Assembly (NCBI GenBank): GCA_014337915.1
Contig: QUBU01000017.1
Location: 1-63,869 of the forward strand
Source of the DNA: Gammaproteobacteria bacterium
Lineage (GTDB): Bacteria; Pseudomonadota; Gammaproteobacteria; Steroidobacterales; GCA-2729495
DNA: 63,869 nucleotides
Direction: 5' to 3'
Shown: one piece after another, positions 1 to 63,869 of the stretch
Numbering within the stretch: position 1 is the stretch's first letter
Layout: each line of letters opens with the position of its first letter
Position numbers and translations under genes: made by a program
The notes under the pieces: model-generated
What the model was told of the DNA's origin: nothing
The model's database searches: none
The model's input: only the letters and a program-made list of their open reading frames with translations

Positions 1-1787
1 TCGGTGCTGCCGGTGATGACGATCGGGATGGCGAGCAGGATGCCCACCAGCGCCTCGCCGGTGATGAGGCCGGCGGCGAACAGCGTGCCGGCACCTGCGC
101 CGCTGTCGGCGCGGCGCAGCCGCCGCTGCACCAGCCAGGCGATGAGGCCACCGACGAAGATCGGCGTGTCCACTTCCAGCGGCAGGTAGATGCCGACCGC
201 CACCGCCAGCACCGGTGCACGCACGGACGCACCCCGCCGTCGCAGCCACTCGTCCAGCAGGATGACGGCCAGGCCAATACCCGCACCTGCGGCGACCATG
301 CCCCAGGGCAGGCCGCCGCGGAACACGCCCTGGGCCACCGACGCCATCAACGTGGCCTGCGGTGCCACCAGCGGCTTCGGATGCGCGGCGCTCGGTTCGC
401 CGATGCCATAGGCCTGCAGCAGGAGGTTGAGGATCGGGGCCATCACGAACACCGCCACCAGTACGCCCGCGGCCAGCGCTAGCTGCTGCTTCCACGGTGT
501 CGCGCCGACGAGCTGGCCGGTCTTCAGGTCCTGCAGCAAGTCACCGCCCAGCGAAGCCGCGCAGCACACCACGGCGCCGATCATGATGGCCGCTGCCGGG
601 CCCTGCGCGTTGTCCGGGCCCAGCAGCACCAGCAGCAATAGCGATGCCAGCAGCATGGTCGCCATGGTGACGCCGGAAATCGGGTTGTTCGAGGAACCCA
701 CCAGCCCGGCCATGTAGGCAGCGACCGAGGAGAACAGGAAACCTGCGACCAGCATGGTGACGGCCATGGCCGCCGCCACGCCGTAGTGCCCGACGATCTG
801 GCCGTAGAGCCCGAAGATCGGCAGCACGCAGGCCGCGATCCCGGCCAGCACCCAGGGCATGGGCAGGTCGCGATCGCGCGGGTCCACGGCCTGCCCGCGC
901 GAGCGGCGGAACTGGGCAAGGCCGCTGCGCACGCCGGAAAGCAGCGAATGGCGGATGGCCACCAGGGCCCAGAGACCGCCGACCAGCATGGCACCGACAC
1001 CGAGGTAACGGATCTTCTTCGTCCAGATGAGGTAGGCGAGGTCTGCCGCCGGCAGTCCGGCGGCGCCGGTGAAGGCGGGATCGGCTGGCAGGAACCAGGC
1101 GGCGTAGACCGGGATCGCCAGGTTCCAGGAGATCATGCTGCCGGCAAACACCAGCGCGGCGATGTTCAAGCCGACGATGTAACCGATGCCGAGCAGTGCG
1201 GGCGACAGGTTGGTGCCGAAGTAGGCGATGCCGCGCCCGACGAAGCCGGCCGCCTGCGCGGTGCCCGGCCAGAGCTGCAGTCCGGTCTCGGCGAACTTGA
1301 TGAGCGCACCGAGCAGGCCCGCCCCCGCCAGTGCCCGCAGCCCCTGCCCCGCCCGCTCGCCCACGCGCAGGACTTCGGCGACCGCGGTGCCCTCCGGGAA
1401 CTTCAGGTCCTGTTCGACGATCAGCGCCCGGCGCAGCGGGATGGTGAGCAGCACCCCGAGCACGCCGCCGATGCCGGCGATCGCCGTGACCCAGAGGTAG
1501 GGAAAGTGATCCCAGACGCCCAGCAGCACCAGTGCCGGCAGCGTGAAGATCGCCGCTGCCGCCAGCGCCTCACCGGCCGAGCCCTGGGTCATCACCAGCG
1601 TGTTCTCGCCGATGCCGGCATGGCCGAGCAGGCGCAGGACGCCCATGGAGATCACCGCGGAGGGAATGCAGGCCGACACCGTCATGCCCGCGAAAAGCCC
1701 GAGGTAGGCATTCGCCGCCCCGAGCAGCACGGCGAGGATGCCACCGAGGACCAGGGCCCGGAATGTCAGCTCGCGTTGCGCCTGCAT
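1..1787 (-). CDS. OPT family oligopeptide transporter (3' end outside window)
   Basis: Inner-membrane, proton-coupled importer of the OPT superfamily, whose known substrates are small peptides or peptide-like chelators. About 595 N-terminal residues are visible and the C-terminus is cut by the window edge. The ATG lies 12 bases after the stop of the POT gene, so the two are probably co-transcribed. After the first helix comes NAYLGLFAGMTVSACIPSAV, matching the OPT pattern of Asn-x-Tyr-Leu-Gly-Leu followed by a small-residue helix with an Ile-Pro-x-Ala kink. The rest is mostly hydrophobic Gly/Ala-rich helices. Family assignment is by motif; the substrate is inferred only from the family and from the neighbouring peptide transporters. 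Confidence 0.85.
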   Translation of the reverse strand, partial: MQAQRELTFRALVLGGILAVLLGAANAYLGLFAGMTVSACIPSAVISMGVLRLLGHAGIGENTLVMTQGSAGEALAAAAIFTLPALVLLGVWDHFPYLWVTAIAGIGGVLGVLLTIPLRRALIVEQDLKFPEGTAVAEVLRVGERAGQGLRALAGAGLLGALIKFAETGLQLWPGTAQAAGFVGRGIAYFGTNLSPALLGIGYIVGLNIAALVFAGSMISWNLAIPVYAAWFLPADPAFTGAAGLPAADLAYLIWTKKIRYLGVGAMLVGGLWALVAIRHSLLSGVRSGLAQFRRSRGQAVDPRDRDLPMPWVLAGIAACVLPIFGLYGQIVGHYGVAAAMAVTMLVAGFLFSSVAAYMAGLVGSSNNPISGVTMATMLLASLLLLVLLGPDNAQGPAAAIMIGAVVCCAASLGGDLLQDLKTGQLVGATPWKQQLALAAGVLVAVFVMAPILNLLLQAYGIGEPSAAHPKPLVAPQATLMASVAQGVFRGGLPWGMVAAGAGIGLAVILLDEWLRRRGASVRAPVLAVAVGIYLPLEVDTPIFVGGLIAWLVQRRLRRADSGAGAGTLFAAGLITGEALVGILLAIPIVITGST

Positions 1788-1799
1788 TGGTGGCTCCGG

Positions 1800-3290
1800 T
1801 TATCCGGCATCGCCCATCAGGCGACGGATCGGTCGCGTGAACACCAGGAACAGCATGCCTGCACCGGCCGTCATCAGCACGATCTGCAGGTAGAGCCCTG
1901 GCATGTCGGCGAGCACGTCGTCACGGAACTGGCCGGCGAACAGTCCAGCGAGGATGTTGCCCACCGAAGACGCCAGGAACCAGATGCCCATCATCTGGCC
2001 GACGTAGCGCTGTGGCGCGAGGCGGGTGGTCGCCGACAGCCCGACCGGGCTCAGCGCCAGCTCGCCCAGCGTATGGAACAGGTAGGTGAAGATCAGCCAG
2101 GTCGGCAGCGCCTGCCGGCCCGTGGCCACCAGCGTCGCCGCGCCCAGCATCACGCCGAAGCCGGCCGCCAGCAGCAGCAGACCGATGCCGAACTTCGCCG
2201 GGGTCGGCAGGTTCAGGCCGCGTCTTGCGAGGCCGACCCAGAGCGCGGCGAACACCGGCGCGAAACTGATGACGAACACCGGGTTCAGCGACTGGAACCA
2301 GCCGGCGGGAATCTCGAAACCGCCGAGCATCCGGTCGGTGTAGCGCTCGGCGAACAGGTTGAGGGAGGAGCCCGACTGCTCGAATCCCGACCAGAAGGTC
2401 GCCGCGCCCAGGAACAGCACGATGATGACCAGCACCCGCTGCTTTTCCTGCCGGTCCAGTCCGCCAAACAGCAGCAGCCAGGCGAAATAGGCCGTGGCCA
2501 GGATGGCGATCGCCCAGGCGCTGCCACGGGCCAGCGCCACAGGCGTCACCTCGATGATGCCGGTGCCGATCAGTACCGCTACCGCGATCACCATGGCGAG
2601 GGCAAGCACCACCCGGCGCCAGCTGGAACGGATCAGCACCGCCTGTTCCGGCACCGCTGGGTCCAGCGTCGGCTTCAGGCCGGCACCGCCGAGCCGCGAT
2701 CGGCTGGAACGAAAATAGATCAGGCCGGCCAGCATGCCGACGCCAGCCGCGGCAAAGCCGTAATGCCAGCCGAAGCGCTCGCTCTCGCCAAGCGTGCTGC
2801 AGACCAGTGGCCCGAGCCCGGCACCGAGGTTGATGCCCATGTAGAACAGCGTGAATCCCGCGTCGCGTCGCGCATCATCGCGGGCGTAGAGCGCGCCGAC
2901 GATGGCGCTGATGTTCGGCTTCAGCAGGCCGGTGCCGGCGATGATGAACATCAGGCCTGCGAAGAATGTCGGCGTCGCCGGCAGCGCCAGCGTGAAGTGC
3001 CCGATGGCGATGATGATGCCGCCAATCCACACCGCCCGCTGTGCGCCGAGCAGCCGGTCGGCAATCCAGCCGCCGGGCAGCGCGACGATGTAGACCGCCG
3101 CGGAGTACAGGCCGTAGATCGCGGTGGCCGCCTGGTCGTCCAGGCCCATGCCGCTGCCGGCGTCCACCAGGAACAGCACCAGCAGCGCACGCATGCCGTA
3201 GTAGCTGAAGCGTTCCCAGAGTTCGGTGAAGAACAGCGTCCTCAGGCCGGCCGGGTGTCCCAGCGGCGGCGGCGCCTGGGCGCCGGTCAT
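1800..3290 (-). CDS. POT/PTR2 family proton-dependent oligopeptide transporter
   Basis: Major-facilitator-type di/tripeptide:H+ symporter of the inner membrane, 496 residues, the usual length for bacterial POT proteins. The N-terminus carries the PTR2 signature in FFTELWERFSYYGMRALLV (ExxERFxYYG, proton coupling). Later helices include GYLYSAAVYIVALPGG-like and FMGINLGAGLGP-like stretches typical of the family. Its ATG overlaps the tatC stop as ATGA, so translation is coupled to the Tat operon. It is followed 12 bases later by an OPT transporter, so two unrelated proton-driven peptide importers are paired. The exact peptide specificity cannot be read from sequence. Confidence 0.9.
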   Translation of the reverse strand: MTGAQAPPPLGHPAGLRTLFFTELWERFSYYGMRALLVLFLVDAGSGMGLDDQAATAIYGLYSAAVYIVALPGGWIADRLLGAQRAVWIGGIIIAIGHFTLALPATPTFFAGLMFIIAGTGLLKPNISAIVGALYARDDARRDAGFTLFYMGINLGAGLGPLVCSTLGESERFGWHYGFAAAGVGMLAGLIYFRSSRSRLGGAGLKPTLDPAVPEQAVLIRSSWRRVVLALAMVIAVAVLIGTGIIEVTPVALARGSAWAIAILATAYFAWLLLFGGLDRQEKQRVLVIIVLFLGAATFWSGFEQSGSSLNLFAERYTDRMLGGFEIPAGWFQSLNPVFVISFAPVFAALWVGLARRGLNLPTPAKFGIGLLLLAAGFGVMLGAATLVATGRQALPTWLIFTYLFHTLGELALSPVGLSATTRLAPQRYVGQMMGIWFLASSVGNILAGLFAGQFRDDVLADMPGLYLQIVLMTAGAGMLFLVFTRPIRRLMGDAG

Positions 3291-4069
3291 GCAGCGCTCT
3301 TGTCCGTGGCCGTTGCCGCGCCCGACGGGTACATGAGCCTGGCCATCAGCAATCCACCCTCGAACAGGCCGTACATGGGTAGCGCGAGCATGAACTGGGA
3401 GATGACGTCGGGGGGCGTCAGCACGGCGCCGACGACGAACGAGCCCAGGAAGATGTACGGGCGCTGCCTGGCCAGCGTCTCGGCCCTGACCAGCCCGGTG
3501 GCGATGAGCAGCACCGTGGCCACGGGAACCTCGAAGGCGAGGCCGAAGGAAAAGCAGGTCAGCAGTGTGAAGTCGAGGTAGCTGTTGATGTCCGTCATCA
3601 TGGTGACGCCCTCGGGGGTCGTCGCTGCAAAGTAGTGGAACACCGTCGGGAACACCAGGAAGTAGGCGAAGGCCACCCCGATATAGAACAGGATGACGCT
3701 GGATACCAGCAACGGCACGGCAAAGCGCTTCTCGCGCCGGTACAGCCCGGGTGCGACGAATGCCCAGACCTGGTAGAGCACGACGGGCATGGCGAGGAAC
3801 AGCGCCACGAAGAAGGTCGTCTTGATGGGCGTGAGGAACGGCGCGGTGACCTGGGTGGCGATCATCTTCGCGCCCTCCGGCAACTGTTTCATCAGCGGCC
3901 GGGCCACCAGGGTGAAGATGCGGCTCGCGAAGGGCAGCAGGGCGATGCAGATCACCGCCACGGCCAGCACTGCCCGCAGCAGCCGGCTGCGCAGCTCGAT
4001 GAGGTGGGACATGAGCGTCCCCTCCTCGAGCACCTCGTCGTCAGGATTGTCGTGCTTGTCCCCTGCCAT
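3287..4069 (-). CDS. tatC: Sec-independent protein translocase TatC
   Basis: Polytopic core of the twin-arginine translocase. It binds the RR signal peptide together with TatB in the inner membrane. The 260-residue protein has a charged N-terminus followed by SHLIELRSRLLRAV (conserved LxELRxRL), the cytoplasmic loop FVAPGLYRREKRF with the conserved acidic and basic residues, six predicted membrane helices, and the late motif GAVLTPPDVISQ. It sits 15 bases after tatB and overlaps the downstream POT gene by ATGA. Length and motifs are normal, so I regard it as a functional TatC. Confidence 0.97.
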   Translation of the reverse strand: MAGDKHDNPDDEVLEEGTLMSHLIELRSRLLRAVLAVAVICIALLPFASRIFTLVARPLMKQLPEGAKMIATQVTAPFLTPIKTTFFVALFLAMPVVLYQVWAFVAPGLYRREKRFAVPLLVSSVILFYIGVAFAYFLVFPTVFHYFAATTPEGVTMMTDINSYLDFTLLTCFSFGLAFEVPVATVLLIATGLVRAETLARQRPYIFLGSFVVGAVLTPPDVISQFMLALPMYGLFEGGLLMARLMYPSGAATATDKSAA

Positions 4070-4084
4070 GCCTGCCTGCCGGGG

Positions 4085-4447
4085 TCAGGGCCGGGCGTCG
4101 CCGGACGGCGGGTGGCCGTCCGGCCCCGGAGCGGCGCCCTCTGTGGCCGGCTCGGCCACACCGTCCGTCTGGGGCCGGTCGTGGCTGGCTGCGCCGTGCG
4201 GCTTCAGGTCGTCGACACCGGGGCGGCTGTAGTCCGGGGTCGCGGCCTGCGGCGGGTCCATGATCCGGCGCGGATCCACGGCGTTCATCTCTTCCTGGAA
4301 CTGGGTGCTGAGCATGCGGGCCATGCGGCGCGCCTTGCCGGCCCACTGCCCGATCTGGGAGGCAACCCTGGGCAGGCGCTCAGGACCCAGCACGAGCAGT
4401 GCCAGGACGAAGATGACCACCAGTTCGGAGAAGCCGACGTCGAACAT
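4085..4447 (-). CDS. tatB: Sec-independent protein translocase TatB
   Basis: TatB forms the substrate receptor with TatC. The protein has 120 residues. A short N-terminal membrane helix (starting MFDVGFSELVVIFVLALLVL) is followed by the GPERLP hinge, an amphipathic helix rich in Arg/Lys (QWAGKARRMARML), and an acidic, Pro-rich, poorly conserved tail. The phenylalanine at position 2 and the Glu in the membrane segment favour TatB over TatA. It lies between tatA (75 bases upstream) and tatC (15 bases downstream), the standard order. Confidence 0.95.
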   Translation of the reverse strand: MFDVGFSELVVIFVLALLVLGPERLPRVASQIGQWAGKARRMARMLSTQFQEEMNAVDPRRIMDPPQAATPDYSRPGVDDLKPHGAASHDRPQTDGVAEPATEGAAPGPDGHPPSGDARP

Positions 4448-4522
4448 GCAGGATCAGCCCGTGCCGTGCCTGGACCGAGCTGTCCTGGCAGGATTCATCC
4501 GCGGCACCAGGTCCGGGTGCGG

Positions 4523-4756
4523 TCAGCCGTGCTTCTTGCCAGCGGCTTCGTTCTGGCGGCTCTCGGTGAAGTCCGCGTCAGCCTGCTTGTTGATCTGCTT
4601 CGGTGGCTCGTCCTGGTCGGCCTCCGACATCGCCTTGCGGAACCCTTTCACCGCGCTGCCGAGATCAGTGCCGATGGAGCTCAGGCGCTTGGTGCCGAAG
4701 ATGAGCACGGCAATCGCCAGGACGATCAGCCAGTGCCAGATGCTCAGAGATCCCAT
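4523..4756 (-). CDS. tatA: Sec-independent protein translocase TatA
   Basis: Pore-forming or membrane-thinning subunit of the Tat system, 77 residues. I chose the ATG at 4756, giving [20 protein letters not shown], because it puts the single membrane helix at the N-terminus as in all TatA proteins. An upstream in-frame start would add about 12 unlikely residues. The FGTKRL hinge and amphipathic helix [12 protein letters not shown] follow, then a hydrophilic tail ending in Lys/His. It is the first gene of tatABC, and this run continues into two peptide transporters on the same strand. Confidence 0.95.
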
Positions 4757-4877
4757 GACAACGCTCCAGGGGGCACTCCGTGCCCTCGCCAACAGGCCTC
4801 AATCATACGGCAAAACACCGCTGCGACCTTGATACCTGGCCCTCGTTTTGGCTGCTGCCCGGTCGCTGCCGGCGCTG

Positions 4878-5333
4878 TCACGCATCAGGCTGCGGTGGCG
4901 TGCGCAGCATGAAGGTCACCGGGCCCTGGTTCACCAGGCTCACCGCCATGTCCGCGCCGAAGCGCCCGGTTGCCACCCGCGCTCCTTGCGCCGCGACCTC
5001 GCGCACCAGGACATCGAAGAGCCCCTGGCCGATGGCCGGATCGGCGGCACCAGAGAAGCTCGGCCGGTTGCCGCGGTTGGTATCCGCGGCCAGCGTGAAC
5101 TGCGGCACGAGCAGCAGGGCACCGCCCGCCTCGCGCACATCGAGGTTCATCTTGCCGGCCGCATCGGGGAAAACGCGGTAGGCCACCAGGCGCTCTGCCA
5201 GGCGGCGGGCCTGGCCGGGGCCATCGCCGCGCTCGACCGCCACCAGCACCAGCAGCCCGGTTCCGATCTGCCCCACCAGCTCCCCGGCGACACGGACGCT
5301 GGCCTCTGAAACGCGCTGCAACAAGCCGATCAT
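4878..5333 (-). CDS. dtd: D-aminoacyl-tRNA deacylase
   Basis: Hydrolyses D-amino acids, and misacylated glycine, from tRNA in the cytoplasm and so recycles the tRNA. The 151-residue protein starts at [13 protein letters not shown], the usual Dtd N-terminus; upstream in-frame starts add a Pro-rich stretch with no family match. It contains [18 protein letters not shown] (the SQFTL...GxRPSF active-site block) and, near the end, [10 protein letters not shown] with the cross-subunit Gly-Pro motif that rejects L-amino acids. It lies 121 bases upstream of tatA on the same strand and may share a transcript with it. Confidence 0.95.
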
Positions 5334-5779
5334 CGGCTGCGGAGGATACGGGCCCTCCGGGAAAAAAGGCAGTGGCTTGAGCCTGCAAAGGTGGTGTCTG
5401 GCCGGATGCCGGCCGATCCACTTTTGCGCCACAAATCAGCAAAAAATTGGGCTATGACAGATGTCAGGCAGTCATGGTGCTCCAAATCAAAGACCGCTAA
5501 ATTGGAAAACTAACAAAGTGGGATTATTGGCCTAATTGATGGTTTGAAATCGATAAAAGTGTACTTATCAATGCACAATACAAAAAATAAATATGTCAGG
5601 CACAATTTAATATTAACAGTGTCAATAAACTCACAATATATTTCCGGTGATTCTATTCACAAATTGCTGCTGACCGGTCCAGAGAACGCAGTTACGCGGC
5701 CGGAGCCGGCGCTGGCAGAATGGTGCCGATGTTGTCGGCGTCGCGCTTGAGACCTGTACCCCACGGCGGCGTCCGCTTG
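5334..5779. other. AT-rich divergent intergenic region (dtd / ABC importer)
   Basis: About 445 bases between divergent genes. Roughly 5440-5670 is strikingly AT-rich compared with the surrounding GC-rich sequence and has several TGTCA words (near 5460, 5595 and 5620). This is the likely promoter/regulatory region for the ABC importer on the plus strand and dtd on the minus strand. A 68-codon ORF at 5544-5750 has no recognisable domain and no convincing ribosome-binding site, so I do not call it a gene. No clean -35/-10 pair could be chosen, because many AT-rich hexamers compete. Confidence 0.6.
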
Positions 5780-7627
5780 ATGGTCGTGGTCCGTGCCGCC
5801 GTGCTGGCGCTGCTCCTGGTCCTGGCGGGTTGCGCAGACCCGGCTGGACCGGCGCCGCGCGAGGCTGCCGACCTCGACGGAAATGCCAGCATCAAGACCT
5901 TCCGCTATTCGCTGGACCAGGCACCCTCGTCGCTCGATCCGGTCCAGGCCGCCAATGTCTACGCGAACCACGTGGTGCTGAACGCCTACGACACCCTGTT
6001 CGCGTACAAGTACCTCGCGCGGCCCTACCAGCTGAAACCCAACCTGGCTGATGGCTGGCCGGAGATTTCCCCGGACCTGCTGGTCTACCGGATCCGCATC
6101 AAGCACGGCGTCCGGTTCCAGGACGATCCCGCCTTTGCAGGCGGCAAGGGCCGGGAGCTGGTCGCCGCAGATTTCGTCTACTCGCTCAAGCGCCAGTTCG
6201 ATCCGAAAAACCGGCCACAGGGCGCATGGCTCTGGCAGGGGCGTATCGCCGGACTCGACGACTGGAAAGCGGCTGGTTCGGACTACGATCGCGAGGTTCC
6301 GGGCCTGCGGGCGCTGGATCGCTACACCATCGAGATCCGGCTGCTGCGCCCCTTCCCGCAGCTGCTCGATACGCTTGCACTGGGCTTCTCTGCAGTGGTG
6401 CCGCGGGAAGCAGCCGAACACTACGGCCGCGAACTAGGAACCCATCCGGTCGGTTCCGGACCGTTCAGGGTCGTCTCCTACGACAGCTCACGCGTGGTCT
6501 TCGCACGCAACACGGCATTCCGCCAGGAGCCGGTGGACCTGCAGGCCGAGGGCTATGATCCAGCCACCCAGCGCTACACCGGTGTCGAGCGCATCCAGGG
6601 CCGCTCGCCGCCGTTCGTGGACCGCCTGGTCATCGACTTCGCCAGCGACGATGCCTCGCGCTGGAACTCCTTCATCAAGGGCAACGAGATCCAGGTGACC
6701 GGCGTGCCGGCGGAAAAGGTGGATGAGTTCCTGGAGTCGTATGATCCGGTGCAGCTGAAGCCCGATTACGCACGCAGGTACCAAGTGGCTTCGGGCCTCG
6801 AGGCGGGATTCGTCTTCGAGACCTTCAACATGGATTTCCCGGAGTTCGGCTACAACCCGGACCCGGAGCGGGAACGGCGCAACAAGGCTCTGCGTTGCGC
6901 CATCATCAAGACCTTCGACTGGGAAGCACGCAACCAGAGCTGGTACTTCGGCCTGGGCACGGTGTTTCCCGGCATCATCGTGCCCGTGGTGCCGGAGTTC
7001 GACCCGCAACTGTCGCGGACCAGCGTGACCCGCGACGTCGCCGGCGCCCGGCGCCTGCTGCGGGAGAACGGCTGGACAGCGGAGAACCTGCCGGTCCTGG
7101 TCTACGGGCAGAGCGCCGGGGTGAAGCCGCGCATGTTCTTCGAGCAGTTTCGCGCCCAGCTCATGGACATCGGCTGGCCGCAGGAGAAGGTGGTGCTCAA
7201 GCAGTACGCGACCTTCGGTGACCTGGGCCGGGCCTGGAAGGAAAGCCGCCTGCCCATCGTGTCCAAGGGCTGGGGCCTCGATTACCCTGATGCGGAGAAC
7301 ACATTGCAGCTTTTCTATGGGCCGAATGGCTCTCCCGGCTCGAACGACGCCAACTACCGCAATCCCGAGTATGACCGGCTCTACGAGAAGGCCGCTGTGA
7401 TGCTGCCCTCGCCGGAGCGCAGGGCGCTTTACCGGCGCATGAACCAGATGATCATCGATGACTGCGTGGCCATCACCGGCCTGTCCCGCAAGCGCATCTA
7501 CCTCTGGCACAAGAACGTCGTCGCGCTGCCGGACCGGGAGATCGTCGGCGGCTTCTTCCTCAGGTACGTGGACGTGCTGCCGGAGGGCGAGAGCGCCCGG
7601 CCAGCGGACCTGGAGCCCGCGGGCTGA
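5780..7627 (+). CDS. ABC transporter substrate-binding lipoprotein (SBP family 5, peptide type)
   Basis: Periplasmic binding component of a peptide/oligopeptide-type ABC importer, 615 residues. The ATG at 5780 gives a short hydrophobic signal ending in the lipobox LVLAGC, so the mature protein is probably lipid-anchored at Cys. Earlier starts at 5720 or 5732 add an Arg-rich leader. The family 5 pattern is clear: SLDQAPSSLDP near the N-terminus, YDTLFAYKYL, then LADGWPEISPD and the late segment SKGWGLDYPDAENTLQLFYG. Its stop overlaps the permease ATG (TGATG). Its size and the two-permease, two-ATPase partners match Opp/Dpp systems; the ligand is inferred. Confidence 0.92.
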   Translation: MVVVRAAVLALLLVLAGCADPAGPAPREAADLDGNASIKTFRYSLDQAPSSLDPVQAANVYANHVVLNAYDTLFAYKYLARPYQLKPNLADGWPEISPDLLVYRIRIKHGVRFQDDPAFAGGKGRELVAADFVYSLKRQFDPKNRPQGAWLWQGRIAGLDDWKAAGSDYDREVPGLRALDRYTIEIRLLRPFPQLLDTLALGFSAVVPREAAEHYGRELGTHPVGSGPFRVVSYDSSRVVFARNTAFRQEPVDLQAEGYDPATQRYTGVERIQGRSPPFVDRLVIDFASDDASRWNSFIKGNEIQVTGVPAEKVDEFLESYDPVQLKPDYARRYQVASGLEAGFVFETFNMDFPEFGYNPDPERERRNKALRCAIIKTFDWEARNQSWYFGLGTVFPGIIVPVVPEFDPQLSRTSVTRDVAGARRLLRENGWTAENLPVLVYGQSAGVKPRMFFEQFRAQLMDIGWPQEKVVLKQYATFGDLGRAWKESRLPIVSKGWGLDYPDAENTLQLFYGPNGSPGSNDANYRNPEYDRLYEKAAVMLPSPERRALYRRMNQMIIDDCVAITGLSRKRIYLWHKNVVALPDREIVGGFFLRYVDVLPEGESARPADLEPAG

Positions 7628-8580
7628 TGGACATCCTGCAGTACGCGCTGCGCCGGCTGCTGGCGGGTCTGCCGCTGCTGCTCGGCGTGACGCTGTTCAG
7701 CTTCACGCTGATGGTCTATTTCGGGCCGGACAAGACCTTCGAGCTGCTGGGCAAAAACCCGACGGCGCAGGAGATTGCCGAGGTCCGCCACCAGCTGGGC
7801 TACGACCGGCCCTTCGTTCTGCGCTACGGCGAGTACCTGCGTGAACTCGCCACCGTTGATTTCGGCAACTCCGATTCCACGGGCGAGAGGGTGTCGAGCC
7901 TGCTGGCGCGGACCATCCCCGTGTCGCTGGCCCTGGAGCTGCCGGGGTTCGTCCTCGGCAACCTGCTGGGCATCGCGCTGGCGCTGCTGGCCGCCTACCA
8001 CCGCGGCCGCTGGCCCGACAAGCTGATCATGGGCCTTTCGGTGATCGGCATGAGCATCAGCTTCCTGGTGGTGATCTTCGTGTTCCAGATCTGGTTCTGC
8101 ACCAGCCACGGTCTGGACCTGTTCCCGGTGCGCGGCTGGGGCACCGCCAGCCTTGCCGACTACCTGCGCCATGTCACCGTGCCGACGCTGGCCATGGTGT
8201 TCGTGGCCCTGGGCTACAACACGCGCTTCTACCGCGCGGTGATCGTCGAGGAGATGGGCCGTGACCATGTGCGTACCGCGCGGGCCTTCGGTGCGGCACC
8301 GGCGCGGCTGTTCTGGCGCGACATCCTCAAGAACTGTGCCATCCCGGTCATCACCCGCATCGTTTTCACCATCCCGGCCATCGTCATCGGCGGGGCGCTG
8401 CTTCTCGAGACCAGCTTCGGCATCCCGGGCGTCGGCAAGGCCGCCTACGAGGCCATTATCAGCGGCGACCAGCCGGTGCTGAAGGCCGTGGTCGGGCTGA
8501 CCACGGCGCTGTTCGTGATCGCGCTATTGGTGGCCGACATCCTCTACCGCGCGGTGGATCCGCGGGTGTCGCTGGAATGA
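7627..8580 (+). CDS. ABC peptide-type importer permease (DppB/OppB family)
   Basis: First membrane subunit of the importer, 317 residues. It begins ILQYALRRLLAGLPLLLGVTLFSF, the typical BPD_transp_1 amino-terminal helix, and carries the EAA-type coupling loop around ARAFGAAPARLFWRDILKN and the late GIPGVGKAAYEAIISGDQP motif common to DppB/OppB. The ATG overlaps the stop of the binding-protein gene, and its stop overlaps the next permease ATG as ATGA, so all subunits are likely made stoichiometrically from one transcript. Confidence 0.93.
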   Translation: MDILQYALRRLLAGLPLLLGVTLFSFTLMVYFGPDKTFELLGKNPTAQEIAEVRHQLGYDRPFVLRYGEYLRELATVDFGNSDSTGERVSSLLARTIPVSLALELPGFVLGNLLGIALALLAAYHRGRWPDKLIMGLSVIGMSISFLVVIFVFQIWFCTSHGLDLFPVRGWGTASLADYLRHVTVPTLAMVFVALGYNTRFYRAVIVEEMGRDHVRTARAFGAAPARLFWRDILKNCAIPVITRIVFTIPAIVIGGALLLETSFGIPGVGKAAYEAIISGDQPVLKAVVGLTTALFVIALLVADILYRAVDPRVSLE

Positions 8581-9464
8581 ACGCCGCCCAGCCCGGCCTG
8601 CCGGCCGCCACGGCACCGCGCGCCTCCCTGTGGCGCACCGCGCTGTACAAGCTGCGGCGCGATCGCGCGGGTCTGCTTGGACTCGCAGTGGTGGTGCTCT
8701 ACCTGGTCGCCGCCGTCGGTGCCTGGTGCGGCTGGTGGGCCGGCGACTGGGCGCTGATCACCGGCACCAAGTGGGGCCCGGTGTCGGCGCAGCACTGGTT
8801 TGGTACCAACATCATCGGCCAGGACATCTTCCAGCGTGCCATCTACAGCACCGGGACCGCCTTCCAGGTGGGTCTGGTGGTTGCGGTGCTGGCGGTGGGC
8901 ATGGGTGCGGTGATCGGCGCCGTCGGCGGCTTCTTCGCCGCCACCTGGATCGACGAGATCGTGCTGTGGCTGATGGGCGTGCTCGATGCCATTCCGTTCT
9001 ACCTCATGGTGGCGGCAATCGCCTTCGCCCTGGCCGACAACCCCTACGCGATGCATGTCGCCATGGTGTCGACCTTCTGGACAACGACCGGGCGGCTGGT
9101 GCGGGGCGAGGTCATCAAGCTGCGCGGGCTGGAATTCGTCGAGGCGGCACGCGCCATCGGCGTGCCGCCGGTGGCCATCATCTTCCGGCACATCCTGCCG
9201 AATACCTTCCATATCCTGCTGGTGCAGCTGACGCTGTGTTTCGTCGATGCCATCAAGGCGGAGGTGGTCCTGAGCTTCCTCGGGCTGGGGGTGAAGGACG
9301 GCATGAGCTGGGGCCTGATGATCAGCGAGAGCACGCTGGAGTTCCTCGCCGGGCATTTCAACAACCTGATCGTCGCCTCGGCGCTGCTGTTCGGGCTGGT
9401 GTTCGCCTTCAACATGCTGGCCGATGCACTGCAGGACGCCCTGGATCCGAAGCAGGTGGCCTGA
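8577..9464 (+). CDS. ABC peptide-type importer permease (DppC/OppC family)
   Basis: Second membrane subunit, 295 residues. It has the cytoplasmic N-terminal segment typical of OppC (LYKLRRDRAGLLGLAVVVLY), then HWFGTNIIGQDIFQRAIYST, the family's GTDxxGRDxxSR block in a variant form with Asn and Gln. The EAA loop reads AARAIGVPPVAIIFRHILPN, and the end has LSFLGLGVKDGMSWGLMI. It heterodimerises with the upstream permease and docks the two ATPases. It overlaps its upstream neighbour by four bases and is followed 4 bases later by the first ATPase. Confidence 0.93.
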   Translation: MNAAQPGLPAATAPRASLWRTALYKLRRDRAGLLGLAVVVLYLVAAVGAWCGWWAGDWALITGTKWGPVSAQHWFGTNIIGQDIFQRAIYSTGTAFQVGLVVAVLAVGMGAVIGAVGGFFAATWIDEIVLWLMGVLDAIPFYLMVAAIAFALADNPYAMHVAMVSTFWTTTGRLVRGEVIKLRGLEFVEAARAIGVPPVAIIFRHILPNTFHILLVQLTLCFVDAIKAEVVLSFLGLGVKDGMSWGLMISESTLEFLAGHFNNLIVASALLFGLVFAFNMLADALQDALDPKQVA

Positions 9465-9468
9465 GGTG

Positions 9469-10449
9469 ATGAACCATCCGACGCCGTTGCTGGCCCTGCG
9501 CGACCTGGTGGTGGAGTTCGACACCATGGCGGGCCGTGTACGGGCCGTGGACGGCGTGAGCCTCGACGTCTTCCCGGAGGAGAGCCTGGCTCTGGTGGGC
9601 GAGAGTGGCTGCGGCAAGACCGTCACCGCGCTGTCGATCCTGCGGCTGGTGCCGCAGCCGCCGGGCCGCATCGCCGGCGGCAGCATCCGCTTCGACGGCC
9701 GGGACCTGCTGGCCCTGCCGGAGAGCGGCATGCGCGCCGTGCGCGGGCGCGACATCGCCATGATCTTTCAGGAACCGATGACCGCGTTGAACCCGGTGTT
9801 CACCGTGGGCGCGCAGCTCGGCGACGTGATCCGCCGCCACCAGCGGCTGTCGCGGCGCGAGGCCCGGAAGGCGTCCCTCGCCCTGCTGGAACAGGTCGGG
9901 ATCCCGGAGCCCGGGCGGCGCATCGACGAGTACCCGCACCAGCTCTCCGGCGGCCAGCGCCAGCGGGTGATGATCGCCATGGCGCTGTCCTGCGGTCCGC
10001 GGCTGCTGGTGGCCGACGAGCCGACCACGGCGCTGGACGTGACCACGCAGGCGCAGGTGCTCGAGGAAATCCGCCGCCTGCAGGCCGAGTACCGCATGGC
10101 GATGATTCTCGTGACCCATGACCTCGGCATCGTCGCCGAGACCTGCACCCGCGCGGTGGTGATGTACTGCGGGCAGGTGGTGGAGGCGGCCACCACCGCC
10201 GCGCTGTTCTCGCGCCCGCATCACCCCTACACCGTGGGCCTGCTCGACTCCATCCCGCGCCTGCGCGAAACCCGGCTTGCCGAGCTGCCGGTGATTCCCG
10301 GGAGGGTACCTGATCCCCTGCAGCTGCCGGCCGGCTGCCGCTTTGCCGATCGCTGCCCGCGCGTCAGCGCTGAATGCCGGGTGGTGTCGCCGCCGCTGGT
10401 CGCGACAGCCGATGGCGGGCTCGTCGCCTGCTATCACCCGCATCCATGA
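9469..10449 (+). CDS. ABC peptide-type importer ATPase (DppD/OppD family)
   Basis: Cytoplasmic ATP-binding subunit, 326 residues. I use the ATG at 9469 ([13 protein letters not shown]); the open frame extends upstream into the permease gene but carries no family sequence there. It has Walker [14 protein letters not shown], signature LSGGQRQRV, Walker [13 protein letters not shown], and the switch His in VTHDLG. The C-terminal oligopeptide-type extension has [14 protein letters not shown], a cysteine block that binds an iron-sulfur cluster in some relatives. Its stop overlaps the ATG of the second ATPase (ATGA). Confidence 0.94.
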
Positions 10450-11444
10450 ACAGACCGCTGCTCGAAGTCCGTGAGCTGAGGAAGTACTTCCCGATCCGGG
10501 GTGGCCTGTTCCGTCGTGTGGTCGGCCAGGTGAAAGCGGTGGATGGCGTGAACCTGCAGCTCGTGGCCGGGCGCACGCTGGGGCTGGTGGGCGAGAGCGG
10601 CTGCGGGAAATCGACTCTTGGCCGGGCGATCCTGCGCCTGCAGGAGCCGACCTCGGGGCAGGTCATCCTCAGTGGCGAGGACATCACCGCGCTGCCGCGG
10701 CAGGCGCTGCTGGCGCAGCGGCGCCAGATGCAGATCATCTTCCAGGATCCCTATGCCTCGCTGAATCCGCGGCGCACCGTGGGCCAGGCCATACGTGAAC
10801 CGCTGGACGTGCACCGGATCGGCACGCTGGCCGAACGCCAGCAGCGGGTCACGGAGTTGCTCGACATCGTCGGCCTGCGCGACTCGGTCCGCGACCGCTA
10901 CCCGCACGAGTTCTCCGGTGGCCAGCGCCAGCGCGTCGGCATCGCCCGGGCGCTGGCGCTGAATCCGGCGCTGATCGTGGCCGACGAGCCGGTCTCGGCA
11001 CTCGATGTCTCGGTGCAGAGCCAAGTACTGAACCTGGTGGCTCGCCTGCAGCGCGAGCATGGCATCGCGTTCCTGTTCATCAGTCACGACCTGGCCGTGA
11101 TCCAGCATGTCAGCGACGAGGTGGCGGTCATGTACCTGGGGCGCATCGTCGAGCATGCGCCGGCTGCCAGCCTGTACCGCGAACCGCAGCATCCCTATAC
11201 CCAGGCGCTGCTTTCCGCCGTGCCGGTGCCCGATCCCGCACGCCGCCGCCAGCGCATCGTGCTCGCGGGTGATGTGCCCTCGCCGGCGAGGCCGCCGCCA
11301 GGCTGCGCCTTTCATCCGCGCTGCCCACGCGCCCGTGACCGCTGTCGCCAGGAACGGCCGGAACTGGCCAGCACGGCCGGCGCGCCCGCTGGCACACGCG
11401 TCGCCTGCCACTTTCCGGGAACCGAGGATAGGGAGACAGATTGA
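10446..11444 (+). CDS. ABC peptide-type importer ATPase (DppF/OppF family)
   Basis: Second ATPase of the importer, 332 residues. It has Walker [16 protein letters not shown], the family phrase [14 protein letters not shown], signature [10 protein letters not shown], Walker [13 protein letters not shown], the H-loop ISHDLAV, and a C-terminal Cys block ([14 protein letters not shown]). The last residues (EDRETD) and the stop codon are encoded by the outer edge of a long inverted repeat that starts at 11426, so the repeat appears to have replaced the native end of the gene. It is the last gene of the five-gene importer operon. Confidence 0.94.
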
Positions 11445-11545
11445 GATAGGGGGACAGTGAGATAGGGGGACAGTTTACTTATCTCCGCTTTGTCAAAAGC
11501 GGAGATAAGTAAACTGTCCCCCTATCTCAATCTGTCTCCCTATCC
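11426..11545. repeat. Long REP-like inverted repeat, locus 1
   Basis: Left arm 11426-11490, loop TGTCAA at 11491-11496, right arm 11497-11545. The right arm is 49 bases, and its reverse complement matches the left arm exactly except that the left arm carries an extra 16-base tandem copy of TGAGATAGGGGGACAG. The core GGGGGACAGTTTACTTA recurs, with other flanks, at 37.15-37.29 kb. The element fills the gap between the last ATPase and the metalloprotease gene, supplies the ATPase stop codon, and ends 10 bases before the next ATG. As RNA it would form a very stable hairpin, but neither arm is followed by a T-run. Confidence 0.93.
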
Positions 11546-11555
11546 TCCCGCTATC

Positions 11556-12299
11556 ATGCCTCCTGTTCTGGGATACGAACTGCGGCTGTCGGCTCGCCGG
11601 CGCACGTTGTCGCTGGAGGTGCATCGTGACCTGCGGATCGTTGTCCGGGCGCCAGCGAGGGTAGATCGCAGCTTCATCGACGCCTGGGTCGCGGAGCGCG
11701 GGCAGTGGATCGACCGCCAGGTCGAGCGCTTCCGGCGCCTGGGTCGGGAGCAGCCAGTAGCGGTCCGTTACGTCACTGGTGACAGGCTGCGATTCCTTGG
11801 CAGGGACTACCGTCTCGAGGTGACCGCAGCCCCGCGTCCACTCGTCCGGCTGGAGGGCGATACGCTGCACGTCGCCTTGCGCTTCGGCCGCGGCGAAATG
11901 GGTGGCGAACCCGTGAGGCGTGCCCTGGAGCGCTGGTACCGCGAGCGTGCTGCCGTCATCTTCGCCGAGCTGCTCGACCGCCACCTGCCATGGTTTGCCG
12001 GACGCGGCCATGCGCGACCGGTCCTGACTATCCGCCGCATGCGGAGCCGCTGGGGCAGCCTGTCGGGGCCTGGCCGCGAAGCGGGCTGGCTCGATCCGCA
12101 AGTCCGGGCGGCACGGCGCATGACGCTGAACCTTGCACTGGTACACGCGGCACCCGAGTGCATCGAGTACGTCGTGGTCCACGAGCTCTGTCATCTGGAG
12201 CACCGTGGCCATGGCCCCGCCTTTCACCGGCTCATGGACCAGCGGCTTCCCGACTGGCACGAGCGCCGGCGGCGGCTGGAGCAGCCACAACCGCCCTGA
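11556..12299 (+). CDS. YgjP-like zinc metallopeptidase family protein (DUF45/SprT-like)
   Basis: Predicted cytoplasmic zinc-dependent peptidase-like protein of unknown physiological role, 247 residues. The C-terminal half contains VVHELCHLEHRGHGPAFHRL, where HExxH (about residues 209-213) plus the downstream His give a gluzincin-like metal site. The preceding IRRMRSRWGSLS segment is also conserved in the YgjP/DUF45 family. I start at the ATG at 11556; the frame opens earlier, but those 22 codons are entirely repeat-derived. Transcription may read through the hairpin from the ABC operon or begin in the short gap. Confidence 0.88.
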   Translation: MPPVLGYELRLSARRRTLSLEVHRDLRIVVRAPARVDRSFIDAWVAERGQWIDRQVERFRRLGREQPVAVRYVTGDRLRFLGRDYRLEVTAAPRPLVRLEGDTLHVALRFGRGEMGGEPVRRALERWYRERAAVIFAELLDRHLPWFAGRGHARPVLTIRRMRSRWGSLSGPGREAGWLDPQVRAARRMTLNLALVHAAPECIEYVVVHELCHLEHRGHGPAFHRLMDQRLPDWHERRRRLEQPQPP

Positions 12300-12483
12300 T
12301 GTTGCCAGGTTCACCGGCGTGGCACATTTTTCTAAAAAACAGAATATCGCAGACTATTTATTGCATTTGTCAGATTAATTGCCGTCGTCCAGAATGGCCT
12401 GGCGCTGGCGGAACGAGCCGCGCCCGCGCAGAGTTGGATCCACATCGCGGCCTGCGGCCGCGACCACGAGAAGGAGCAGGACG
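12300..12483. other. Intergenic region with AT-rich patch upstream of catalase
   Basis: Bases about 12325-12380 are AT-rich (runs of T and A around 12328-12340 and ACTATTTATTGCAT) and presumably hold the catalase promoter. No convincing OxyR-type tetranucleotide array was found by eye. The catalase ribosome-binding site GAGAAGGAG lies just before the ATG at 12484. Confidence 0.5.
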
Positions 12484-13932
12484 ATGGGCAAGAAGCTGAC
12501 CACCAACGCCGGTTGCCCGGTGACCGACAACCAGAACGTGCTGACTGCCGGCCCGCGCGGGCCTCAGCTGCTGCAGGACGTGTGGTTCCTGGAGAAGCTG
12601 GCGCATTTCGACCGGGAGGTGATCCCGGAGCGGCGCATGCACGCCAAGGGCTCCGGCGCCTACGGCACGTTTACCGTGACCCACGACATCAGCCGCTACA
12701 CCAGGGCGAAGATCTTCTCCAAGGTCGGCAAGAAGACCGAACTGTTCGCACGCTTCACCACGGTGGCGGGCGAGCGCGGTGCAGCTGATGCCGAGCGCGA
12801 CATCCGCGGCTTCGCGGTGAAGTTCTATACAGAGGAGGGCAACTGGGACCTCGTCGGCAACAACACGCCGGTGTTCTTTCTGCGTGATCCGCTGAAGTTC
12901 CCCGACCTGAATCACGCGGTGAAGCGCGATCCGCGTACCAACATGCGCAGCGCGAGGAACAACTGGGACTTCTGGACTTCGCTGCCCGAGGCCCTGCACC
13001 AGGTCACCATCGTGATGAGCGACCGGGGCATCCCGGCAACCTACCGGCACATGCATGGCTTCGGCAGCCATACCTTCAGCCTGATCAACGCAAAGGGCGA
13101 GCGCCACTGGGTGAAGTTCCACCTCAGGAGCCAGCAGGGCATCCGCAACCTGACCGATGCCGAGGCAGAGGCGATGATTGGCAGGGACCGCGAGAGCCAC
13201 CAGCGCGATCTCTACGAGAGCCTGGAAAAGGGTGACTTCCCCAAGTGGACCATGCAAGTACAGGTCATGCCCGAGGCCGACGCGGCGCAGCTGCCGTACA
13301 ACCCCTTCGACCTGACCAAGGTCTGGCCGCACAAGGACTATCCGCTGATCGACGTCGGTGTCATGGAGCTGAACCGCAACCCGGAGAATTTCTTCGCGGA
13401 AGTGGAACAGTCGGCATTCAACCCGGCGAACATCGTGCCGGGCATCGGCTTCTCGCCGGACCGCATGCTCCAGGGGCGGCTGTTCTCCTACGGGGATGCG
13501 CAGCGCTATCGGCTCGGTGTGAACCATCACCTGATCCCGGTCAATGCGCCGCGCTGCCCGGTGCACAGCTACCACCGCGATGGCGCGATGCGGGTGGACG
13601 GCAACCATGGCAGCACGCTGGGCTACGAGCCGAACAGCTACGGCGAGTGGCAGCAGCAGCCGGACTTTCGCGAGCCGCCGCTGGCGCTCAACGGCGCGGC
13701 GGACCACTGGAACCACCGCGAGGACAGCGACTACTACTCGCAGCCCGGTGCACTGTTCCGCCTCATGACCGCCGCCCAGAAGCAGGCGCTGTTCGACAAC
13801 ACCGCCCGCTCGATTGGCCCGGCGCCACGGGAGATCCAGCTGCGCCACATCGGCAACTGCCTGAAGGCTGACAGGGCCTATGGTGAAGGCGTGGCACGGG
13901 CGCTCGGCATTCCCGTGGACAGCCTGAAGTAG
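12484..13932 (+). CDS. katA: Monofunctional heme catalase (clade 3 type)
   Basis: Dismutates hydrogen peroxide to water and oxygen; 482 residues, the small-subunit size. The start [13 protein letters not shown] is preceded by an AGAAGGAG ribosome-binding site. The catalytic His is at residue 53 in [14 protein letters not shown], the distal Asn lies in the [12 protein letters not shown] region, and the proximal heme-ligand Tyr is in [19 protein letters not shown]-binding residues typical of small catalases are plausible around the HRDG and PVHSY segments. It is monocistronic: an AT-rich promoter region precedes it and a strong terminator follows 27 bases after the stop. Confidence 0.96.
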
Positions 13933-13959
13933 CCGATACCTGCCTGCGACAACCAGGCC

Positions 13960-13993
13960 AGAAGCCCCGCCCCGGCGGGGCTTCTGCTTTTTT
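13960..13993 (+). terminator. Rho-independent terminator after catalase
   Basis: Perfect 11-base stem AGAAGCCCCGC / GCGGGGCTTCT (13960-13970 and 13975-13985) with a CCCG loop, then GC and six T residues at 13988-13993. It is placed directly after the catalase stop and reads in the same direction. Confidence 0.95.
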
Positions 13994-14073
13994 CTGGCCA
14001 CGCTACACTGCGGCCGATGTGCGGGCGGCGCCGGTGGCAGCCGGCAACCCGATGTCCAGCCACGAGGGTCAGC

Positions 14074-14694
14074 ATGACCAGTTGCCGTCTGCTCCTGCTT
14101 GCGATCGCTGCCGTCGTCCTCGGCGCCTGTGGTGGAGGGAGTCCGGCGCCGGCAACTGGCGACGGCGCGGATTCCAGGCCCACCGCGTCAGCGAGCGTGG
14201 CGGGCATCAGCGCCCGTGCCCTGCTCGAACAGGCGCTGACCGAAGCGCGAGCCTGGCAGCCGGATGCCGAGCTGGTGGCGGTGTCGACCAGTTTCGCGGC
14301 CGGGCCGCGGCACACTTTCTGGTTCTACGACGTGCAATCCCCCTCGCAGGGGCGCTGCACGCGCATCCGTGCGCTGGAGAACGGCACCATCGAGAACGTC
14401 GGCACCGGTGGAGCCTGTGTGCTCATGCAGCCCCTGTCCGGGGAGTTCATCGACAGCCCGGAAGCCTGGCGGACCGCGCGCGCGGCTGGGCTTATCCCGG
14501 GAGGTCCAATGCAGTTCGCACTTCGTTATCAGCGCGATGCTGCACTGCCTGCGCCACAGGCCTGCTGGCTGTTGTCGTCCGACGCTGACCGTGATGCGGC
14601 AACCGGCGCGACCCGCAGCTGGTGCGTGGATCCGGCCAGCGGGCAGTTCGTTGCCCGGCTGTCGGGCAAGGAACGCAGCGCCGCTGCACCTTGA
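14074..14694 (+). CDS. Putative lipoprotein of unknown function (paralogue of the 42.1-kb gene)
   Basis: 206 residues. The N-terminus MTSCRLLLLAIAAVVLGAC is a lipoprotein signal with Cys in a LGAC lipobox, followed by a Gly/Ser/Pro-rich linker. The globular part starts at ISARALLEQALTEAR and contains GPRHTFWFYDVQS, CTRIRALENG, two further Cys residues (in CVLM and CWLL) and ends WCVDPASGQFVARLSGK. I do not recognise the family. A gene on the other strand at 42146-42790 shares the same blocks throughout at roughly half identity, so this is a real, duplicated family. It lies 95 bases upstream of an exported CbiX-like gene. Confidence 0.8.
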   Translation: MTSCRLLLLAIAAVVLGACGGGSPAPATGDGADSRPTASASVAGISARALLEQALTEARAWQPDAELVAVSTSFAAGPRHTFWFYDVQSPSQGRCTRIRALENGTIENVGTGGACVLMQPLSGEFIDSPEAWRTARAAGLIPGGPMQFALRYQRDAALPAPQACWLLSSDADRDAATGATRSWCVDPASGQFVARLSGKERSAAAP

Positions 14695-14789
14695 CGCTGG
14701 CCTGCAGCAGTGCACGCCTGGGGCATGTTACTGGTCGGCGCACTGTGGTAATGATGGCCGCGGATTCCAAACCACAGGACGCCAACGCA

Positions 14790-15836
14790 ATGCCCGCAGC
14801 CACCCATCGTCGCGCGACTCTCGCCCTGGTCCTCGCATCCAGCCTCGCAGCCGCGATGGCAGCGCCGCCAGCCGGCGCCGAGGACCACTCTGACCATCAG
14901 GGCCACGAAGCCCATGCGATGAGCGCCCAGGACCTGGCAACGCTGCGCAGCAAGGTGCCGCTCTATCGCAGTTTCACCGACCAGCAGATCAACGAAAGCA
15001 TGGGCCGCATGCACGACACCGAGGACTACCTGAGTCCGGCCGGACTGCGCGGCGAGATCGGCGTGCTCGCCCTCGGCCACGGCTATGGCGACCAGGGCAA
15101 CGCGCAGTTCGAGGCCGGCTTCGCCGAAGTGGCGAAGGCCAGGCCGACTGCCGCGGCACTGGGTATGGCCATGATGGGGTCGGCCCATATCCAGCGCGCC
15201 ACAGATGCGCTCGAGGCCGCCGGCGCGAAGACCATCGTCGTGGTGCCGACCGAGATCGGCCAGCGCACGGATCTGACGCGGCAGTGGCTCTACATTCTCG
15301 GCCTCGAGGAGCACTCGGCCTACCTGGACGTCCCGCGCCTGAAGACGCAGGCCCGGTTGGTCATGGCGTCCGGACCCACCGCCAGCAGCGTGGTCAGCGA
15401 CATCCTCGCCGCGAACCTGCGGACGATCAGCCGTGACCCCGCGCATGAAGTCGCCGTGATCATCGCCCATGGCCCGGCCGACGAGCAGGAGAACGCGGCC
15501 GAGCTGGCGGACCTCGAGCGCCATGCCGCCGCCGTCAGGAAGACCCTCGGCCTGGCCGGTGCCTGGGCCGCCACGCTGCAGGACGATGCACCGGCGGCTT
15601 TGCGCGAGGCCAACGTCAGGCGCGTGCGCGACCACATTACCGCGGAAACCGCCGCCGGCCGGCGCGTGCTGGTATCACCGCTGCTCATCACCGGCCGCGG
15701 CTATGTCTCGAAGAAGATCCACAAGGACCTCGAGGGGCTGAAGGTCGAGATCGTGGATGTCGGGTTGGCCGAGAGCCCGCTGTTCAGCAAATGGGTGGCC
15801 TCGACGGTGGAGGCAGCCGCCGCCTCGGGCAAATAA
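14790..15836 (+). CDS. Exported CbiX/sirohydrochlorin-chelatase-like protein
   Basis: 348 residues. The chosen start gives MPAATHRRATLALVLASSLA and an Ala-rich signal peptide ending near PPAGAEDHSDHQGHEAH, so the product is predicted periplasmic; starts at 14751/14754 would lengthen the n-region. The mature part resembles the two-domain CbiX fold: GVLALGHGYGDQGN in the first half, VAVIIAHGPADEQENAAEL in the second, and a final SPLLITGRGYVSKKI block. The His-rich mature N-terminus could bind metal. True chelatases are cytoplasmic and have a metal-ligand His where this has GRGY, so catalysis is doubtful. A metal-binding or metal-delivery role is an inference. Confidence 0.7.
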   Translation: MPAATHRRATLALVLASSLAAAMAAPPAGAEDHSDHQGHEAHAMSAQDLATLRSKVPLYRSFTDQQINESMGRMHDTEDYLSPAGLRGEIGVLALGHGYGDQGNAQFEAGFAEVAKARPTAAALGMAMMGSAHIQRATDALEAAGAKTIVVVPTEIGQRTDLTRQWLYILGLEEHSAYLDVPRLKTQARLVMASGPTASSVVSDILAANLRTISRDPAHEVAVIIAHGPADEQENAAELADLERHAAAVRKTLGLAGAWAATLQDDAPAALREANVRRVRDHITAETAAGRRVLVSPLLITGRGYVSKKIHKDLEGLKVEIVDVGLAESPLFSKWVASTVEAAAASGK

Positions 15837-15880
15837 TTAGCAGCGGGAGTTACCGGAGCTGGTGCAGCAACGCTGGACCA

Positions 15881-16306
15881 CTAACCGCTGCGGGCGCGCC
15901 ACTCCAGCCATTCGAAAACCGCCATCCCGGCCAGCATCGCGGCGATGAACGGCGCTGCCGCGCCGGGAGCCAGCCCGATGGCGACGACTGCGGGCCCCGG
16001 GCAGAAGCCGGCCAGCCCCCAGCCGACGCCGAACACGAGGCTGCCCAGCACCAGCCGCTGGTCGATGGCGCGCGCCGTGGGCAGTGCCAGCGGAACGCCA
16101 GTGAGCGCCTGCGTCCGCCGGCGCGCCCAGGCGAAGGCTGGCAACGCTGCGGCGACGGCGCCTGCCATGACGAAGGCCAGCGACGGATCCCAGGCTCCGG
16201 TGACATCCAGGAAGGCGAGCACCTTCGCGGGGTTCGCCATGCCCGACAGCAGCAGGCCCAATCCGAACAGCAGGCCCGCCAGCAGCGCAGCAGCCAGGCG
16301 GATCAC
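15881..16306 (-). CDS. YeeE/YedE-type membrane protein, second half-protein (DUF6691-like)
   Basis: 141-residue inner-membrane protein of the sulfur-transport-associated YeeE/YedE superfamily. Four hydrophobic helices are visible, with [23 protein letters not shown] near the start (the GLxxSGM...PxKVxxFLD pattern) and [18 protein letters not shown] containing the conserved Cys in GFCPGP. Its ATG overlaps the stop of the upstream partner (ATGA). The pair equals two halves of a full-length transporter; relatives move thiosulfate or other reduced sulfur species, but the substrate here is not known. Confidence 0.88.
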
Positions 16307-16740
16307 GAGCCAGCCCCCAGTTGCCGGGCAATGAATACGGTGGCAACGCCTGCCGCGATGAACAGGATCGTCGCAGCCAGTGAGCGTGGTGACAGCCGTG
16401 CCAGGCCACAGACGCCATGACCGCTGGTGCAGCCTCCGCCATAGCGGGTACCGAGCCCGACCAGCAGGCCGGCGGCCACCAGCGTCATGGGCCCGGCATC
16501 GATCCGCGGCAGGGGCAGCGGGGCGAACGCGGCCCAGGCGAGCGGAGCGGCGAGTAGCCCGGCGAGGAAGGCCAGCCGCCAGCCGGTGTCGCCCGGCCGG
16601 GGGCGGAACAGGCCGCCGAGGATGCCGCTGATCCCGGCGATCCGGCCGTCGACAACGATGAGGATTGCAGCGGCCAGGCCGATCAGCAGGCCTCCTATGA
16701 GTGAGGCCCAGGGCGTGAAAGCTTGCCAGTCGATGCTCAT
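16303..16740 (-). CDS. YeeE/YedE-type membrane protein, first half-protein
   Basis: 145-residue membrane protein, the other half of the pair. It has a [24 protein letters not shown] helix region and the diagnostic block [20 protein letters not shown], where two Cys line the presumed sulfur path, followed by [14 protein letters not shown]. It is coupled to the next gene by ATGA. The AT-rich stretch upstream (16838-16918) probably carries the promoter. Confidence 0.9.
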
Positions 16741-16898
16741 GATCCGGGACTATACGCGGGCGCCGGCTGGTGCCGATCGTGGCAGGTCGTGGCCGGGATC
16801 CGGGGGATTCAGTGATCCTAGAGCAGCAGGTTTCACAGGACTGTCAATATTGATAACCGAATGTTTATTAATCGATTTTTTGACTGTCTATTTAACTG
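16741..16898. other. AT-rich intergenic region upstream of the YeeE/YedE pair
   Basis: Bases about 16838-16916 are AT-rich in a GC-rich setting and contain the perfect 10-base palindrome TCAATATTGA (16844-16853) and three TGTC words. It lies upstream of the minus-strand YeeE/YedE operon and downstream of the GNAT gene, so it is most likely promoter or operator DNA. No gene is seen here. Confidence 0.5.
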
Positions 16899-17444
16899 TC
16901 AAGTACTGCTAATTATGGCCTGCCGCTTCAGGATGAACTCCAGGTCGCGATGCTCGCCGACCGGAAACAGATACTCCCCGACGCGCCGGAAACCGTGGCG
17001 GGCGTACAGGCGCTGGGCACCGAAGTTCTCCGACCACACGCCAATGTACAGCGGCTCGTGGCCCGCAGCTTCGAGCCAGGTGAGTGCGGTTTCGAGCAGC
17101 CTGGTCCCCAGGCCCCGGCGCTGGTAGCCGCCGCGCAGGTAGAGCTGGCGCAGCTCGCCCGCGCGCGGTTCGCGCCCGGCGACCGGCAGCTTGCAGGGTC
17201 CGGCGACCGCATAGCCGGCCACCGCGCCATCCGCGGCCAGCACGACCCAGGTGGCCAGCTCCGGATCGGCCAACGTCTGTTGCCAGGACTCCGCGGTGTG
17301 CGCCGAGGCGAGGAACGCGGCAAGATCCTCGGGCCGGTAGAGGTGCCCGAAGGTCTCGATGAAGCATTCGCGGCCGGCCTGCACCAGCAGGCTGCCATCA
17401 GCGGTCGTTGCGCGCCGCGGTTCCAGGATCGCAGGTTCATCCAT
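16899..17444 (-). CDS. GNAT family N-acetyltransferase
   Basis: Cytoplasmic acetyl-CoA-dependent acetyltransferase of unknown substrate, 181 residues. The ATG at 17444 (MDEPAILEPRRAT) is favoured, because the preceding in-frame residues are Arg/Pro-rich and unlike the family. Motif A, binding the CoA pyrophosphate, is ELRQLYLRGGYQRRGLGTRL (Q/RxxGxG/A), followed by PLYIGVWSENFGAQRLYARH, the usual N-terminal-Asn/Tyr motif B region. Its 5' end is about 50 bases from the promoter of the divergent MFS gene, so the two may share control. Confidence 0.88.
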   Translation of the reverse strand: MDEPAILEPRRATTADGSLLVQAGRECFIETFGHLYRPEDLAAFLASAHTAESWQQTLADPELATWVVLAADGAVAGYAVAGPCKLPVAGREPRAGELRQLYLRGGYQRRGLGTRLLETALTWLEAAGHEPLYIGVWSENFGAQRLYARHGFRRVGEYLFPVGEHRDLEFILKRQAIISST

Positions 17445-17495
17445 GGGCAGGCATTCTAGGCGGCGGGGGCGGCCGTCTGCCGCGGGGGCACTCAA

Positions 17496-17524
17496 TTGTC
17501 ATATCAACATGACATTTGTATGAT
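17496..17524 (+). promoter_or_regulatory. Sigma70-type promoter with overlapping palindromic operator
   Basis: -35 TTGTCA (17496-17501), exactly 17 bases, then -10 TATGAT (17519-17524). Overlapping the -35 and spacer is an inverted repeat TGTCAT-N6-ATGACA at 17497-17514. The position is typical of a repressor operator. The MFS transporter ATG is 46 bases downstream of the -10. No obvious cognate regulator is encoded next door. Confidence 0.8.
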
Positions 17525-17569
17525 CCGGCGACCGCCGCCCGCCAACTGGCACCGAGGTCAGCAGCCACC

Positions 17570-18907
17570 ATGACGGATCCCAACCGCTCCGCCCGCCTCG
17601 GCCCCATCGAACTCGTACCCGGCATCACGCGCGGCAACGTGCTGGTCAAGCTCTGGGCCGCGTTTGTCGGCATCGGCGCGCTCTCCGGCATTTCGATCCT
17701 GCAGAGCTACATACTCAACGTGCATATGCACGTGCCCCGGGCCGAGCAGGGCACCCTGTCCGGCGACCTTGCCTTCTGGACCGAATTCATCGGTCTGCTG
17801 CTGTTCGTGCCCTTCGGCGTCGCCGCCGACCGGCTTGGCCGTCGTGCCGTGCTGGTCTTCGGCTTCGTGATGGTCGGCCTTGGCTGGGGCCTGTACCCCT
17901 TCGCCGAGAATCCCGGCGAGCTGCTCGCTTTCCGCATGGTCTATGCCATCGGCGCGCCGGCGGTAGCCGGGGCGTTGGCGACGCTGGTCAACGACTACCC
18001 GGCAGACCGCTCCCGCGGCATGCTCATCGGCATCACCAGCATCTGCAATACGCTGGGCACCATATTCGCCAGCAAGTTCATCGGCAGCATCCCGGATTAC
18101 CTCCACCAGCACGGCATCGATGCGATCACCGGTGGTAAGGTGATGTTCCTGACCGGCTCGGTGGTCTGCCTGCTGACGGCAGTGCTCGCTGCGCGCGGAC
18201 TGGCCCCCGGTCTGCCGGCGGGGCGCCAGCGCCGGCCCCCCGTCGGCGAACTGGTCCGCTCGGTGCTCGGGGCGACGCGCAACCCGCGCATTTCACTGGC
18301 CTATGCCGGTGCCCTGGTGGCCCGCTCGGACGTGGTCATCAAGGGCCTGTTCCTCGGCCTGTGGGCGATCCAGGCCGGGCGGCACGAGGGACTGTCGCCG
18401 GCACGGGCCATGGCGCAGTTCGGCACCATGATCCTGATCATGTATGGGGTATCGCTGGTGTCGGCACCGGTGTTCGGCTGGGTCATCGACCGCGTGAATC
18501 GTGTCACGGCGCTGATCATCGCCCTGGTCACCGCATCGGTCGGCTACCTGTCCATGCCGCTGGTGACGTCACCCCTGCACCTGGAGATGGCTCCGTTGCT
18601 GATTCTCCTGACCCTCGGCACCAGCTTCATGGTAAAGGCGACGCTGTCGCTCCTGGGCCAGGAAGCGCCGGTGGCCGAGCGCGGCAGCATCATCGCCGGC
18701 AGCAGTTTCTGCGGGGCGCTGGGCATCCTGGTGTTCACCGCCGTGGGTGGGCGCGTTTTCGACAGCTGGGGGCCCTGGGCACCGTTCGTGCTGGCCGGCG
18801 CCTACCAGGCGGTGCTGCTGGTAATCGCCATCGTCGTGCGCATGGTCGCTCCTGGCCCGGCGTCACCCTACGCGCGGCGCCTGCAGGCGGCAAAGGCTCG
18901 CGCCTAG
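17570..18907 (+). CDS. MFS transporter
   Basis: 445-residue inner-membrane transporter with 12 predicted helices. The start at 17570 gives a short polar N-terminus before the first helix at LVKLWAAFVGIGALSGISIL. The MFS loop 2-3 motif is GVAADRLGRRAVLVFG (GxxxDRxGRR), and a second copy-like loop is GWVIDRVNRVTALI. The substrate is not recognisable. It has its own promoter/operator upstream. The stop codon lies in a CTAG that also forms the stop of the convergent roxA gene. Confidence 0.9.
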   Translation: MTDPNRSARLGPIELVPGITRGNVLVKLWAAFVGIGALSGISILQSYILNVHMHVPRAEQGTLSGDLAFWTEFIGLLLFVPFGVAADRLGRRAVLVFGFVMVGLGWGLYPFAENPGELLAFRMVYAIGAPAVAGALATLVNDYPADRSRGMLIGITSICNTLGTIFASKFIGSIPDYLHQHGIDAITGGKVMFLTGSVVCLLTAVLAARGLAPGLPAGRQRRPPVGELVRSVLGATRNPRISLAYAGALVARSDVVIKGLFLGLWAIQAGRHEGLSPARAMAQFGTMILIMYGVSLVSAPVFGWVIDRVNRVTALIIALVTASVGYLSMPLVTSPLHLEMAPLLILLTLGTSFMVKATLSLLGQEAPVAERGSIIAGSSFCGALGILVFTAVGGRVFDSWGPWAPFVLAGAYQAVLLVIAIVVRMVAPGPASPYARRLQAAKARA

Positions 18908-20040
18908 CGCTGCGGACCCAGAACCAGCCAGCCCGCCTGCAACCAGTCGTGGAGCAGGGCGAGGCAGGCGGCCGGCACGGCATCGAGCTGCCGCGCCGCC
19001 AGGCAGCGGGCATCGGCCAGCTGCTTCAGGATGGCAGGCACACCCTGCGCTGCTGCCGCGACGAATTCTCCGTTGATGCCGATGCCGCCGCGACCGGTCA
19101 GCATGCGGCTGCGTGGGTCGAGCACCAGACCGCGGCGGCGCGCCGCGCGGATGAAAGCGCCCAGCGCCGGCACTCGCGCTGGGCGCGCGAAGACGATGTG
19201 GCTCTTGGGTTCTGAGAGATGCTCGAGCAGGAAGCGCTCGGTATCCGCCAGGTGCGGCCGCTGGCTTGACAGCGCCTTGTGCACGCGCGCGACCATGGCG
19301 GGCGGCAGTGCGCCCGGGTTTCTCGTGGGCCGCAGGCCGGGATCCGCATAGCGACCCGGAAGCGTGCCGCGGCTGGCGAAGTCGGCGAACCAGGGGTCGA
19401 GCAGTTCCTGGAAGCTGGGTGTGCGGTAGCCCACCGACAGCGTGATGCATTCACCTGCGGCGATGCCGTCGTGGGCGATGCCCGGCGGCAGGTACAGCAG
19501 GTCGCCCGGTCCCAGCAGCCATTCCTGCTGCGGCTGGAAATGTGCCAGCAGGCGCAGCGGGCGCCCCGGCTGCAGCGTCGCATCGCGCACCTTGCCGATG
19601 CGCCAGCGGCGAAAGCCTGCCGCCTGCACCAGGAACACGTCGTAGTTGTCCACATGTGGCCCGACGCCGCCGCCGTCGGTGGCGTAGCTCGCCATCAGGT
19701 CGTCAAGCCTTGCGTCGGGCACGAAACGGAAGCGCCGGAGGAACTCCTGTGCGGCGGCGTCGAGCCCGTCGAGCCCCTGCACCAGCAGCGTCCAGCGCTT
19801 CTGGCGCAGCGGCGGCAGTGCACGCCGCGGTATCGGGCCATGGCGCAGGGTCCAATCCTGGCCATGGCGGACGACGAGGCGTGACTCGATCTCCTCGCGA
19901 CCCGCCAGGGCGAACAGCTGCCTGCGACCCACCGCCGGTGGCACTACGGCATTGCGGACCAGCAGTGGCCGGCGCTGCCAGTACTCGCGCATGAAGCGGC
20001 CGACGCCAAGTGCGCCGAGATGGGTGAGCGGCGAAGCCAT
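18904..20040 (-). CDS. roxA: Ribosomal oxygenase RoxA (YcfD-type, JmjC/cupin)
   Basis: Fe(II)/2-oxoglutarate-dependent arginine hydroxylase. The E. coli homologue modifies ribosomal protein L16. 378 residues. It begins with the family's FMREYWQRRPLLVRNA (WxxKPLL-type motif). The iron triad is visible as GPHVDNYDVF (HxD) and the distal His in LPPGIAHDG. The C-terminal part matches the winged-helix dimer domain of this family. It is divergent from nhaA with 63 bases between starts. Confidence 0.9.
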   Translation of the reverse strand: MASPLTHLGALGVGRFMREYWQRRPLLVRNAVVPPAVGRRQLFALAGREEIESRLVVRHGQDWTLRHGPIPRRALPPLRQKRWTLLVQGLDGLDAAAQEFLRRFRFVPDARLDDLMASYATDGGGVGPHVDNYDVFLVQAAGFRRWRIGKVRDATLQPGRPLRLLAHFQPQQEWLLGPGDLLYLPPGIAHDGIAAGECITLSVGYRTPSFQELLDPWFADFASRGTLPGRYADPGLRPTRNPGALPPAMVARVHKALSSQRPHLADTERFLLEHLSEPKSHIVFARPARVPALGAFIRAARRRGLVLDPRSRMLTGRGGIGINGEFVAAAAQGVPAILKQLADARCLAARQLDAVPAACLALLHDWLQAGWLVLGPQR

Positions 20041-20103
20041 GCCGTGATTATAGGGAAGCAGGTAGGATGCGATGCCAGGACAGGAGATGCCGGGACAGGG
20101 CGG

Positions 20104-21507
20104 ATGCAGGAGCAGCAGCGGGACGAGAAGACACAGCCTCAGGCCGGGCCGGGCAGCGGCATCCTCTACGCGCCCTGGGAGCGGGCATTCGAGCGTGTCC
20201 TCACGCCCTTCGAAGAGTTCATCCGCAGCCAGACCAGTGGCGGCCTGCTCCTCATGGCCTGTACCGTCATCGCCCTGCTTCTCGCCAACAGCGGTCTGGC
20301 GCCGCTGTACCTCGCACTGCTGCAGTTACCGGTGGGCATTGGCATCGGTAGCTGGCGTCTGGAGATGTCCCTGCACCACTGGATCAACGAGGGGCTGATG
20401 GCGTTCTTCTTTTTCGTCGTTGGCCTGGAACTCAAGCGCGAGATGCTGGTGGGCGAGCTGGCCGAGCTGAGACAGGCTGCCTTGCCGGTCGCGGCAGCGC
20501 TGGGTGGCATGGCCGTGCCGGCGCTGATCTTCCTCGGCTTCAATGCCGGTGGCGATGCGGTGCAGGGCTGGGGCATTCCCATGGCCACCGACATTGCCTT
20601 TGCCGCCGGGGCGCTGGTGCTGCTCGCCGCGCGGGTGCCCAGGGGGCTGGTCGTATTCCTGGTGGCGCTGGCGATCGTCGATGACCTGGGTGCGGTACTG
20701 GTGATCGCCCTGTTCTACACCAGTGACCTGGCCATCCCCTGGCTGGCCGGGGCGGCCGCGGTCGTTGTGGGACTGATGGTGCTGAACCTGGCAGGGGTGC
20801 GCCGCATCCTGCCTTACTTCCTGCTCGCCGTAGCTCTGTGGTTCTCGCTCCTGCAGTCTGGTGTCCATGCGACACTGGCCGGCGTGATCGGCGCATTTAC
20901 CGTGCCGGCACGGCCGAAGTACGATCCGGCGCTGTTCAGCACGCAGCTGCGCCGCATGACCGAGCGTTTCGATGCCAGCCGCGCACCGGGCGACGGCATC
21001 ATGGTCAACGAAGAAATGCGCGCGACGGTACAGGCGCTGGAAAGCGGCGTGGTGGCGGTGCAGACGCCGCTGCAGCGGCTGGAGCACATCTGGCACCTGC
21101 CGGTGGCCTTCGGCGTGGTCCCGGTATTCGCCCTGTTCAATGCCGGCATACCGCTGGAGTCGGGTGCCCTCGGCGCCGCCTTCCGCCATCCGGTGGCCCT
21201 CGGGGTCACCGTAGGCCTGGTGCTCGGCAAGTTCATTGGTGTGACCGCGGCGAGCTGGCTGGTGCTGCGCCTCGGCCTGGCGCAACTCCCGGCACAGACG
21301 CGGCTGGTGCAGCTCGCCGCCGTGGGCCTGCTGGCGGGCATCGGCTTCACCATGTCGATCTTCATCGCCGAACTCGCCTACGCGGGGCAGCCGCAGTACC
21401 TGCTGCTGGCGAAGACCGGCATCATCGCCGCCTCGCTGATCGCCGGCATTGCCGGCATGGCCTGGCTGTGGCTGCTCGGGTCAGTCCGCCGGGGTGGGCA
21501 GCGGTGA
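20104..21507 (+). CDS. nhaA: Na+/H+ antiporter NhaA
   Basis: Electrogenic sodium/proton antiporter of the inner membrane, 467 residues. I start at the ATG at 20104; the earlier open frame overlaps the divergent roxA start. The signature is intact: GLMAFFFFVVGLELKREML, GWGIPMATDIAFAAGAL (Thr-Asp kink in helix IV), and the ion-binding AIVDDLGAVLVIA with the two adjacent Asp. The C-terminal GIGFTMSIFIAELAY block is also present. The 3' end overlaps the convergent racemase-like gene by 27 bases. Likely role: pH and sodium homeostasis. Confidence 0.96.
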   Translation: MQEQQRDEKTQPQAGPGSGILYAPWERAFERVLTPFEEFIRSQTSGGLLLMACTVIALLLANSGLAPLYLALLQLPVGIGIGSWRLEMSLHHWINEGLMAFFFFVVGLELKREMLVGELAELRQAALPVAAALGGMAVPALIFLGFNAGGDAVQGWGIPMATDIAFAAGALVLLAARVPRGLVVFLVALAIVDDLGAVLVIALFYTSDLAIPWLAGAAAVVVGLMVLNLAGVRRILPYFLLAVALWFSLLQSGVHATLAGVIGAFTVPARPKYDPALFSTQLRRMTERFDASRAPGDGIMVNEEMRATVQALESGVVAVQTPLQRLEHIWHLPVAFGVVPVFALFNAGIPLESGALGAAFRHPVALGVTVGLVLGKFIGVTAASWLVLRLGLAQLPAQTRLVQLAAVGLLAGIGFTMSIFIAELAYAGQPQYLLLAKTGIIAASLIAGIAGMAWLWLLGSVRRGGQR

Positions 21508-22221
21508 CAGCGTCAGGCCGAGCCGGGCGACTGCCTGCCCGGCCAGGGCCAGGTTCGAGCTGAGCACCGGGACGCCGGCGACCGCCTGGATTGCCGCCAG
21601 CGCCGGCAACGTCGGCATACCGGTGCCAGACAGCAGCAATGCATCCACGCGCAGGTCTCCGGCAGCGCGCACGGCTGCCAGCGCATCGGCGCTGGTCAGC
21701 TCATAGATGCTGCTCGTGTCCCCCGGGCGGGCGATGGCGACCTGGCGCTGGCTGGCGACCTCGAACCCCCGGCCCCGCCACCAGGCGACGGCAGCGCTGA
21801 GCAGCCACTCCGGATAGGGTGCGATGAGCGCGATGCGCCGGGCCTGCAGCTGCTGCAGCCGTTCCTCGATGGCCTGCGTGGCAGTGATGACCGGGTAGCC
21901 GAAGCGGTTCGCGGCACGATCCACCCGCTCGCGTTCGGCCGCGTGGCCGAGCAGGTAGGAGGAGCCGGTGCAGGCGAAACAGTACAGGTCCAGGCCCATG
22001 CCGCCGTAGCTCGCCAGGCTGTCGTCCAGCCGCTCCAGATATTCGACCAGGCGGGCGCGAGCATCGGCCTGGCGGCTCACCAGGCGCGTGCTGACGAACT
22101 CGACGTCGACCGGCAGCAGGCGCCGGAACTCGGCTTCCACGGTGGGATTGGCCTGTGGCGTGCCGACGCCGATGCGTCCGGCCCTGCCGTAATCGCGCCT
22201 GCTGTCTGCCGGTGGCGTCAT
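21481..22221 (-). CDS. Maleate isomerase / Asp-Glu racemase superfamily protein
   Basis: 246 residues, cytoplasmic. I chose the ATG at 22221, which has a GTGAGG-like ribosome-binding site and lies 7 bases after the monooxygenase stop. The first half has RIGVGTPQANPTVEAEF and YCFACTGSSYLLG, where Cys84 fits the first catalytic Cys of maleate isomerases. The second half has DALLLSGTGMPTL, where family enzymes have Cys in LSCT, so Gly199 replaces the second catalytic Cys. Arylmalonate decarboxylase has the opposite single-Cys arrangement. The reaction is therefore uncertain. Last gene of the TRAP/monooxygenase operon. Confidence 0.8.
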   Translation of the reverse strand: MTPPADSRRDYGRAGRIGVGTPQANPTVEAEFRRLLPVDVEFVSTRLVSRQADARARLVEYLERLDDSLASYGGMGLDLYCFACTGSSYLLGHAAERERVDRAANRFGYPVITATQAIEERLQQLQARRIALIAPYPEWLLSAAVAWWRGRGFEVASQRQVAIARPGDTSSIYELTSADALAAVRAAGDLRVDALLLSGTGMPTLPALAAIQAVAGVPVLSSNLALAGQAVARLGLTLSPLPTPAD

Positions 22222-22228
22222 GGCTGCC

Positions 22229-23443
22229 TCACTGGATGGCGGCTGCACGGCGCAGCCCGGTGATCATCGACGAGGCCAGCAGGTGTTCGCGGGCGGCGGC
22301 CGGGTCCGCGGCGATGGCCTGCAGGCGCGCGAGTTCGGCGCGACGCCAGGCCGGGTCGGTATTGCGCATGCGGTTGCGGTTGCGATCGGCCTGGCGAAGG
22401 ATCTCGTCGGCCGCCACCGGGCGGCGCTGGCGGTCGTAGAGCGCGAGCAGGTCCTCGCTGCCACCGGCCAGCACGCCGGCGAGCTTCTCCGCCAGGCTGA
22501 AGGCGTCGTGGATGCCGCAGTTCATGCCCATGCCGCCGGAGGGACTGTTGACGTGCGCCGCATCGCCCGCCAGCAGCACCCGACCGGAATGGTAGGTCGG
22601 CACGATGCGCTGGTGCACGCGGTAGGGGCGGTGCTCGATCACCGTGTAGCGCCCGGTCTGCGGCACGATCCGCTGCAGCTTGACCTCGATGCGCTCCGGG
22701 TCGTCCATGCGCCAGGGCTCGGCCTGCGGATCCTCGTCCGGGTCCGGGTAGAGGCTAACCCGCCAGCAGTCCGGCAGCCGCAGCAGGGCGTAGTTGCTAT
22801 CGCCGATCCAGACGTAGTTGACCGGTGACAGCCCCGGGAGGTGGTTCTCGAACGGGAAGGTCGTGGTGGCCAGCACGGTGGTCTCGGGATAGGTCAGCCC
22901 CTCGAAGGGCAGTGCGAGCAGGCGGCGCAGCGTGCTGCTGGCGCCATCGGCGGCGACGACATAGCGGGCCCGCAGCGGGTCGCGGCCACCCGGATGGGCG
23001 ACGTTGAGACTCACTGCATCGTCCAGCCGGACCAGGCCCTTCACTTCGGCGCCGAAGCTCAGGCGGATCCGCGGCTCGGCGCGGACCGCATCCAGCGCCA
23101 GCTGGCAGAAGGCCGCCTGTTCGAACTGCAGACGATAGGGATGGCGCGTGTCCGCGGCCAGCACGCCGAGGTCGAAGACCGCGCGCTCATGGGTCTCGTG
23201 CTGGCGTACCTGCCAGGTGGGCACGCGCAGGCCGCCCTCGAGCATGGCGCCGGTGAGCCCGAGGTCCTCCAGCATTTCCAGCGTCGGCGGATGGAATGTC
23301 GAGGCGCGCAGGTCGGCGGGCAGCTGGCGCTCGCGCTCCAGCAGCACCGTGGCGACGCCATGGCGGGCGAGGCACAGCGCGGTGCACAGGCCGACCGGGC
23401 CCGCACCCACCACCACCACGGGAACCGTCGCCTGCGTGCTCAT
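22229..23443 (-). CDS. FAD-dependent aromatic monooxygenase (PHBH-like)
   Basis: NAD(P)H- and FAD-dependent ring hydroxylase of the p-hydroxybenzoate hydroxylase family, 404 residues, cytoplasmic. It has the N-terminal dinucleotide fold VVVVGAGPVGLCTALCLARHG (GxGxxG), the middle motif YVVAADGASSTLR (DG motif), and the FAD-ribityl motif VLLAGDAAHVNSPSGG (GD motif). With a TRAP importer upstream and a maleate-isomerase-like gene downstream, it probably hydroxylates an imported aromatic or N-heteroaromatic acid. 6-Hydroxynicotinate 3-monooxygenase is one candidate by context, but ring-cleavage genes are absent nearby. Confidence 0.88.
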   Translation of the reverse strand: MSTQATVPVVVVGAGPVGLCTALCLARHGVATVLLERERQLPADLRASTFHPPTLEMLEDLGLTGAMLEGGLRVPTWQVRQHETHERAVFDLGVLAADTRHPYRLQFEQAAFCQLALDAVRAEPRIRLSFGAEVKGLVRLDDAVSLNVAHPGGRDPLRARYVVAADGASSTLRRLLALPFEGLTYPETTVLATTTFPFENHLPGLSPVNYVWIGDSNYALLRLPDCWRVSLYPDPDEDPQAEPWRMDDPERIEVKLQRIVPQTGRYTVIEHRPYRVHQRIVPTYHSGRVLLAGDAAHVNSPSGGMGMNCGIHDAFSLAEKLAGVLAGGSEDLLALYDRQRRPVAADEILRQADRNRNRMRNTDPAWRRAELARLQAIAADPAAAREHLLASSMITGLRRAAAIQ

Positions 23444-23455
23444 GCGGCCGTCAGG

Positions 23456-24772
23456 CTAGCGCAGCAGCAGCCGTGGCAGCCAGAGGGCGATGGCCGGGAA
23501 GGCCAGCAGCAGCATTGCCAGCAGCAGGTTGCAGCCGAGGTAGGGCAGGGCCGCGCGCATCACGTCGCCAAACCGCGTGCCGGGCGGCGAGACACCGAGC
23601 ATGACGAACAGCAGCAGGCCGAAGGGTGGCGTCGTCAGGCTCATCTCCAGGGCCAGCAGTACCAGCAGGCCGAACCACACCGGGTCGATGCCCAGCGCCT
23701 TCACCAGCGGGAAGAAGATCGGGATCGTCAGCAGCATGATCGAAATCTGGTCGAGGAAGCAGCCGAGCACCAGTACGGCGATGAACATCAGGCCGAGCTT
23801 CAGCAGCGCGCCGCCGTCCAGGGACAGGGCCCAGTCCACGGCGACGTGGCTTAGCCCCGAGAAGGCCATGAGCTGGCTGAACACCGAGGCGGCGATGATC
23901 AGCACGAACACCATGCCGGTCACTGTCACGGTATCCCTGAGCGCCCTGGCGATGGCGCCGATGCTCAGGCAGCCCTGTCCGGCTGCGATCAGCACCACCG
24001 CCAGCACGCCGAAAGCCGCCGCCTCCGATGGCGTGGCGATGCCGATGACGATGAGGCCGACGACGGCGAACAGCACCAGCCCCAGCGGCAGCACATTGGT
24101 GACCAGCAGGCGCAACCGGCGCCCAGGCGGCACGGCGGCGACGTCGTACACCGGCGCCAGCGCGGGATTGGCCCGCAGCTGCAGCCAGATGCTCGCGCAG
24201 TACATGGCGGCCAGCATCAGCCCCGGCAGCAGCCCGGCGATCAGCAGGGCGCCGATGTTGATGCCGGCGAGGCTGCCGAGCAGCACCGCCAGCGACGAGG
24301 GCGGAATCAGCATCGCCAGCCCGCCGGTGCCCACCACCGGGCCGATCGCCATGCGTGGTGCGTAGCCGCGACGGATCATTTCCGGGACCATCAGCGAGCC
24401 GAGCATCGCCGTGTTGGCCAGGGTCGAGCCGGTGAGCGTGGAGAACGCCGTGCTGCCGGCGACAGTCAGGTAGCACAGCCGCCCGGGCACCCGCCCAAAG
24501 AAGGCATCCAGGGCGTCGAACACCCGCACCGCCAGGCCACTGTGGAACAGCAGGCTGCCCATCATCACGAACAACGGCACCGCCACCAGCGTGAACGAAG
24601 TGATCAGGCTGACCGAGTTGTCCACGGCCTGCAGCAGGCCGGCGAAGCCGTGCATGAGCAGCCAGGCGCCGAGCAGGTTGGCGCCGAGGAAGGCGAACAG
24701 CACCGGCACGCCGAGCGCCATCAGCGTCAGCACGGTCGCGAATACCAGCGCCCCGGACTCTACCGGGCTCAC
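23456..24772 (-). CDS. TRAP transporter large permease DctM
   Basis: Twelve-helix ion-coupled subunit of a TRAP importer, 438 residues. The start is a GTG at 24772 that overlaps the DctQ stop as GTGA; no ATG fits at the domain border. It begins VFATVLTLMALGVPVLFAF, continues with LFVMMGSLLFHSG and the family block SGSTLANTAMLGSLMVPEM (family usually SGSxxA), and has GLAMLIPPSSLAVLLGSL and LEMSLTTPPFGLLLFVM. Its stop is 12 bases before the monooxygenase start. With DctQ and DctP it completes a sodium-driven carboxylate-type importer. Confidence 0.93.
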   Translation of the reverse strand: MSPVESGALVFATVLTLMALGVPVLFAFLGANLLGAWLLMHGFAGLLQAVDNSVSLITSFTLVAVPLFVMMGSLLFHSGLAVRVFDALDAFFGRVPGRLCYLTVAGSTAFSTLTGSTLANTAMLGSLMVPEMIRRGYAPRMAIGPVVGTGGLAMLIPPSSLAVLLGSLAGINIGALLIAGLLPGLMLAAMYCASIWLQLRANPALAPVYDVAAVPPGRRLRLLVTNVLPLGLVLFAVVGLIVIGIATPSEAAAFGVLAVVLIAAGQGCLSIGAIARALRDTVTVTGMVFVLIIAASVFSQLMAFSGLSHVAVDWALSLDGGALLKLGLMFIAVLVLGCFLDQISIMLLTIPIFFPLVKALGIDPVWFGLLVLLALEMSLTTPPFGLLLFVMLGVSPPGTRFGDVMRAALPYLGCNLLLAMLLLAFPAIALWLPRLLLR

Positions 24773-25278
24773 AGGCTGCCCTGCCCGGCGACCGGGCGCG
24801 CCAGTGCCTCGCCGCGCCAGAGCAGGCGCAGCAGCTCCAGGGCGGTGAGCAGGAAGCCGACGGCCAGCGGCGCGAACAGCCAGGCCCGCGGCAGGTCCAG
24901 CGAGCGCACGTCGATCTCGCCACGGCGCGTAGCTTCCACGGCCAGCAGCGTCGCCAGCACCGACACCAGCAGCGAGATGGCCGCCGCGAACAGCAGGATG
25001 CAGCGGTCCAGCCAGCGGCGCAGCCGCGGCGGGAAGCGTTCGTGGAGCAGCTCGATGACGATGTGGCTGCGCTCGCGCACCAGGGCGGGCGCCACCGCCA
25101 TCGTGGTGTAGAGCAGGGCGTATTCGGTCAGGGCCACGGTGGACCGCGGTGGGTGCAGGCCGAGGTTGCGTGCGATGACATCCCAGGCGATGAGCAGGCA
25201 GACCGCGCCCATGATCAGGCCCGCTGCCCACACCAGCGCGTCCACCAGCGCGTCGTAGGCGCGGACGATGCGGTTCAC
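24769..25278 (-). CDS. TRAP transporter small permease DctQ
   Basis: Four-helix small membrane subunit, 169 residues, which stabilises DctM. Hydrophobic segments lie near residues 13-33, 50-65, 92-112 and 128-148. The pattern CLLIAWDVIARNLGLHPP followed by TEYALLYTTMAVAPALVRERSHI matches the DctQ domain. The ATG overlaps the DctP stop (ATGA), and its stop overlaps the DctM GTG. Confidence 0.9.
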   Translation of the reverse strand: MNRIVRAYDALVDALVWAAGLIMGAVCLLIAWDVIARNLGLHPPRSTVALTEYALLYTTMAVAPALVRERSHIVIELLHERFPPRLRRWLDRCILLFAAAISLLVSVLATLLAVEATRRGEIDVRSLDLPRAWLFAPLAVGFLLTALELLRLLWRGEALARPVAGQGSL

Positions 25279-26279
25279 CGCGACGGTATTCCCGGGCTTT
25301 CGGGCCAGAACAGCGGCCGCAGGCGCGCGGCCGAGGCGGGCTCCCGGGCCGCCAGCCGCTGCCAGACCGTTTCGAAGGCGAGGTCGCGGAAGGCCGCCGC
25401 CCGCTCTGGTGCCACGCTCACCCCCTGCAGACCGTCGGCGGCCAACTGCTTCAGCTCGCTGGCCTGCAGTTCGCGGAAGCGCTCGCGGTTGCCGTGCTCG
25501 TAGCGGATGGCCTCGGCCTCGAGCAAAGCGCGGGCCTCCGGCGCCAGCCGGTTCCAGCTGTCGAGGTTCACCTGCAGGCAGACCGAGAGCTGCAGGACGG
25601 GTGGATCGACGCGGTAGTGGATGAACCTGCCGACACCCAGGTCCGGCACGCCGATGGTGGTGAAGGCGATGCCATCCACCATGCCGCGCTCCAGTGCGGT
25701 GTAGATCTCGCTTACCGGGATCTGCACGGCGCGGGCGCCCAGCGCGTCGAGCAGCTCGCGGTTGGATGGCGAGGTGCGGATGGCGAGGCCGGTGAAGTCA
25801 GGCAGGCCATCGGCGCGGAAACGCGGGGCTTCACGCAGGTAGACCTGGGCGCCCATGCCCGCCTGCACCCAGCCGACCAGGTGCGCGTTGATCCGTTCAC
25901 GCCAGTAGGGCTGCAGGGCGTCGAGCGCGCCGCTGGCGCGGGCGCGGTCCGGGTCGAGGGTGGACGCGAACAGCGCGTCGCCTTCCGGCAGCACGCCGCG
26001 GTAGTAGGTCATGCCGCCGAAGGCCATGTCGATGACGCCGCGACGGAGCGCGTAGAGCAGCTGCTGCTCGGGCACCGCCTCGGGGCCGCCGAGGAAGCGG
26101 ATCTGCACCAGGCCGCGCCCGGCGCGGTTCACGGCCTCGACGTAGTGCATGAAATCCGCCGTGAAGTTCTGCCGCTGGCTCCAGGCACTGGCGAGCGTCA
26201 GGGTGACTTCACCGGCACGGGCCGCGAGGCTCCATGGGCCGAGGGCCAGCAGCAGGATTGCGGCGCGGGCATTGACCAT
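25275..26279 (-). CDS. TRAP transporter substrate-binding protein DctP
   Basis: Periplasmic binding protein of the importer, 334 residues with signal peptide VNARAAILLLALGPWSLAARA cleaved near AGEVTL. The DctP/DctP-like fold is recognisable from LTLASAWSQRQNFTADFMHY, FLGGPEAVPEQQLLYALRRG (the gene's version of GGxlGxE...vqxG), GLAIRTSPSNRELLDALGA with the ligand-clamping Arg, and VQIPVSEIYTALERGMVDG. First gene of the operon. It is divergent from the methyltransferase gene, with 61 bases between the starts holding both promoters. Confidence 0.9.
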   Translation of the reverse strand: MVNARAAILLLALGPWSLAARAGEVTLTLASAWSQRQNFTADFMHYVEAVNRAGRGLVQIRFLGGPEAVPEQQLLYALRRGVIDMAFGGMTYYRGVLPEGDALFASTLDPDRARASGALDALQPYWRERINAHLVGWVQAGMGAQVYLREAPRFRADGLPDFTGLAIRTSPSNRELLDALGARAVQIPVSEIYTALERGMVDGIAFTTIGVPDLGVGRFIHYRVDPPVLQLSVCLQVNLDSWNRLAPEARALLEAEAIRYEHGNRERFRELQASELKQLAADGLQGVSVAPERAAAFRDLAFETVWQRLAAREPASAARLRPLFWPESPGIPSR

Positions 26280-26340
26280 GGCGGGCCATGATACGCTGCA
26301 CCGGACCGGCTGCCTGCCGGGAACCAGGGAGAACGCATCC

Positions 26341-27111
26341 ATGCGCCACGGCCTCGCTGCCCTTGCACTCCTCGCCTGCAGCTTCGGCGTGCAGGCCCAG
26401 TTCCAGGCCCCGAAGCTCTCGCCCATCGGCGAGAAGATCGAGGCCGCGATGAAGAGCGACATCCGCAGCGCCGCGGAAAAGGAGCGCGACCAGGACCGCC
26501 TGCCGCGGCAGACCCTGGAGTTCCTCGGCCTGCGCGACGACATGCGGGTCGTCGAACTGGTGCCCTCCGGCGGCTGGTTTACCAAGATCCTGGCGCCGGT
26601 GCTGGCCGAAAAAGGCGAGCTCTACGTCGCCATCGGCACGCGGCAGATCGAATCGCTGATCAAACAGCTGCCGCAGCTGGCCAAGGTCAAGGTGGCGCAG
26701 AGCGATGCGAAGCTGACGCCGGTGGGCGAGCGCATGGGCCTGTTCGACCTGGGCGAGACCTCGCTCGGCGTCAGGGACGCCGACCTGGTGCTCACCTTCC
26801 GCAACCTGCACAACTTCACGCCGCAGGGGCGCCAGAACCTCAACCGTGCGGTCTTCAATGCACTCAAGCCCGGCGGGCTGTACGGCGCGGTGGATCACAC
26901 GCGGCGCCACAACGAACCGGACAACCCCGAGAACTGGCGCCGCATGGACCCGGTGCTGGCCATCAAGGAGATAGAGGCGGCCGGCTTCGAGTTCGTCGAT
27001 TACTCCGGCATCCACTATCGCCCTGATGACGAGCTGCGCTACGAGGTCGGCCGCAAGACGGTCACCGGCAACACCGACCGCTTCGTGCTGCTGTTCCGCA
27101 AGCCGCTGTAG
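26341..27111 (+). CDS. Class I SAM methyltransferase-like protein with signal peptide
   Basis: 256 residues. The ATG at 26341 gives MRHGLAALALLACSFGVQAQ, a good Sec signal, so the mature protein is predicted to be exported. The core has VVELVPSGGWFTKILAPVL, a variant of methyltransferase motif I in which the Gly-rich loop is PSGGW, then GELYVAIG and DADLVLTFRNLHNF, and ALKPGGLYGAVDH. SAM is not normally available in the periplasm, so either the protein binds another ligand or the predicted signal is retained. It is divergent from the TRAP operon and convergent with the FKBP gene. Confidence 0.75.
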   Translation: MRHGLAALALLACSFGVQAQFQAPKLSPIGEKIEAAMKSDIRSAAEKERDQDRLPRQTLEFLGLRDDMRVVELVPSGGWFTKILAPVLAEKGELYVAIGTRQIESLIKQLPQLAKVKVAQSDAKLTPVGERMGLFDLGETSLGVRDADLVLTFRNLHNFTPQGRQNLNRAVFNALKPGGLYGAVDHTRRHNEPDNPENWRRMDPVLAIKEIEAAGFEFVDYSGIHYRPDDELRYEVGRKTVTGNTDRFVLLFRKPL

Positions 27112-27124
27112 CGCTTCACCGGCG

Positions 27125-27844
27125 CTACTGCTTGCCCTTGATCCCCAGCAGCTCGACCTCGAAATTGAGGGTGGAGCCGGGCGGGATGGGGCCGCCGGTG
27201 TTGCGATCGCCGTAGGCCAGCGTCGCCGGGCAGACCAGCTGCGCCTTCTCGCCCACGGTCATGCGCTGCACGCCCTCGGTCCAGCAGGGGATGACCTGGT
27301 TCAGCGCGAACTCGGCGGGCTGCCCGCGCTGCACCGAGCTGTCGAAGACGGTCCCGTCGGGCAGCGTGCCCTGGTAGTGCACCGTGACCACGTCCGTGGC
27401 CTTCGGGTGATCGCCGCCCTTGCCCGGGGTGATGGTGCGGAACACCAGCCCCGATTCGGTCTTCACGGCGCCTTCCTTGCTCGCGGCACTGGCGAGGAAT
27501 TCCTCACCGGACTTTTTGGCGTCCGCGGCATTGGCGGCGATGCGTGCCTGCGCCAGCTCGCGGAACCTGGTCTCGTACTCCTCGATCTTCACCGCCGGTT
27601 CCTTGCCGGAGACGGTGTCGCCGAAAGCCGTGCGAAAGACTTCCAGTTCCTCGGGTGACAGGCGCAGCTGCTTGTTCTGCTCCGCCAGCTGCTGGCCGAT
27701 GGCGGCGCCGTAGGCGTAGATCGCCTTCTGGTCCTCGGTCATGGTGGCAGCCGTCTTCGGCGCTTCCACCGGCTTCTGCTGGCAGGCCGCGGTGAGCGAC
27801 ACCAGGCCGAGGAGGATGACACTGGCAGGTTTGATGTGCTTCAT
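27125..27844 (-). CDS. FKBP-type peptidyl-prolyl isomerase lipoprotein
   Basis: Periplasmic Pro isomerase/chaperone, 239 residues. The ATG at 27844 gives MKHIKPASVILLGLVSLTAAC, a lipoprotein signal with lipobox TAAC. An FKBP N-terminal dimerisation region follows (Gln/Glu-rich helices, about residues 35-125), then the FKBP domain, with VTVHYQGTLPDGTVFDSS and FALNQVIPCWTEGVQRM. The end GPIPPGSTLNFEVELL is the usual hydrophobic pocket strand. FkpA/Mip-like proteins share this layout. It begins just after the HU gene terminator, so it likely has its own weak promoter or relies on read-through. Confidence 0.92.
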   Translation of the reverse strand: MKHIKPASVILLGLVSLTAACQQKPVEAPKTAATMTEDQKAIYAYGAAIGQQLAEQNKQLRLSPEELEVFRTAFGDTVSGKEPAVKIEEYETRFRELAQARIAANAADAKKSGEEFLASAASKEGAVKTESGLVFRTITPGKGGDHPKATDVVTVHYQGTLPDGTVFDSSVQRGQPAEFALNQVIPCWTEGVQRMTVGEKAQLVCPATLAYGDRNTGGPIPPGSTLNFEVELLGIKGKQ

Positions 27845-27858
27845 GGAATTTGCCCTGG

Positions 27859-27893
27859 AAAAAAGGCCCGGAGCGGCTGTGCCACCCCGGGCC
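27859..27893 (-). terminator. Rho-independent terminator of the HU-type gene
   Basis: Reading on the minus strand: GGCCCGG stem arm (27893-27887), 15-base loop, CCGGGCC arm (27871-27865), then six T (27864-27859). It lies 60 bases after the HU stop and only 14 bases before the FKBP ATG, so read-through versus termination would set FKBP expression. Confidence 0.9.
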
Positions 27894-27953
27894 GAACTCA
27901 ACGGACCACGCGCGCGGCGTGGCCCGACATTCGTCACGTGAAAGCCGCCTGGC

Positions 27954-28265
27954 CTAGTTGACCATGCCCTTGAGGGCCTTCAGCGGCAGCGCGCGGACCT
28001 TCTTCGAGGCCGGCTTCGCCTTGAAAACCATCTTCTCGCCCGTGAACGGGTTCGTGCCTTCGCGTTCCTTGGTCGCCGGCTTTTTGATGACCTTCAGCTT
28101 GAGCAGGCCCGGCATGGTGAACAGGCCGTTGCTGCGCAGGCTCTTCTTGATCACGCCGTTGAGCGAATCGAACACCGAGGACACCTGCTTGCGGGAAAGC
28201 TTCGTGTCCTTCGCGATCGCGTTCAGGATATCCGACTTGGTCGGTGCGCCACCCTTTTTCGCCAT
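27954..28265 (-). CDS. HU/IHF-family DNA-binding protein
   Basis: Nucleoid-associated DNA-bending protein, 103 residues. The HU fold is visible as TKSDILNAIAKDTKLSRKQV (helices 1-2), then GLFTMPGLLKLKVIKKP leading into the DNA-binding beta arm, with TNPFTGEKMVFKAKPASKKV carrying the Pro that intercalates in DNA. The C-terminal extension after the arm is Lys-rich. It is somewhat longer than E. coli HU (90). It has its own promoter (28312-28339) and terminator, as expected for an abundant protein. Confidence 0.92.
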   Translation of the reverse strand: MAKKGGAPTKSDILNAIAKDTKLSRKQVSSVFDSLNGVIKKSLRSNGLFTMPGLLKLKVIKKPATKEREGTNPFTGEKMVFKAKPASKKVRALPLKALKGMVN

Positions 28266-28311
28266 TTTTTCAATACTCCGTGAGAGTGTAGAGATGTAGT
28301 CCCGGGAGCGA

Positions 28312-28339
28312 AGTATAAACGCGGTTGTGCAACATCCAA
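28312..28339 (-). promoter_or_regulatory. Promoter of the HU-type gene
   Basis: On the minus strand: -35 TTGGAT (28339-28334), 16-base spacer, -10 TATACT (28317-28312), about 46 bases upstream of the ATG. The -10 matches consensus at five of six positions. The ribosome-binding region before the ATG reads CGGAGTATTG. Confidence 0.7.
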
Positions 28340-28469
28340 GAGAATATTTTCCTGCCGGCAGGGCGTTTGAGCCTGCATTTCCAGCCTTTTCGTGATGGCT
28401 GACCATTGGCATGTACGCGCCTGAAAGGCCACGGCTTCTGGCCGGTGCATCCTGCGGTATGATCCAGTC

Positions 28470-29201
28470 ATGTTCTCGGTCTTGATCCTGGTCATGGCAG
28501 CGGCCGGTTTCCTCGTCTGCCTCTGGGCCTTCGGGGAGTGGCGGCGGACGCGCTCCGTCATCCTGCTGTTCAACGTCCTGGTGCTGGCGGCGGCCGTGGT
28601 CCATGCGCTGATCGCCGGCAGCGGCCGCTGGGCTGGCCCGGGCACCGAGCTGCGGGGCCTCTACGTCCTGCCCCTGCTGGTGGCGACCGTGGCGCTGCCG
28701 GCCGCGCTGTTCACCTTTGCCACCATCAGCCGCGGCAGCGGCTTCGCCTGGGCGCGGATCGACTGGGGGCATGGTGGGGTCTGCCTGCTCGCCGTGGCGC
28801 TGCTGATCTATAGCCTGCCGGGAATCTTCGTCATACCGACCCTGGCCCCGGCCTGCTGGCGCGACGTGGTCTGGTACCTGCCCTCGGTGCCGCCGCCGCT
28901 GTTCTGCCCGGGTGCGGCGCCGGAGCTGGTGCTGCCGCCGCGCCTGCCGGTGGTGCCGGCGGTCGTGGTTGCCGCCTATCTCGGCCTGGGTGCCGGGCTG
29001 TGGTACCGCCAGGGCTGGCCCTGGCTGCTCGCCGGCATGGCCGCCGGTACGGCGCTCCTGCTCCTGCCGCTGACCTGGGGCCCGGTGCCGCGGTTCGCCG
29101 GCGAATTGCTCTGCGCGGGCGTGATGGCGCTGGCCGCGGTGCGCTATGTGCGCAGCCAGCCGCCCCCGGCTGGACCGGCTGCCGATGGGCCTGCCGGCTA
29201 G
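28470..29201 (+). CDS. Membrane protein of unknown function
   Basis: 243 residues with about seven hydrophobic segments: residues about 1-20, 29-48, 62-86, 104-122, 152-172, 178-200 and 204-222. It is rich in Ala, Leu, Val and Pro. There are Cys residues at the ends of a periplasmic-type loop (TLAPACWRD and PLFCPGAAPE). I do not recognise a family. It is followed 31 bases later by the GIY-YIG gene on the same strand and is divergent from HU. Codon use matches its neighbours, so it looks like a genuine native gene. Confidence 0.72.
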   Translation: MFSVLILVMAAAGFLVCLWAFGEWRRTRSVILLFNVLVLAAAVVHALIAGSGRWAGPGTELRGLYVLPLLVATVALPAALFTFATISRGSGFAWARIDWGHGGVCLLAVALLIYSLPGIFVIPTLAPACWRDVVWYLPSVPPPLFCPGAAPELVLPPRLPVVPAVVVAAYLGLGAGLWYRQGWPWLLAGMAAGTALLLLPLTWGPVPRFAGELLCAGVMALAAVRYVRSQPPPAGPAADGPAG

Positions 29202-29232
29202 GCGCGGCGCCGCAGGCAGAATCGCCGATGCC

Positions 29233-29496
29233 ATGACCGACTGGCAGGTCTACATGCTCGAGTGCGCCGACGGCAGCCTCTACACCGGCATTGCCCGGGA
29301 CGTCGGCGCCCGCCTCGCCGCGCACAACGACGGGCGGGGCGCCCGCTACACGCGCAGCCGCCTGCCCGTGCGCCTGGTCCATGTCGAGCCGGCCGCGGAC
29401 CGTGGTGCGGCCCTGCGGCGCGAATATGCCATCAAGCAGCTGGCCACCACCGAAAAGCGCGCCCTGGCCGGGCGCCCGTTGAAAGGGGAATCCTGA
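29233..29496 (+). CDS. GIY-YIG nuclease family protein (YhbQ-like)
   Basis: 87 residues, a single GIY-YIG domain. It begins WQVYMLECADGSLYTGIARD, the Y-x-L/Y-x-C...YTGI variant of the GIY-YIG strands, followed by the conserved Arg/His segment ARLAAHNDGRGARYTRSR, then the Glu in REYAIKQL, the metal-binding position. Small proteins of this group act on branched or damaged DNA, but their role is poorly defined. Its stop overlaps the next ATG (TGATG). Confidence 0.88.
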   Translation: MTDWQVYMLECADGSLYTGIARDVGARLAAHNDGRGARYTRSRLPVRLVHVEPAADRGAALRREYAIKQLATTEKRALAGRPLKGES

Positions 29497-30803
29497 TGCC
29501 GTCCATCCTGCCTCGAATCCTCGCCGCATGCGTCATGGGCCTGTTGCCCGTCCTGGCATCGGCCGCCGACAAACCCGGCAAGGCCGACGCGGGTCCGTAC
29601 ACCGTGATCCAGGCCGGCGAGCTGCTGGCGGTCCCTGGCACGCCCACGAAGCGCAATCAGACAGTGGTGATCCGCGGTGGCAAGGTGGTCGCCGTGCGCG
29701 ACGGGCTGCTCGGGGCCGAGGCCGTTGAAAACCCCGGCGATGCCACGGTAGAGGTCATCGACCTGCGCGACCGCTTCGTCTTGCCGGGTCTGATGGACGC
29801 CCATGCGCACCTGATGTGGTCGGGCGGCGACCACCCGCCGAAGAAGGCCGACAAGATGCTGGAGGCCGACCTGACCCTCTGGACCCTGCGCAATGCCCGC
29901 GTGACCCTGATGTCCGGCTTCACCACCGTGCGCGAGCAGGCCTCCGGTCCCCACCCGGTGTTCGCGGTGCGCGACTGGATCAATGCCGGCAAGTTCCTCG
30001 GGCCGCGCATCCTCGCGGCCGGCAATCCCATCACCGCCCCGGGTGGCCATGGCGACATGACCCACGAGGACCTCAGCCCGCTGGACATCAATGCCTCCAG
30101 CCTCTGCAGCGGCGTGGAGAGCTGCCGCTACGCTGTCCGCAAGCAGCACAAGCTGGGCTCCAACGTCATCAAGATGATGGCAACCGGGGGGTTCGCCGAC
30201 AACACCGGTATCGACCAGCGCTTCTTCTTCGACGAGATGCAGGCCATCGTCGAGACCGCCCACCAGCTCGGCATGATCGTCGGTACCCATGCCTATGCCA
30301 CCGATGCCGTGGCCGACGCCGTTCGCGCCGGCGTGGATTCCGTCGAGCATGGCTTCGGTGCCGATGACGCCACGCTGAAGCTCATGAAGCAGAAGGGCAT
30401 TTACCTGGTGCCGACGCTCTCGGTGGCGCAGTCCGGCCCGATCCGCGAGTATCGCGAGCAGGGCCGCGCTTTCGAGCGCGCACTGAAATTCGGCACACCC
30501 ATCGCCTTCGGCACCGACGACGGCGGCATACCGCACCGCTTCGCGGCGAAAGAGTTCGGCTACATGGTCAAGGCTGGCATGACGCCGGCGGCAGCGCTGC
30601 AGTCGGCCACCGTGAACACCGCGCGCCTGTTCCGCATCGACAGCGAGGTCGGCACCCTGGAGCCCGGAAAACTGGCGGACGTGATCGCCGTGAAGGGCAA
30701 CCCACTGGAAGACGTGGCGGTGCTGGAGCAGGTGGACTTCGTCATGAAGGCCGGCCGGGTCGCCAAGCGGGACGGCAGGCCGCTCGATATCGTCATCGAC
30801 TGA
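29496..30803 (+). CDS. Exported metal-dependent amidohydrolase (imidazolonepropionase/prolidase-like)
   Basis: 435 residues with signal peptide MPSILPRILAACVMGLLPVL cleaved near ASAADKP. The metal site is typical: VLPGLMDAHAHLMW (HxH), the carbamylated-Lys candidate in NVIKMMATGGF, GTHAYA and SVEHGFG (His ligands), and FGTDDGG (Asp). The C-terminal beta-sandwich strand is GTLEPGKLADVIAVKGNPLEDV. Relatives in this clade are secreted amidohydrolases that cleave N-acyl or Xaa-Pro/Xaa-Arg-type substrates. The exact substrate is unknown; a peptide-degrading role would suit the peptide importers at the window start. It overlaps the GIY-YIG gene. Confidence 0.88.
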   Translation: MPSILPRILAACVMGLLPVLASAADKPGKADAGPYTVIQAGELLAVPGTPTKRNQTVVIRGGKVVAVRDGLLGAEAVENPGDATVEVIDLRDRFVLPGLMDAHAHLMWSGGDHPPKKADKMLEADLTLWTLRNARVTLMSGFTTVREQASGPHPVFAVRDWINAGKFLGPRILAAGNPITAPGGHGDMTHEDLSPLDINASSLCSGVESCRYAVRKQHKLGSNVIKMMATGGFADNTGIDQRFFFDEMQAIVETAHQLGMIVGTHAYATDAVADAVRAGVDSVEHGFGADDATLKLMKQKGIYLVPTLSVAQSGPIREYREQGRAFERALKFGTPIAFGTDDGGIPHRFAAKEFGYMVKAGMTPAAALQSATVNTARLFRIDSEVGTLEPGKLADVIAVKGNPLEDVAVLEQVDFVMKAGRVAKRDGRPLDIVID

Positions 30804-30923
30804 AGCGCGTGCGGGGCCGGGCTGCGGTTGCCGGGTGCGGCATCGGGTCGCAGCGGGCAGCCACCGGCAGCAGGGAGCCGTAGTATCCCGCTGCATCACG
30901 GGTCTGCAGCAGGGAGACACCCC

Positions 30924-31715
30924 ATGTTTTCACGCATTCTGGTTGTGCTGGCCGGTGCCATGTTCACGGCCGCCGCCTTTGCCGATCACGCGGAGCCTGC
31001 CGCGGCCCATGTGCCGACGGTGCTGGTGACCGGGGCCAACCGCGGTATCGGCCTGGAGCTCACGCGCCAGTACGCGGCGCGCGGTGCACAGGTCATTGCC
31101 ACGGCCCGCGACCCGGCCCACGCCGACGCGCTGAAGGCCCTCGCGGCGGACAACCCGCGGGTCAGCATCGAGCAGCTGGATGTCGGCGACCTGGCGCAGA
31201 TCCGTGCGCTGGCCGCGAAGTATGCGAAGACGCCGATCGACATCCTGATCAACAACGCCGGCGTCAGCGGCGGCATGCAGAACCAGATGTTCGGCAAGAT
31301 GGACTACGCGGTTTTCGAGGATGTGTTGCGCGTCAATACCATCGCGCCACTGGCGATCAGCGAGGCCTTCATGCCCAGCATCCTCGCCGGCCAGGACAAG
31401 CGCATCGTCGCCATTTCCAGCAGCGAGGGTTCGGTCGGCCTGGTGAGCGGCCCGCGCCTGTACTTCATGCGTGCCAGCAAGGCGGCCCTGAACATGGAAA
31501 TGCGCACCCTGGCTTTCCAGCTCAAGCCGAAGGGCGTCAGCATCGCCATCCTCAACCCGGGCATGGTCGACACCGACTTCATGAAGGGGCTGCCGAAGAA
31601 CATGCTGCGGCCGGTTGCCGACGCGGCGCGCGACCTGATCCGCAACATCGATGGCATGACCATCGAGAACACCGGTTCCTTCATCAACTACGACGGTGCG
31701 GTGCTGCCCTGGTGA
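30924..31715 (+). CDS. SDR-family oxidoreductase-like protein with signal peptide, catalytic Tyr replaced
   Basis: 263 residues. The ATG follows a clear AGGGAG ribosome-binding site and gives MFSRILVVLAGAMFTAAAFA, a Sec signal. The Rossmann fold is intact: VLVTGANRGIGLEL (TGxxxGIG, residues 36-43), DVGDL, NNAGVSGG and catalytic Ser in AISSSEGS (165-167). The YxxxK motif is altered: LYFMRASKAALN has Lys186 but Met182 at the catalytic position, with Tyr180 two residues earlier. An exported protein also lacks ready access to NAD(P)H. It may be non-catalytic or use a shifted Tyr. Closest family pattern: C-factor/YciK-like SDRs. Confidence 0.82.
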   Translation: MFSRILVVLAGAMFTAAAFADHAEPAAAHVPTVLVTGANRGIGLELTRQYAARGAQVIATARDPAHADALKALAADNPRVSIEQLDVGDLAQIRALAAKYAKTPIDILINNAGVSGGMQNQMFGKMDYAVFEDVLRVNTIAPLAISEAFMPSILAGQDKRIVAISSSEGSVGLVSGPRLYFMRASKAALNMEMRTLAFQLKPKGVSIAILNPGMVDTDFMKGLPKNMLRPVADAARDLIRNIDGMTIENTGSFINYDGAVLPW

Positions 31716-31745
31716 GCTGAGGCCGCCAGCGGCGGGACCACCGCG

Positions 31746-32066
31746 CTACGGCTGATCTTTGTCGAGCCGGCGCAGGAACACGGTCATCTCTTTTTCCGCC
31801 TGCCGGTCGCCCCTGCGCGCGGCCGCGGCGATGCCCTGCTCCCAGGCCTGGCGTGCGCCGGCGTCGTCGCCCTGCGCGATATGCGCCTTGCCGAGCAGCT
31901 TCCAGGCGGCGGAGTAGCCGGGATCCTGGGCGACCGCCCGTTCCAGGTGCAGGATCGCCGCCCTGGGGTCGCCGGCATTGAGGTACTCGCTGCCGAGTGA
32001 AAAGCGCAGCAGCGCGTTGTCCTGGCCCTTCGCCAGCAACGCCTCCAGCGCGGCGGCACGGCCCAT
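31746..32066 (-). CDS. Small TPR-repeat protein
   Basis: 106 residues consisting of tetratricopeptide repeats: RFSLGSEYLNAGDPRAAILH, then LERAVAQDPGYSAAWKLLGK, AHIAQGDDAGARQAWEQGI, and a Lys/Glu-rich end. It is probably a soluble protein-interaction module. It starts 5 bases after the trkH stop and could be co-transcribed with trkA-trkH. The N-terminus is taken at MGRAAALEALLAKG; earlier in-frame codons run inside trkH. No specific partner can be named. Confidence 0.82.
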   Translation of the reverse strand: MGRAAALEALLAKGQDNALLRFSLGSEYLNAGDPRAAILHLERAVAQDPGYSAAWKLLGKAHIAQGDDAGARQAWEQGIAAAARRGDRQAEKEMTVFLRRLDKDQP

Positions 32067-32071
32067 GGCGG

Positions 32072-33523
32072 TCAGCGGCGCCAGAAGGCCGGGGAAATCA
32101 GCACGAAGAGCGTGAAGATCTCCAGTCGGCCGAGCAGCATTGCCAGCACGCAGACCCACTTGTCCGGGTCCTTCATGCCGGCGAAATTCGAGCTGATGGC
32201 ACCCAGGCCAGGACCGACGTTGTTGAGGCAGGTGGCGATGGCCGAGAACGCGGTGACCTGGTCGACGCCGGTGGCGAGCAGTATCAGCATCATGGCGCCG
32301 AACAGCACCACGTAGATGGCGAAAAAGCCCCACACGGCATCGACCACCCGCTGCGGCACCACGGTTTCGCCCAGCCGCACCGGGATCTCCGCGGCCGGAT
32401 GCACCAGGCGCACCACCTCGCGCGCGCCCTGGCGGTAGAGGAGCAGCCAGCGCATGACCTTCATGCCACCCGACGTCGAGCCACCGCAGCCGCCGATGAA
32501 CATCGAAAACACCAGCAGCACGGGCAGTGCTCCCGGCCAGGCGGAGAAGTCATCCCGCCCGAAGCCGGTGCTGGTCATGATCGACACCACGTGGAACACA
32601 CCCTGTAGTCCCGCCTCCTGCAGGCTGCTGTAGTAGCCGCTCAGGTACAGGTAGGCGATGACGAAGGCAGAGATCGCCGCCAGGATCACCAGGTAGGCCC
32701 TGAATTCCGGGTCGTGCAGGTAGTTGCGCAGGCTGCGCGACTGCCAGACGAGGAAGTGCAGCGCGAAGTTGGTGCCGGCGAGCACCATGAACACCACGGC
32801 GATGCTGTCGATCAGCGGGCTCTGGAAGTAGGCGAGGCTGGCATCGTGGGTGGAGAAGCCGCCGGTGGCAAGCGTGGCGAAGCTGTGGCAGACCGCATCG
32901 AAGAGCGGCATGCCGGCCACCCAGTAGGCCAGCGTGCAGGCGACGGTCAGGCCGAGGTACACGTACCACAGCGCCTTGGCGGTCTCGGTGATGCGTGGCG
33001 TGAGCTTGGTGTCCTTCACCGCGCCGGGTGTCTCTGCGCGATACAGCTGGAAGCCGCCAACGCCCAGCATGGGCAGCACCGCGACCGCCAGCACCACAAC
33101 GCCCATGCCGCCCAGCCAGTGCAGCTGTGCGCGGTAGTAGAGGATCGCCGGTGGCAGCCGGTCGAGGCCGGTCAGCACCGTGGCACCGGTGGTGGTCAGG
33201 CCCGAAACCGCTTCGAACACCGCATCGGTGACCGACATCGCCGGCTGGTCGGCAAACAGCAACGGCGCGCCGCCGAACACGCCGAGCAGCGTCCAGAAGC
33301 CGGCGACCACGAGGAAGCCGTCGCGCGAGCGCAGGTCGCGGCTCTCGCGGCGCACGGGGGCCCAGACCGCGAGGCCCGTCAGCAGTGTCACCAGGAATCC
33401 GGAGACGAAGGCCGCGGCGGAACCGTCGTGATACCAGGCGGAGATGAAAACGGGCGGCAGCATGGTGGTGCTGAAGAGCATCAGCAGCAGCCCGAGGATC
33501 TGCTGGACGATTCGCAGCTGCAT
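32072..33523 (-). CDS. trkH: Trk potassium uptake protein TrkH
   Basis: Potassium-translocating membrane subunit of the Trk system, 483 residues, the usual size. The four selectivity-filter-like P-loops are visible, including FEAVSGLTTTGATVLTG, CHSFATLATGGFSTHD, IMTSTGFGRDD and AIATCLNNVGPGLG, and the N-terminus MQLRIVQQILGLLLMLFS is typical. It follows trkA by 12 bases on the same strand, so channel and gating subunit form one operon. Confidence 0.95.
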   Translation of the reverse strand: MQLRIVQQILGLLLMLFSTTMLPPVFISAWYHDGSAAAFVSGFLVTLLTGLAVWAPVRRESRDLRSRDGFLVVAGFWTLLGVFGGAPLLFADQPAMSVTDAVFEAVSGLTTTGATVLTGLDRLPPAILYYRAQLHWLGGMGVVVLAVAVLPMLGVGGFQLYRAETPGAVKDTKLTPRITETAKALWYVYLGLTVACTLAYWVAGMPLFDAVCHSFATLATGGFSTHDASLAYFQSPLIDSIAVVFMVLAGTNFALHFLVWQSRSLRNYLHDPEFRAYLVILAAISAFVIAYLYLSGYYSSLQEAGLQGVFHVVSIMTSTGFGRDDFSAWPGALPVLLVFSMFIGGCGGSTSGGMKVMRWLLLYRQGAREVVRLVHPAAEIPVRLGETVVPQRVVDAVWGFFAIYVVLFGAMMLILLATGVDQVTAFSAIATCLNNVGPGLGAISSNFAGMKDPDKWVCVLAMLLGRLEIFTLFVLISPAFWRR

Positions 33524-33535
33524 GGCGCGAGGCGC

Positions 33536-34912
33536 TTACCGGAAGCGGCCGGGCAGCTGGAACAGCCGGGCCACCTGGTCCACCTGGCGCCGGTCGGTCA
33601 GGAACATGATGATGTGGTCGTCGGTGCGGATCAGCGTGTCGTGGTGTGCCTCCATGACCTTGTCTTCGCGGACAATGACGTTCATGGTCGTGCCGGGCGG
33701 CAGGACCACCTGCTCGACGGTCCGGCCGACCACGCGGGAGTTCTCCGCGTTGCCGTGGGCGATCGCCTCGATGGCCTCCGCCCGGCCACGGCGCAGCGAG
33801 TGCACCTTCACCATGTCACCCTGGCGCGCCAGGGCCAGCAGCGAGCCGATGGTGATCTGCTGCGGCGAGATCGCCACGTCGATGCGGCCGGTTTCCACCA
33901 TTTCGGCGTAGACCGGGCGGTTGATCAGCGCCATCACCTTCTTGCAGCCGAGCTGCTTGGCGAGCATGGCGGAGAGGATGTTGGCCTCGTCGGCGTTGGT
34001 CACGGCGACAAAGACGTCGGCCGTGTCGATGTTCTCCTCCAGCAGCAGCTCTTCGTCGGCCGCATCGCCATGCAGGACGATGGCCTTGGCCAGCCGCTCG
34101 GAGATGCGCTGTGCCCGCTCGCGGTCACGCTCGATGACCTTGACGTTGTTGGTCTGCTCCAGCGCCGAGGCCAGCCGCAGGCCGATGTTGCCGCCGCCGG
34201 CGATCACCACCCGGCGCACCGGCGGCTCGAGCTTGCGCATCTCGGCCATGACGGTGCGGATGTCGTTGCGGCCCGCGATGAAGAACACTTCGTCGTTCTC
34301 GCGGATCAGCGTCTCGCCGTCGGTGGGCACGCTCTGGCCGCCACGGTAGACCGCGGCGATGCGCACCTCGACGTTGGGAATGTGGGTCTTGAGGTTGCGG
34401 ATGCGCTGGTTCACCAGCAGGCCATCGCGGCGTGCGCGCACGCCCACCAGGCGCACACGGCCGTCGGCGAAGTCCAGTACCTGGAAGGATCCGGGGTAAT
34501 GGATCAGCTGCTGGATGTGCTGGGTGACCAGCTGCTCCGGGCTGATGCGCATGTCGATCGGGATCGCCTCGGGGCTGAACAGGTTCGGCGTGGCGATGTA
34601 CTCCGCCGAGCGCACCCGGGCGATCTTGGTGCCGATATGAAACAGCGTGTGGGCGACGCTGCAGGCCACCATGTTGACTTCATCGCTGCTGGTCAGCGCG
34701 ATGATCATGTCGGCGTCGGCGGCACCGGCCCGCTCGAGGGTGGCCGGGTAGGCGGCGTGGCCGACGACGGTGCGCACGTCGAGACGGTCCTGCAGGTCGC
34801 GCAGCACCGTGGCGTTGTGGTCGACGATGGTGACCTCGTTGGCTTCCTGCCGGGCGAGTTGAAAGGCAGCTGTCGAGCCGACCTGGCCGGCGCCGAGGAT
34901 GATGATCTTCAT
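33536..34912 (-). CDS. trkA: Trk system potassium uptake protein TrkA
   Basis: Cytoplasmic NAD(H)-binding gating subunit of Trk, 458 residues. It has two tandem RCK units. The first opens MKIIILGAGQVGSTAAFQLA (GxGxxG) and the second has VVIAGGGNIGLRLASALEQ, each followed by a TrkA-C type domain, with the tail motif IIMFLTDRRQVDQV. It is the first gene of trkA-trkH and is followed by a TPR gene. Length and domain order match enterobacterial TrkA. Confidence 0.95.
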   Translation of the reverse strand: MKIIILGAGQVGSTAAFQLARQEANEVTIVDHNATVLRDLQDRLDVRTVVGHAAYPATLERAGAADADMIIALTSSDEVNMVACSVAHTLFHIGTKIARVRSAEYIATPNLFSPEAIPIDMRISPEQLVTQHIQQLIHYPGSFQVLDFADGRVRLVGVRARRDGLLVNQRIRNLKTHIPNVEVRIAAVYRGGQSVPTDGETLIRENDEVFFIAGRNDIRTVMAEMRKLEPPVRRVVIAGGGNIGLRLASALEQTNNVKVIERDRERAQRISERLAKAIVLHGDAADEELLLEENIDTADVFVAVTNADEANILSAMLAKQLGCKKVMALINRPVYAEMVETGRIDVAISPQQITIGSLLALARQGDMVKVHSLRRGRAEAIEAIAHGNAENSRVVGRTVEQVVLPPGTTMNVIVREDKVMEAHHDTLIRTDDHIIMFLTDRRQVDQVARLFQLPGRFR

Positions 34913-34954
34913 GAGGTGCCGGGGGTTGGGGTGCCGTAACCTGCTCCCGCAAGC

Positions 34955-37135
34955 TTACATCAGCTCGAGGTTGGCATAGGACATGACCAGCCACTTGGCG
35001 CCGCCGTTCTCGAAGTTGACCTGCACCCGGGCGTGGGCGCCCGACCCCTCGCAGTTGAGCACGACGCCTTCGCCGAACCGGCCATGGCGCACCCGCTGGC
35101 CGAGGCGCACCGGCTGTTCCGAGTCCTGCAGCGACCCACCGGACTGCATCGGGCGGCGGTAGACCGGGCGCGATACACGGATCCGCGGGTGCACCTCCTC
35201 CAGCAGTTCCGCCGGAATCTCGCTGATGAATCGCGAGGGCTGGCCGATGCTGTCCACCCCGTGCAGGCGGCGCTGCTCGGCGTAGCTGAGGTAGAGCTCG
35301 CTCATGGCGCGGGTGGCGCCGACGTAACACAGGCGACGCTCCTCCTCGAGGCCCTCGGGGTCCTCGATGGTGCGCCGGTGCGGGAATAGCCCGTCCTCCA
35401 TACCGGTGATGAACACCAGCGGGAACTCCAGACCCTTGGCCGAGTGCAGCGTCATGAGCTGCAGGCAGTCGTCCCAGTCCTTGCCCGCGGCTTCACCGGC
35501 CTCCAGTGCGGCGTGGGCGAGGAAGGCGTCCAGCGGCGCCATGTCGGCCGTGTCCTCGCCGCCACTGGCTTCCGCGGGGTCGAAGCTGCGCGCGGCGCTG
35601 ACCAGTTCCTCGAGGTTCTCCAGCCGTGCCTCGGCACGGTCGCGTACTTCCTTGCGGAAATGCTCCACCAGGCCACTGCGCTGCACGACGTGGTCCACCT
35701 GCTCGTGCAGCGGCAGGCCAGCGCTGTCGCGGGCCATGGTATCCACCAGGGCCAGGAACTCGTGCACGGCATTGGCGGCGCGCGCTGGCAGGGCGCCACC
35801 GGCCGCGGTCTGCGCCGCGCGCCACATCGATATGGCGTTGGCACGGGCGTAGTTGCGGATCTCGTCCACGGTGCGCGTACCGATGCCGCGTGTGGGCAGG
35901 TTGACCACGCGCTCGAAGGAGGGATCGTCGTCGCGATTGGCGAGCAGGCGCAGGTAGGCGAGCGCATCCTTGATCTCGGCGCGCTCGAAGAACCTCAGGC
36001 CGCCGTATACCCGGTAAGGCATGCCGGCGTGCATCAGCGCCTCCTCGAAGGCCCGTGACTGCGCATTGGAGCGGTAGAGGACGGCGGCTTCCGCGCGCCG
36101 GTGGCCGCGGGCGACCCAGTCGCGGATGCGTTCGACGATGAACTGCGCCTCCTCGCGCTCGTTGAAGGCGCTGAAGAGACGGATCGGTGCGCCCTCGCCA
36201 CTCTCGGTCCAAAGCTGCTTGCCGATGCGTCCGCTGTTGTTGGCGATCAGTGCGTTGGCGGCCTTGAGGATGGTGCCTGTGGAGCGGTAGTTCTGCTCCA
36301 GCTTGACCACCCGCGCCCCGGGGAAGTCCTGCCGGAAGCGCGCCAGGTGCTCGGTGCGCGCGCCGCGCCAGCGGTAGATGGACTGGTCGTCGTCGCCGAC
36401 GGCGAAGGGCATGCCAGTATCACCGGCCAGCAGCCGCAGCCAGGCGTACTGGATGGCATTGGTGTCCTGGAACTCGTCCACCAGTACGTGGCCGAAGCGG
36501 CGTCGGTAAGTATCAAGCAGCTCCGGGTTGCGGACCCAGAGTTCCTGGGCGCGCAGCAGCAGCTCGGCGAAGTCCACCAGGCCCGAGCGCTCGCAGGTCT
36601 CCTGGTAGAGGCGGTAGAGGTGGATCAGCTGGCGACGGCTGACGTCGCCCTCGTCGCGCAGGTCGTCGGGGCGCCGGCCCTCGTCCTTCTGGTTATTGAT
36701 GAACCACTGGATCTCGCGTGGCACCCAGGTGCTCTCGTCCAGTTCCAGTCCCTTGAGCAGGCGGCGGATCAGCCGCTGCTGGTCCTCGGCGTCGAGGATC
36801 TGGAAACCCTGCACCAGGCCGGCCTCGCGCCAGTGCCGCCGCAGCAGCCGGTGCGCCAGGCCGTGGAAGGTGCCGACCCAGAGGCTGTCCACCGGGATGC
36901 CGAGCAGCGTTTCGATGCGCGTGCGCATCTCGGCGGCGGCCTTGTTGGTGAAGGTCACCGCGAGGATGCCGTAGGGGGAGACGTTCTCCACCTGGATCAG
37001 CCAGGCGATGCGGTGCACCAGCACCCGGGTCTTGCCGCTCCCGGCACCAGCCACCACCAGCATCGGGCCCGGGGGTGCGGTCACGGCCTCGCGCTGCGCG
37101 TCGTTCAGCGGCGCAAGAATGCGGGTGACGTCCAT
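34955..37135 (-). CDS. uvrD: DNA helicase II UvrD
   Basis: SF1A 3'-5' helicase for nucleotide excision and mismatch repair, 726 residues (E. coli 720). It has N-terminal LNDAQREAVTAPPGPMLV (Q motif), Walker A VVAGAGSGKTRVLVHR, motif II VLVDEFQDTNAIQ, and motif VI LCYVGATRAMSELYLSYA. The C-terminal Tudor-like end GQRVRHGRFGEGVVL...WLVMSYANLELM is the UvrD/PcrA type and not Rep. Its ATG lies 16 bases from the edge of a REP-like inverted repeat, so its own promoter must overlap that element. Confidence 0.96.
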   Translation of the reverse strand: MDVTRILAPLNDAQREAVTAPPGPMLVVAGAGSGKTRVLVHRIAWLIQVENVSPYGILAVTFTNKAAAEMRTRIETLLGIPVDSLWVGTFHGLAHRLLRRHWREAGLVQGFQILDAEDQQRLIRRLLKGLELDESTWVPREIQWFINNQKDEGRRPDDLRDEGDVSRRQLIHLYRLYQETCERSGLVDFAELLLRAQELWVRNPELLDTYRRRFGHVLVDEFQDTNAIQYAWLRLLAGDTGMPFAVGDDDQSIYRWRGARTEHLARFRQDFPGARVVKLEQNYRSTGTILKAANALIANNSGRIGKQLWTESGEGAPIRLFSAFNEREEAQFIVERIRDWVARGHRRAEAAVLYRSNAQSRAFEEALMHAGMPYRVYGGLRFFERAEIKDALAYLRLLANRDDDPSFERVVNLPTRGIGTRTVDEIRNYARANAISMWRAAQTAAGGALPARAANAVHEFLALVDTMARDSAGLPLHEQVDHVVQRSGLVEHFRKEVRDRAEARLENLEELVSAARSFDPAEASGGEDTADMAPLDAFLAHAALEAGEAAGKDWDDCLQLMTLHSAKGLEFPLVFITGMEDGLFPHRRTIEDPEGLEEERRLCYVGATRAMSELYLSYAEQRRLHGVDSIGQPSRFISEIPAELLEEVHPRIRVSRPVYRRPMQSGGSLQDSEQPVRLGQRVRHGRFGEGVVLNCEGSGAHARVQVNFENGGAKWLVMSYANLELM

Positions 37136-37141
37136 CCCGCC

Positions 37142-37169
37142 ATTCTAATTGGGGGGACAGTTTACTCAA
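37142..37169 (-). promoter_or_regulatory. Possible uvrD promoter formed at the repeat edge
   Basis: On the minus strand: TTGAGT (37169-37164), 16 bases, TAGAAT (37147-37142). The -35-like element lies within the outermost repeat copy and the -10 in unique DNA. The predicted start site would be at or very near the uvrD ATG, implying a leaderless or very short leader. I found no LexA box. Tentative. Confidence 0.35.
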
Positions 37170-37290
37170 CCCAGGAGTTGAATTAAGGGGAATTATGGGG
37201 ACAGTTTACTCAACTCAAACGTTGTCCTTTCGGGTACGTCAACTTTGAAATGGAGTTGAGTAAACTGTCCCCTTAATTCCCCTTAATTCC
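37151..37290. repeat. Long REP-like inverted repeat, locus 2
   Basis: Main palindrome: left arm 37180-37216 and right arm 37253-37289, 37 bases each with one mismatch (ATTATGGGG against ATTAAGGGG), separated by a 36-base loop. A further partial copy of the core, GGGGGGACAGTTTACTCAAC, lies outside at 37151-37170. The shared core GGGGACAGTTTACT matches locus 1 at 11426-11545, but the inner stem (CAACTC against TATCTCCGCTT) differs. The right edge supplies the TAA stop of the cytochrome P460-like gene. The other edge abuts uvrD. Confidence 0.92.
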
Positions 37291-37762
37291 TCATGCTGCT
37301 GAAGACGTACTCCCTGTCCTTCTGCGGCTGATGGCAGGCGAAGCAGGCGCTTGCTGCATTGGGCCCGACCGCACGGTCGGTGGTCGAGTCGCCGCGGAAG
37401 CCTTCGAAGCCCCAGCCGCCGGTGGCGGCGTAGCGCTTGCTGTCGCGGACCATGACGCCGACGATCTTGCGCGGGCCCTCGGTGATGGCGTTGTCGGCCG
37501 ACCGGGCCTCCAGCAGGTCGAAGACGATCACCGCTCCGTCGGGGAAATGACCGCTGCGGTAACCCTGGACGGCTCCGGCATTGGCGTACAGGTGGTGGAT
37601 GCCGCCGAAGGCTGCGTGCAGCGGGTGGCCGGGTTCGATCACCATGCTTTTCACATGGCGCCAGTCACGATAGCCTTCCGGGTAGGGAACGGTGCTGTCA
37701 TCGCCCGCAACTGCCAGTTGCACGGTGAGTGCGAGCAGTGCGGCGATCATGGGCCTGTTCAT
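37283..37762 (-). CDS. Cytochrome P460-family heme protein
   Basis: 159 residues with a signal peptide (MNRPMIAALLALTVQLAVA). The mature protein has YPEGYRDWRHVKSMVIEPGH near the start, GAVIVFDLLEA, the loop RYAATGGWGFEGF and a single c-type heme motif CFACH near the C-terminus, the layout of cytochrome P460/c'-beta proteins. Those proteins oxidise hydroxylamine or bind NO in the periplasm; many homologues have no proven substrate. The stop codon is provided by the repeat element, after ASSMRN-like terminal residues, so the native C-terminus may have been altered. Confidence 0.85.
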   Translation of the reverse strand: MNRPMIAALLALTVQLAVAGDDSTVPYPEGYRDWRHVKSMVIEPGHPLHAAFGGIHHLYANAGAVQGYRSGHFPDGAVIVFDLLEARSADNAITEGPRKIVGVMVRDSKRYAATGGWGFEGFRGDSTTDRAVGPNAASACFACHQPQKDREYVFSSMRN

Positions 37763-37882
37763 GCAGTTCTCCTGGGTTGTGCCGGCCATCCGGCGAAGTC
37801 TCCAGGACAACGCTACCGCGGGCGTCCGGTTGCTGAAAAGCGGGCACTCCATGGTTGGGTAGGTACAAAACGGTAAGCATTG

Positions 37883-38281
37883 ATGAGTCCGACCGAACCT
37901 GTCTCACGCATGGTCGAGGACATCGTCGGCTGCAAATGGTCGCTGGCCGTCATCGACCTCGTGCGCCGCGGCGTGTGCCGGCCCGGCGCCATGGAGCATG
38001 CCATCGACGGCCTGAGCGCGAAGGTGCTGAACGAGCGCCTGCGCAAGCTGCAGCGCTACGGCATCCTCGAAAAAACCAGCTACCCCGAGATCCCGCCGCG
38101 GGTGGAGTACTCGCTGACGCCCTTCGGCATGAAGTTCAGCGGGCTGCTGGACCAGGTCCGGCAGCTGGATGCGGAGTTGCGGGCTATCCCTGCGGAGGCG
38201 CCGGTGGCGCCCGGGTCGCCTGCTGCGCGCCCTTCCCGCGGGCCAGCACCGAGTCGAGGGCCTCGGCAAAGGCAGCAATGA
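37883..38281 (+). CDS. HxlR-family winged-helix transcriptional regulator
   Basis: 132 residues. The family core is VGCKWSLAVIDLVRRGVCRP, IDGLSAKVLNERLRKLQRYG (recognition helix), and VEYSLTPFGMKFSGLLDQV (wing and helix). I prefer the ATG at 37883 over a TTG three bases earlier. The usual N-terminal Cys of redox-sensing HxlR proteins is present only as the Cys in GCKW. The last ~35 residues are Pro/Arg/Ala-rich, unlike the family, and overlap the convergent gene by 98 bases. It is divergent from the P460 gene (120 bases apart), which is its most likely target. Confidence 0.85.
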   Translation: MSPTEPVSRMVEDIVGCKWSLAVIDLVRRGVCRPGAMEHAIDGLSAKVLNERLRKLQRYGILEKTSYPEIPPRVEYSLTPFGMKFSGLLDQVRQLDAELRAIPAEAPVAPGSPAARPSRGPAPSRGPRQRQQ

Positions 38282-39689
38282 TGGGCCCGTTGTAGCGGCC
38301 CACCGGCACACCGTTGTAGATCAGGTGGGTGCCGTCGACCACGAACTCGCGCGTGTAGGGCACCGTCCAGTCCGGGTAATCCACCTGCTGGTAGCGGTCG
38401 TAGCCGGGGATATGCTCGAAGTTGAACATCGCGTGTGAGAACAGCGTGTCGGTGTTCTCGGCGAAGAACTCGATGGGCACGTTGATGACATAGTCGTAGT
38501 GGTCGCGGATGCCGTCGAGGAATGCCTTGTTCGTCGACAGGTAGCGGCCCTTCGGGTTGTTGACTGGGTCGGCGAAGTGGTCCTGGGCCTGGACGATCTC
38601 GGTGCGCTGGAAGCCGTAGGATTCCAGCAGCGCCTTGAGATCGGCGAGCGTGGTATCGCGGTACGCCGGGGCCAGTTCGATCCAGGCCTCCTTTGGCGTG
38701 AGATCCCAGGCCATGCCGTGGATCGACATCACCACCTTCACCGCGGCCGTCCGCGGCAGGCTGTCCAGCCGGTCGCGCAGCATCGCCACCCAGGCCTGGC
38801 GCAGCACCGCAAAGTCACCGATCTGCGGCTGGATGATGACCTTGATGGGCTTTTCGCCATGGGTCTCCTGCCACTCGTGGATGTAGTGCATGGCGTGGCG
38901 GATGCTGCCGTTGAACTCCTCGTGGTGTGAATAGATCGCGGCCGGTGCCGCGAGGATCACCGTGTCCACGCCGGAATCGAGCAGTGAGTACATCGCCGGC
39001 CGGGCGAGACTGAAGTTGTCCGCTGTCACCCAGCGCCAGGGCAGCTCGCCGTATTTCGCCTGGACCTGCGCCATGGCGCCCTCGACGATGGCGCGCATGC
39101 CGGCCTCGTGCGGCATCTTGTGGCCCTTGATGCCGATCCCGTAGTAGTAGGTGAGTGCCTTGGTGGCGAGCTTGGCGGCCACGGTGGGCATGCCGCCGGG
39201 GTGGGTCGGCAGCAGGAAGTAGCCGTGGTCGAGGTGCACGCTGGCACGCGGCGGCACCCACTCGACTTCGCCGCGGCGGAACTTCTCCACATAGGCGACG
39301 CCGTCGCTGTCGCTGTCGCTGCCATTGGCATCCACCAGCCGGGTCGGCGTGAAGGCCTCGAACTCATAGGGGCGCTGCGGGTCGAGCAGCAGCACGCCGC
39401 GGTCGGCATCGAACTGCAGGCGGAACGGCCAGGGCACGTACTGCATGGCCTTCAGTGCCAGCAGGCGGAAGTCCTCCTGGCGGTAGTCCTCGGGCATGAC
39501 CAGGCTGGAGATGAAGATCCCCACTTTCCCAACCGGCACCGGATCCTGGTGCTTGTAGTACTCGAAGTAGTTGGGTGCCACCAGCTGTGGCGGCGTGCGG
39601 TTCTGGTAGCGGTAGGCGCCGTAGCCGGCCACCGCCAGCACCACGGCGCCGATGAACAGGCCCAGGAGGATTCGCTTCAGGATCTTCAC
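38184..39689 (-). CDS. Membrane-anchored protein of unknown function
   Basis: 501 residues. I start at the GTG at 39689, which places one hydrophobic helix at the N-terminus (KILKRILLGLFIGAVVLAVAG); earlier codons are Arg/Gly-rich and unlike it. The large remainder is predicted periplasmic. Notable segments: YFEYYKHQDPVPVGKVGIF, an acidic patch VDANGSDSDSDGVAYVEK that could bind calcium, SVHLDHGYFLLPTHPGG, IYSHHEEFNGS, and VVMSIHGMAWDLTP. His-rich loops suggest a metal site. A distant ferrochelatase/CbiX-like fold is possible but not demonstrated. Ends convergently inside the HxlR gene; recQ lies upstream. Confidence 0.72.
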   Translation of the reverse strand: MKILKRILLGLFIGAVVLAVAGYGAYRYQNRTPPQLVAPNYFEYYKHQDPVPVGKVGIFISSLVMPEDYRQEDFRLLALKAMQYVPWPFRLQFDADRGVLLLDPQRPYEFEAFTPTRLVDANGSDSDSDGVAYVEKFRRGEVEWVPPRASVHLDHGYFLLPTHPGGMPTVAAKLATKALTYYYGIGIKGHKMPHEAGMRAIVEGAMAQVQAKYGELPWRWVTADNFSLARPAMYSLLDSGVDTVILAAPAAIYSHHEEFNGSIRHAMHYIHEWQETHGEKPIKVIIQPQIGDFAVLRQAWVAMLRDRLDSLPRTAAVKVVMSIHGMAWDLTPKEAWIELAPAYRDTTLADLKALLESYGFQRTEIVQAQDHFADPVNNPKGRYLSTNKAFLDGIRDHYDYVINVPIEFFAENTDTLFSHAMFNFEHIPGYDRYQQVDYPDWTVPYTREFVVDGTHLIYNGVPVGRYNGPIIAAFAEALDSVLARGKGAQQATRAPPAPPQG

Positions 39690-39771
39690 GATGTCAGCAC
39701 CCCATGACAGACCTGCCGACAATAACGACCGGACTCGCCAGGCACCAGCCCCAGGAGCCGCCCCCCCGGCC

Positions 39772-41598
39772 TCAGCTTGCCCGGTGCGCGCGCAGCACCT
39801 CCAGGAAGGCCGCGCCATAGCGTTCGAGCTTCACCTGGCCGACGCCGGTGATGCACAGCAGTTCGTCCTCGTCCCGGGGCCTGGCCTGGCTCATCTCCAC
39901 CAGCGTCACGTCGCCGAACACCACGTAGGGCGGCACGCCTTGCTGTGCGGCCAGCTCGCGGCGCAGGCTGCGCAGTGCCTCGAACAGTGGCAGGTCCGCG
40001 GCGGACAGAGCCAGCGCGCTGCGTCCGGTGGCGCTCCCGGCCTTCGTCGCCTTCTCGCGCCGCGGCGGGCGCGCCAGTTCCAGCTGCATCTCGCCCCGCA
40101 GCAGCGGCCGGGCGGCCTCGGTGAGCCTGAGCACCGAATAGTTCGCGATATCCTGCACCAGGTAGCCGCGATGGATGAGCTGGCGGAGGATGGACATCCA
40201 CTCCGCCTCGCCGAGGTCCTTGCCGATGCCCCAGGTGGACAGCCGCTGGTGGCCGAGCTGGCGGATACGTTCATTGTCGGCTCCGCGTAGCACATCCACC
40301 ACGTATTTCATGCCGAAGCGCTGGCCGACGCGATAGATGCAGGACAGTGCCTTGCGCGCCGCTTCGGTGGCGTCCATGCGTTCCGGGGGATCCAGGCAGA
40401 CGTCGCAGTTGCCGCAGGGCTCGGCCAGCGCTTCGCCGAAGTAGCCCAGCAGCACCTGCCGGCGGCAGGTCAGGCTCTCCGCGAAGCCGACCATGGCCTG
40501 CAGTTTGTGCGCCTCGATGCGCCGCTGCTCAGGATTGGCGTTCTCCTCCAGCAGCTGGCGGGCGATCACCACGTCCTGGGTGCCGAACAACAGCAGCGCC
40601 TCGGCCGGCAGGCCGTCGCGGCCCGCGCGGCCAGTCTCCTGGTAGTAGCCCTCGATGTGGCGCGGCATGTCATGGTGGACGACGAAGCGCACGTTGGGCT
40701 TGTCGATGCCCATGCCGAAGGCGACGGTGGCGACGACGATCTGCAGCTCATCGCGCAGGAACTGCTCCTGCACCGCGTCGCGCTCTGCCGCGGGCAGTCC
40801 CGCATGGTAGGCCGCCGCCCGCAGGCCGCGGCTGGCCAGCGCCGTGGCGATTTCCTCGACCCGCCTGCGCGAGAGCGCGTAGACGATGCCGGACTCCCGG
40901 CCCTGGCTGGCGAGGAAGCGCAGCAGCTGTTCCAGCGGCCGCTGCTTCGGGCGCACGCCGTAGCGGATGTTCGGGCGGTCGAAGCTGGTGACATGCACGC
41001 TGGCATCCGCGAGCTTCAGCACCCGCATGATGTCCTGCCGGGTCTGCGGATCCGCCGTGGCGGTGAGCGCGATCAGCGGCACGCCCGGCAGCTGCTGGCG
41101 CAGCTCGCCCAGCGCCGCATACTCGGGCCGGAAATCATGCCCCCACTGCGAGACGCAGTGCGCCTCGTCCACGGCGATCAGCGCCACCTCGATTCCCGCC
41201 AGGCGCTCGAGGAATTCCGGGCTCATCAGCCGCTCCGGCGCCACGTACAGCAGGTCGAGATCCCCGGCATGCAGCCGCGCCAGTACGCGGCGCGCGGTGG
41301 CCGCATCCAGCGAGGAGTTGTAGCAGGCCGCGCGCACGCCCGTCGCGGCCAGGCTGTCCACCTGGTCCTTCATCAGTGAAATCAGCGGCGAGACCACGAT
41401 GCCGACCCCGGGCCGGTGCAGCGCCGGGAGCTGGTAGCACAGCGACTTGCCGCCGCCGGTGGGCATCAGCACGAAGACGTCCCGGCCGGCGATCAGGTCC
41501 TCGATGACCTCGCGCTGGTGGGGCCGGAACTCGCGCAGGCCGAAGACCGAGTGCAGGGACTCGTGAAGGGGATCGGTGTTGGGCAGGGCGGCATGCAT
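39772..41598 (-). CDS. recQ: ATP-dependent DNA helicase RecQ
   Basis: SF2 3'-5' helicase in recombination repair, 608 residues. I start at MHAALPNTDPLHESLHSVFG. It has motif 0 FREFRPHQREVIEDLIAGRD, Walker A PTGGGKSLCYQLPAL, the DEAH box with the aromatic-rich loop VDEAHCVSQWGHDFRPEY, and motif VI YYQETGRAGRDG. The zinc site is CRRQ plus CGNCDVC, followed by a winged helix and a C-terminal HRDC domain (LFEALRSLRRELAAQQGVPP ... ITGVGQVKLERYG). All canonical RecQ parts are present. It is upstream of the unknown membrane-anchored gene, 82 bases apart. Confidence 0.96.
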   Translation of the reverse strand: MHAALPNTDPLHESLHSVFGLREFRPHQREVIEDLIAGRDVFVLMPTGGGKSLCYQLPALHRPGVGIVVSPLISLMKDQVDSLAATGVRAACYNSSLDAATARRVLARLHAGDLDLLYVAPERLMSPEFLERLAGIEVALIAVDEAHCVSQWGHDFRPEYAALGELRQQLPGVPLIALTATADPQTRQDIMRVLKLADASVHVTSFDRPNIRYGVRPKQRPLEQLLRFLASQGRESGIVYALSRRRVEEIATALASRGLRAAAYHAGLPAAERDAVQEQFLRDELQIVVATVAFGMGIDKPNVRFVVHHDMPRHIEGYYQETGRAGRDGLPAEALLLFGTQDVVIARQLLEENANPEQRRIEAHKLQAMVGFAESLTCRRQVLLGYFGEALAEPCGNCDVCLDPPERMDATEAARKALSCIYRVGQRFGMKYVVDVLRGADNERIRQLGHQRLSTWGIGKDLGEAEWMSILRQLIHRGYLVQDIANYSVLRLTEAARPLLRGEMQLELARPPRREKATKAGSATGRSALALSAADLPLFEALRSLRRELAAQQGVPPYVVFGDVTLVEMSQARPRDEDELLCITGVGQVKLERYGAAFLEVLRAHRAS

Positions 41599-41700
41599 GG
41601 GGACGGCCAGTCTACCCGTAGCGGACCGCATTGGATGGCGCCAACATACGCGCAGCCCGGTTCGGGTCGGACCAGACCAGGCCAGGAGGATCCCGCGTAA

Positions 41701-42141
41701 ATGAGTACGCTGAGAAAATACGTCGCCCCGCTTCTCGTCATCGCGGCCCTGTATGCCGGCTGGGGCCAGTTCGCCGGCGATCGGGGCATTCCGGCCGGCT
41801 CGGATACCGGCAGCGACCAGCTCGTATCCGCCTACCAGGAGCAGCGCAGCGGAGTCCAGCTAGTGGGCGAAGGCGTCGTGGTGCGGATCCTGCCCGACGA
41901 CAACGACGGTAGACGCCACCAGCGCTTCATCCTGCGGCTCGACTCCGGGCGGACACTGCTCGTCGCGCACAATATCGACCTGGCGCCGCGCATCCCGGCG
42001 CTGCAGAAGGGCGATACGGTCGCGTTCAATGGCGTCTACGAATGGAACGAGAACGGCGGGGTCATTCACTGGACGCATCACGATCCCGCCGGCCAACATC
42101 AGCCGGGCTGGCTCAGGCACGATGGCAGGACGTTTCAGTAA
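41701..42141 (+). CDS. DUF3465 domain protein with N-terminal membrane segment
   Basis: 146 residues. A hydrophobic segment (APLLVIAALYAGWGQFAG) acts as signal peptide or anchor. The DUF3465 domain follows: GEGVVVRILPDDNDGRRHQR, FILRLDSGRTLLVAHNIDLA, GDTVAFNGVYEWNENGGVIH and a C-terminal WTHHDPAGQHQPGWL. The fold resembles an OB-type domain with a terminal His cluster. Function unknown. It is divergent from recQ and ends four bases from the convergent lipoprotein gene. Confidence 0.88.
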   Translation: MSTLRKYVAPLLVIAALYAGWGQFAGDRGIPAGSDTGSDQLVSAYQEQRSGVQLVGEGVVVRILPDDNDGRRHQRFILRLDSGRTLLVAHNIDLAPRIPALQKGDTVAFNGVYEWNENGGVIHWTHHDPAGQHQPGWLRHDGRTFQ

Positions 42142-42145
42142 ACGA

Positions 42146-42790
42146 CTACTGCAGGGGCTCGATACGGCCCTTGCCTGACAGGCGCGTGACGAACGCGCCG
42201 GTCACCGGGTCCACGCACCAGCCGCGGGTCAGGCCGGAAGCCTCGTCGCCGTCGAGGTCCGACCAGAGTACCCAGCACTCGCGCGCCTGGGGCAGTGCCT
42301 CGTCACGCTGGAAGCGCAGGCCGAACTGTGCAGAGTCTCCGGGATTGAAGCCGGCGGCGCGCGCGGCGTCCCAGGCGGCCGGGCTGTCGACGAAGGCCAG
42401 GGACACCGGCTTCATCAGCATGCAGCCATCCCCGGTACCGACGTTCGATACGCCGCCGTTCGCCAGCGCGCGGATGCGCGTACAGGCGCCTTTCGCGCGC
42501 GACTGCACGTCGTAGAACCAGAAGCCGTGCCGCGGCCCCTCCGTGAGGCTCGTGGCAACCCCAATGAGTTCGGCATCCGGCGCCCAGTTCCGGGCCTCGG
42601 CCAGCGCCTGCTCGAGCATGGCACGGGCGGTGATGCCGTCCTCGCTTGCCGCCTCGGCTGGTGCCGGCGCGGCAGTGGTCGGTGTGGCCGCATCGGGTGC
42701 CGTGGTGGCCACTGGCTGCGGCGTCTTGCCTCCGCAGGCGTTGAGCGCCATAGCAGCGAACATGCACATAATCAATCGGGTGCTGGTCAT
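42146..42790 (-). CDS. Putative lipoprotein of unknown function (paralogue of the 14.1-kb gene)
   Basis: 214 residues. The N-terminus STRLIMCMFAAMALNAC is a lipoprotein signal (lipobox ALNAC), followed by a Thr/Ala/Pro-rich linker. The globular region runs ITARAMLEQALAEARNWAPD, GPRHGFWFYDVQS, CTRIRALANGGVSNVGTGDG, FVDSPAAWDAARAAGF and ends WCVDPVTGAFVTRLSGKG. These blocks match the gene at 14074-14694 in order and spacing; two mature Cys and the GPRHxFWFYDVQS phrase are strictly kept. I do not recognise the family. The two loci share no other flanking genes. Confidence 0.8.
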   Translation of the reverse strand: MTSTRLIMCMFAAMALNACGGKTPQPVATTAPDAATPTTAAPAPAEAASEDGITARAMLEQALAEARNWAPDAELIGVATSLTEGPRHGFWFYDVQSRAKGACTRIRALANGGVSNVGTGDGCMLMKPVSLAFVDSPAAWDAARAAGFNPGDSAQFGLRFQRDEALPQARECWVLWSDLDGDEASGLTRGWCVDPVTGAFVTRLSGKGRIEPLQ

Positions 42791-42845
42791 GGTGGTCTCC
42801 CGGGTGAAATGGCCGGCGCGCTCATCGCGGGCGGCGGCCAGTGCC

Positions 42846-43295
42846 TCAGTTGATCGGTCCGGCCGGATACAGCCGCAGCTTGTCCACTCCCACGTAGTAA
42901 CCGGTGGACTGCGCGTGCTTGCCCGTGATCATCAGGCTTACCCGCCTCTGGCCGGCCTGTAGCGGGAACTTGCCGAGCTGGATCGGGCCACTGGTCATCA
43001 CCTGGGGCGCCGTGCCATCGAAGGTCATCTCGCTCGGCTTGCCGTCCACCTCGAAACGGACCTGGCCGAAGTCCGGTGCGCGAGTCATGTAGATCTCGAG
43101 TGCGTACATCGACGGTGCCGGTACGTTTACCAGCAGGTCGAGCACTGCACCGGGCGCACCCCCGCTCCAGAAAAGCTGTGCGCCGCCGCCCCAGCCGCTA
43201 CCGAAACCCGCCATCTGCTGCACGCGTGCCTGGCCGCCGTTGAGCTGGTATCCGCCCGATGTCACGAACGACTCGACCTCGATTTCCAGCAGCAT
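42846..43295 (-). CDS. Beta-sandwich/carbohydrate-binding-like protein or domain, in frame after an upstream stop
   Basis: 149 residues without its own signal peptide. Sequence such as VSGGY-like start, SGWGGGAQLFWSGGAPGAVL, DLLVNVPAPSMYALEIYMTR, FEVDGKPSEMTFDG and a terminal TGYYVGVDKLRLYP looks like a jelly-roll module that binds a ligand or carbohydrate. It lies in the same frame as the upstream signal-peptide protein and is separated only by a TAA and one codon, with no ribosome-binding site visible. It may be the C-terminal domain of a split gene or be translated by re-initiation. Confidence 0.65.
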   Translation of the reverse strand: MLLEIEVESFVTSGGYQLNGGQARVQQMAGFGSGWGGGAQLFWSGGAPGAVLDLLVNVPAPSMYALEIYMTRAPDFGQVRFEVDGKPSEMTFDGTAPQVMTSGPIQLGKFPLQAGQRRVSLMITGKHAQSTGYYVGVDKLRLYPAGPIN

Positions 43296-43298
43296 CGG

Positions 43299-44081
43299 TT
43301 ACGACGGGCTGGTCGCAGCCGATGCTGCGCGCGCGTTGCCCGTGCTGGGCGGCTGCGTTGCGCGACGCGAATCGGCCTGCTGGCCCGTTGCGGCCACGGG
43401 TCCGCGCTGCATCTGCTCGATCACGGCTGCCCGGCCGGCCGCATCCTGGGGCGGCTGGCTCGCGCGCACCGCGCCCGTGCCGGTGACGCCGCTGGCCGGT
43501 GCAGTCCCGCCCACTGTCGCATCGGCCGGGCTTGGGCTGGCTGATACGGCTTCGGTCTTCGGCTTGTCCGGCGGTGGTGGCTGGGTCGGCTTGGGCAGGG
43601 CCGAGAGCGCCTGGGCCTCGACGAGAGAGAGTTTCCTGCCGGCCCAGAACTGGGGCTTGAGGAGCTGCTCGTATATCGCTCCGGCATCGACCTTCGCCTG
43701 GACTTTGACTGTCCCGCACTTGGCCGCCCCGCCCGGCGGGTCCTTGAGGAACGGGTCCTGTGTGCAGTTCGCGCTCGCGTAGCGCTCTCCCGTCGCATCG
43801 CCCGTAAACTTCAGCTTCTCGACCGCCTCACCGGTCAGGCGATTCCAGGTCGCACTGCCGATGTAGGCAAATGTGATGGCGTAATTGGTGGTCGTGGAAC
43901 TGCCGGCCCCGGTCTCCTTCTGTGTCCACGAGTGTGTACAGTCGCCGGTGACCTTGTAACTGTGCGTGTTGCCGATGACACCCGAAGCGCCCTTGAGCGT
44001 CGGGCTCGAGCAATCGAGTGCGAGTGACGGTTCCGCGAACAGCGCTGTGGCGAGCAGGATTGACAGCGTGTAGTGACGCAT
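43299..44081 (-). CDS. Secreted protein of unknown function with Pro/Ala-rich tail
   Basis: 260 residues with signal peptide (MRHYTLSILLATALFAEPSLA). The mature N-terminal domain, about residues 22-150, has four Cys likely paired in disulfides (CSSP, CTHSW, CTQDP, CGTVK) and beta-rich text like NYAITFAYIGSATWNRLTGE. A long low-complexity Pro/Ala/Gln/Ser tail follows and ends at TAA. The tail looks like a linker to another domain, and the next in-frame ORF encodes one. Not recognised. Codon use is normal for the region. Confidence 0.7.
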   Translation of the reverse strand: MRHYTLSILLATALFAEPSLALDCSSPTLKGASGVIGNTHSYKVTGDCTHSWTQKETGAGSSTTTNYAITFAYIGSATWNRLTGEAVEKLKFTGDATGERYASANCTQDPFLKDPPGGAAKCGTVKVQAKVDAGAIYEQLLKPQFWAGRKLSLVEAQALSALPKPTQPPPPDKPKTEAVSASPSPADATVGGTAPASGVTGTGAVRASQPPQDAAGRAAVIEQMQRGPVAATGQQADSRRATQPPSTGNARAASAATSPS

Positions 44082-44196
44082 GACGGATAACCCCCAGCCC
44101 GGACCGCATCCGGATCAGTTACCTCATGCCCCCGTCACGCGGGGCCGATTCTAACGCGATTCTCGCTTCGAATTGAACCGCTTCCGCGGTGGTTGC

Positions 44197-44218
44197 GGCT
44201 GGCCGTATTGGGCCAGCC
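44197..44218 (-). terminator. Hairpin after the flavodoxin-like gene (possible terminator)
   Basis: Perfect 8-base inverted repeat GGCTGGCC / GGCCAGCC with a 6-base loop, 21 bases beyond the minus-strand flavodoxin-like stop. There is no T-run, so intrinsic termination is uncertain; it may protect the transcript end. Confidence 0.35.
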
Positions 44219-44239
44219 TCGGGCAGGTGCCTGTGATCG

Positions 44240-45022
44240 CTAAGTCACCGGCTTCAGCTTGCGGCCAATGATCTGGTGACGGACAGCAGTGGCAATGAGC
44301 CTGGCAATCCAGCGGGCAGGTGGCCAGGTGCGGCAAGGGTAGTAATAGTGTGCCGAGAGCCAGCCACGACGCGACCAGTACTCGTGGTCAATCGGCGTGT
44401 TTTCGCGATTGATCTCGACCACCAGCCGCCAGATATTGAAGGCCACCACATCGCGCAGCCCGACGCGGGGGCGTTGGTCAGCGATCCTGGTCGCAACGCG
44501 GCCTGCAAGCTGCCCAATGGCTCCCTGCAGGCGCGCCTCGTACCAGGGCTCGTCGAGCATGCTGGCAGCGGCGCCGAGGCAGCCGACCACCCGGAAGCCC
44601 CAGCTGTGGACGACGTCGCGCAGGTAGGCGAAGAGCCTGTCCTGCCCGGCACCCATTGCGGTGGCCACCAGCACCGCCGGCTTTCCGATGAAGCTCGGAC
44701 GGTGTGATTCGAACACCATCAGATCGATGAAATTCTTGAGCAGTGCCGATACCGTGAAATTGTGCACCGGTGAGGCGAATACCACGACATCGGCCCGCCG
44801 CATCGCGCTGTAAACGGCACCAAGGCCTGACATCGCGCCGGTGAGGTTCTCGCCCTCCTTGATGACGTCCAGCTGTCCATCGCATGCGGGAAGGTTCACC
44901 TCATGCAGGTGGATGACTTCCCGCTCGGCTTGCGGGAAGAGGCTCCCGGCCAGCCGCTCGGCAAGGTGAAACGTGACACTCTGGCTCGCGAGCGGGCTGG
45001 CACTCAGGATCAATACACGCAT
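44240..45022 (-). CDS. Flavodoxin-like NAD(P)H-dependent FMN reductase family protein
   Basis: 260 residues, cytoplasmic. The start MRVLILSASPLASQSVTFHL gives the FMN phosphate-binding loop (SASPxxxS). It continues with HLHEVNLPACDGQLDVIKEG, MRRADVVVFASPVHNFTVSA (the typical SPVYxxxxS variant), LLKNFIDLM and SFIGKPAVLVATAMGAGQD. The C-terminal extension is longer than usual and Trp/Arg/Tyr-rich (IDHEYWSRRGW, YYYPCRTWPP). Such proteins reduce quinones, azo compounds or metals; the substrate is unknown. Upstream in-frame codons are excluded because they are unlike the fold. Confidence 0.85.
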   Translation of the reverse strand: MRVLILSASPLASQSVTFHLAERLAGSLFPQAEREVIHLHEVNLPACDGQLDVIKEGENLTGAMSGLGAVYSAMRRADVVVFASPVHNFTVSALLKNFIDLMVFESHRPSFIGKPAVLVATAMGAGQDRLFAYLRDVVHSWGFRVVGCLGAAASMLDEPWYEARLQGAIGQLAGRVATRIADQRPRVGLRDVVAFNIWRLVVEINRENTPIDHEYWSRRGWLSAHYYYPCRTWPPARWIARLIATAVRHQIIGRKLKPVT

Positions 45023-45180
45023 CGCTCCCCGCGCAGGTAGCTGATCGACCGGATTCTCGGGGGTGTCCAGGCGGTCGCATCCGGTGCGCGCCGGCATGGC
45101 GAATCAGGCTGTTCAGCTCCGATTCTGCGGCTGTGGAGGACATTGCGGCGACCTAGCCTGATCAGGATCCTGCATTTGCC

Positions 45181-45204
45181 GGATATGCTCTTGACGGCAT
45201 ATCC
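45181..45204. promoter_or_regulatory. Palindromic operator upstream of the toxin-antitoxin pair
   Basis: Perfect 8-base inverted repeat GGATATGC (45181-45188) and GCATATCC (45197-45204) with an 8-base spacer that contains TTGACG (45191-45196), a good -35. A weak -10 (CATATT, 45214-45219) is 17 bases further. This fits autorepression by the antitoxin. If this -10 is used, transcription would start just after the toxin's likely start codon. Confidence 0.7.
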
Positions 45205-45219
45205 ATCAGAGGCCATATT

Positions 45220-45582
45220 CTGACAGCCTGGATCGTAGAGTTTGCCGACGAATTCGAGCCCGAGTTCGAGCGCCTGCCGCTGGTCGTTCAGGACGAGCTG
45301 CTTGCGCAGGCGCTGGTGATTGGCCGCTTCGGCCCTCACATGGGGCGGCCGAGGGTCGATACCTTGCACGGGTCACGTCACGCGGCCATGAAGGAGCTGC
45401 GTTTCGAGGCTGGAGGTGGCGTGTGGCGGGTCGCTTTCGCCTTCGACCACCGCAGGCGGGCGGTATTGCTTGCCTGCGGCAACAAGTCTGGCACCAGCCA
45501 ACGCCGCTTCTACCGATCACTCATTGCATTGGCGGATGCACGCTTCGACGCCCATCGGGCCAGGCATCCCCGCCGGAAATAG
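45220..45582 (+). CDS. higB: HigB/RelE-type toxin (Gp49-like family) with non-canonical start
   Basis: Ribosome-dependent mRNA interferase-type toxin, about 120 residues. The domain runs WIVEFADEFEPEF, GPHMGRPRVDTLHGSRHAAM, KELRFEAGGGVWRVAFAFD and FYRSLIALADARFDAHRARH, complete from the first beta strand. The frame opens after a TAG at 45154, yet contains no ATG, GTG or TTG before codon GTG at 45316, which would delete the first third. CTG at 45220 (or ATT at 45217), with AGAGG 4-7 bases upstream, fits the expected start a few residues before Trp. It is followed 4 bases later by the antitoxin. Confidence 0.78.
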   Translation: MTAWIVEFADEFEPEFERLPLVVQDELLAQALVIGRFGPHMGRPRVDTLHGSRHAAMKELRFEAGGGVWRVAFAFDHRRRAVLLACGNKSGTSQRRFYRSLIALADARFDAHRARHPRRK

Positions 45583-45586
45583 GACC

Positions 45587-45910
45587 ATGGGACGGAAGAT
45601 CGAGGAGAAAATCGCGTCGCTGCCTCGCCGGCGACAGGACAGGGTCAAGCGGCGGGCGCGCGAGCTCGTCTCGGAGGAGCTGTCACTGCGGGAGTTGCGC
45701 CGGGCAATGAACCTGACCCAGGTGGAGATGGCGCGTCTGCTCGGGGTTGGCCAGCACACCGTGTCGCGGTATGAGCGACGCAGCGACTTGCTGTTGTCCA
45801 CATTGCGTGGGTATGTTGCTGCGATGGGCGGTCGACTGGCGCTGGTCGTGGACTTTCCTGGCCGCCGGCCGGTCAGGATACGCGGACTCGGTGACCTGGC
45901 TGACAAATAG
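45587..45910 (+). CDS. higA: HigA-type XRE family antitoxin
   Basis: 107-residue DNA-binding antitoxin. It begins MGRKIEEKIASLPRRRQDRV, followed by ELVSEELSLRELRRAMNLTQ and a helix-turn-helix VEMARLLGVGQHTVSRYERR, then SDLLLSTLRGYVAAMGGRLA, the classic HigA/XRE layout, and a short beta tail. It neutralises the upstream toxin and probably represses the operon through the palindrome at 45181-45204. Toxin first, antitoxin second is the HigBA order. Confidence 0.9.
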   Translation: MGRKIEEKIASLPRRRQDRVKRRARELVSEELSLRELRRAMNLTQVEMARLLGVGQHTVSRYERRSDLLLSTLRGYVAAMGGRLALVVDFPGRRPVRIRGLGDLADK

Positions 45911-45955
45911 CCGGCCTTCGGGCCTGGCCGTCTCGAGGGTCGATCCGGCGGAACC

Positions 45956-46004
45956 ACGGGACATCCCGTAAGGCCGCCAGCCGGGCCGTGGCTCCAGGAG
46001 CCAC
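45956..46004. other. Clustered inverted repeats in the leader of the DUF2238 gene
   Basis: Two palindromes within 50 bases: ACGGGA-CA-TCCCGT (45956-45969) and GTGGCTCC-A-GGAGCCAC (45988-46004). They lie between the HigA stop and the DUF2238 start and may be operators or a structured 5' leader. No T-run follows, so they are not an obvious terminator. Confidence 0.55.
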
Positions 46005-46060
46005 AGCCCTGGAACCTGGTCGCCAACAGTCGCGCAACGCGCAACAATGACGGACGACCT

Positions 46061-46753
46061 ATGAGCCACCGCAACTACGTACTGACGCTCCTCGCGCTGC
46101 TGGCCGCGTTGTGGGTGCCATTGGCGTTCGATCCCTTCGACCGCAGGGACTGGCTGCTGGAGAACGTGCTACTGGTGCTGGCGATCGCCCTGCTGGCGGC
46201 GACCTACCGGCGCTTCCCGCTGTCACGTATCTCGTACACGCTGATCTTCATCTTCCTGTGCCTGCATACCATTGGCGCGCACTACACCTATGCGGAAGTG
46301 CCCTACGACGCCGCCTGGCGCGCGTTGACGGGCAGCAGTTTCAACGAGTGGGTGGGCTGGGAACGCAATAACTTCGATCGACTGGTGCATTTCAGTTACG
46401 GATTGCTGCTGGCGTATCCGGTGCGCGAGGTGTTCATACGCGTGGCGGGCATGCGGGGCTTCTGGGGGTACTTTCTGCCGCTCGACCTGACCATGTCCAC
46501 TTCCATGCTCTACGAGCTCGTCGAGTGGGCGGTGGCCGAAGTGTTCGGTGGTGACCTCGGCATGGCCTATCTCGGCACGCAGGGTGATGTCTGGGATGCG
46601 CACAAGGACATGGCGCTGGCGAGCCTTGGCGCCCTCATCGCCATGAGCATCGTTGCGTTCATCAACTCACGCATCAAACGCGACTTCGCGCTCGAGTGGG
46701 CCGAAAGCCTGCGGGTCAAGCGCCTGCGCCCGCTCGGTGAGAACGAGCTGTGA
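46061..46753 (+). CDS. DUF2238 (YjdF-like) inner-membrane protein
   Basis: 230 residues with six hydrophobic segments. Family blocks include FDPFDRRDWLLENVLLVLAI, RISYTLIFIFLCLHTIGAHY, YAEVPYD, NNFDRLVHFSYGLLLAYPVR and YELVEWAVAEVFGGD...QGDVWDAHKDMALASLGA. Function not established. It is preceded by paired palindromes and is convergent with ctaA. A tiny ATG frame (MTDDL) directly upstream overlaps this ATG and might couple translation. Confidence 0.88.
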   Translation: MSHRNYVLTLLALLAALWVPLAFDPFDRRDWLLENVLLVLAIALLAATYRRFPLSRISYTLIFIFLCLHTIGAHYTYAEVPYDAAWRALTGSSFNEWVGWERNNFDRLVHFSYGLLLAYPVREVFIRVAGMRGFWGYFLPLDLTMSTSMLYELVEWAVAEVFGGDLGMAYLGTQGDVWDAHKDMALASLGALIAMSIVAFINSRIKRDFALEWAESLRVKRLRPLGENEL

Positions 46754-46780
46754 CGCTGGTGGCCGGCGCCGCCAGTCGCG

Positions 46781-47806
46781 TCAGCCCATCCGCAGCCGCC
46801 CGCCATTCGGGAATGACGCGGCGTGGTTCAGGTTGATGACCGCCAGCAGCAGCAGCGCCGCACCGCCGTTGTGTGCCGTCGCCACCCAGAGCGGCAGGCC
46901 GAACCACACGGTGCTGATGCCGAGGATCACCTGCAGGGTGACGGCTCCGAGCACCAGCCAGCCGGCCTGCACCACCGGCGGCGGGAATTGCCGCTCGCGG
47001 GTGGCGCGGCTGCCGACGGCGAGCATCACGATCAGGGTCAGCAGTGCACCGAGGCGGTGAGCGAAATGAATGGCGACCCGCGCCTCGGCATCGAGCACAC
47101 CGCCTTCGTAGTTGATGCCAAGCCCGCGCCACAGCACGAAGGCCTCGCTCCAGTCAGCCTGGCCGGGCCACCACTGGCCGAGGCAGCCGGGCAGATCCGG
47201 GCAGGCGAGTGCGGCATAGTTGGAGCTGGTCCAGCCGCCGAGCGCGATCTGCAGCGTGAGCACCACGAGGGCGAAGACGGCAGGCGCGAAGGCGCGGCGT
47301 GTCACGCGCGGTGCGGACATCGCCCGCTGGCGCCGCGCCTCGAGGATCAGCCAGAAGGTCAGGCCGAGCGTCGAGAGCCCGCCGAGCAGGTGGGCGACGA
47401 CGATCAGCGGCTTGACCAGCAGGGTCACGGTCCACATGCCGAGCAGGCCCTGGAAGATGACCAGCGCCAGCAGGGTGACCGGTAGTCCCACCGGTTGCCG
47501 GGGGTCGCGGCGGTTGGCCAGCGCCAGGCCGGCGATGCCGACGATGGTCAGGCCGAGCGTCGTCGCTACGTAGCGGTGGATCATCTCGTGCCAGGCCTTG
47601 TGGGTCTCCAGCGGCTTGTCGGGGAACGCTGCCGCCGCCGCCGCGTGCTCGTGTTCCTCATTGGGCACGGTGAGCTGGCCGTAGCAGCCGGGCCAGTCCG
47701 GGCAGCCGAGGCCCGCATCGGTGAGCCGTACCCAGGCGCCAAGGACCACCACGGTGAGGGCGAGAGCGGCAGCAAGGTAGAGCAGGCGTTGGTAAGCGGA
47801 GTACAT
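46781..47806 (-). CDS. ctaA: Heme A synthase CtaA (COX15)
   Basis: Converts heme O to heme A for the aa3 oxidase; inner membrane, 341 residues. It has the N-terminal GAWVRLTDAGLGCPDWPGCYG block, the heme-ligand His in HEMIHRYVATTLG and VVAHLLGGLSTLGL, and the second-half counterparts HFAHRLGALLTLI and ATAHNGGAALLLLA. The paired CPDLPGCLG/CPDWPGCYG segments could form disulfides as in type 1 heme A synthases. Last gene of the oxidase cluster; the usual neighbouring heme O synthase gene is absent. Confidence 0.95.
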   Translation of the reverse strand: MYSAYQRLLYLAAALALTVVVLGAWVRLTDAGLGCPDWPGCYGQLTVPNEEHEHAAAAAAFPDKPLETHKAWHEMIHRYVATTLGLTIVGIAGLALANRRDPRQPVGLPVTLLALVIFQGLLGMWTVTLLVKPLIVVAHLLGGLSTLGLTFWLILEARRQRAMSAPRVTRRAFAPAVFALVVLTLQIALGGWTSSNYAALACPDLPGCLGQWWPGQADWSEAFVLWRGLGINYEGGVLDAEARVAIHFAHRLGALLTLIVMLAVGSRATRERQFPPPVVQAGWLVLGAVTLQVILGISTVWFGLPLWVATAHNGGAALLLLAVINLNHAASFPNGGRLRMG

Positions 47807-47820
47807 GGAAAGTCCTTGGA

Positions 47821-48420
47821 TCAGCCGATGGTGGATATCTTCAGCAGGCGCTGCAGGTCGGTGTGGATGGCCTTCATGGTGGTGCCGGCGGGGTAGCGCA
47901 TCACCAGGTTGCCGAGCGGGTCGCTGAGGAACAGGTCACCCGCCTGGACCGGGCCAATGATATCCAGCAGTTCCCGCACCTCGACCGGGTCCTCCAGCAG
48001 GCCGAGGCCCGGGTGCTCGGTACCGAGGAAGTCGCGGGCCGCCGTGCCCGAGGTCACCAGGTACAGGCGCTGCACCCGGTCCATGTCCCGGCCGAGCGCC
48101 CGGCGGATCTGGCGGATATTGACGAGCGCCTGCTGGCAGCCGTCATCGCAGGTTCCCGGGCCGGCGTAGATCAGCGTCCACTTACCGTACAGCTGCCCGG
48201 TGCCGGCGGGCTCGCCAAGCAGGGTCATGCTCGCATCCGGCATCGGCCGCGGCGGCAGGAACAGCTCGCCATGCTGCGTGGAGCCACTGGGCCGCAGTTC
48301 GAAACCAGTGAAGTAAAGCGCCATCGCCACCGCTATCGGCCCGAGGAAAACCACCGCCAGCAGCAGCAGCGTGCGGCGGCCCTTGCGGTCCAGCGGCGGG
48401 TTGGGGGCGGTGTCGGTCAT
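47821..48420 (-). CDS. SCO1/thioredoxin-like cytochrome oxidase assembly protein
   Basis: 199 residues. A cytoplasmic tail and one membrane helix (RRTLLLLAVVFLGPIAVAMALYFTG) anchor a periplasmic thioredoxin-like domain. The metal or redox motif CDDGC (CxxxC, SCO-type copper site) lies in KWTLIYAGPGTCDDGCQQAL. Later DLFLSDPLGNLVMRYPAG matches the SCO C-terminal strand but replaces the usual His-containing loop. Likely role: thiol reduction or copper delivery to the CuA or CuB site. It overlaps SURF1 by ATGA and precedes ctaA by 14 bases. Confidence 0.85.
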   Translation of the reverse strand: MTDTAPNPPLDRKGRRTLLLLAVVFLGPIAVAMALYFTGFELRPSGSTQHGELFLPPRPMPDASMTLLGEPAGTGQLYGKWTLIYAGPGTCDDGCQQALVNIRQIRRALGRDMDRVQRLYLVTSGTAARDFLGTEHPGLGLLEDPVEVRELLDIIGPVQAGDLFLSDPLGNLVMRYPAGTTMKAIHTDLQRLLKISTIG

Positions 48421-49151
48421 GGCGGGTCTGTGCTGCGACTGCGCAGGTTCAGGGCCGCATAGATTACGACGAGCGCCACCGCCAGCGCGAACCATTGCAC
48501 CGCGTAGCCCAGGTGCTGTTGCGGCGCCATCAGCTCCGGGCGCCAGTCGCGCAGGTAGCCGTCGGGCTCGCCCGCGGCGAGCAGTACCTGAAAATCCCGC
48601 ACCGGGTAGCCCGTTGCCGCGCCAATCTCCGCTGCGGTCGGGAACAGCAGGCGCCGCGGCCAGGGGTCCAGCGGCGAGGTCGCAGCGGCGGGGCCCGCGC
48701 GCAGCGCCGGACGGGGCAGGGTGTCGAGGTAGCCGCTGATGCGCCGCTGCGCCGTATCCACCGCAATTGCGGGCAACCGGTCGCGATCGGCGCCTGCGGG
48801 AATCCAGCCGCGGTTGACCAGCACGGCCTCGCCGTCGCCAAGCAGTGGTGTAAGGACCTCGTAACCGGCCTGGCCGTCGTGGCTGCGGGCATCGAGCAGC
48901 ACCTGGTGCGCCGCATCGAAACGCCCCTGCAGGATCACCCGCCGATAGCGCAGCGGGCCCAGCGGGCTGCCGCCCGGCGGCAGCGCCACGGCGGCGGTGG
49001 CGGTGCCGGTGTCGAAGGCTTCGAACAGGGCGCGCTTCTGCGCGCCGCGGTCAAGCTGCCAGAGGCCGAGCGTGACGAACAGGCCGGACAGCGCCAGGGT
49101 GCCCAGCGTCGCCCACCAGGGCGGTCGGAACCTTGCTCTTGGACCACTCAC
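48417..49151 (-). CDS. SURF1-family cytochrome oxidase assembly protein
   Basis: 244 residues, with two membrane helices bracketing a periplasmic domain. It starts with a GTG (rather than ATG) giving SGPRARFRPPWWATLGTLAL. Family motifs are GLWQLDRGAQKRAL, RRVILQGRFDA, LLDARSHDGQAGYEVLTPL, VLVNRGWIP and the C-terminal HLGYAVQWFALAVALVVIY. SURF1 proteins help insert heme a3 into subunit I. Downstream overlap with the SCO-like gene by ATGA. Confidence 0.93.
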   Translation of the reverse strand: MSGPRARFRPPWWATLGTLALSGLFVTLGLWQLDRGAQKRALFEAFDTGTATAAVALPPGGSPLGPLRYRRVILQGRFDAAHQVLLDARSHDGQAGYEVLTPLLGDGEAVLVNRGWIPAGADRDRLPAIAVDTAQRRISGYLDTLPRPALRAGPAAATSPLDPWPRRLLFPTAAEIGAATGYPVRDFQVLLAAGEPDGYLRDWRPELMAPQQHLGYAVQWFALAVALVVIYAALNLRSRSTDPP

Positions 49152-49201
49152 GGTTTAGCGTGCCCTGGACGCCGTCATGCCGGCGGCTTGCGGTGGCGCA
49201 G

Positions 49202-49408
49202 ATGAAACTGGTGGTCATTGTCCTTCTTCTGGGCATCCTCGCGAGCCTCGGCTCGGGACTTTTTTTCCTGATGAAGGACCGCGACGGCTCCAGGCGCGTG
49301 CTCAACGCGCTGACCATCCGCATCGCCCTGTCAGTGGCGCTGTTCCTGTTCCTGTTCATCGCCTGGTACGCCGGCTGGATCGAGCCGCACGGCGTCACCA
49401 GCCGCTGA
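49202..49408 (+). CDS. Twin transmembrane protein (DUF2909)
   Basis: 68 residues with two hydrophobic helices (VVIVLLLGILASLGSGLFFL and RIALSVALFLFLFIAWYAGW) joined by a short basic loop MKDRDGSRR. This is the small conserved protein found inside cytochrome oxidase clusters of gammaproteobacteria. It is encoded on the plus strand, opposite to all cox genes, in the gap between coxC and SURF1, and is divergent from SURF1 with 50 bases between the starts. Probable function in oxidase assembly or stability is inferred from position only. Confidence 0.88.
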   Translation: MKLVVIVLLLGILASLGSGLFFLMKDRDGSRRVLNALTIRIALSVALFLFLFIAWYAGWIEPHGVTSR

Positions 49409-49421
49409 CCGGGCGCGCTCG

Positions 49422-50291
49422 CTAGAGCCAGTAGACGAAGATAAACAGGCCCAGCCAGACCACGTCGACGAAGTGCCAGTACCAGGCCACACCCTCGAAG
49501 GCGAAGTGGCGGTCCGGCGTGAAGTGGCCACGCAGGCAGCGCAGCCAGATCACCGTCAGCATGATGGCGCCGATGGTCACGTGCAGGCCGTGGAAGCCGG
49601 TCAGCATAAAGAACGTCGTGCCGTAGATGCCGCTCTTCAGGGTCAGGTTCAGCTCGGTGAAGGCGTGGTTGTACTCGTAGGCCTGGAAGCCGAGGAAGAT
49701 GAAGCCGAGGATGAAGGTGCAGGCCAGCCAGAAGGCCACCTTGCCGCGGTGGTTCGCCTTCAGCGCGTGGTGGGCGATGGTCAGCGTCACGCCGCTGGTG
49801 AGCAGGATCGCCGTGTTCAGCGCCGGGATGCCCCAGGCCGCCATGGTCTCGAAATGGCCGCCGATCTGGCCCGGGCCATTGGACGGCCACTCGTTCTCGA
49901 AGCCCCGCCACAGGAACAGGTTGGTCCAGGGGTCGGTGCCCTCGCCGCCTAGCCAGGGTAGTGACAGCTGCCGCGCGTAGAACAGGGCGCCGAACAGCAC
50001 GGCGAAGAACATGACCTCGGAGAAGATGAACCAGCCCATGCCCATGCGGAACGAGCGGTCGACCTGCAGGTTGTAGAGCCCGCCCTCGCTCTCGCCGATG
50101 ACCTGGCCGAACCAGCGGAACATCATGAAGACCAGCATCAGGAAGCCGGCCACCATGAGCCACTCCCCACCGCTGGTGCCGTTCAGCAGCACCGAGAAGC
50201 CGATGAGCAGCGTGAACAGCGCGACGGACCCGATGATGGGCCAGTGGGTGCCATGGGGAACGTAGTACTTCTGGGCGGTGGCGTGAGCCAT
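49422..50291 (-). CDS. coxC: Cytochrome c oxidase subunit III
   Basis: 289-residue membrane subunit of the aa3 oxidase, seven helices. Typical N-terminus KYYVPHGTHWPIIGSVALFT, FWFGEVIGES-type loop, RMGMGWFIFSEVMFFAVLFG (Glu in helix), NTAILLTSGVTLTIAHHALK and the C-terminal FHGLHVTIGAIML and WYWHFVDVVWLGLFIFVYWL. Third structural subunit; lies 13 bases downstream of ctaG. Confidence 0.96.
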   Translation of the reverse strand: MAHATAQKYYVPHGTHWPIIGSVALFTLLIGFSVLLNGTSGGEWLMVAGFLMLVFMMFRWFGQVIGESEGGLYNLQVDRSFRMGMGWFIFSEVMFFAVLFGALFYARQLSLPWLGGEGTDPWTNLFLWRGFENEWPSNGPGQIGGHFETMAAWGIPALNTAILLTSGVTLTIAHHALKANHRGKVAFWLACTFILGFIFLGFQAYEYNHAFTELNLTLKSGIYGTTFFMLTGFHGLHVTIGAIMLTVIWLRCLRGHFTPDRHFAFEGVAWYWHFVDVVWLGLFIFVYWL

Positions 50292-50304
50292 TGCGATCCT
50301 TCCT

Positions 50305-50862
50305 TCAGCTGCGGGACGCGGCCGTGGCTGCGGCCTGGGGTTTCACGTAGAGCGTATACGAGAGGGTGATGCGGTCGACGTACTTCGGCAGGGCCGGGTC
50401 GAGGTAGAACTGAACCCTGAGGTCGCGCTGCTCCGCGGGCGCGAACTCCTGCTCCTGGAAGCAGAAGCACTCGGTCTTCCTGAAATATTTCGCGCCTTCG
50501 CCCGGGGCGATGCTCGGCACGGCCTGGCCCACCAGGTGATGATCGGTCAGGTTGCGGGCCAGGAACGCCACGTCATAGAGCTTGCCGGGCTCCACCTCGA
50601 TGGAGCTGGTCTCCGGGCGGAATTCCCAGGGCGCGTACTCGTTGACCGTGGCGACGAACTCCACCGCCACCCGGCGCTGCGCATCCACTGCGGAGGGGGC
50701 TGGGGCGGCCACTACCGCCGGCCGACCGCCGATGCCGGTGATGTCGCAGAGCAGGTAGTAGAACGGCACCAGCAGGAAGCCGAAGCCGAACATCGCCACG
50801 GCCATCAGGCCCAGCCTGAACGTGAGGCGGCGGTGGCTGCGCTTTTCCGGCTCGGCGATCAT
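50305..50862 (-). CDS. ctaG: Cytochrome c oxidase copper chaperone CtaG (Cox11)
   Basis: Delivers copper to the CuB site of subunit I; 185 residues with one N-terminal helix (LGLMAVAMFGFGFLLVPFYYLLCD). The copper motif is KTECFCFQEQEF (CFCF) with the other conserved Cys in YLLCDITG. It also has the VEFVATVNEYAPWEFRPETS strand and the C-terminal ITLSYTLY. It sits between the small assembly ORF and coxC, the standard place. Confidence 0.96.
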   Translation of the reverse strand: MIAEPEKRSHRRLTFRLGLMAVAMFGFGFLLVPFYYLLCDITGIGGRPAVVAAPAPSAVDAQRRVAVEFVATVNEYAPWEFRPETSSIEVEPGKLYDVAFLARNLTDHHLVGQAVPSIAPGEGAKYFRKTECFCFQEQEFAPAEQRDLRVQFYLDPALPKYVDRITLSYTLYVKPQAAATAASRS

Positions 50863-50869
50863 GCCCGCA

Positions 50870-50995
50870 TCAGCCCGCCGCGTGGCGCGTGGCCTCGATG
50901 AGGAAATAGCTGGCGTAGACCGCCAGCGCCAGCAGCGCCAGCAGCCAGGCGTTGCGCCGCACGCGCCGCTGCAGTTGCTGCTGCTCCCGGTTCAC
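50870..50995 (-). CDS. Small cytochrome oxidase assembly protein (41 residues)
   Basis: Starts with a GTG that overlaps the coxA stop codon as GTGA, giving VNREQQQLQRRVRRNAWLLA then LLALAVYASYFLIEATRHA. One basic N-terminal segment and one membrane helix. Such a tiny gene between coxA and ctaG is recurrent in gammaproteobacteria and is thought to assist assembly. No separate ribosome-binding site is needed given the coupling. Confidence 0.85.
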   Translation of the reverse strand: MNREQQQLQRRVRRNAWLLALLALAVYASYFLIEATRHAAG

Positions 50996-52596
50996 TTGAC
51001 GTCCGGGGCCTGCTGGAAGGTGTGGTAGGGCGCCGGCGAAGGCACGGTCCACTCCAGGCCCTTGGCCTCGTCCCAGACCTGCGAGGTGGCCCGGGCGCCG
51101 CCGCGGACGCACTTGATCACCACCCAGACGAACAGCAGCTGGCTGAAGCCGAAGCCGAAGGCGCCGATGCTCGACCACATGTTCCAGTCGGCGAACTGCG
51201 TGGCGTAGTCCGGGATGCGGCGCGGCATGCCCGCCAGGCCGAGGAAGTGCTGCGGGAAGAACAGCAGGTTGACGAAGATTGTCGACAGCCAGAAGTGCAC
51301 GCGGCCAAGCGTTTCATCGTACATGTGGCCGGTCCACTTCGGCAGCCAGTAGTACGCGCCGCCGATGGCGGCAAACAGCGCGCCCGGCACCAGCACGTAG
51401 TGGAAATGCGCGACGATGAAGTAGGTGTCGTGGTACTGGAAGTCCACCGGCACCAGCGCCATCATCAGGCCGGAGAAGCCGCCGATGCTGAACATGAACA
51501 GGAAGCCCACGGCGAACAGCATCGGGGTCTCGAAGCTGATCGAACCCTTCCACATGGTGGCGGTCCAGTTGAAGATCTTCACGCCGGTCGGAATGGCGAT
51601 CAGCATGGTCGACAGCATGAAGAACATCTCGCCCGCCAGCGGCATGCCGACCGTGAACATGTGGTGGGCCCAGACGATGTAGGAGAGGAAGCCGATCGCA
51701 GCGGTGGCGTAGACCATCGAGTCATAGCCGAACAGCGGCTTGCGCGAGAACGTCGGGATGATCTGCGAGACGATGCCGAAGGCCGGCAGGATGATGATGT
51801 AGACCTCCGGGTGGCCGAAGAACCAGAAGATGTGCTGGAACAGCACTGGATCGCCACCGCCGGCCGCCTGGAAGAAGCTGGTGCCGAAGAACTGGTCGGT
51901 GAGCAGCATGGTGACGCCGCCGGCCAGCACCGGCATGGCGCCGATCAGCAGGTAGGCGGTGATCAGCCAGGTCCAGGCGAACAGCGGCATTTTCATCAGC
52001 GTCATGCCGGGCGCGCGCATGTTCATGATGGTGACGATGATGTTGATCGACGCCATGATCGAGGAAATGCCCAGCAGGTGCACCGAGAAGATCAGGAACG
52101 GGAAGGCATCGCCGGTCTGCAGCACCAGTGGCGGGTACATCGTCCAGCCGGAGGCCGGGCCACCGCCCGGCATTAGCAGCGTCGACAGCAGCATGACGGC
52201 GGCGAACGGCAGCAGCCAGAACGACCAGTTGTTCAGCCGTGGCAGCGCCATGTCGGGGGCGCCGATCATCATCGGGATCATCCAGTTCGCGAAGCCGGCG
52301 AACGCCGGCATGATCATGCCGAACAGCATGATCAGCGCGTGGATGGTCGTCATCTGGTTGAAGAAGTCCGGGTGGACGAACTGCAGCCCGGGCTCGAACA
52401 GCTCGGCGCGGATCACCAGGGCCATGGCGCCGCCGACGAACAGCATCACCAGGGCGAAGACCAGGTACAGGGTGCCGATGTCCTTGTGGTTGGTCGTGGT
52501 GACCCAGCGCATGAAGCCCCGCGGCGGGCCATGGTCGTGGTCGTCATGGCCGTGGCTGTGGTCGTGCTTGTGCTCGGCGTGTTGCGTGGCGCTCAT
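50992..52596 (-). CDS. coxA: Cytochrome c oxidase subunit I
   Basis: Catalytic aa3 subunit, 534 residues, twelve helices. It has a His-rich N-terminus before TTNHKDIGTLYLVFALVM, heme a ligand in MNQMTTIHALIMLFG-like text, the active-site FWFFGHPEVYIIILPAFGIV (His-Tyr crosslink and D/K-channel region), WAHHMFTVGMP with the two CuB His, and the heme a3/a His pair in YFIVAHFHYVL. This is the proton-pumping A-type heme-copper oxidase core. Confidence 0.98.
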   Translation of the reverse strand: MSATQHAEHKHDHSHGHDDHDHGPPRGFMRWVTTTNHKDIGTLYLVFALVMLFVGGAMALVIRAELFEPGLQFVHPDFFNQMTTIHALIMLFGMIMPAFAGFANWMIPMMIGAPDMALPRLNNWSFWLLPFAAVMLLSTLLMPGGGPASGWTMYPPLVLQTGDAFPFLIFSVHLLGISSIMASINIIVTIMNMRAPGMTLMKMPLFAWTWLITAYLLIGAMPVLAGGVTMLLTDQFFGTSFFQAAGGGDPVLFQHIFWFFGHPEVYIIILPAFGIVSQIIPTFSRKPLFGYDSMVYATAAIGFLSYIVWAHHMFTVGMPLAGEMFFMLSTMLIAIPTGVKIFNWTATMWKGSISFETPMLFAVGFLFMFSIGGFSGLMMALVPVDFQYHDTYFIVAHFHYVLVPGALFAAIGGAYYWLPKWTGHMYDETLGRVHFWLSTIFVNLLFFPQHFLGLAGMPRRIPDYATQFADWNMWSSIGAFGFGFSQLLFVWVVIKCVRGGARATSQVWDEAKGLEWTVPSPAPYHTFQQAPDVK

Positions 52597-52688
52597 GCTT
52601 CCTGCTCCCTTGCTGCGGCCTGGCTCGGCGTGGCGTGCCAGGCCGCCGTTGATCGCGTTCTCTGGTTTACGGTTTCCGGCGGTCCGGC

Positions 52689-53543
52689 TCAGGTACCGCT
52701 GGTGGCGACGACGGACGTGACAGCCGGCGCGGTGGCGACCTGGGTGCCAGCCTTCTGTTCAGCCAGCCAGGCCTCGAACTTCTCCTTCGGCAGCACCTCG
52801 ACCACGATGGGCATGAAGCCGTGGTCCTTGCCGCAGAGTTCCGCGCACTGGCCGCGATAGGTGCCGGGCTCGTCCACCTTGAACCAGCCCTCGTTGATGT
52901 AGCCCGGGATGGCGTCACGCTTGATGCCGAAGGGCTGCATCCACCAGGCGTGGTTCACGTCGTTTGAGGTCAGCAGGTAGCGGATCTTCACCCCGGCCGG
53001 GATCACCAGCGGCCGGTCAACCTCCAGCAGGTAATGCTCGACGGAATTGGGGTCGATGCCGGAGTTGCGCTGGCGGGCCACGTTGCTGGTCTGCGCGAGG
53101 CTGCTGTAGAAGTTCACGCCCTGGTCGACGTACTCGTAGTTCCACTTCCACTGGAAGCCGGTGATCTTGATGGTCATCTCGGAGCCGCGCGTGTCCTCGA
53201 TGAACACCAGGTCGCGTGCTGCCGGCACTGCCAGGAACACCAGGACCAGCACCGGCAGGGCCGTCCAGATGATTTCCGCTGTCGTGCTGTGGTCCCAGGT
53301 GGCCGCCCTGGCGCCTTTGGACTTGCGGAAGGTCACCAGCGCATAAATCATCACGGCGAAGACCGCGCCGCCAACCACCACGCAGACCCACAGCACCAGC
53401 ATGTGCAGGTCGTAGGCGCGACGGCTGATCTCGGTGACGCCAGGCGGCAGGTTGAGCTGCCAGGCGGCGTTGGCGGCGGGCAGGGCCAGCAGCCCGCAGA
53501 TGGCGGCCAGGACTCGGGCACGGGTGGACAGCGGTGACGACAT
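52689..53543 (-). CDS. coxB: Cytochrome c oxidase subunit II
   Basis: 284 residues: a signal or first hydrophobic segment, two membrane helices, and a periplasmic cupredoxin domain. The CuA site is in YRGQCAELCGKDHGFMPIVV (Cys-x3-Cys, then His and Met), with the partner His in NDVNHAWWMQPFG. No fused cytochrome c domain follows the cupredoxin. First structural gene of the cluster; 92 bases separate it from coxA. Confidence 0.97.
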   Translation of the reverse strand: MSSPLSTRARVLAAICGLLALPAANAAWQLNLPPGVTEISRRAYDLHMLVLWVCVVVGGAVFAVMIYALVTFRKSKGARAATWDHSTTAEIIWTALPVLVLVFLAVPAARDLVFIEDTRGSEMTIKITGFQWKWNYEYVDQGVNFYSSLAQTSNVARQRNSGIDPNSVEHYLLEVDRPLVIPAGVKIRYLLTSNDVNHAWWMQPFGIKRDAIPGYINEGWFKVDEPGTYRGQCAELCGKDHGFMPIVVEVLPKEKFEAWLAEQKAGTQVATAPAVTSVVATSGT

Positions 53544-53586
53544 CGTGTGTTCCTACAAACTGGTCAACCAGGACAATGCAAAACCT

Positions 53587-54045
53587 TCACTCGGTGGCCT
53601 GCGGCAGCGGAATCAGCTCCGCCAGCCGCTTGCGGAGGCTTTGGCGCTCCGTCTCCGTCAGGAACGAGCCCACCTCCACCGTCCGGCCCATGGAGCCCAG
53701 CAACAGCCGGCTTGGCCAGCTGGCATGGGCTGCGGGCCGCAGCTGCACCCGGGTCCAGGCCCGGATGAAGCGGACCTCGACCTGGTGGGGTCCGTTGCTG
53801 CGGGCAACCACCACGTCGCGCTCGTCGATGCTGATCCGCTCGCGGACCCGCCCGCGGCGCAGGCTCAGCGCCAGCGCCGTGCCCAGCCCGAGCAGTTCCA
53901 GGCCGGCGAACGGCAACACCGGCCACAGGCCCACGGCCGTGCAGGCCGCGGCAGTCGCCAGGGCCAGAGCCGCGGCCGAGCAAAAAAAAAGCGTGGCGGT
54001 ACGAGGCGTGAGAGAGCAATTGGGACTGAGCTCGAGCAGGTGCAC
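53587..54045 (-). CDS. DUF2244 integral membrane protein
   Basis: 152 residues. I start at a GTG (54045) with a strong GGAAGGA ribosome-binding site 6 bases upstream; an upstream TTG in the same frame gives an unlikely Arg/Lys-rich extension. It has two adjacent helices (TLFFCSAAALALATAAACTA and LWPVLPFAGLELLGLGTALA) and the beta-rich C-terminal domain with RISIDERDVVV and VQLRPAAHASWPSRLLLGS. Often adjacent to cox genes in proteobacteria. Function unknown. It lies directly upstream of coxB on the same strand. Confidence 0.85.
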   Translation of the reverse strand: MHLLELSPNCSLTPRTATLFFCSAAALALATAAACTAVGLWPVLPFAGLELLGLGTALALSLRRGRVRERISIDERDVVVARSNGPHQVEVRFIRAWTRVQLRPAAHASWPSRLLLGSMGRTVEVGSFLTETERQSLRKRLAELIPLPQATE

Positions 54046-54170
54046 AGACGGTCCTTCCGGCTTCTTGTCGCGCCTCCCTGAAACCGGAACCCCGCCCGGC
54101 AAGCCGGGGCTATGGTAAGGGATGCCCGGAATACGCGCAATTCAGGCTTTCCGAGGTCTGCCCGCTGTTC

Positions 54171-55031
54171 TCAGGATGGTCGCCGGCGCAGACGCTCCAG
54201 CGGAATCTCGAACTCGCCATGGTTGCCCCGTGCCCGGGCGCCGTCGCTGGTCCATGCCTGGCCGTAGACGACCTCCAGCGTGGCCGGCAGGCTGCCGTCT
54301 TCGCCGCGCGCGCCTTCGAGGGCCTGCAGCATGGCGCGCCAGCGGCCCGGCCCGGTGAGGCTGCGTCGGCGCAGCGGCCCGAGGTCGGCGGCACCGACGC
54401 CACGCAGGTCGGCGAACATGCGCCGCGCATCCCGGTAGGTCACGGTCAGGGTCTCCGCATCCACCACCGGCTCGGCGAAGCCGGCGCGGATCAGCGCATC
54501 GCCGAGGTTGTGCATGTCGGTGAATGCCAGCGTGTGGGTATGCGGGTCCACCTGCCTCCATGCCCTGCGCAGCTCGTGCAGGGTCTGCGGGCCCAGGGTC
54601 GACAGCAGCAGCAGCCCGGGTGCGCGCAGGATGCGACGCAGTTCGACGAGGACCGCATCGGGATCCTGGCACCAGTGCAGCAGCATGCCGGCGACCACCA
54701 GGTCGACCGATCGGTCGGCGAGCGGCAGCCGCGCGGCATCCGCGCAGAGGCGGGCCCAGGGCCGGGCGGCAGCGCCGAGCATGGCCGGCACCAGGTCGAG
54801 CGCCAGCAGCTGGGCCTGCGGGTAGCGCGTGGCGAGTGCTGCGGTCGCCTCGGGTGGCCCGGCACCCAGGTCGAGGACGACGTGGGGTTCCAGCCTGACC
54901 AGTTCCAGGCGCTCGAGCAGCCGCTCGCGGATCTCGGCGTGGATGAAATCGGCCGCCGCATAGCCCGCGGCGGCCTTGCCAAAGGCCCGGGCGACGGCCT
55001 TGCGCTCGGGGCCGGACACCTGCCCGCCCAT
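54171..55031 (-). CDS. bioC: Malonyl-ACP O-methyltransferase BioC
   Basis: Starts biotin synthesis by methylating malonyl-ACP so that fatty-acid enzymes can make pimeloyl-ACP. 286 residues. It has FGKAAAGYAAADFIHAEIRE near the N-terminus (the family's FxxAAxxY opening), motif I VVLDLGAGPPEATAALA, LALDLVPAM, and MLLHWCQDPDAVLVELRRIL with the active-site HWCxDP block. It directly follows bioB with 25 bases between, but the usual bioF, bioH and bioD are not here. Confidence 0.93.
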   Translation of the reverse strand: MGGQVSGPERKAVARAFGKAAAGYAAADFIHAEIRERLLERLELVRLEPHVVLDLGAGPPEATAALATRYPQAQLLALDLVPAMLGAAARPWARLCADAARLPLADRSVDLVVAGMLLHWCQDPDAVLVELRRILRAPGLLLLSTLGPQTLHELRRAWRQVDPHTHTLAFTDMHNLGDALIRAGFAEPVVDAETLTVTYRDARRMFADLRGVGAADLGPLRRRSLTGPGRWRAMLQALEGARGEDGSLPATLEVVYGQAWTSDGARARGNHGEFEIPLERLRRRPS

Positions 55032-55056
55032 GGCGCTGTGCTGCCCGGCGCCGGGC

Positions 55057-56031
55057 CTAGTGGCCGCCGGCGGCCAGCGGCTCGGGGCGCAGCCCCAGGC
55101 GATCCAGCAGCAGCTGGTCCCGGTCGGCCGCCGGGTTCGGGGTGGTCAGCAGGCGCTCGCCGAAGAACAGCGAGTTCGCACCCGCGAAGAAACACAGCGC
55201 CTGCATCTCGTCGCTCATGTCGGTGCGCCCGGCCGAGAGTCGCACATGCGAGGCCGGCATCAGGATGCGCGCCAGCGCGATGACACGCACGAAGTCCAGC
55301 GGATCCACGGCCGCGGTGCCGGACAGCGGCGTACCCTCGACCTGTACCAGCTGGTTGATCGGTACGCTGTCCGGGTGCGCCGGCAGCGTCGCCAGGGTAT
55401 GCAGCAGCTCCACGCGGTCGCGCAGTTCCTCGCCCAGGCCGATGATGCCGCCGCAGCAGACCTTGAGGCCGGCATTGCGCACGTGCTGCAGCGTTTCCAG
55501 CCGGTCGCGGTAGCTGCGGGTGCTGATGACCTGTGGGTAGTGGCGCTCGGAGGTATCGAGGTTGTGGTTGTAGTAATCGAGCCCGGCATCCTTCAGCTGG
55601 CGGGCCTGGGGCTCGCTCAGCATGCCGAGCGTGGCGCAGGTTTCCAGCCCGAGCGCGCTCACTTCGCGGATCAGCCCGGCGAACTGTTCCACCTGCCGTG
55701 GCTTGGGGGAGCGCCAGGCCGCGCCCATGCAGAAGCGGGTGGCGCCGCCGGCCCTTGCCGCACGGGCGCGCTCGAGGACCTCGGCGCTGTCCATCATGTG
55801 CCCGGCGTCGACACCGGTGTCGTAGTGCACGCTCTGCGGGCAGTAGGCGCAGTCTTCCGGGCAGCCGCCGGTCTTCACGCTGACCAGGGTGCTGACCTGC
55901 ACGGCATTGGGGTCGAAGTGCTGGCGATGGATCGTGTGGGCGCGGAACAGCAGGTCGTTGAACGGCAGGCGGGCGAGCGCCCAGACCTCGTCGAGGGTCC
56001 AGTCGTTGCGGATGGCAGAAGTTTCGGACAC
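55057..56031 (-). CDS. bioB: Biotin synthase BioB
   Basis: Radical SAM enzyme inserting sulfur into dethiobiotin, 324 residues. It starts at a GTG with a GAGGT ribosome-binding site. The SAM cluster motif is [20 protein letters not shown] (CxxxCxxC). It has also [28 protein letters not shown] (family YNHNLDTS) and the 2Fe-2S site Arg/Cys elements in [10 protein letters not shown]. Gene order: bioB then bioC, opposite in direction to comF. Confidence 0.97.
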
Positions 56032-56143
56032 CGGGGTGACCTCGAATCTCTCTGGAATGGGGCCTTTGGGTGCTGGCGCTGCCAGGCCATGGCGGCAAGG
56101 CTGGCAGTATCGAAACCGCCCCCGTGGCTGTCAACCTGGGTAC

Positions 56144-56785
56144 ATGAGCAAAGTCGACGAGTGGCTCGCCTGGCTGCTGCCCCGGCGCTGCGTGCTTTGC
56201 AATGCACCGAGCGGCACGGGCCTGGTCTGTGCGGCCTGTGTGGCCGACCTGCCCTGGCTGCCGCCCCCGGTGGTGCCCGGGGGGGTGTTCGCGCCGCTCT
56301 CTTATGAATATCCCGTGGACCGGCTGGTGCTGGGTGCCAAGTTCCACCGGCGGCTGCCCTATGCCCGGGCGCTGGGCGAGTTGCTGGCCGCCGCCCTGGC
56401 GGCCCGCTCCGTCGCCGCGTCACCCGCAGCGGCAAGCGGGCCGCAGGTGCTTTTGCCCGTGCCGCTGCACCCGGCCCGGCTCGCCGAGCGCGGCTACAAC
56501 CAGGCGCTGGAGCTGGCCCGGCCGGTCGCGGAGCGGCTGGGCCTGCCGCTGATGCCGCGGCTGGCCGCACGTCGCCGGGCCACGGCCGGCCAGTCGGGCC
56601 TCAGCCGCGCCGCGCGCCGACGCAACGTCCGCGATGCCTTCGTGGCAGGCGACTGCACCGGCCTGCGCATCGCCGTGCTGGATGATGTGGTCACCACCGG
56701 CAGCACGGTTGCGGCGCTGCTACGTGCCCTGCGGGCGGCGGGTGCTGCGGAGGTCGAGGTCTGGGCCGCGGCGCGGACGCTGTAG
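56144..56785 (+). CDS. ComF-family phosphoribosyltransferase-like protein
   Basis: 213 residues. It has an N-terminal zinc-finger-like double Cys pair (RRCVLCNAPSGTGLVCAACV) and a phosphoribosyltransferase fold with PLHPARLAERGYNQALELAR and IAVLDDVVTTGSTVAALLRA, the PRPP-binding loop. ComF-type proteins take part in DNA uptake or in recycling nucleotides after uptake. It is divergent from bioB (112 bases apart) and convergent with ubiA, with only 2 bases between the stops. Confidence 0.92.
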   Translation: MSKVDEWLAWLLPRRCVLCNAPSGTGLVCAACVADLPWLPPPVVPGGVFAPLSYEYPVDRLVLGAKFHRRLPYARALGELLAAALAARSVAASPAAASGPQVLLPVPLHPARLAERGYNQALELARPVAERLGLPLMPRLAARRRATAGQSGLSRAARRRNVRDAFVAGDCTGLRIAVLDDVVTTGSTVAALLRALRAAGAAEVEVWAAARTL

Positions 56786-56787
56786 CG

Positions 56788-57711
56788 TCAGGCCGGCCGG
56801 AAGGTGTAGTCGAGCAGGATGCCGGCAAACACCGCGGCGCCGACCCAGTGGCTGTGCAGGAAGGCCTGGAAGCAGCGCGCCGGATCGCGGTCGCTGATCA
56901 GCCGGCGCTCGTGCAGCATCAGCGCCGCGGCCACCAGCAGCGAACCGAAGTACCAGGGCCCCAGCGCTGCCATTTGTCCGGCCAGCGCCAGGGCCAGCAC
57001 CAGCAGGATCATCAGCAGGCTGACGATGAAGACATCGGCGCTGCCAAACAGGATGGCGGTGGACTTCACCCCTGCCTTGAGGTCATCGGCGCGGTCCGCC
57101 ATCGCGTACATGGTGTCGTAGATCAGCGCCCAGACCACCACCGCGAGCCACAGCAGCCAGGCGAGCCGCGGCACCGCATCCGTCTGCGCGGCAAAAGTCA
57201 TCGGCACACTCCAGCCGAAGGCCGCACCGAGCACCAGCTGGGGGGCGGCGATGATGCGCTTCATGAACGGGTAGATCACCGTCAGCAGGCCGCCGGCCAC
57301 CGCGAGCAGCTGGGCGAGGCGGTTGAGCTGCAGGGCGAGTGCGATCGCCACCAGCGACAGCGCCACGAACAGCCCGAGCGCTTCCTGCGGCGAAACCAGC
57401 CCCGTGGCCAGAGGCCGGTCGCGGGTGCGCTCGACCTGCGGGTCGAGGTCGCGGTCGGCCCAGTCGTTGATGACGCAGCCTGCCGAACGCATCACCACCA
57501 CGCCGAGCACCATCACGCTGAAGATTGCCGCCTGCGGGCGTCCATCGCCCGAGATCCACAGCGCCCACAGCGTGGGCCACAGCAGCAGCCAGATGCCCAC
57601 CGGGCGGTCCAGGCGCATCAGCCGCGCGTACTGGCGCAGCGCCGCGCCGCTGCTGGCGGGTTGCCTCGCGGGCTGGTTCACCGGGGTTGATCGCGGTCGG
57701 GGCTGGGCCAT
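56788..57711 (-). CDS. ubiA: 4-hydroxybenzoate polyprenyltransferase UbiA
   Basis: Attaches the polyprenyl tail to 4-hydroxybenzoate in ubiquinone synthesis; polytopic membrane enzyme, 307 residues. Both Asp-rich motifs are clear: NDWADRDLDPQVERTRDRP and the second YDTMYAMADRADDLKAGVKS (DxxxD). The N-terminal RLDRPVGIWLLLWPTLWALW is the family's RxxKPxG-type helix. It is not heme O synthase: the NDxxDxxxD arrangement and the preceding CVINDW text match UbiA. It lies convergent with comF and downstream of recG on the same strand, 40 bases apart. Confidence 0.96.
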   Translation of the reverse strand: MAQPRPRSTPVNQPARQPASSGAALRQYARLMRLDRPVGIWLLLWPTLWALWISGDGRPQAAIFSVMVLGVVVMRSAGCVINDWADRDLDPQVERTRDRPLATGLVSPQEALGLFVALSLVAIALALQLNRLAQLLAVAGGLLTVIYPFMKRIIAAPQLVLGAAFGWSVPMTFAAQTDAVPRLAWLLWLAVVVWALIYDTMYAMADRADDLKAGVKSTAILFGSADVFIVSLLMILLVLALALAGQMAALGPWYFGSLLVAAALMLHERRLISDRDPARCFQAFLHSHWVGAAVFAGILLDYTFRPA

Positions 57712-57751
57712 GGATCAGGTTTTCGGCAGCCGTGCCGTTGCCATGGGCGGA

Positions 57752-59833
57752 TCATACGTTCCCGTAGCGGTCGGCGTCGCCGATCCAGCGGCGGATCAGC
57801 GATTCGGCGAGGCCCGGGTCGGCGTCGAGCAGCTCGCGGCCCAGGCGCTGCACCTGCGGCACGAGGTCGGCATCGCGCAGCAGGTCGGCGACGCGAAACT
57901 GGGCCAGGCCGGTCTGCCGCGTGCCGAGGACTTCGCCGGGTCCGCGCAGTTCCAGGTCCTTCTGTGCCACCACGAAGCCATCACTGGTTTCGCGCATCAC
58001 CTCCAGGCGCTGGCGCGCCAGCTCCGCGAGCGGCGCCTGGTAGAGCAGCACGCAGTGGCTGGCGGCCGCGCCGCGGCCGACGCGACCGCGCAGCTGGTGG
58101 AGCTGGGCGAGGCCCATGCGTTCGGCGTTCTCGATGATCATCAGCGTCGCTTCCGGCACATCGACGCCGACTTCGATGACCGTGGTCGCCACCAGCAGCT
58201 GCAGTTTGCCGGCGGCGAAGGCGCGCATCACCGCGTCCTTGTCCTCGGGCCGCATGCGGCCGTGCACCAGGCCCACCGCCAGCTCGGGCAGCGCCTCGGC
58301 CAGCATGGCATGCGTGGACTCGGCGGCCTGGTAGTCGAGTTCCCCGGAGTCTTCGATCAGCGGGCAGACCCAGTAGGCACGGTTTCCGGCGCGGGCCGCC
58401 TCTCGCACCCGCGTCACCACCTCGGCGCGGCGCCGGTCGGGCAGCGCGATGGTCTGCACCGGCTGGCGGCCCGGCGGCATGTCGCGGATCACGGAGTTGT
58501 CCAGGTCCGCGTACAGGGTCATGGCCAGGGTGCGCGGGATCGGCGTGGCCGTCATCACCAGCTGGTGCGGGTGCTGGCCGCCGGTGGCGCCCTTCTGCAT
58601 CAGCGCGAGGCGCTGGTGGACACCGAAGCGGTGTTGTTCGTCGACGATCATCAGCGCCAGGCTGCGGTAGTCCACGCCCTCCTGGAACAGGGCATGAGTG
58701 CCGATCACCACCTGGCCGCGCCCGCTGCCGATGGCCTCGAGCGCGTGCTGGCGTTCGCGGCGCCCGAGGCTGCCGCTCAGCCAGGTGACCTCGATGCCCA
58801 GCGGCTCCAGCCAGCGGCTGAAGCTGCGCCGGTGCTGCTCGGAGAGCAGCTCCGTGGGAGCCATGACCGCGACCTGGTGGCCATTCTCGACCGCGCGCAG
58901 CGCCGCTGCCGCCGCGACCACGGTCTTGCCGCAACCGACATCGCCCTGCACCAGGCGCAGCATCGGCCGCGGCTGCGCGAGGTCGGCGTCGATCGCCGCG
59001 AGCGCTTCCTGCTGGCCGGCGGTCAGTCCGAAACCGAGGCCGGCCAGGAAGCGCTCGCGCAGGCCATCGACCGCAGGCAGCGGCGTGGCGGCTTCCCTGC
59101 GGGCGTGCTCGCGCAGTCGCCGCAGGCTGAGGTGCTGCGCCAGCATCTCCTCCAGCGCGAGCCGGCGCTGCGCCGGGTGACGGCCGGCGGCGAGGCGGGC
59201 GAGGTCGACTCCCGGCGGCGGCCGGTGGAGGACCTGCAGCGCCTCGCGCAGGCCCGGCAGCGCCGTGCCTTCCGGCAGCCGGCCCTCCAGCCAGTCAGGC
59301 AGCAGCGGCAGGTAGCGCTCCAGCGCCTGGGTCGCGAGGCTGCGCAGCCGGAACTGCTGCAGGCCCTCGGTGGTCGGGTAGACCGGTGTCAGTGCCTGCT
59401 CCAGGCTGACCTGCTCCTCCGCGCCGAGGAACTGGTATTCCGGGTGCACCATCTCCAGGCCACCCGGTCCGCTGCGGGCCTCGCCGAAGCACAGCAGGCG
59501 CCGGCCGCGCGCCAGCTGCTCCTGCTGTGCCTTGCTGAAGTAGAAGAAGCGCAGCGTGAGCATGCCGGTGCCGTCGCTGATGCGGCAAAGCAGGCTGCGG
59601 CGGCGGCGGAACACGATCTCGGCCAGCGCCACCTCGCCCGCCACCACTGCGCGACTGCCCGGGACCAGCGCACCGATGGGCACCAGCCGCGTGCGGTCCT
59701 CGTAGCGCTGTGGCAGCAGGAACAGCAGGTCCTCCGGCCGCGTGACACCGAGGCGCGCGAGCTTTTCCGCCAGCGCCGGGCCGACACCGCGCAGCTCGGT
59801 GAGCTCCCGGGGGATCGCGGCAGGCGTCGCCAC
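57752..59833 (-). CDS. recG: ATP-dependent DNA helicase RecG
   Basis: Branch-migrating helicase for stalled forks and Holliday junctions, 693 residues (E. coli 693). It begins with a GTG. The wedge/OB domain is N-terminal (RAVVAGEVALAEIVFRRRRS); helicase motifs include LVQGDVGCGKTVVAAAAALR (Walker A), MIVDEQHRFGVHQR (DEQH), MTATPIPRTLAMTLYADLD (TATPIPR) and LRGRVGRGAAASHCVLLY. It follows ridA by 10 bases. Confidence 0.97.
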   Translation of the reverse strand: MATPAAIPRELTELRGVGPALAEKLARLGVTRPEDLLFLLPQRYEDRTRLVPIGALVPGSRAVVAGEVALAEIVFRRRRSLLCRISDGTGMLTLRFFYFSKAQQEQLARGRRLLCFGEARSGPGGLEMVHPEYQFLGAEEQVSLEQALTPVYPTTEGLQQFRLRSLATQALERYLPLLPDWLEGRLPEGTALPGLREALQVLHRPPPGVDLARLAAGRHPAQRRLALEEMLAQHLSLRRLREHARREAATPLPAVDGLRERFLAGLGFGLTAGQQEALAAIDADLAQPRPMLRLVQGDVGCGKTVVAAAAALRAVENGHQVAVMAPTELLSEQHRRSFSRWLEPLGIEVTWLSGSLGRRERQHALEAIGSGRGQVVIGTHALFQEGVDYRSLALMIVDEQHRFGVHQRLALMQKGATGGQHPHQLVMTATPIPRTLAMTLYADLDNSVIRDMPPGRQPVQTIALPDRRRAEVVTRVREAARAGNRAYWVCPLIEDSGELDYQAAESTHAMLAEALPELAVGLVHGRMRPEDKDAVMRAFAAGKLQLLVATTVIEVGVDVPEATLMIIENAERMGLAQLHQLRGRVGRGAAASHCVLLYQAPLAELARQRLEVMRETSDGFVVAQKDLELRGPGEVLGTRQTGLAQFRVADLLRDADLVPQVQRLGRELLDADPGLAESLIRRWIGDADRYGNV

Positions 59834-59843
59834 GGCGGGCCGG

Positions 59844-60224
59844 TCAGCCAGCGAGGATGGCGTCGGCCTCCACCGCCGCGCCCTTCGGCAGGGCCGATAC
59901 GCCGATCGCGGCGCGGGCCGGGAACGGCTGTGGGAAGTATTCCGCCATGATCTCGTTCACCGCCGCGAAGTGACCGAGGTCGGTGAGGAACACGGTGACC
60001 TTCACGGCGCTGTCGAGCCCCAGCCCCGCGGCGGCAGCCACCGCCGCCAGGTTGCGGAATACCTGGTGGATCTGCGCGCGGATGTCGCCGCCGACCAGCT
60101 GGCCGCTGGCCGGATCCAGCGGAATCTGGCCGGAAATATAGACCATGCCGCCGGCGCGGATGGCCTGGGAATAGGCGCCGATGGCGGCGGGCGCCTGCGC
60201 CGTGCTGATGACCTGCTTTGCCAT
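59844..60224 (-). CDS. ridA: 2-iminobutanoate/2-iminopropanoate deaminase RidA
   Basis: 126-residue enzyme that hydrolyses reactive enamine/imine intermediates from PLP enzymes. It has [20 protein letters not shown] near the start, [20 protein letters not shown], the [16 protein letters not shown] segment and the active-site Arg in [21 protein letters not shown] start at [12 protein letters not shown] (60224). Gene context spoT-ridA-recG is common in gammaproteobacteria. Confidence 0.95.
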
Positions 60225-60298
60225 GGAAGACCTCGATGCGGCCGGCGGGATCCGGGACCGGCGACAATGATCCGTCATTCAGCCGCCGGGCACCATCG

Positions 60299-62485
60299 TC
60301 AGGCGCAGCTGCGGGTAACCTTCTTCACCGCTGCCATGTGGCGGATGCTGCGGATGACCTGCGCGAGCTGCTTGCGGTCACGCACCAGGATGGAGAACAC
60401 CAACACCGCGGCGTCCTCGAGTCGCTCGTCCACCGAGACCTGCTCGATGTTGGAGCCCGCATCGCCGATACGCGCGGCGACCTCGGCCAGCACGCCGGGC
60501 TTGTTGTCGACATCGACGCGGATCTCGCTGGAGAAGTCGCGGTCGATGTCCTTCTCCCAGGTCACCGGGATCCACTTGTGCGGCTGCTTGCGGTATTCGC
60601 TGAGGTTGCCGCAGGTATTGCGGTGGATGACCACGCCGCGCCCGGCGCTGAGGTAGCCCATGATCGGGTCGCCCGGCAGCGGGTGGCAGCAGCGCGCATA
60701 GCTCACCACCAGGCCCTCGGTGCCGGCGATGGTGATGGGTGAAGGCTTGCCCGTCGCGCCCGCGGCCTCGCCGGCCGGAACCGCATCGGTCTCGGCGCCT
60801 TCCTGCAGCAGCACCTTGGCGACCACCGGCGCCAGGCGCTCGCCGAGGCCGATCTGCTCGAAGAGTTCGTTGGTGCTGCCGAGTCCGAGCTCATCGAGCA
60901 GCTTCTGCATCTGCTCGCGGCTGACCTTGCGCAGCGCGGAACGGAAGTCGCGCAGCGACTGGTCGAGCAGGCGCCGGCCGAGTTCGCGCGCCTCGCTCTG
61001 CTGCAGGTTCTTGAGGAACTGGCGGATGGCCGCCCGCGCCTTGGCCGAGACCACGAAGTTCACCCAGGCCGGATTGGGGCGCGCGGTCTTGGCGGTGATG
61101 ATCTCCACCGTCTCGCCGTTGTTGAGCGCGGTGCGCAGCGGCACCAGCCGCCGGTCGATCTTGGCAGCCACGCAGCGGTTGCCGACGTCGGTGTGCACCG
61201 CATAGGCGAAGTCCACGCAGGTGGCGCCACGGGGCAGGCGCAGGATGTCACCCTTGGGCGTGAACACGTAGACCTTGTCGGGATAGAGGTCGACCTTGAC
61301 GTGCTCGAGGAATTCCTCGGAGTCCGCCGCCTGCTGCATCTCGCTGATGCTGGCGAGCCATTCCCGCGCGCGCGCCTGTGGCGGCACGGCCTCGCGCTCG
61401 TTGCCCGGCTCCTTGTACTGCCAGTGCGCGGCGATGCCGCTCTCGGCGATGCGGTCCATCTGCTCGGTGCGGATCTGCACCTCGATGGGGATGCCGTTGG
61501 GCCCGAGCAGCACGGTATGCAGCGACTGGTAGCCGTTGACTCGCGGGATGGCGATGTAGTCCTTGAACCGTCCCGGCATCGGCTTGTAGAGCTGGTGTAC
61601 GATGCCGAGGCCGCGGTAGCAGCTGTCGACGTCGGGCATGATGAGCCGGAAGGCGAACACGTCGGCGATTTCCGAGAGCGACTGTTTCTTGCGCAGCATC
61701 TTGCGGTAGATGCTGTACAGGTGCTTCTTGCGCCCCACCACCTTGCCGGCGATGCCCGCTTCCTGCAGCGCCTTCTGCAGCCGGTCCTCGATCTTGCCGA
61801 CGAACTGGCGCTGGTTGCCCTCGGCCCGGCGCACCGCCCGGTCCAGCACCCGGTAGCGGTACGGGTAGGCATGGCGGAAGCCGAGGTCCTCCAGCTCGGT
61901 CTTCACGGTGTTGATGCCGAGCCGGTTGGCGATCGGCGCGTAGACCTCGAGCGTCTCGCGGGCGATGCGACCCTGCTTCTCCGGCGGCATGGCCTCCAGC
62001 GTCTGCATGTTGTGCAGCCGGTCGGCCAGCTTGACGAGGATGACGCGGATGTCCTCCACCATCGCCAGCATCATTTTGCGGAAACTCTCCGCCTGCGCCT
62101 CGGCGCGGCTGGTGAAGGAGAGCTGGTCGAGCTTGCTGACGCCGTCCACCAGGGCCGCGACCTCGGGGCCGAAGCACTTCTGGATGTCGTTCTTCGCCGC
62201 CGGCGTGTCTTCGATGACGTCGTGCAGCAGCGCCGCCTCGATGGTCTGGTGGTCGAGGCGCAGCTGCGCGAGGATGCTGGCGACCGCCACCGGATGCGTG
62301 ATGTAAGGCTCCCCGGAGCGGCGCTTCTGGCCGGCGTGGGCGGCGGCGGCGAACTCGTAGGCGGTTTCGATGCGCTTGAGCTGGTCGGCCGGCAGGTATT
62401 CGAGGCGTGCGAGCAGCTGGCGCAACCCGAAGTTGCGCCGGCCCACCAGCGGCAGCCTTTCGAGCAGCATTGCCCCGTAGTCCAT
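60299..62485 (-). CDS. spoT: Bifunctional (p)ppGpp synthetase/hydrolase SpoT
   Basis: Makes and degrades the stringent-response alarmone; 728 residues. The N-terminal HD hydrolase is intact (ALLHDVIEDT and RLHNMQTLEAM), followed by the synthetase (YRGLGIVHQLYKPMPGRFKD), a TGS domain (VYVFTPKGDILRLPRGATC) and C-terminal zinc-finger/ACT regions (YARCCHPLPGDPIMGYLSAG). An active HD motif marks SpoT and not RelA. Second after rpoZ in gmk-rpoZ-spoT. Confidence 0.97.
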   Translation of the reverse strand: MDYGAMLLERLPLVGRRNFGLRQLLARLEYLPADQLKRIETAYEFAAAAHAGQKRRSGEPYITHPVAVASILAQLRLDHQTIEAALLHDVIEDTPAAKNDIQKCFGPEVAALVDGVSKLDQLSFTSRAEAQAESFRKMMLAMVEDIRVILVKLADRLHNMQTLEAMPPEKQGRIARETLEVYAPIANRLGINTVKTELEDLGFRHAYPYRYRVLDRAVRRAEGNQRQFVGKIEDRLQKALQEAGIAGKVVGRKKHLYSIYRKMLRKKQSLSEIADVFAFRLIMPDVDSCYRGLGIVHQLYKPMPGRFKDYIAIPRVNGYQSLHTVLLGPNGIPIEVQIRTEQMDRIAESGIAAHWQYKEPGNEREAVPPQARAREWLASISEMQQAADSEEFLEHVKVDLYPDKVYVFTPKGDILRLPRGATCVDFAYAVHTDVGNRCVAAKIDRRLVPLRTALNNGETVEIITAKTARPNPAWVNFVVSAKARAAIRQFLKNLQQSEARELGRRLLDQSLRDFRSALRKVSREQMQKLLDELGLGSTNELFEQIGLGERLAPVVAKVLLQEGAETDAVPAGEAAGATGKPSPITIAGTEGLVVSYARCCHPLPGDPIMGYLSAGRGVVIHRNTCGNLSEYRKQPHKWIPVTWEKDIDRDFSSEIRVDVDNKPGVLAEVAARIGDAGSNIEQVSVDERLEDAAVLVFSILVRDRKQLAQVIRSIRHMAAVKKVTRSCA

Positions 62486-62590
62486 GAATGGATTCTAACG
62501 GGGCGGGGTAGCCCTTTCCGGGCTTATTTCAAGGAGTCGCGGGGCGCTGGCGGCCCTGCGGCCGCGATGCCGGCGCGTTGCGGCACGACC

Positions 62591-62884
62591 TCAGATGAGG
62601 TCGGAATCGTCGTTCATGTTGATCGGCTGGTTGGCCAGCAGATCGTTGGCCTGCTCGGTGGCGAACAGGTCGGCCGGCGTCGGGTCGGCCTCGGTGAGGA
62701 TCTCCGGGCCGACCAGGCCTTCGGCGATTTCGCGCAGCGCCAGTACGGTGGGCTTGTCGTTTTCCCAGTCGAGCTGGGCCGGGGCACCGTTGGCGAGCCG
62801 GCGGGCGCGCTTGGCCGCGACCATGACGAGCTCGAAGATGTTTTCGACGTTGCCGAGGCAGTCTTCGACGGTGATTCTGGCCAT
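62591..62884 (-). CDS. rpoZ: RNA polymerase omega subunit
   Basis: 97 residues, promotes RNA polymerase assembly and binds ppGpp with beta'. The N-terminus [20 protein letters not shown] and [11 protein letters not shown] are family landmarks, followed by [16 protein letters not shown]. The MARITVEDC start is preceded by a GGTCC/TTTCCC region with a weak ribosome-binding site. Adjacent to spoT, whose product makes ppGpp. Confidence 0.96.
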
Positions 62885-62992
62885 GGGAAAGGTCCGGGCG
62901 GGTCGTTTTGGGGCTGCAAAGGCTAACCGGGCGGGCGGCGGGGCGCAACCGGCCGGGCGCGGGTGGGCGCCCTTACGGCTCCTTATAGACGC

Positions 62993-63624
62993 TCAGGTGG
63001 CGAGGACTGCGGCGGCGCGGCGCCGGGTAGCGGGGTCCGTGGTCCGGCTGGCGGCGCCGCGGCCGGCGAGGATGGCCTGCAGCGCGGCCAGGGCGGCGTC
63101 GCGGTCGTCGTTGATCACCACGTAGTCGAATTCCGGCCAGTGGGTCATGTCCGACTGCGCCTCGGCGAGCCGGCGGCGGATGACTTCGTCGCTGTCCGTG
63201 GCCCGGCCCCGCAGGCGGCGCTCCAGCTCGGGGAGCGATGGCGGCATGATGAAGATCAGCACGCTCTGCGGCATGCGCTGGCGCACCTGGCGGGCGCCCT
63301 GCCAGTCGATGTCGAGCAGCACGTGGTGGCCGGCGCTGGTGTGCGCTTCGACCTGCGCCCGGCCGGTGCCGTAGTAGTTGCCGAACACCTCCGCGTACTC
63401 GAGCAGCTCGCCGGCGGCGATCATCGCCTCGAAGCGCGCGCGGTCGACGAAGCGATAGTCGCGCCCGTCATGCTCGCCGGCGCGCGGTGCCCGGGTGGTG
63501 AAGGAGACCGAGAACCGCAGCCCCGGGTCGGCCGCCAGCAGGCCACGCGTCAGCGTGGTCTTGCCGGCGCCCGAGGGCGCGGTGATGACGAAGAGGCTGC
63601 CAGGCTGCCTGGTGATGCTGTCAT
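62993..63624 (-). pseudogene. gmk: Guanylate kinase gene with a frameshift near its start (8-bp tandem duplication)
   Basis: Guanylate kinase converts GMP to GDP and is essential. From the frame of MIAAGELLEYAEVFGNYYGT back through SVSFTTRAPRAGEHDGRDYR and the P-loop FVITAPSGAGKTTLTRGLL, the coding sequence is complete, but no ATG, GTG or TTG precedes it in that frame before a TGA at 63662-63664. An ATG at 63624 gives MTASPGSL in another frame. An 8-base tandem repeat at 63594-63609 explains the break: with one copy removed the protein reads MTASPGSLFVITAPSGAGKT and is exactly 207 residues, the length of the E. coli enzyme. Assembly error, recent mutation or programmed frameshift are all possible. 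Confidence 0.85.
63594..63609. repeat. 8-bp tandem duplication inside gmk
   Basis: AGGCTGCC occurs twice in direct succession on the plus strand (63594-63601 and 63602-63609), corresponding to codons 5-8 of gmk. The second copy adds 8 bases and changes the frame. Tandem repeats like this are prone to slippage during replication or sequencing. Confidence 0.95.
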
Positions 63625-63804
63625 GGGGATCGGCGGGTACGGATTGGCGGCCGGCGGCTGCTCACGGCCGCCAAGGAGGCCAATCTTGCCTCATTCACCT
63701 GCGCAATGCGCCGGCGGCGGGTCCCGGGATGCCCAGCACGCCCGGCGTGTCGAGCGTGGTCACGAGCAATGCGCCATCTGCATCTGAAAGTCTGGTGCCC
63801 TCAC

Positions 63805-63869
63805 TCACTCCGGCGGCGGCAGCATCAGCCACAGCACCAGGTAGATGACGACGCCAGGCGCGACCGCGC
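63805..63869 (-). CDS. C-terminal end of a possible PspC-domain membrane protein (partial)
   Basis: Only the last 20 or so residues are visible, on the minus strand: VAPGVVIYLVLWLMLPPPE, then TGA at 63805. A Gly followed by an I/V-Y-L-x-L-W-L-x-P helix end is typical of PspC-domain proteins of the phage-shock response. Too short for a firm call; other small membrane proteins end similarly. Confidence 0.4.
   Translation of the reverse strand, partial: AVAPGVVIYLVLWLMLPPPE

Follow-up and report, generated by a model that had tools for sequence, protein, structure and literature searches.

A duplicated octamer breaks the gmk reading frame near a contig end and is probably a scar of faulty assembly

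The gmk locus and its broken reading frame

The window analyzed here, a stretch of 63,869 nucleotides, is the entire contig C13 of an assembly of 35 contigs, and near one end it carries a gene for guanylate kinase, gmk, with an ATG placed 245 bp from the contig end. The features of this locus are as follows.

63661 to 62993, minus strand: kinase frame of gmk from stop to stop, 222 codons
63550 to 63624, minus strand: frame from the sole ATG before the P-loop, 24 codons and then a stop at 63550
63594 to 63609, no strand assigned: exact tandem of the octamer AGGCTGCC, two copies, which on the coding strand is GGCAGCCT twice
63614 to 63616, minus strand: ATC, one base (the third position) off ATG, from the codon list of the kinase frame
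63644 to 63674, no strand assigned: perfect inverted repeat upstream of gmk, with 10-bp arms 11 bp apart

The kinase frame scored 242 bits against TIGR03263, compared to a cut-off of 160.45, and its predicted product is a clear guanylate kinase with an intact kinase domain. On the 3′ side of gmk lie a gene for the omega subunit (PF01192) and a RelA/SpoT gene, which are the usual company of gmk. A second gmk copy, one of the rescues offered in the original prediction, was not found, with a single PF00625 match in an assembly that is 96.4% complete and has a listed contamination of 0.04.

The octamer tandem is exact and perfect in both copies, as had been claimed, and on the coding strand it stands in the order ATG ACA GCA TCA CCA, then GGCAGCCT GGCAGCCT, then CTTCGTC. 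The claims made for the two frames also held. The ATG at 63624 is out of the kinase frame and reaches its stop after 24 codons, while the 20 sense codons that precede the conserved glycine in the kinase frame, themselves preceded by a TGA at 63664, include no ATG, GTG or TTG; the extra octamer is what deprives the kinase frame of such a start ahead of the P-loop. By eye, the first 15 bases of the ATG frame agree at 11 of 15 positions with the start of gmk in the closest relative, genome G006. The earliest in-frame start of the kinase frame is an ATG at 63424, within the gene, and a gene caller restricted to ATG, GTG and TTG would begin gmk there and yield a kinase without its P-loop. The ATC at 63616 is the only near-cognate of the ATG kind in this frame before the P-loop.

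As a chance event the octamer tandem is ordinary, and its position alone is notable: the window holds one perfect octamer tandem, whereas 30 simulated sequences averaged 2.83, and 400 kb taken from elsewhere in the genome gave six. The inverted repeat at 63644 to 63674 was considered as a regulatory hairpin before gmk and set aside, as it folds only weakly better than its shuffles (z-score of -1.35, with 18 of 200 shuffles folding at least as well).

Comparison with other genomes

A gmk match was present in 55 of 60 related genomes. The start was examined in 30 of these loci, 8 from the same genus and 22 from others, the remaining 25 matched genomes being left out, and an in-frame ATG, GTG or TTG was found in all 30 with no octamer tandem at any start. 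A second set comprised 80 gmk loci on contigs of other genomes, taken from among the matches listed, of which at least 132 were confirmed; here too every locus had an in-frame start and none had the tandem. Most of the named matches are gammaproteobacterial, and a grouping of yicC, gmk, omega-subunit and SpoT genes would fit a gammaproteobacterial placement of the present genome. No gmk core is common to the two sets, which together give a standard start in 110 of 110 loci and the tandem in none, all of them from other species. In G006 the gene begins ATG ACC CCG TCG CCA GGC CAG CTC TTC GTC, which matches the window on either side of the octamer; because both flanks match, the octamer lies within genuine gmk sequence.

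The five related genomes without a gmk match are G004, G018, G025, G027 and G028, of which G004 belongs to the same genus and has a completeness of 94%. Incomplete assemblies that lack the sequence probably account for these absences.

Most of the window is collinear with the G006 region, and general low quality of C13 was rejected on this comparison: of the 51 best-scoring non-overlapping G006 frames, some of which are antisense shadow frames, 45 could be followed through a single window frame over 90% or more of their length, a measure that would miss short N-terminal breaks of the gmk type in other genes. Among the other six, two extend further at the N-terminus in G006 and a third is covered over 89% of its length, with in-frame starts found for all three; the rest are a weak match (43% of length), gmk itself, and one split over two frames at 37.3-38.0 kb, where the G006 frame runs into a neighbouring divergent gene.

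Several other features of the window were seen along the way. For the stretch at about 41700-46700, which holds several open reading frames of 170-285 aa, the G006 stretches used for comparison offer almost no counterpart; within this part of the window, 42149-42790 resembles a gene at 14074-14676, and both match one G006 frame. The pattern at 9469-11420 is one expected of tandem paralogues, with two adjoining stretches matching a single G006 frame (66% and 64% identity). At 11410-11546 and 37150-37300 there are intergenic palindromic repeats, which we take to be REP/RAYT-like; their arms are in tandem and they contain GGGGACAGTTTACT-like motifs. Contig C11 has a comparable inverted pair, TAATTAAGGG/CCCTTAATTA, close to its end.

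The ends of contigs C13 and C2

Beyond gmk, the tail of C13 contains pieces of another contig, C2.

63771 to 63869, minus strand: final 99 bp of C13, identical to C2:94932-95030, the end of a pspC-like gene
63723 to 63766, minus strand: isolated 44-bp mosaic piece, identical to C2:95483-95526, with non-matching flanking bases

Read from the end inward, the tail runs through 99 bp of C2, 4 unmatched bases and 44 bp of C2, the 44-bp piece coming from 450 bp further on in C2 than the 99-bp piece, and the sequence inward of it shares no block of 12 or more with the 3.3 kb at the end of C2. When the tail was compared on both strands with 400 kb of the genome's other stretches, the longest common block was 15 bp. 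The gmk start is thus located at an assembly discontinuity, marked by the contig end, the 99-bp overlap and the 44-bp piece of C2.

Exact overlaps of 99 bp were shared by six pairs of contig ends when 70 contig-end pieces were compared; the opposite end of the window overlapped none of the other contigs. Other terminal overlaps measured 42, 44, 53 and 71 bp or, where imperfect, 111 and 342 bp. The figure of 99 bp looks like the assembler's k in a de Bruijn graph (k = 99), a value we can only infer because some terminal overlaps differ from it. In a passage of PMC9104695, k is subtracted for each contig in working out positions on MEGAHIT assemblies.

Contig C2 carries an exact tandem duplication of its own, of 22 bp, at 95009-95052, and its second copy begins at C2:95031, where C13 departs, with the phase of the repeat uncertain by one base. 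Exact tandems of period 13-60 were absent from 400 kb of genome interior. The last base of C2, 95806, falls within the gene next after pspC; both pspC and yicC (PF03755/PF08340), the latter ending 1.8 kb before the contig end, lie in the final 2.7 kb. In genome G002, yicC, relatives of two C2 genes including the PspC gene, and gmk all fall within 4.7 kb, with the two relatives on the opposite strand; no Pfam match was obtained for the G002 relative of the last gene of C2. Because of this gene order in G002, the ends of C2 and C13 are probably chromosomal neighbours that face one unresolved interval. The genes preceding gmk differ in G006, G003 and G005, so gene order here varies within the genus. 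A small gene of G003 and G005 was considered as the true upstream neighbour and rejected, its relative here lying inside contig C14 and not at a contig end.

Explanations for the extra octamer

We consider it quite likely that the duplicated octamer is a local assembly error, the scar of a join. The ends of C2 and C13 would be adjacent in the chromosome, with an interval between them that the assembler failed to resolve, and bridging or extending into this gap would have given C13 its mosaic tail of C2 pieces. Each side would have kept a short tandem with exact copies (22 bp in C2, 8 bp in gmk), of the kind expected when two overlapping pieces are joined and their overlap is left unmerged, and the gmk of the organism itself would be expected to be ordinary and to start normally. 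Since two exact short tandems and a mosaic of fragments meet at one gap, faulty joining or end extension fits best; that the octamer itself was part of the faulty joining is a step taken from the faulty tail, the octamer lying 114 bp, about one short read length, from the nearest proven mosaic piece. This distance also speaks against a join scar, as does the position of the octamer inside genuine gmk sequence. Octamer tandems are moreover frequent by chance, terminal overlaps of lengths other than 99 bp exist, an exact period-16 tandem occurs at 11442-11474 in the window itself, within a palindromic repeat, and a second strain with a real deletion could account for the C13 mosaic.

A second explanation is a real 8-bp duplication, carried by part of the sampled population or by the sequenced cells as a deleterious or loss-of-function allele that the assembler happened to follow; the interval between pspC and gmk may have undergone a real deletion as well. 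Mutations of this type, short tandem duplications, are common, and two strains could underlie the branch of the graph between C13 and C2, yet a single gmk was found and the listed contamination is low, and we regard this explanation as unlikely. A passage in PMC11980595 calls gmk essential in Bacillus subtilis, which argues against fixation of the duplication. A fixed real duplication, with translation of the kinase begun at the near-cognate ATC 63616 or reached from the ATG frame by recoding, is highly improbable: the kinase domain is intact and 20 open codons, one of them ATC, precede the conserved glycine in its frame, but no classic slippery heptamer (X XXY YYZ) occurs in the zero frame of the ATG-frame ORF before the P-loop, the other 110 loci all start at ATG, GTG or TTG, and by eye no Shine-Dalgarno-like stretch precedes either ATG 63624 or ATC 63616, as is also the case in some relatives. 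It would be more surprising still if the duplication were fixed and the sole guanylate kinase translated from an AUC start or by unrecognised recoding; a housekeeping enzyme expected to be essential would then hang on weak non-standard initiation or recoding. Phase variation of gmk through a slippage-prone on/off switch is scarcely credible, for while the gain or loss of one 8-bp unit does shift the frame, there are just two units, gmk is a single-copy housekeeping gene, and no octamer tandem stands at any of the 110 other starts, all of other species.

Of the original prediction, the frame break and the extra octamer as its cause stood, and among the explanations it offered, assembly error gains strong local support, which could not be seen from the window alone, because the end of C13 is a mosaic of another contig. 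Frameshifting is disfavoured by the lack of a classic slippery heptamer in the ATG frame, and nothing positive was found for an unusual start codon or for a switch. The case serves as a worked example. When an essential gene appears broken near a contig end, the terminal bases of that contig should be compared with other contigs for k-mer overlaps and mosaics before a biological reading is attempted.

Compared to the guanylate kinase family (TIGR03263/PF00625), the locus encodes a full kinase domain, as the family does, but differs in having no complete frame with a standard start. A passage in PMC7111523 describes local errors in metagenome assemblies, including sequence duplicated where overlapping flanks were left unmerged; in the duplicated-flank case given there Ns lie between the copies, whereas none separate the octamers here. 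As in the errors described there, the gmk locus combines a short exact duplication at a putative join, ambiguity at a contig end and a mosaic.
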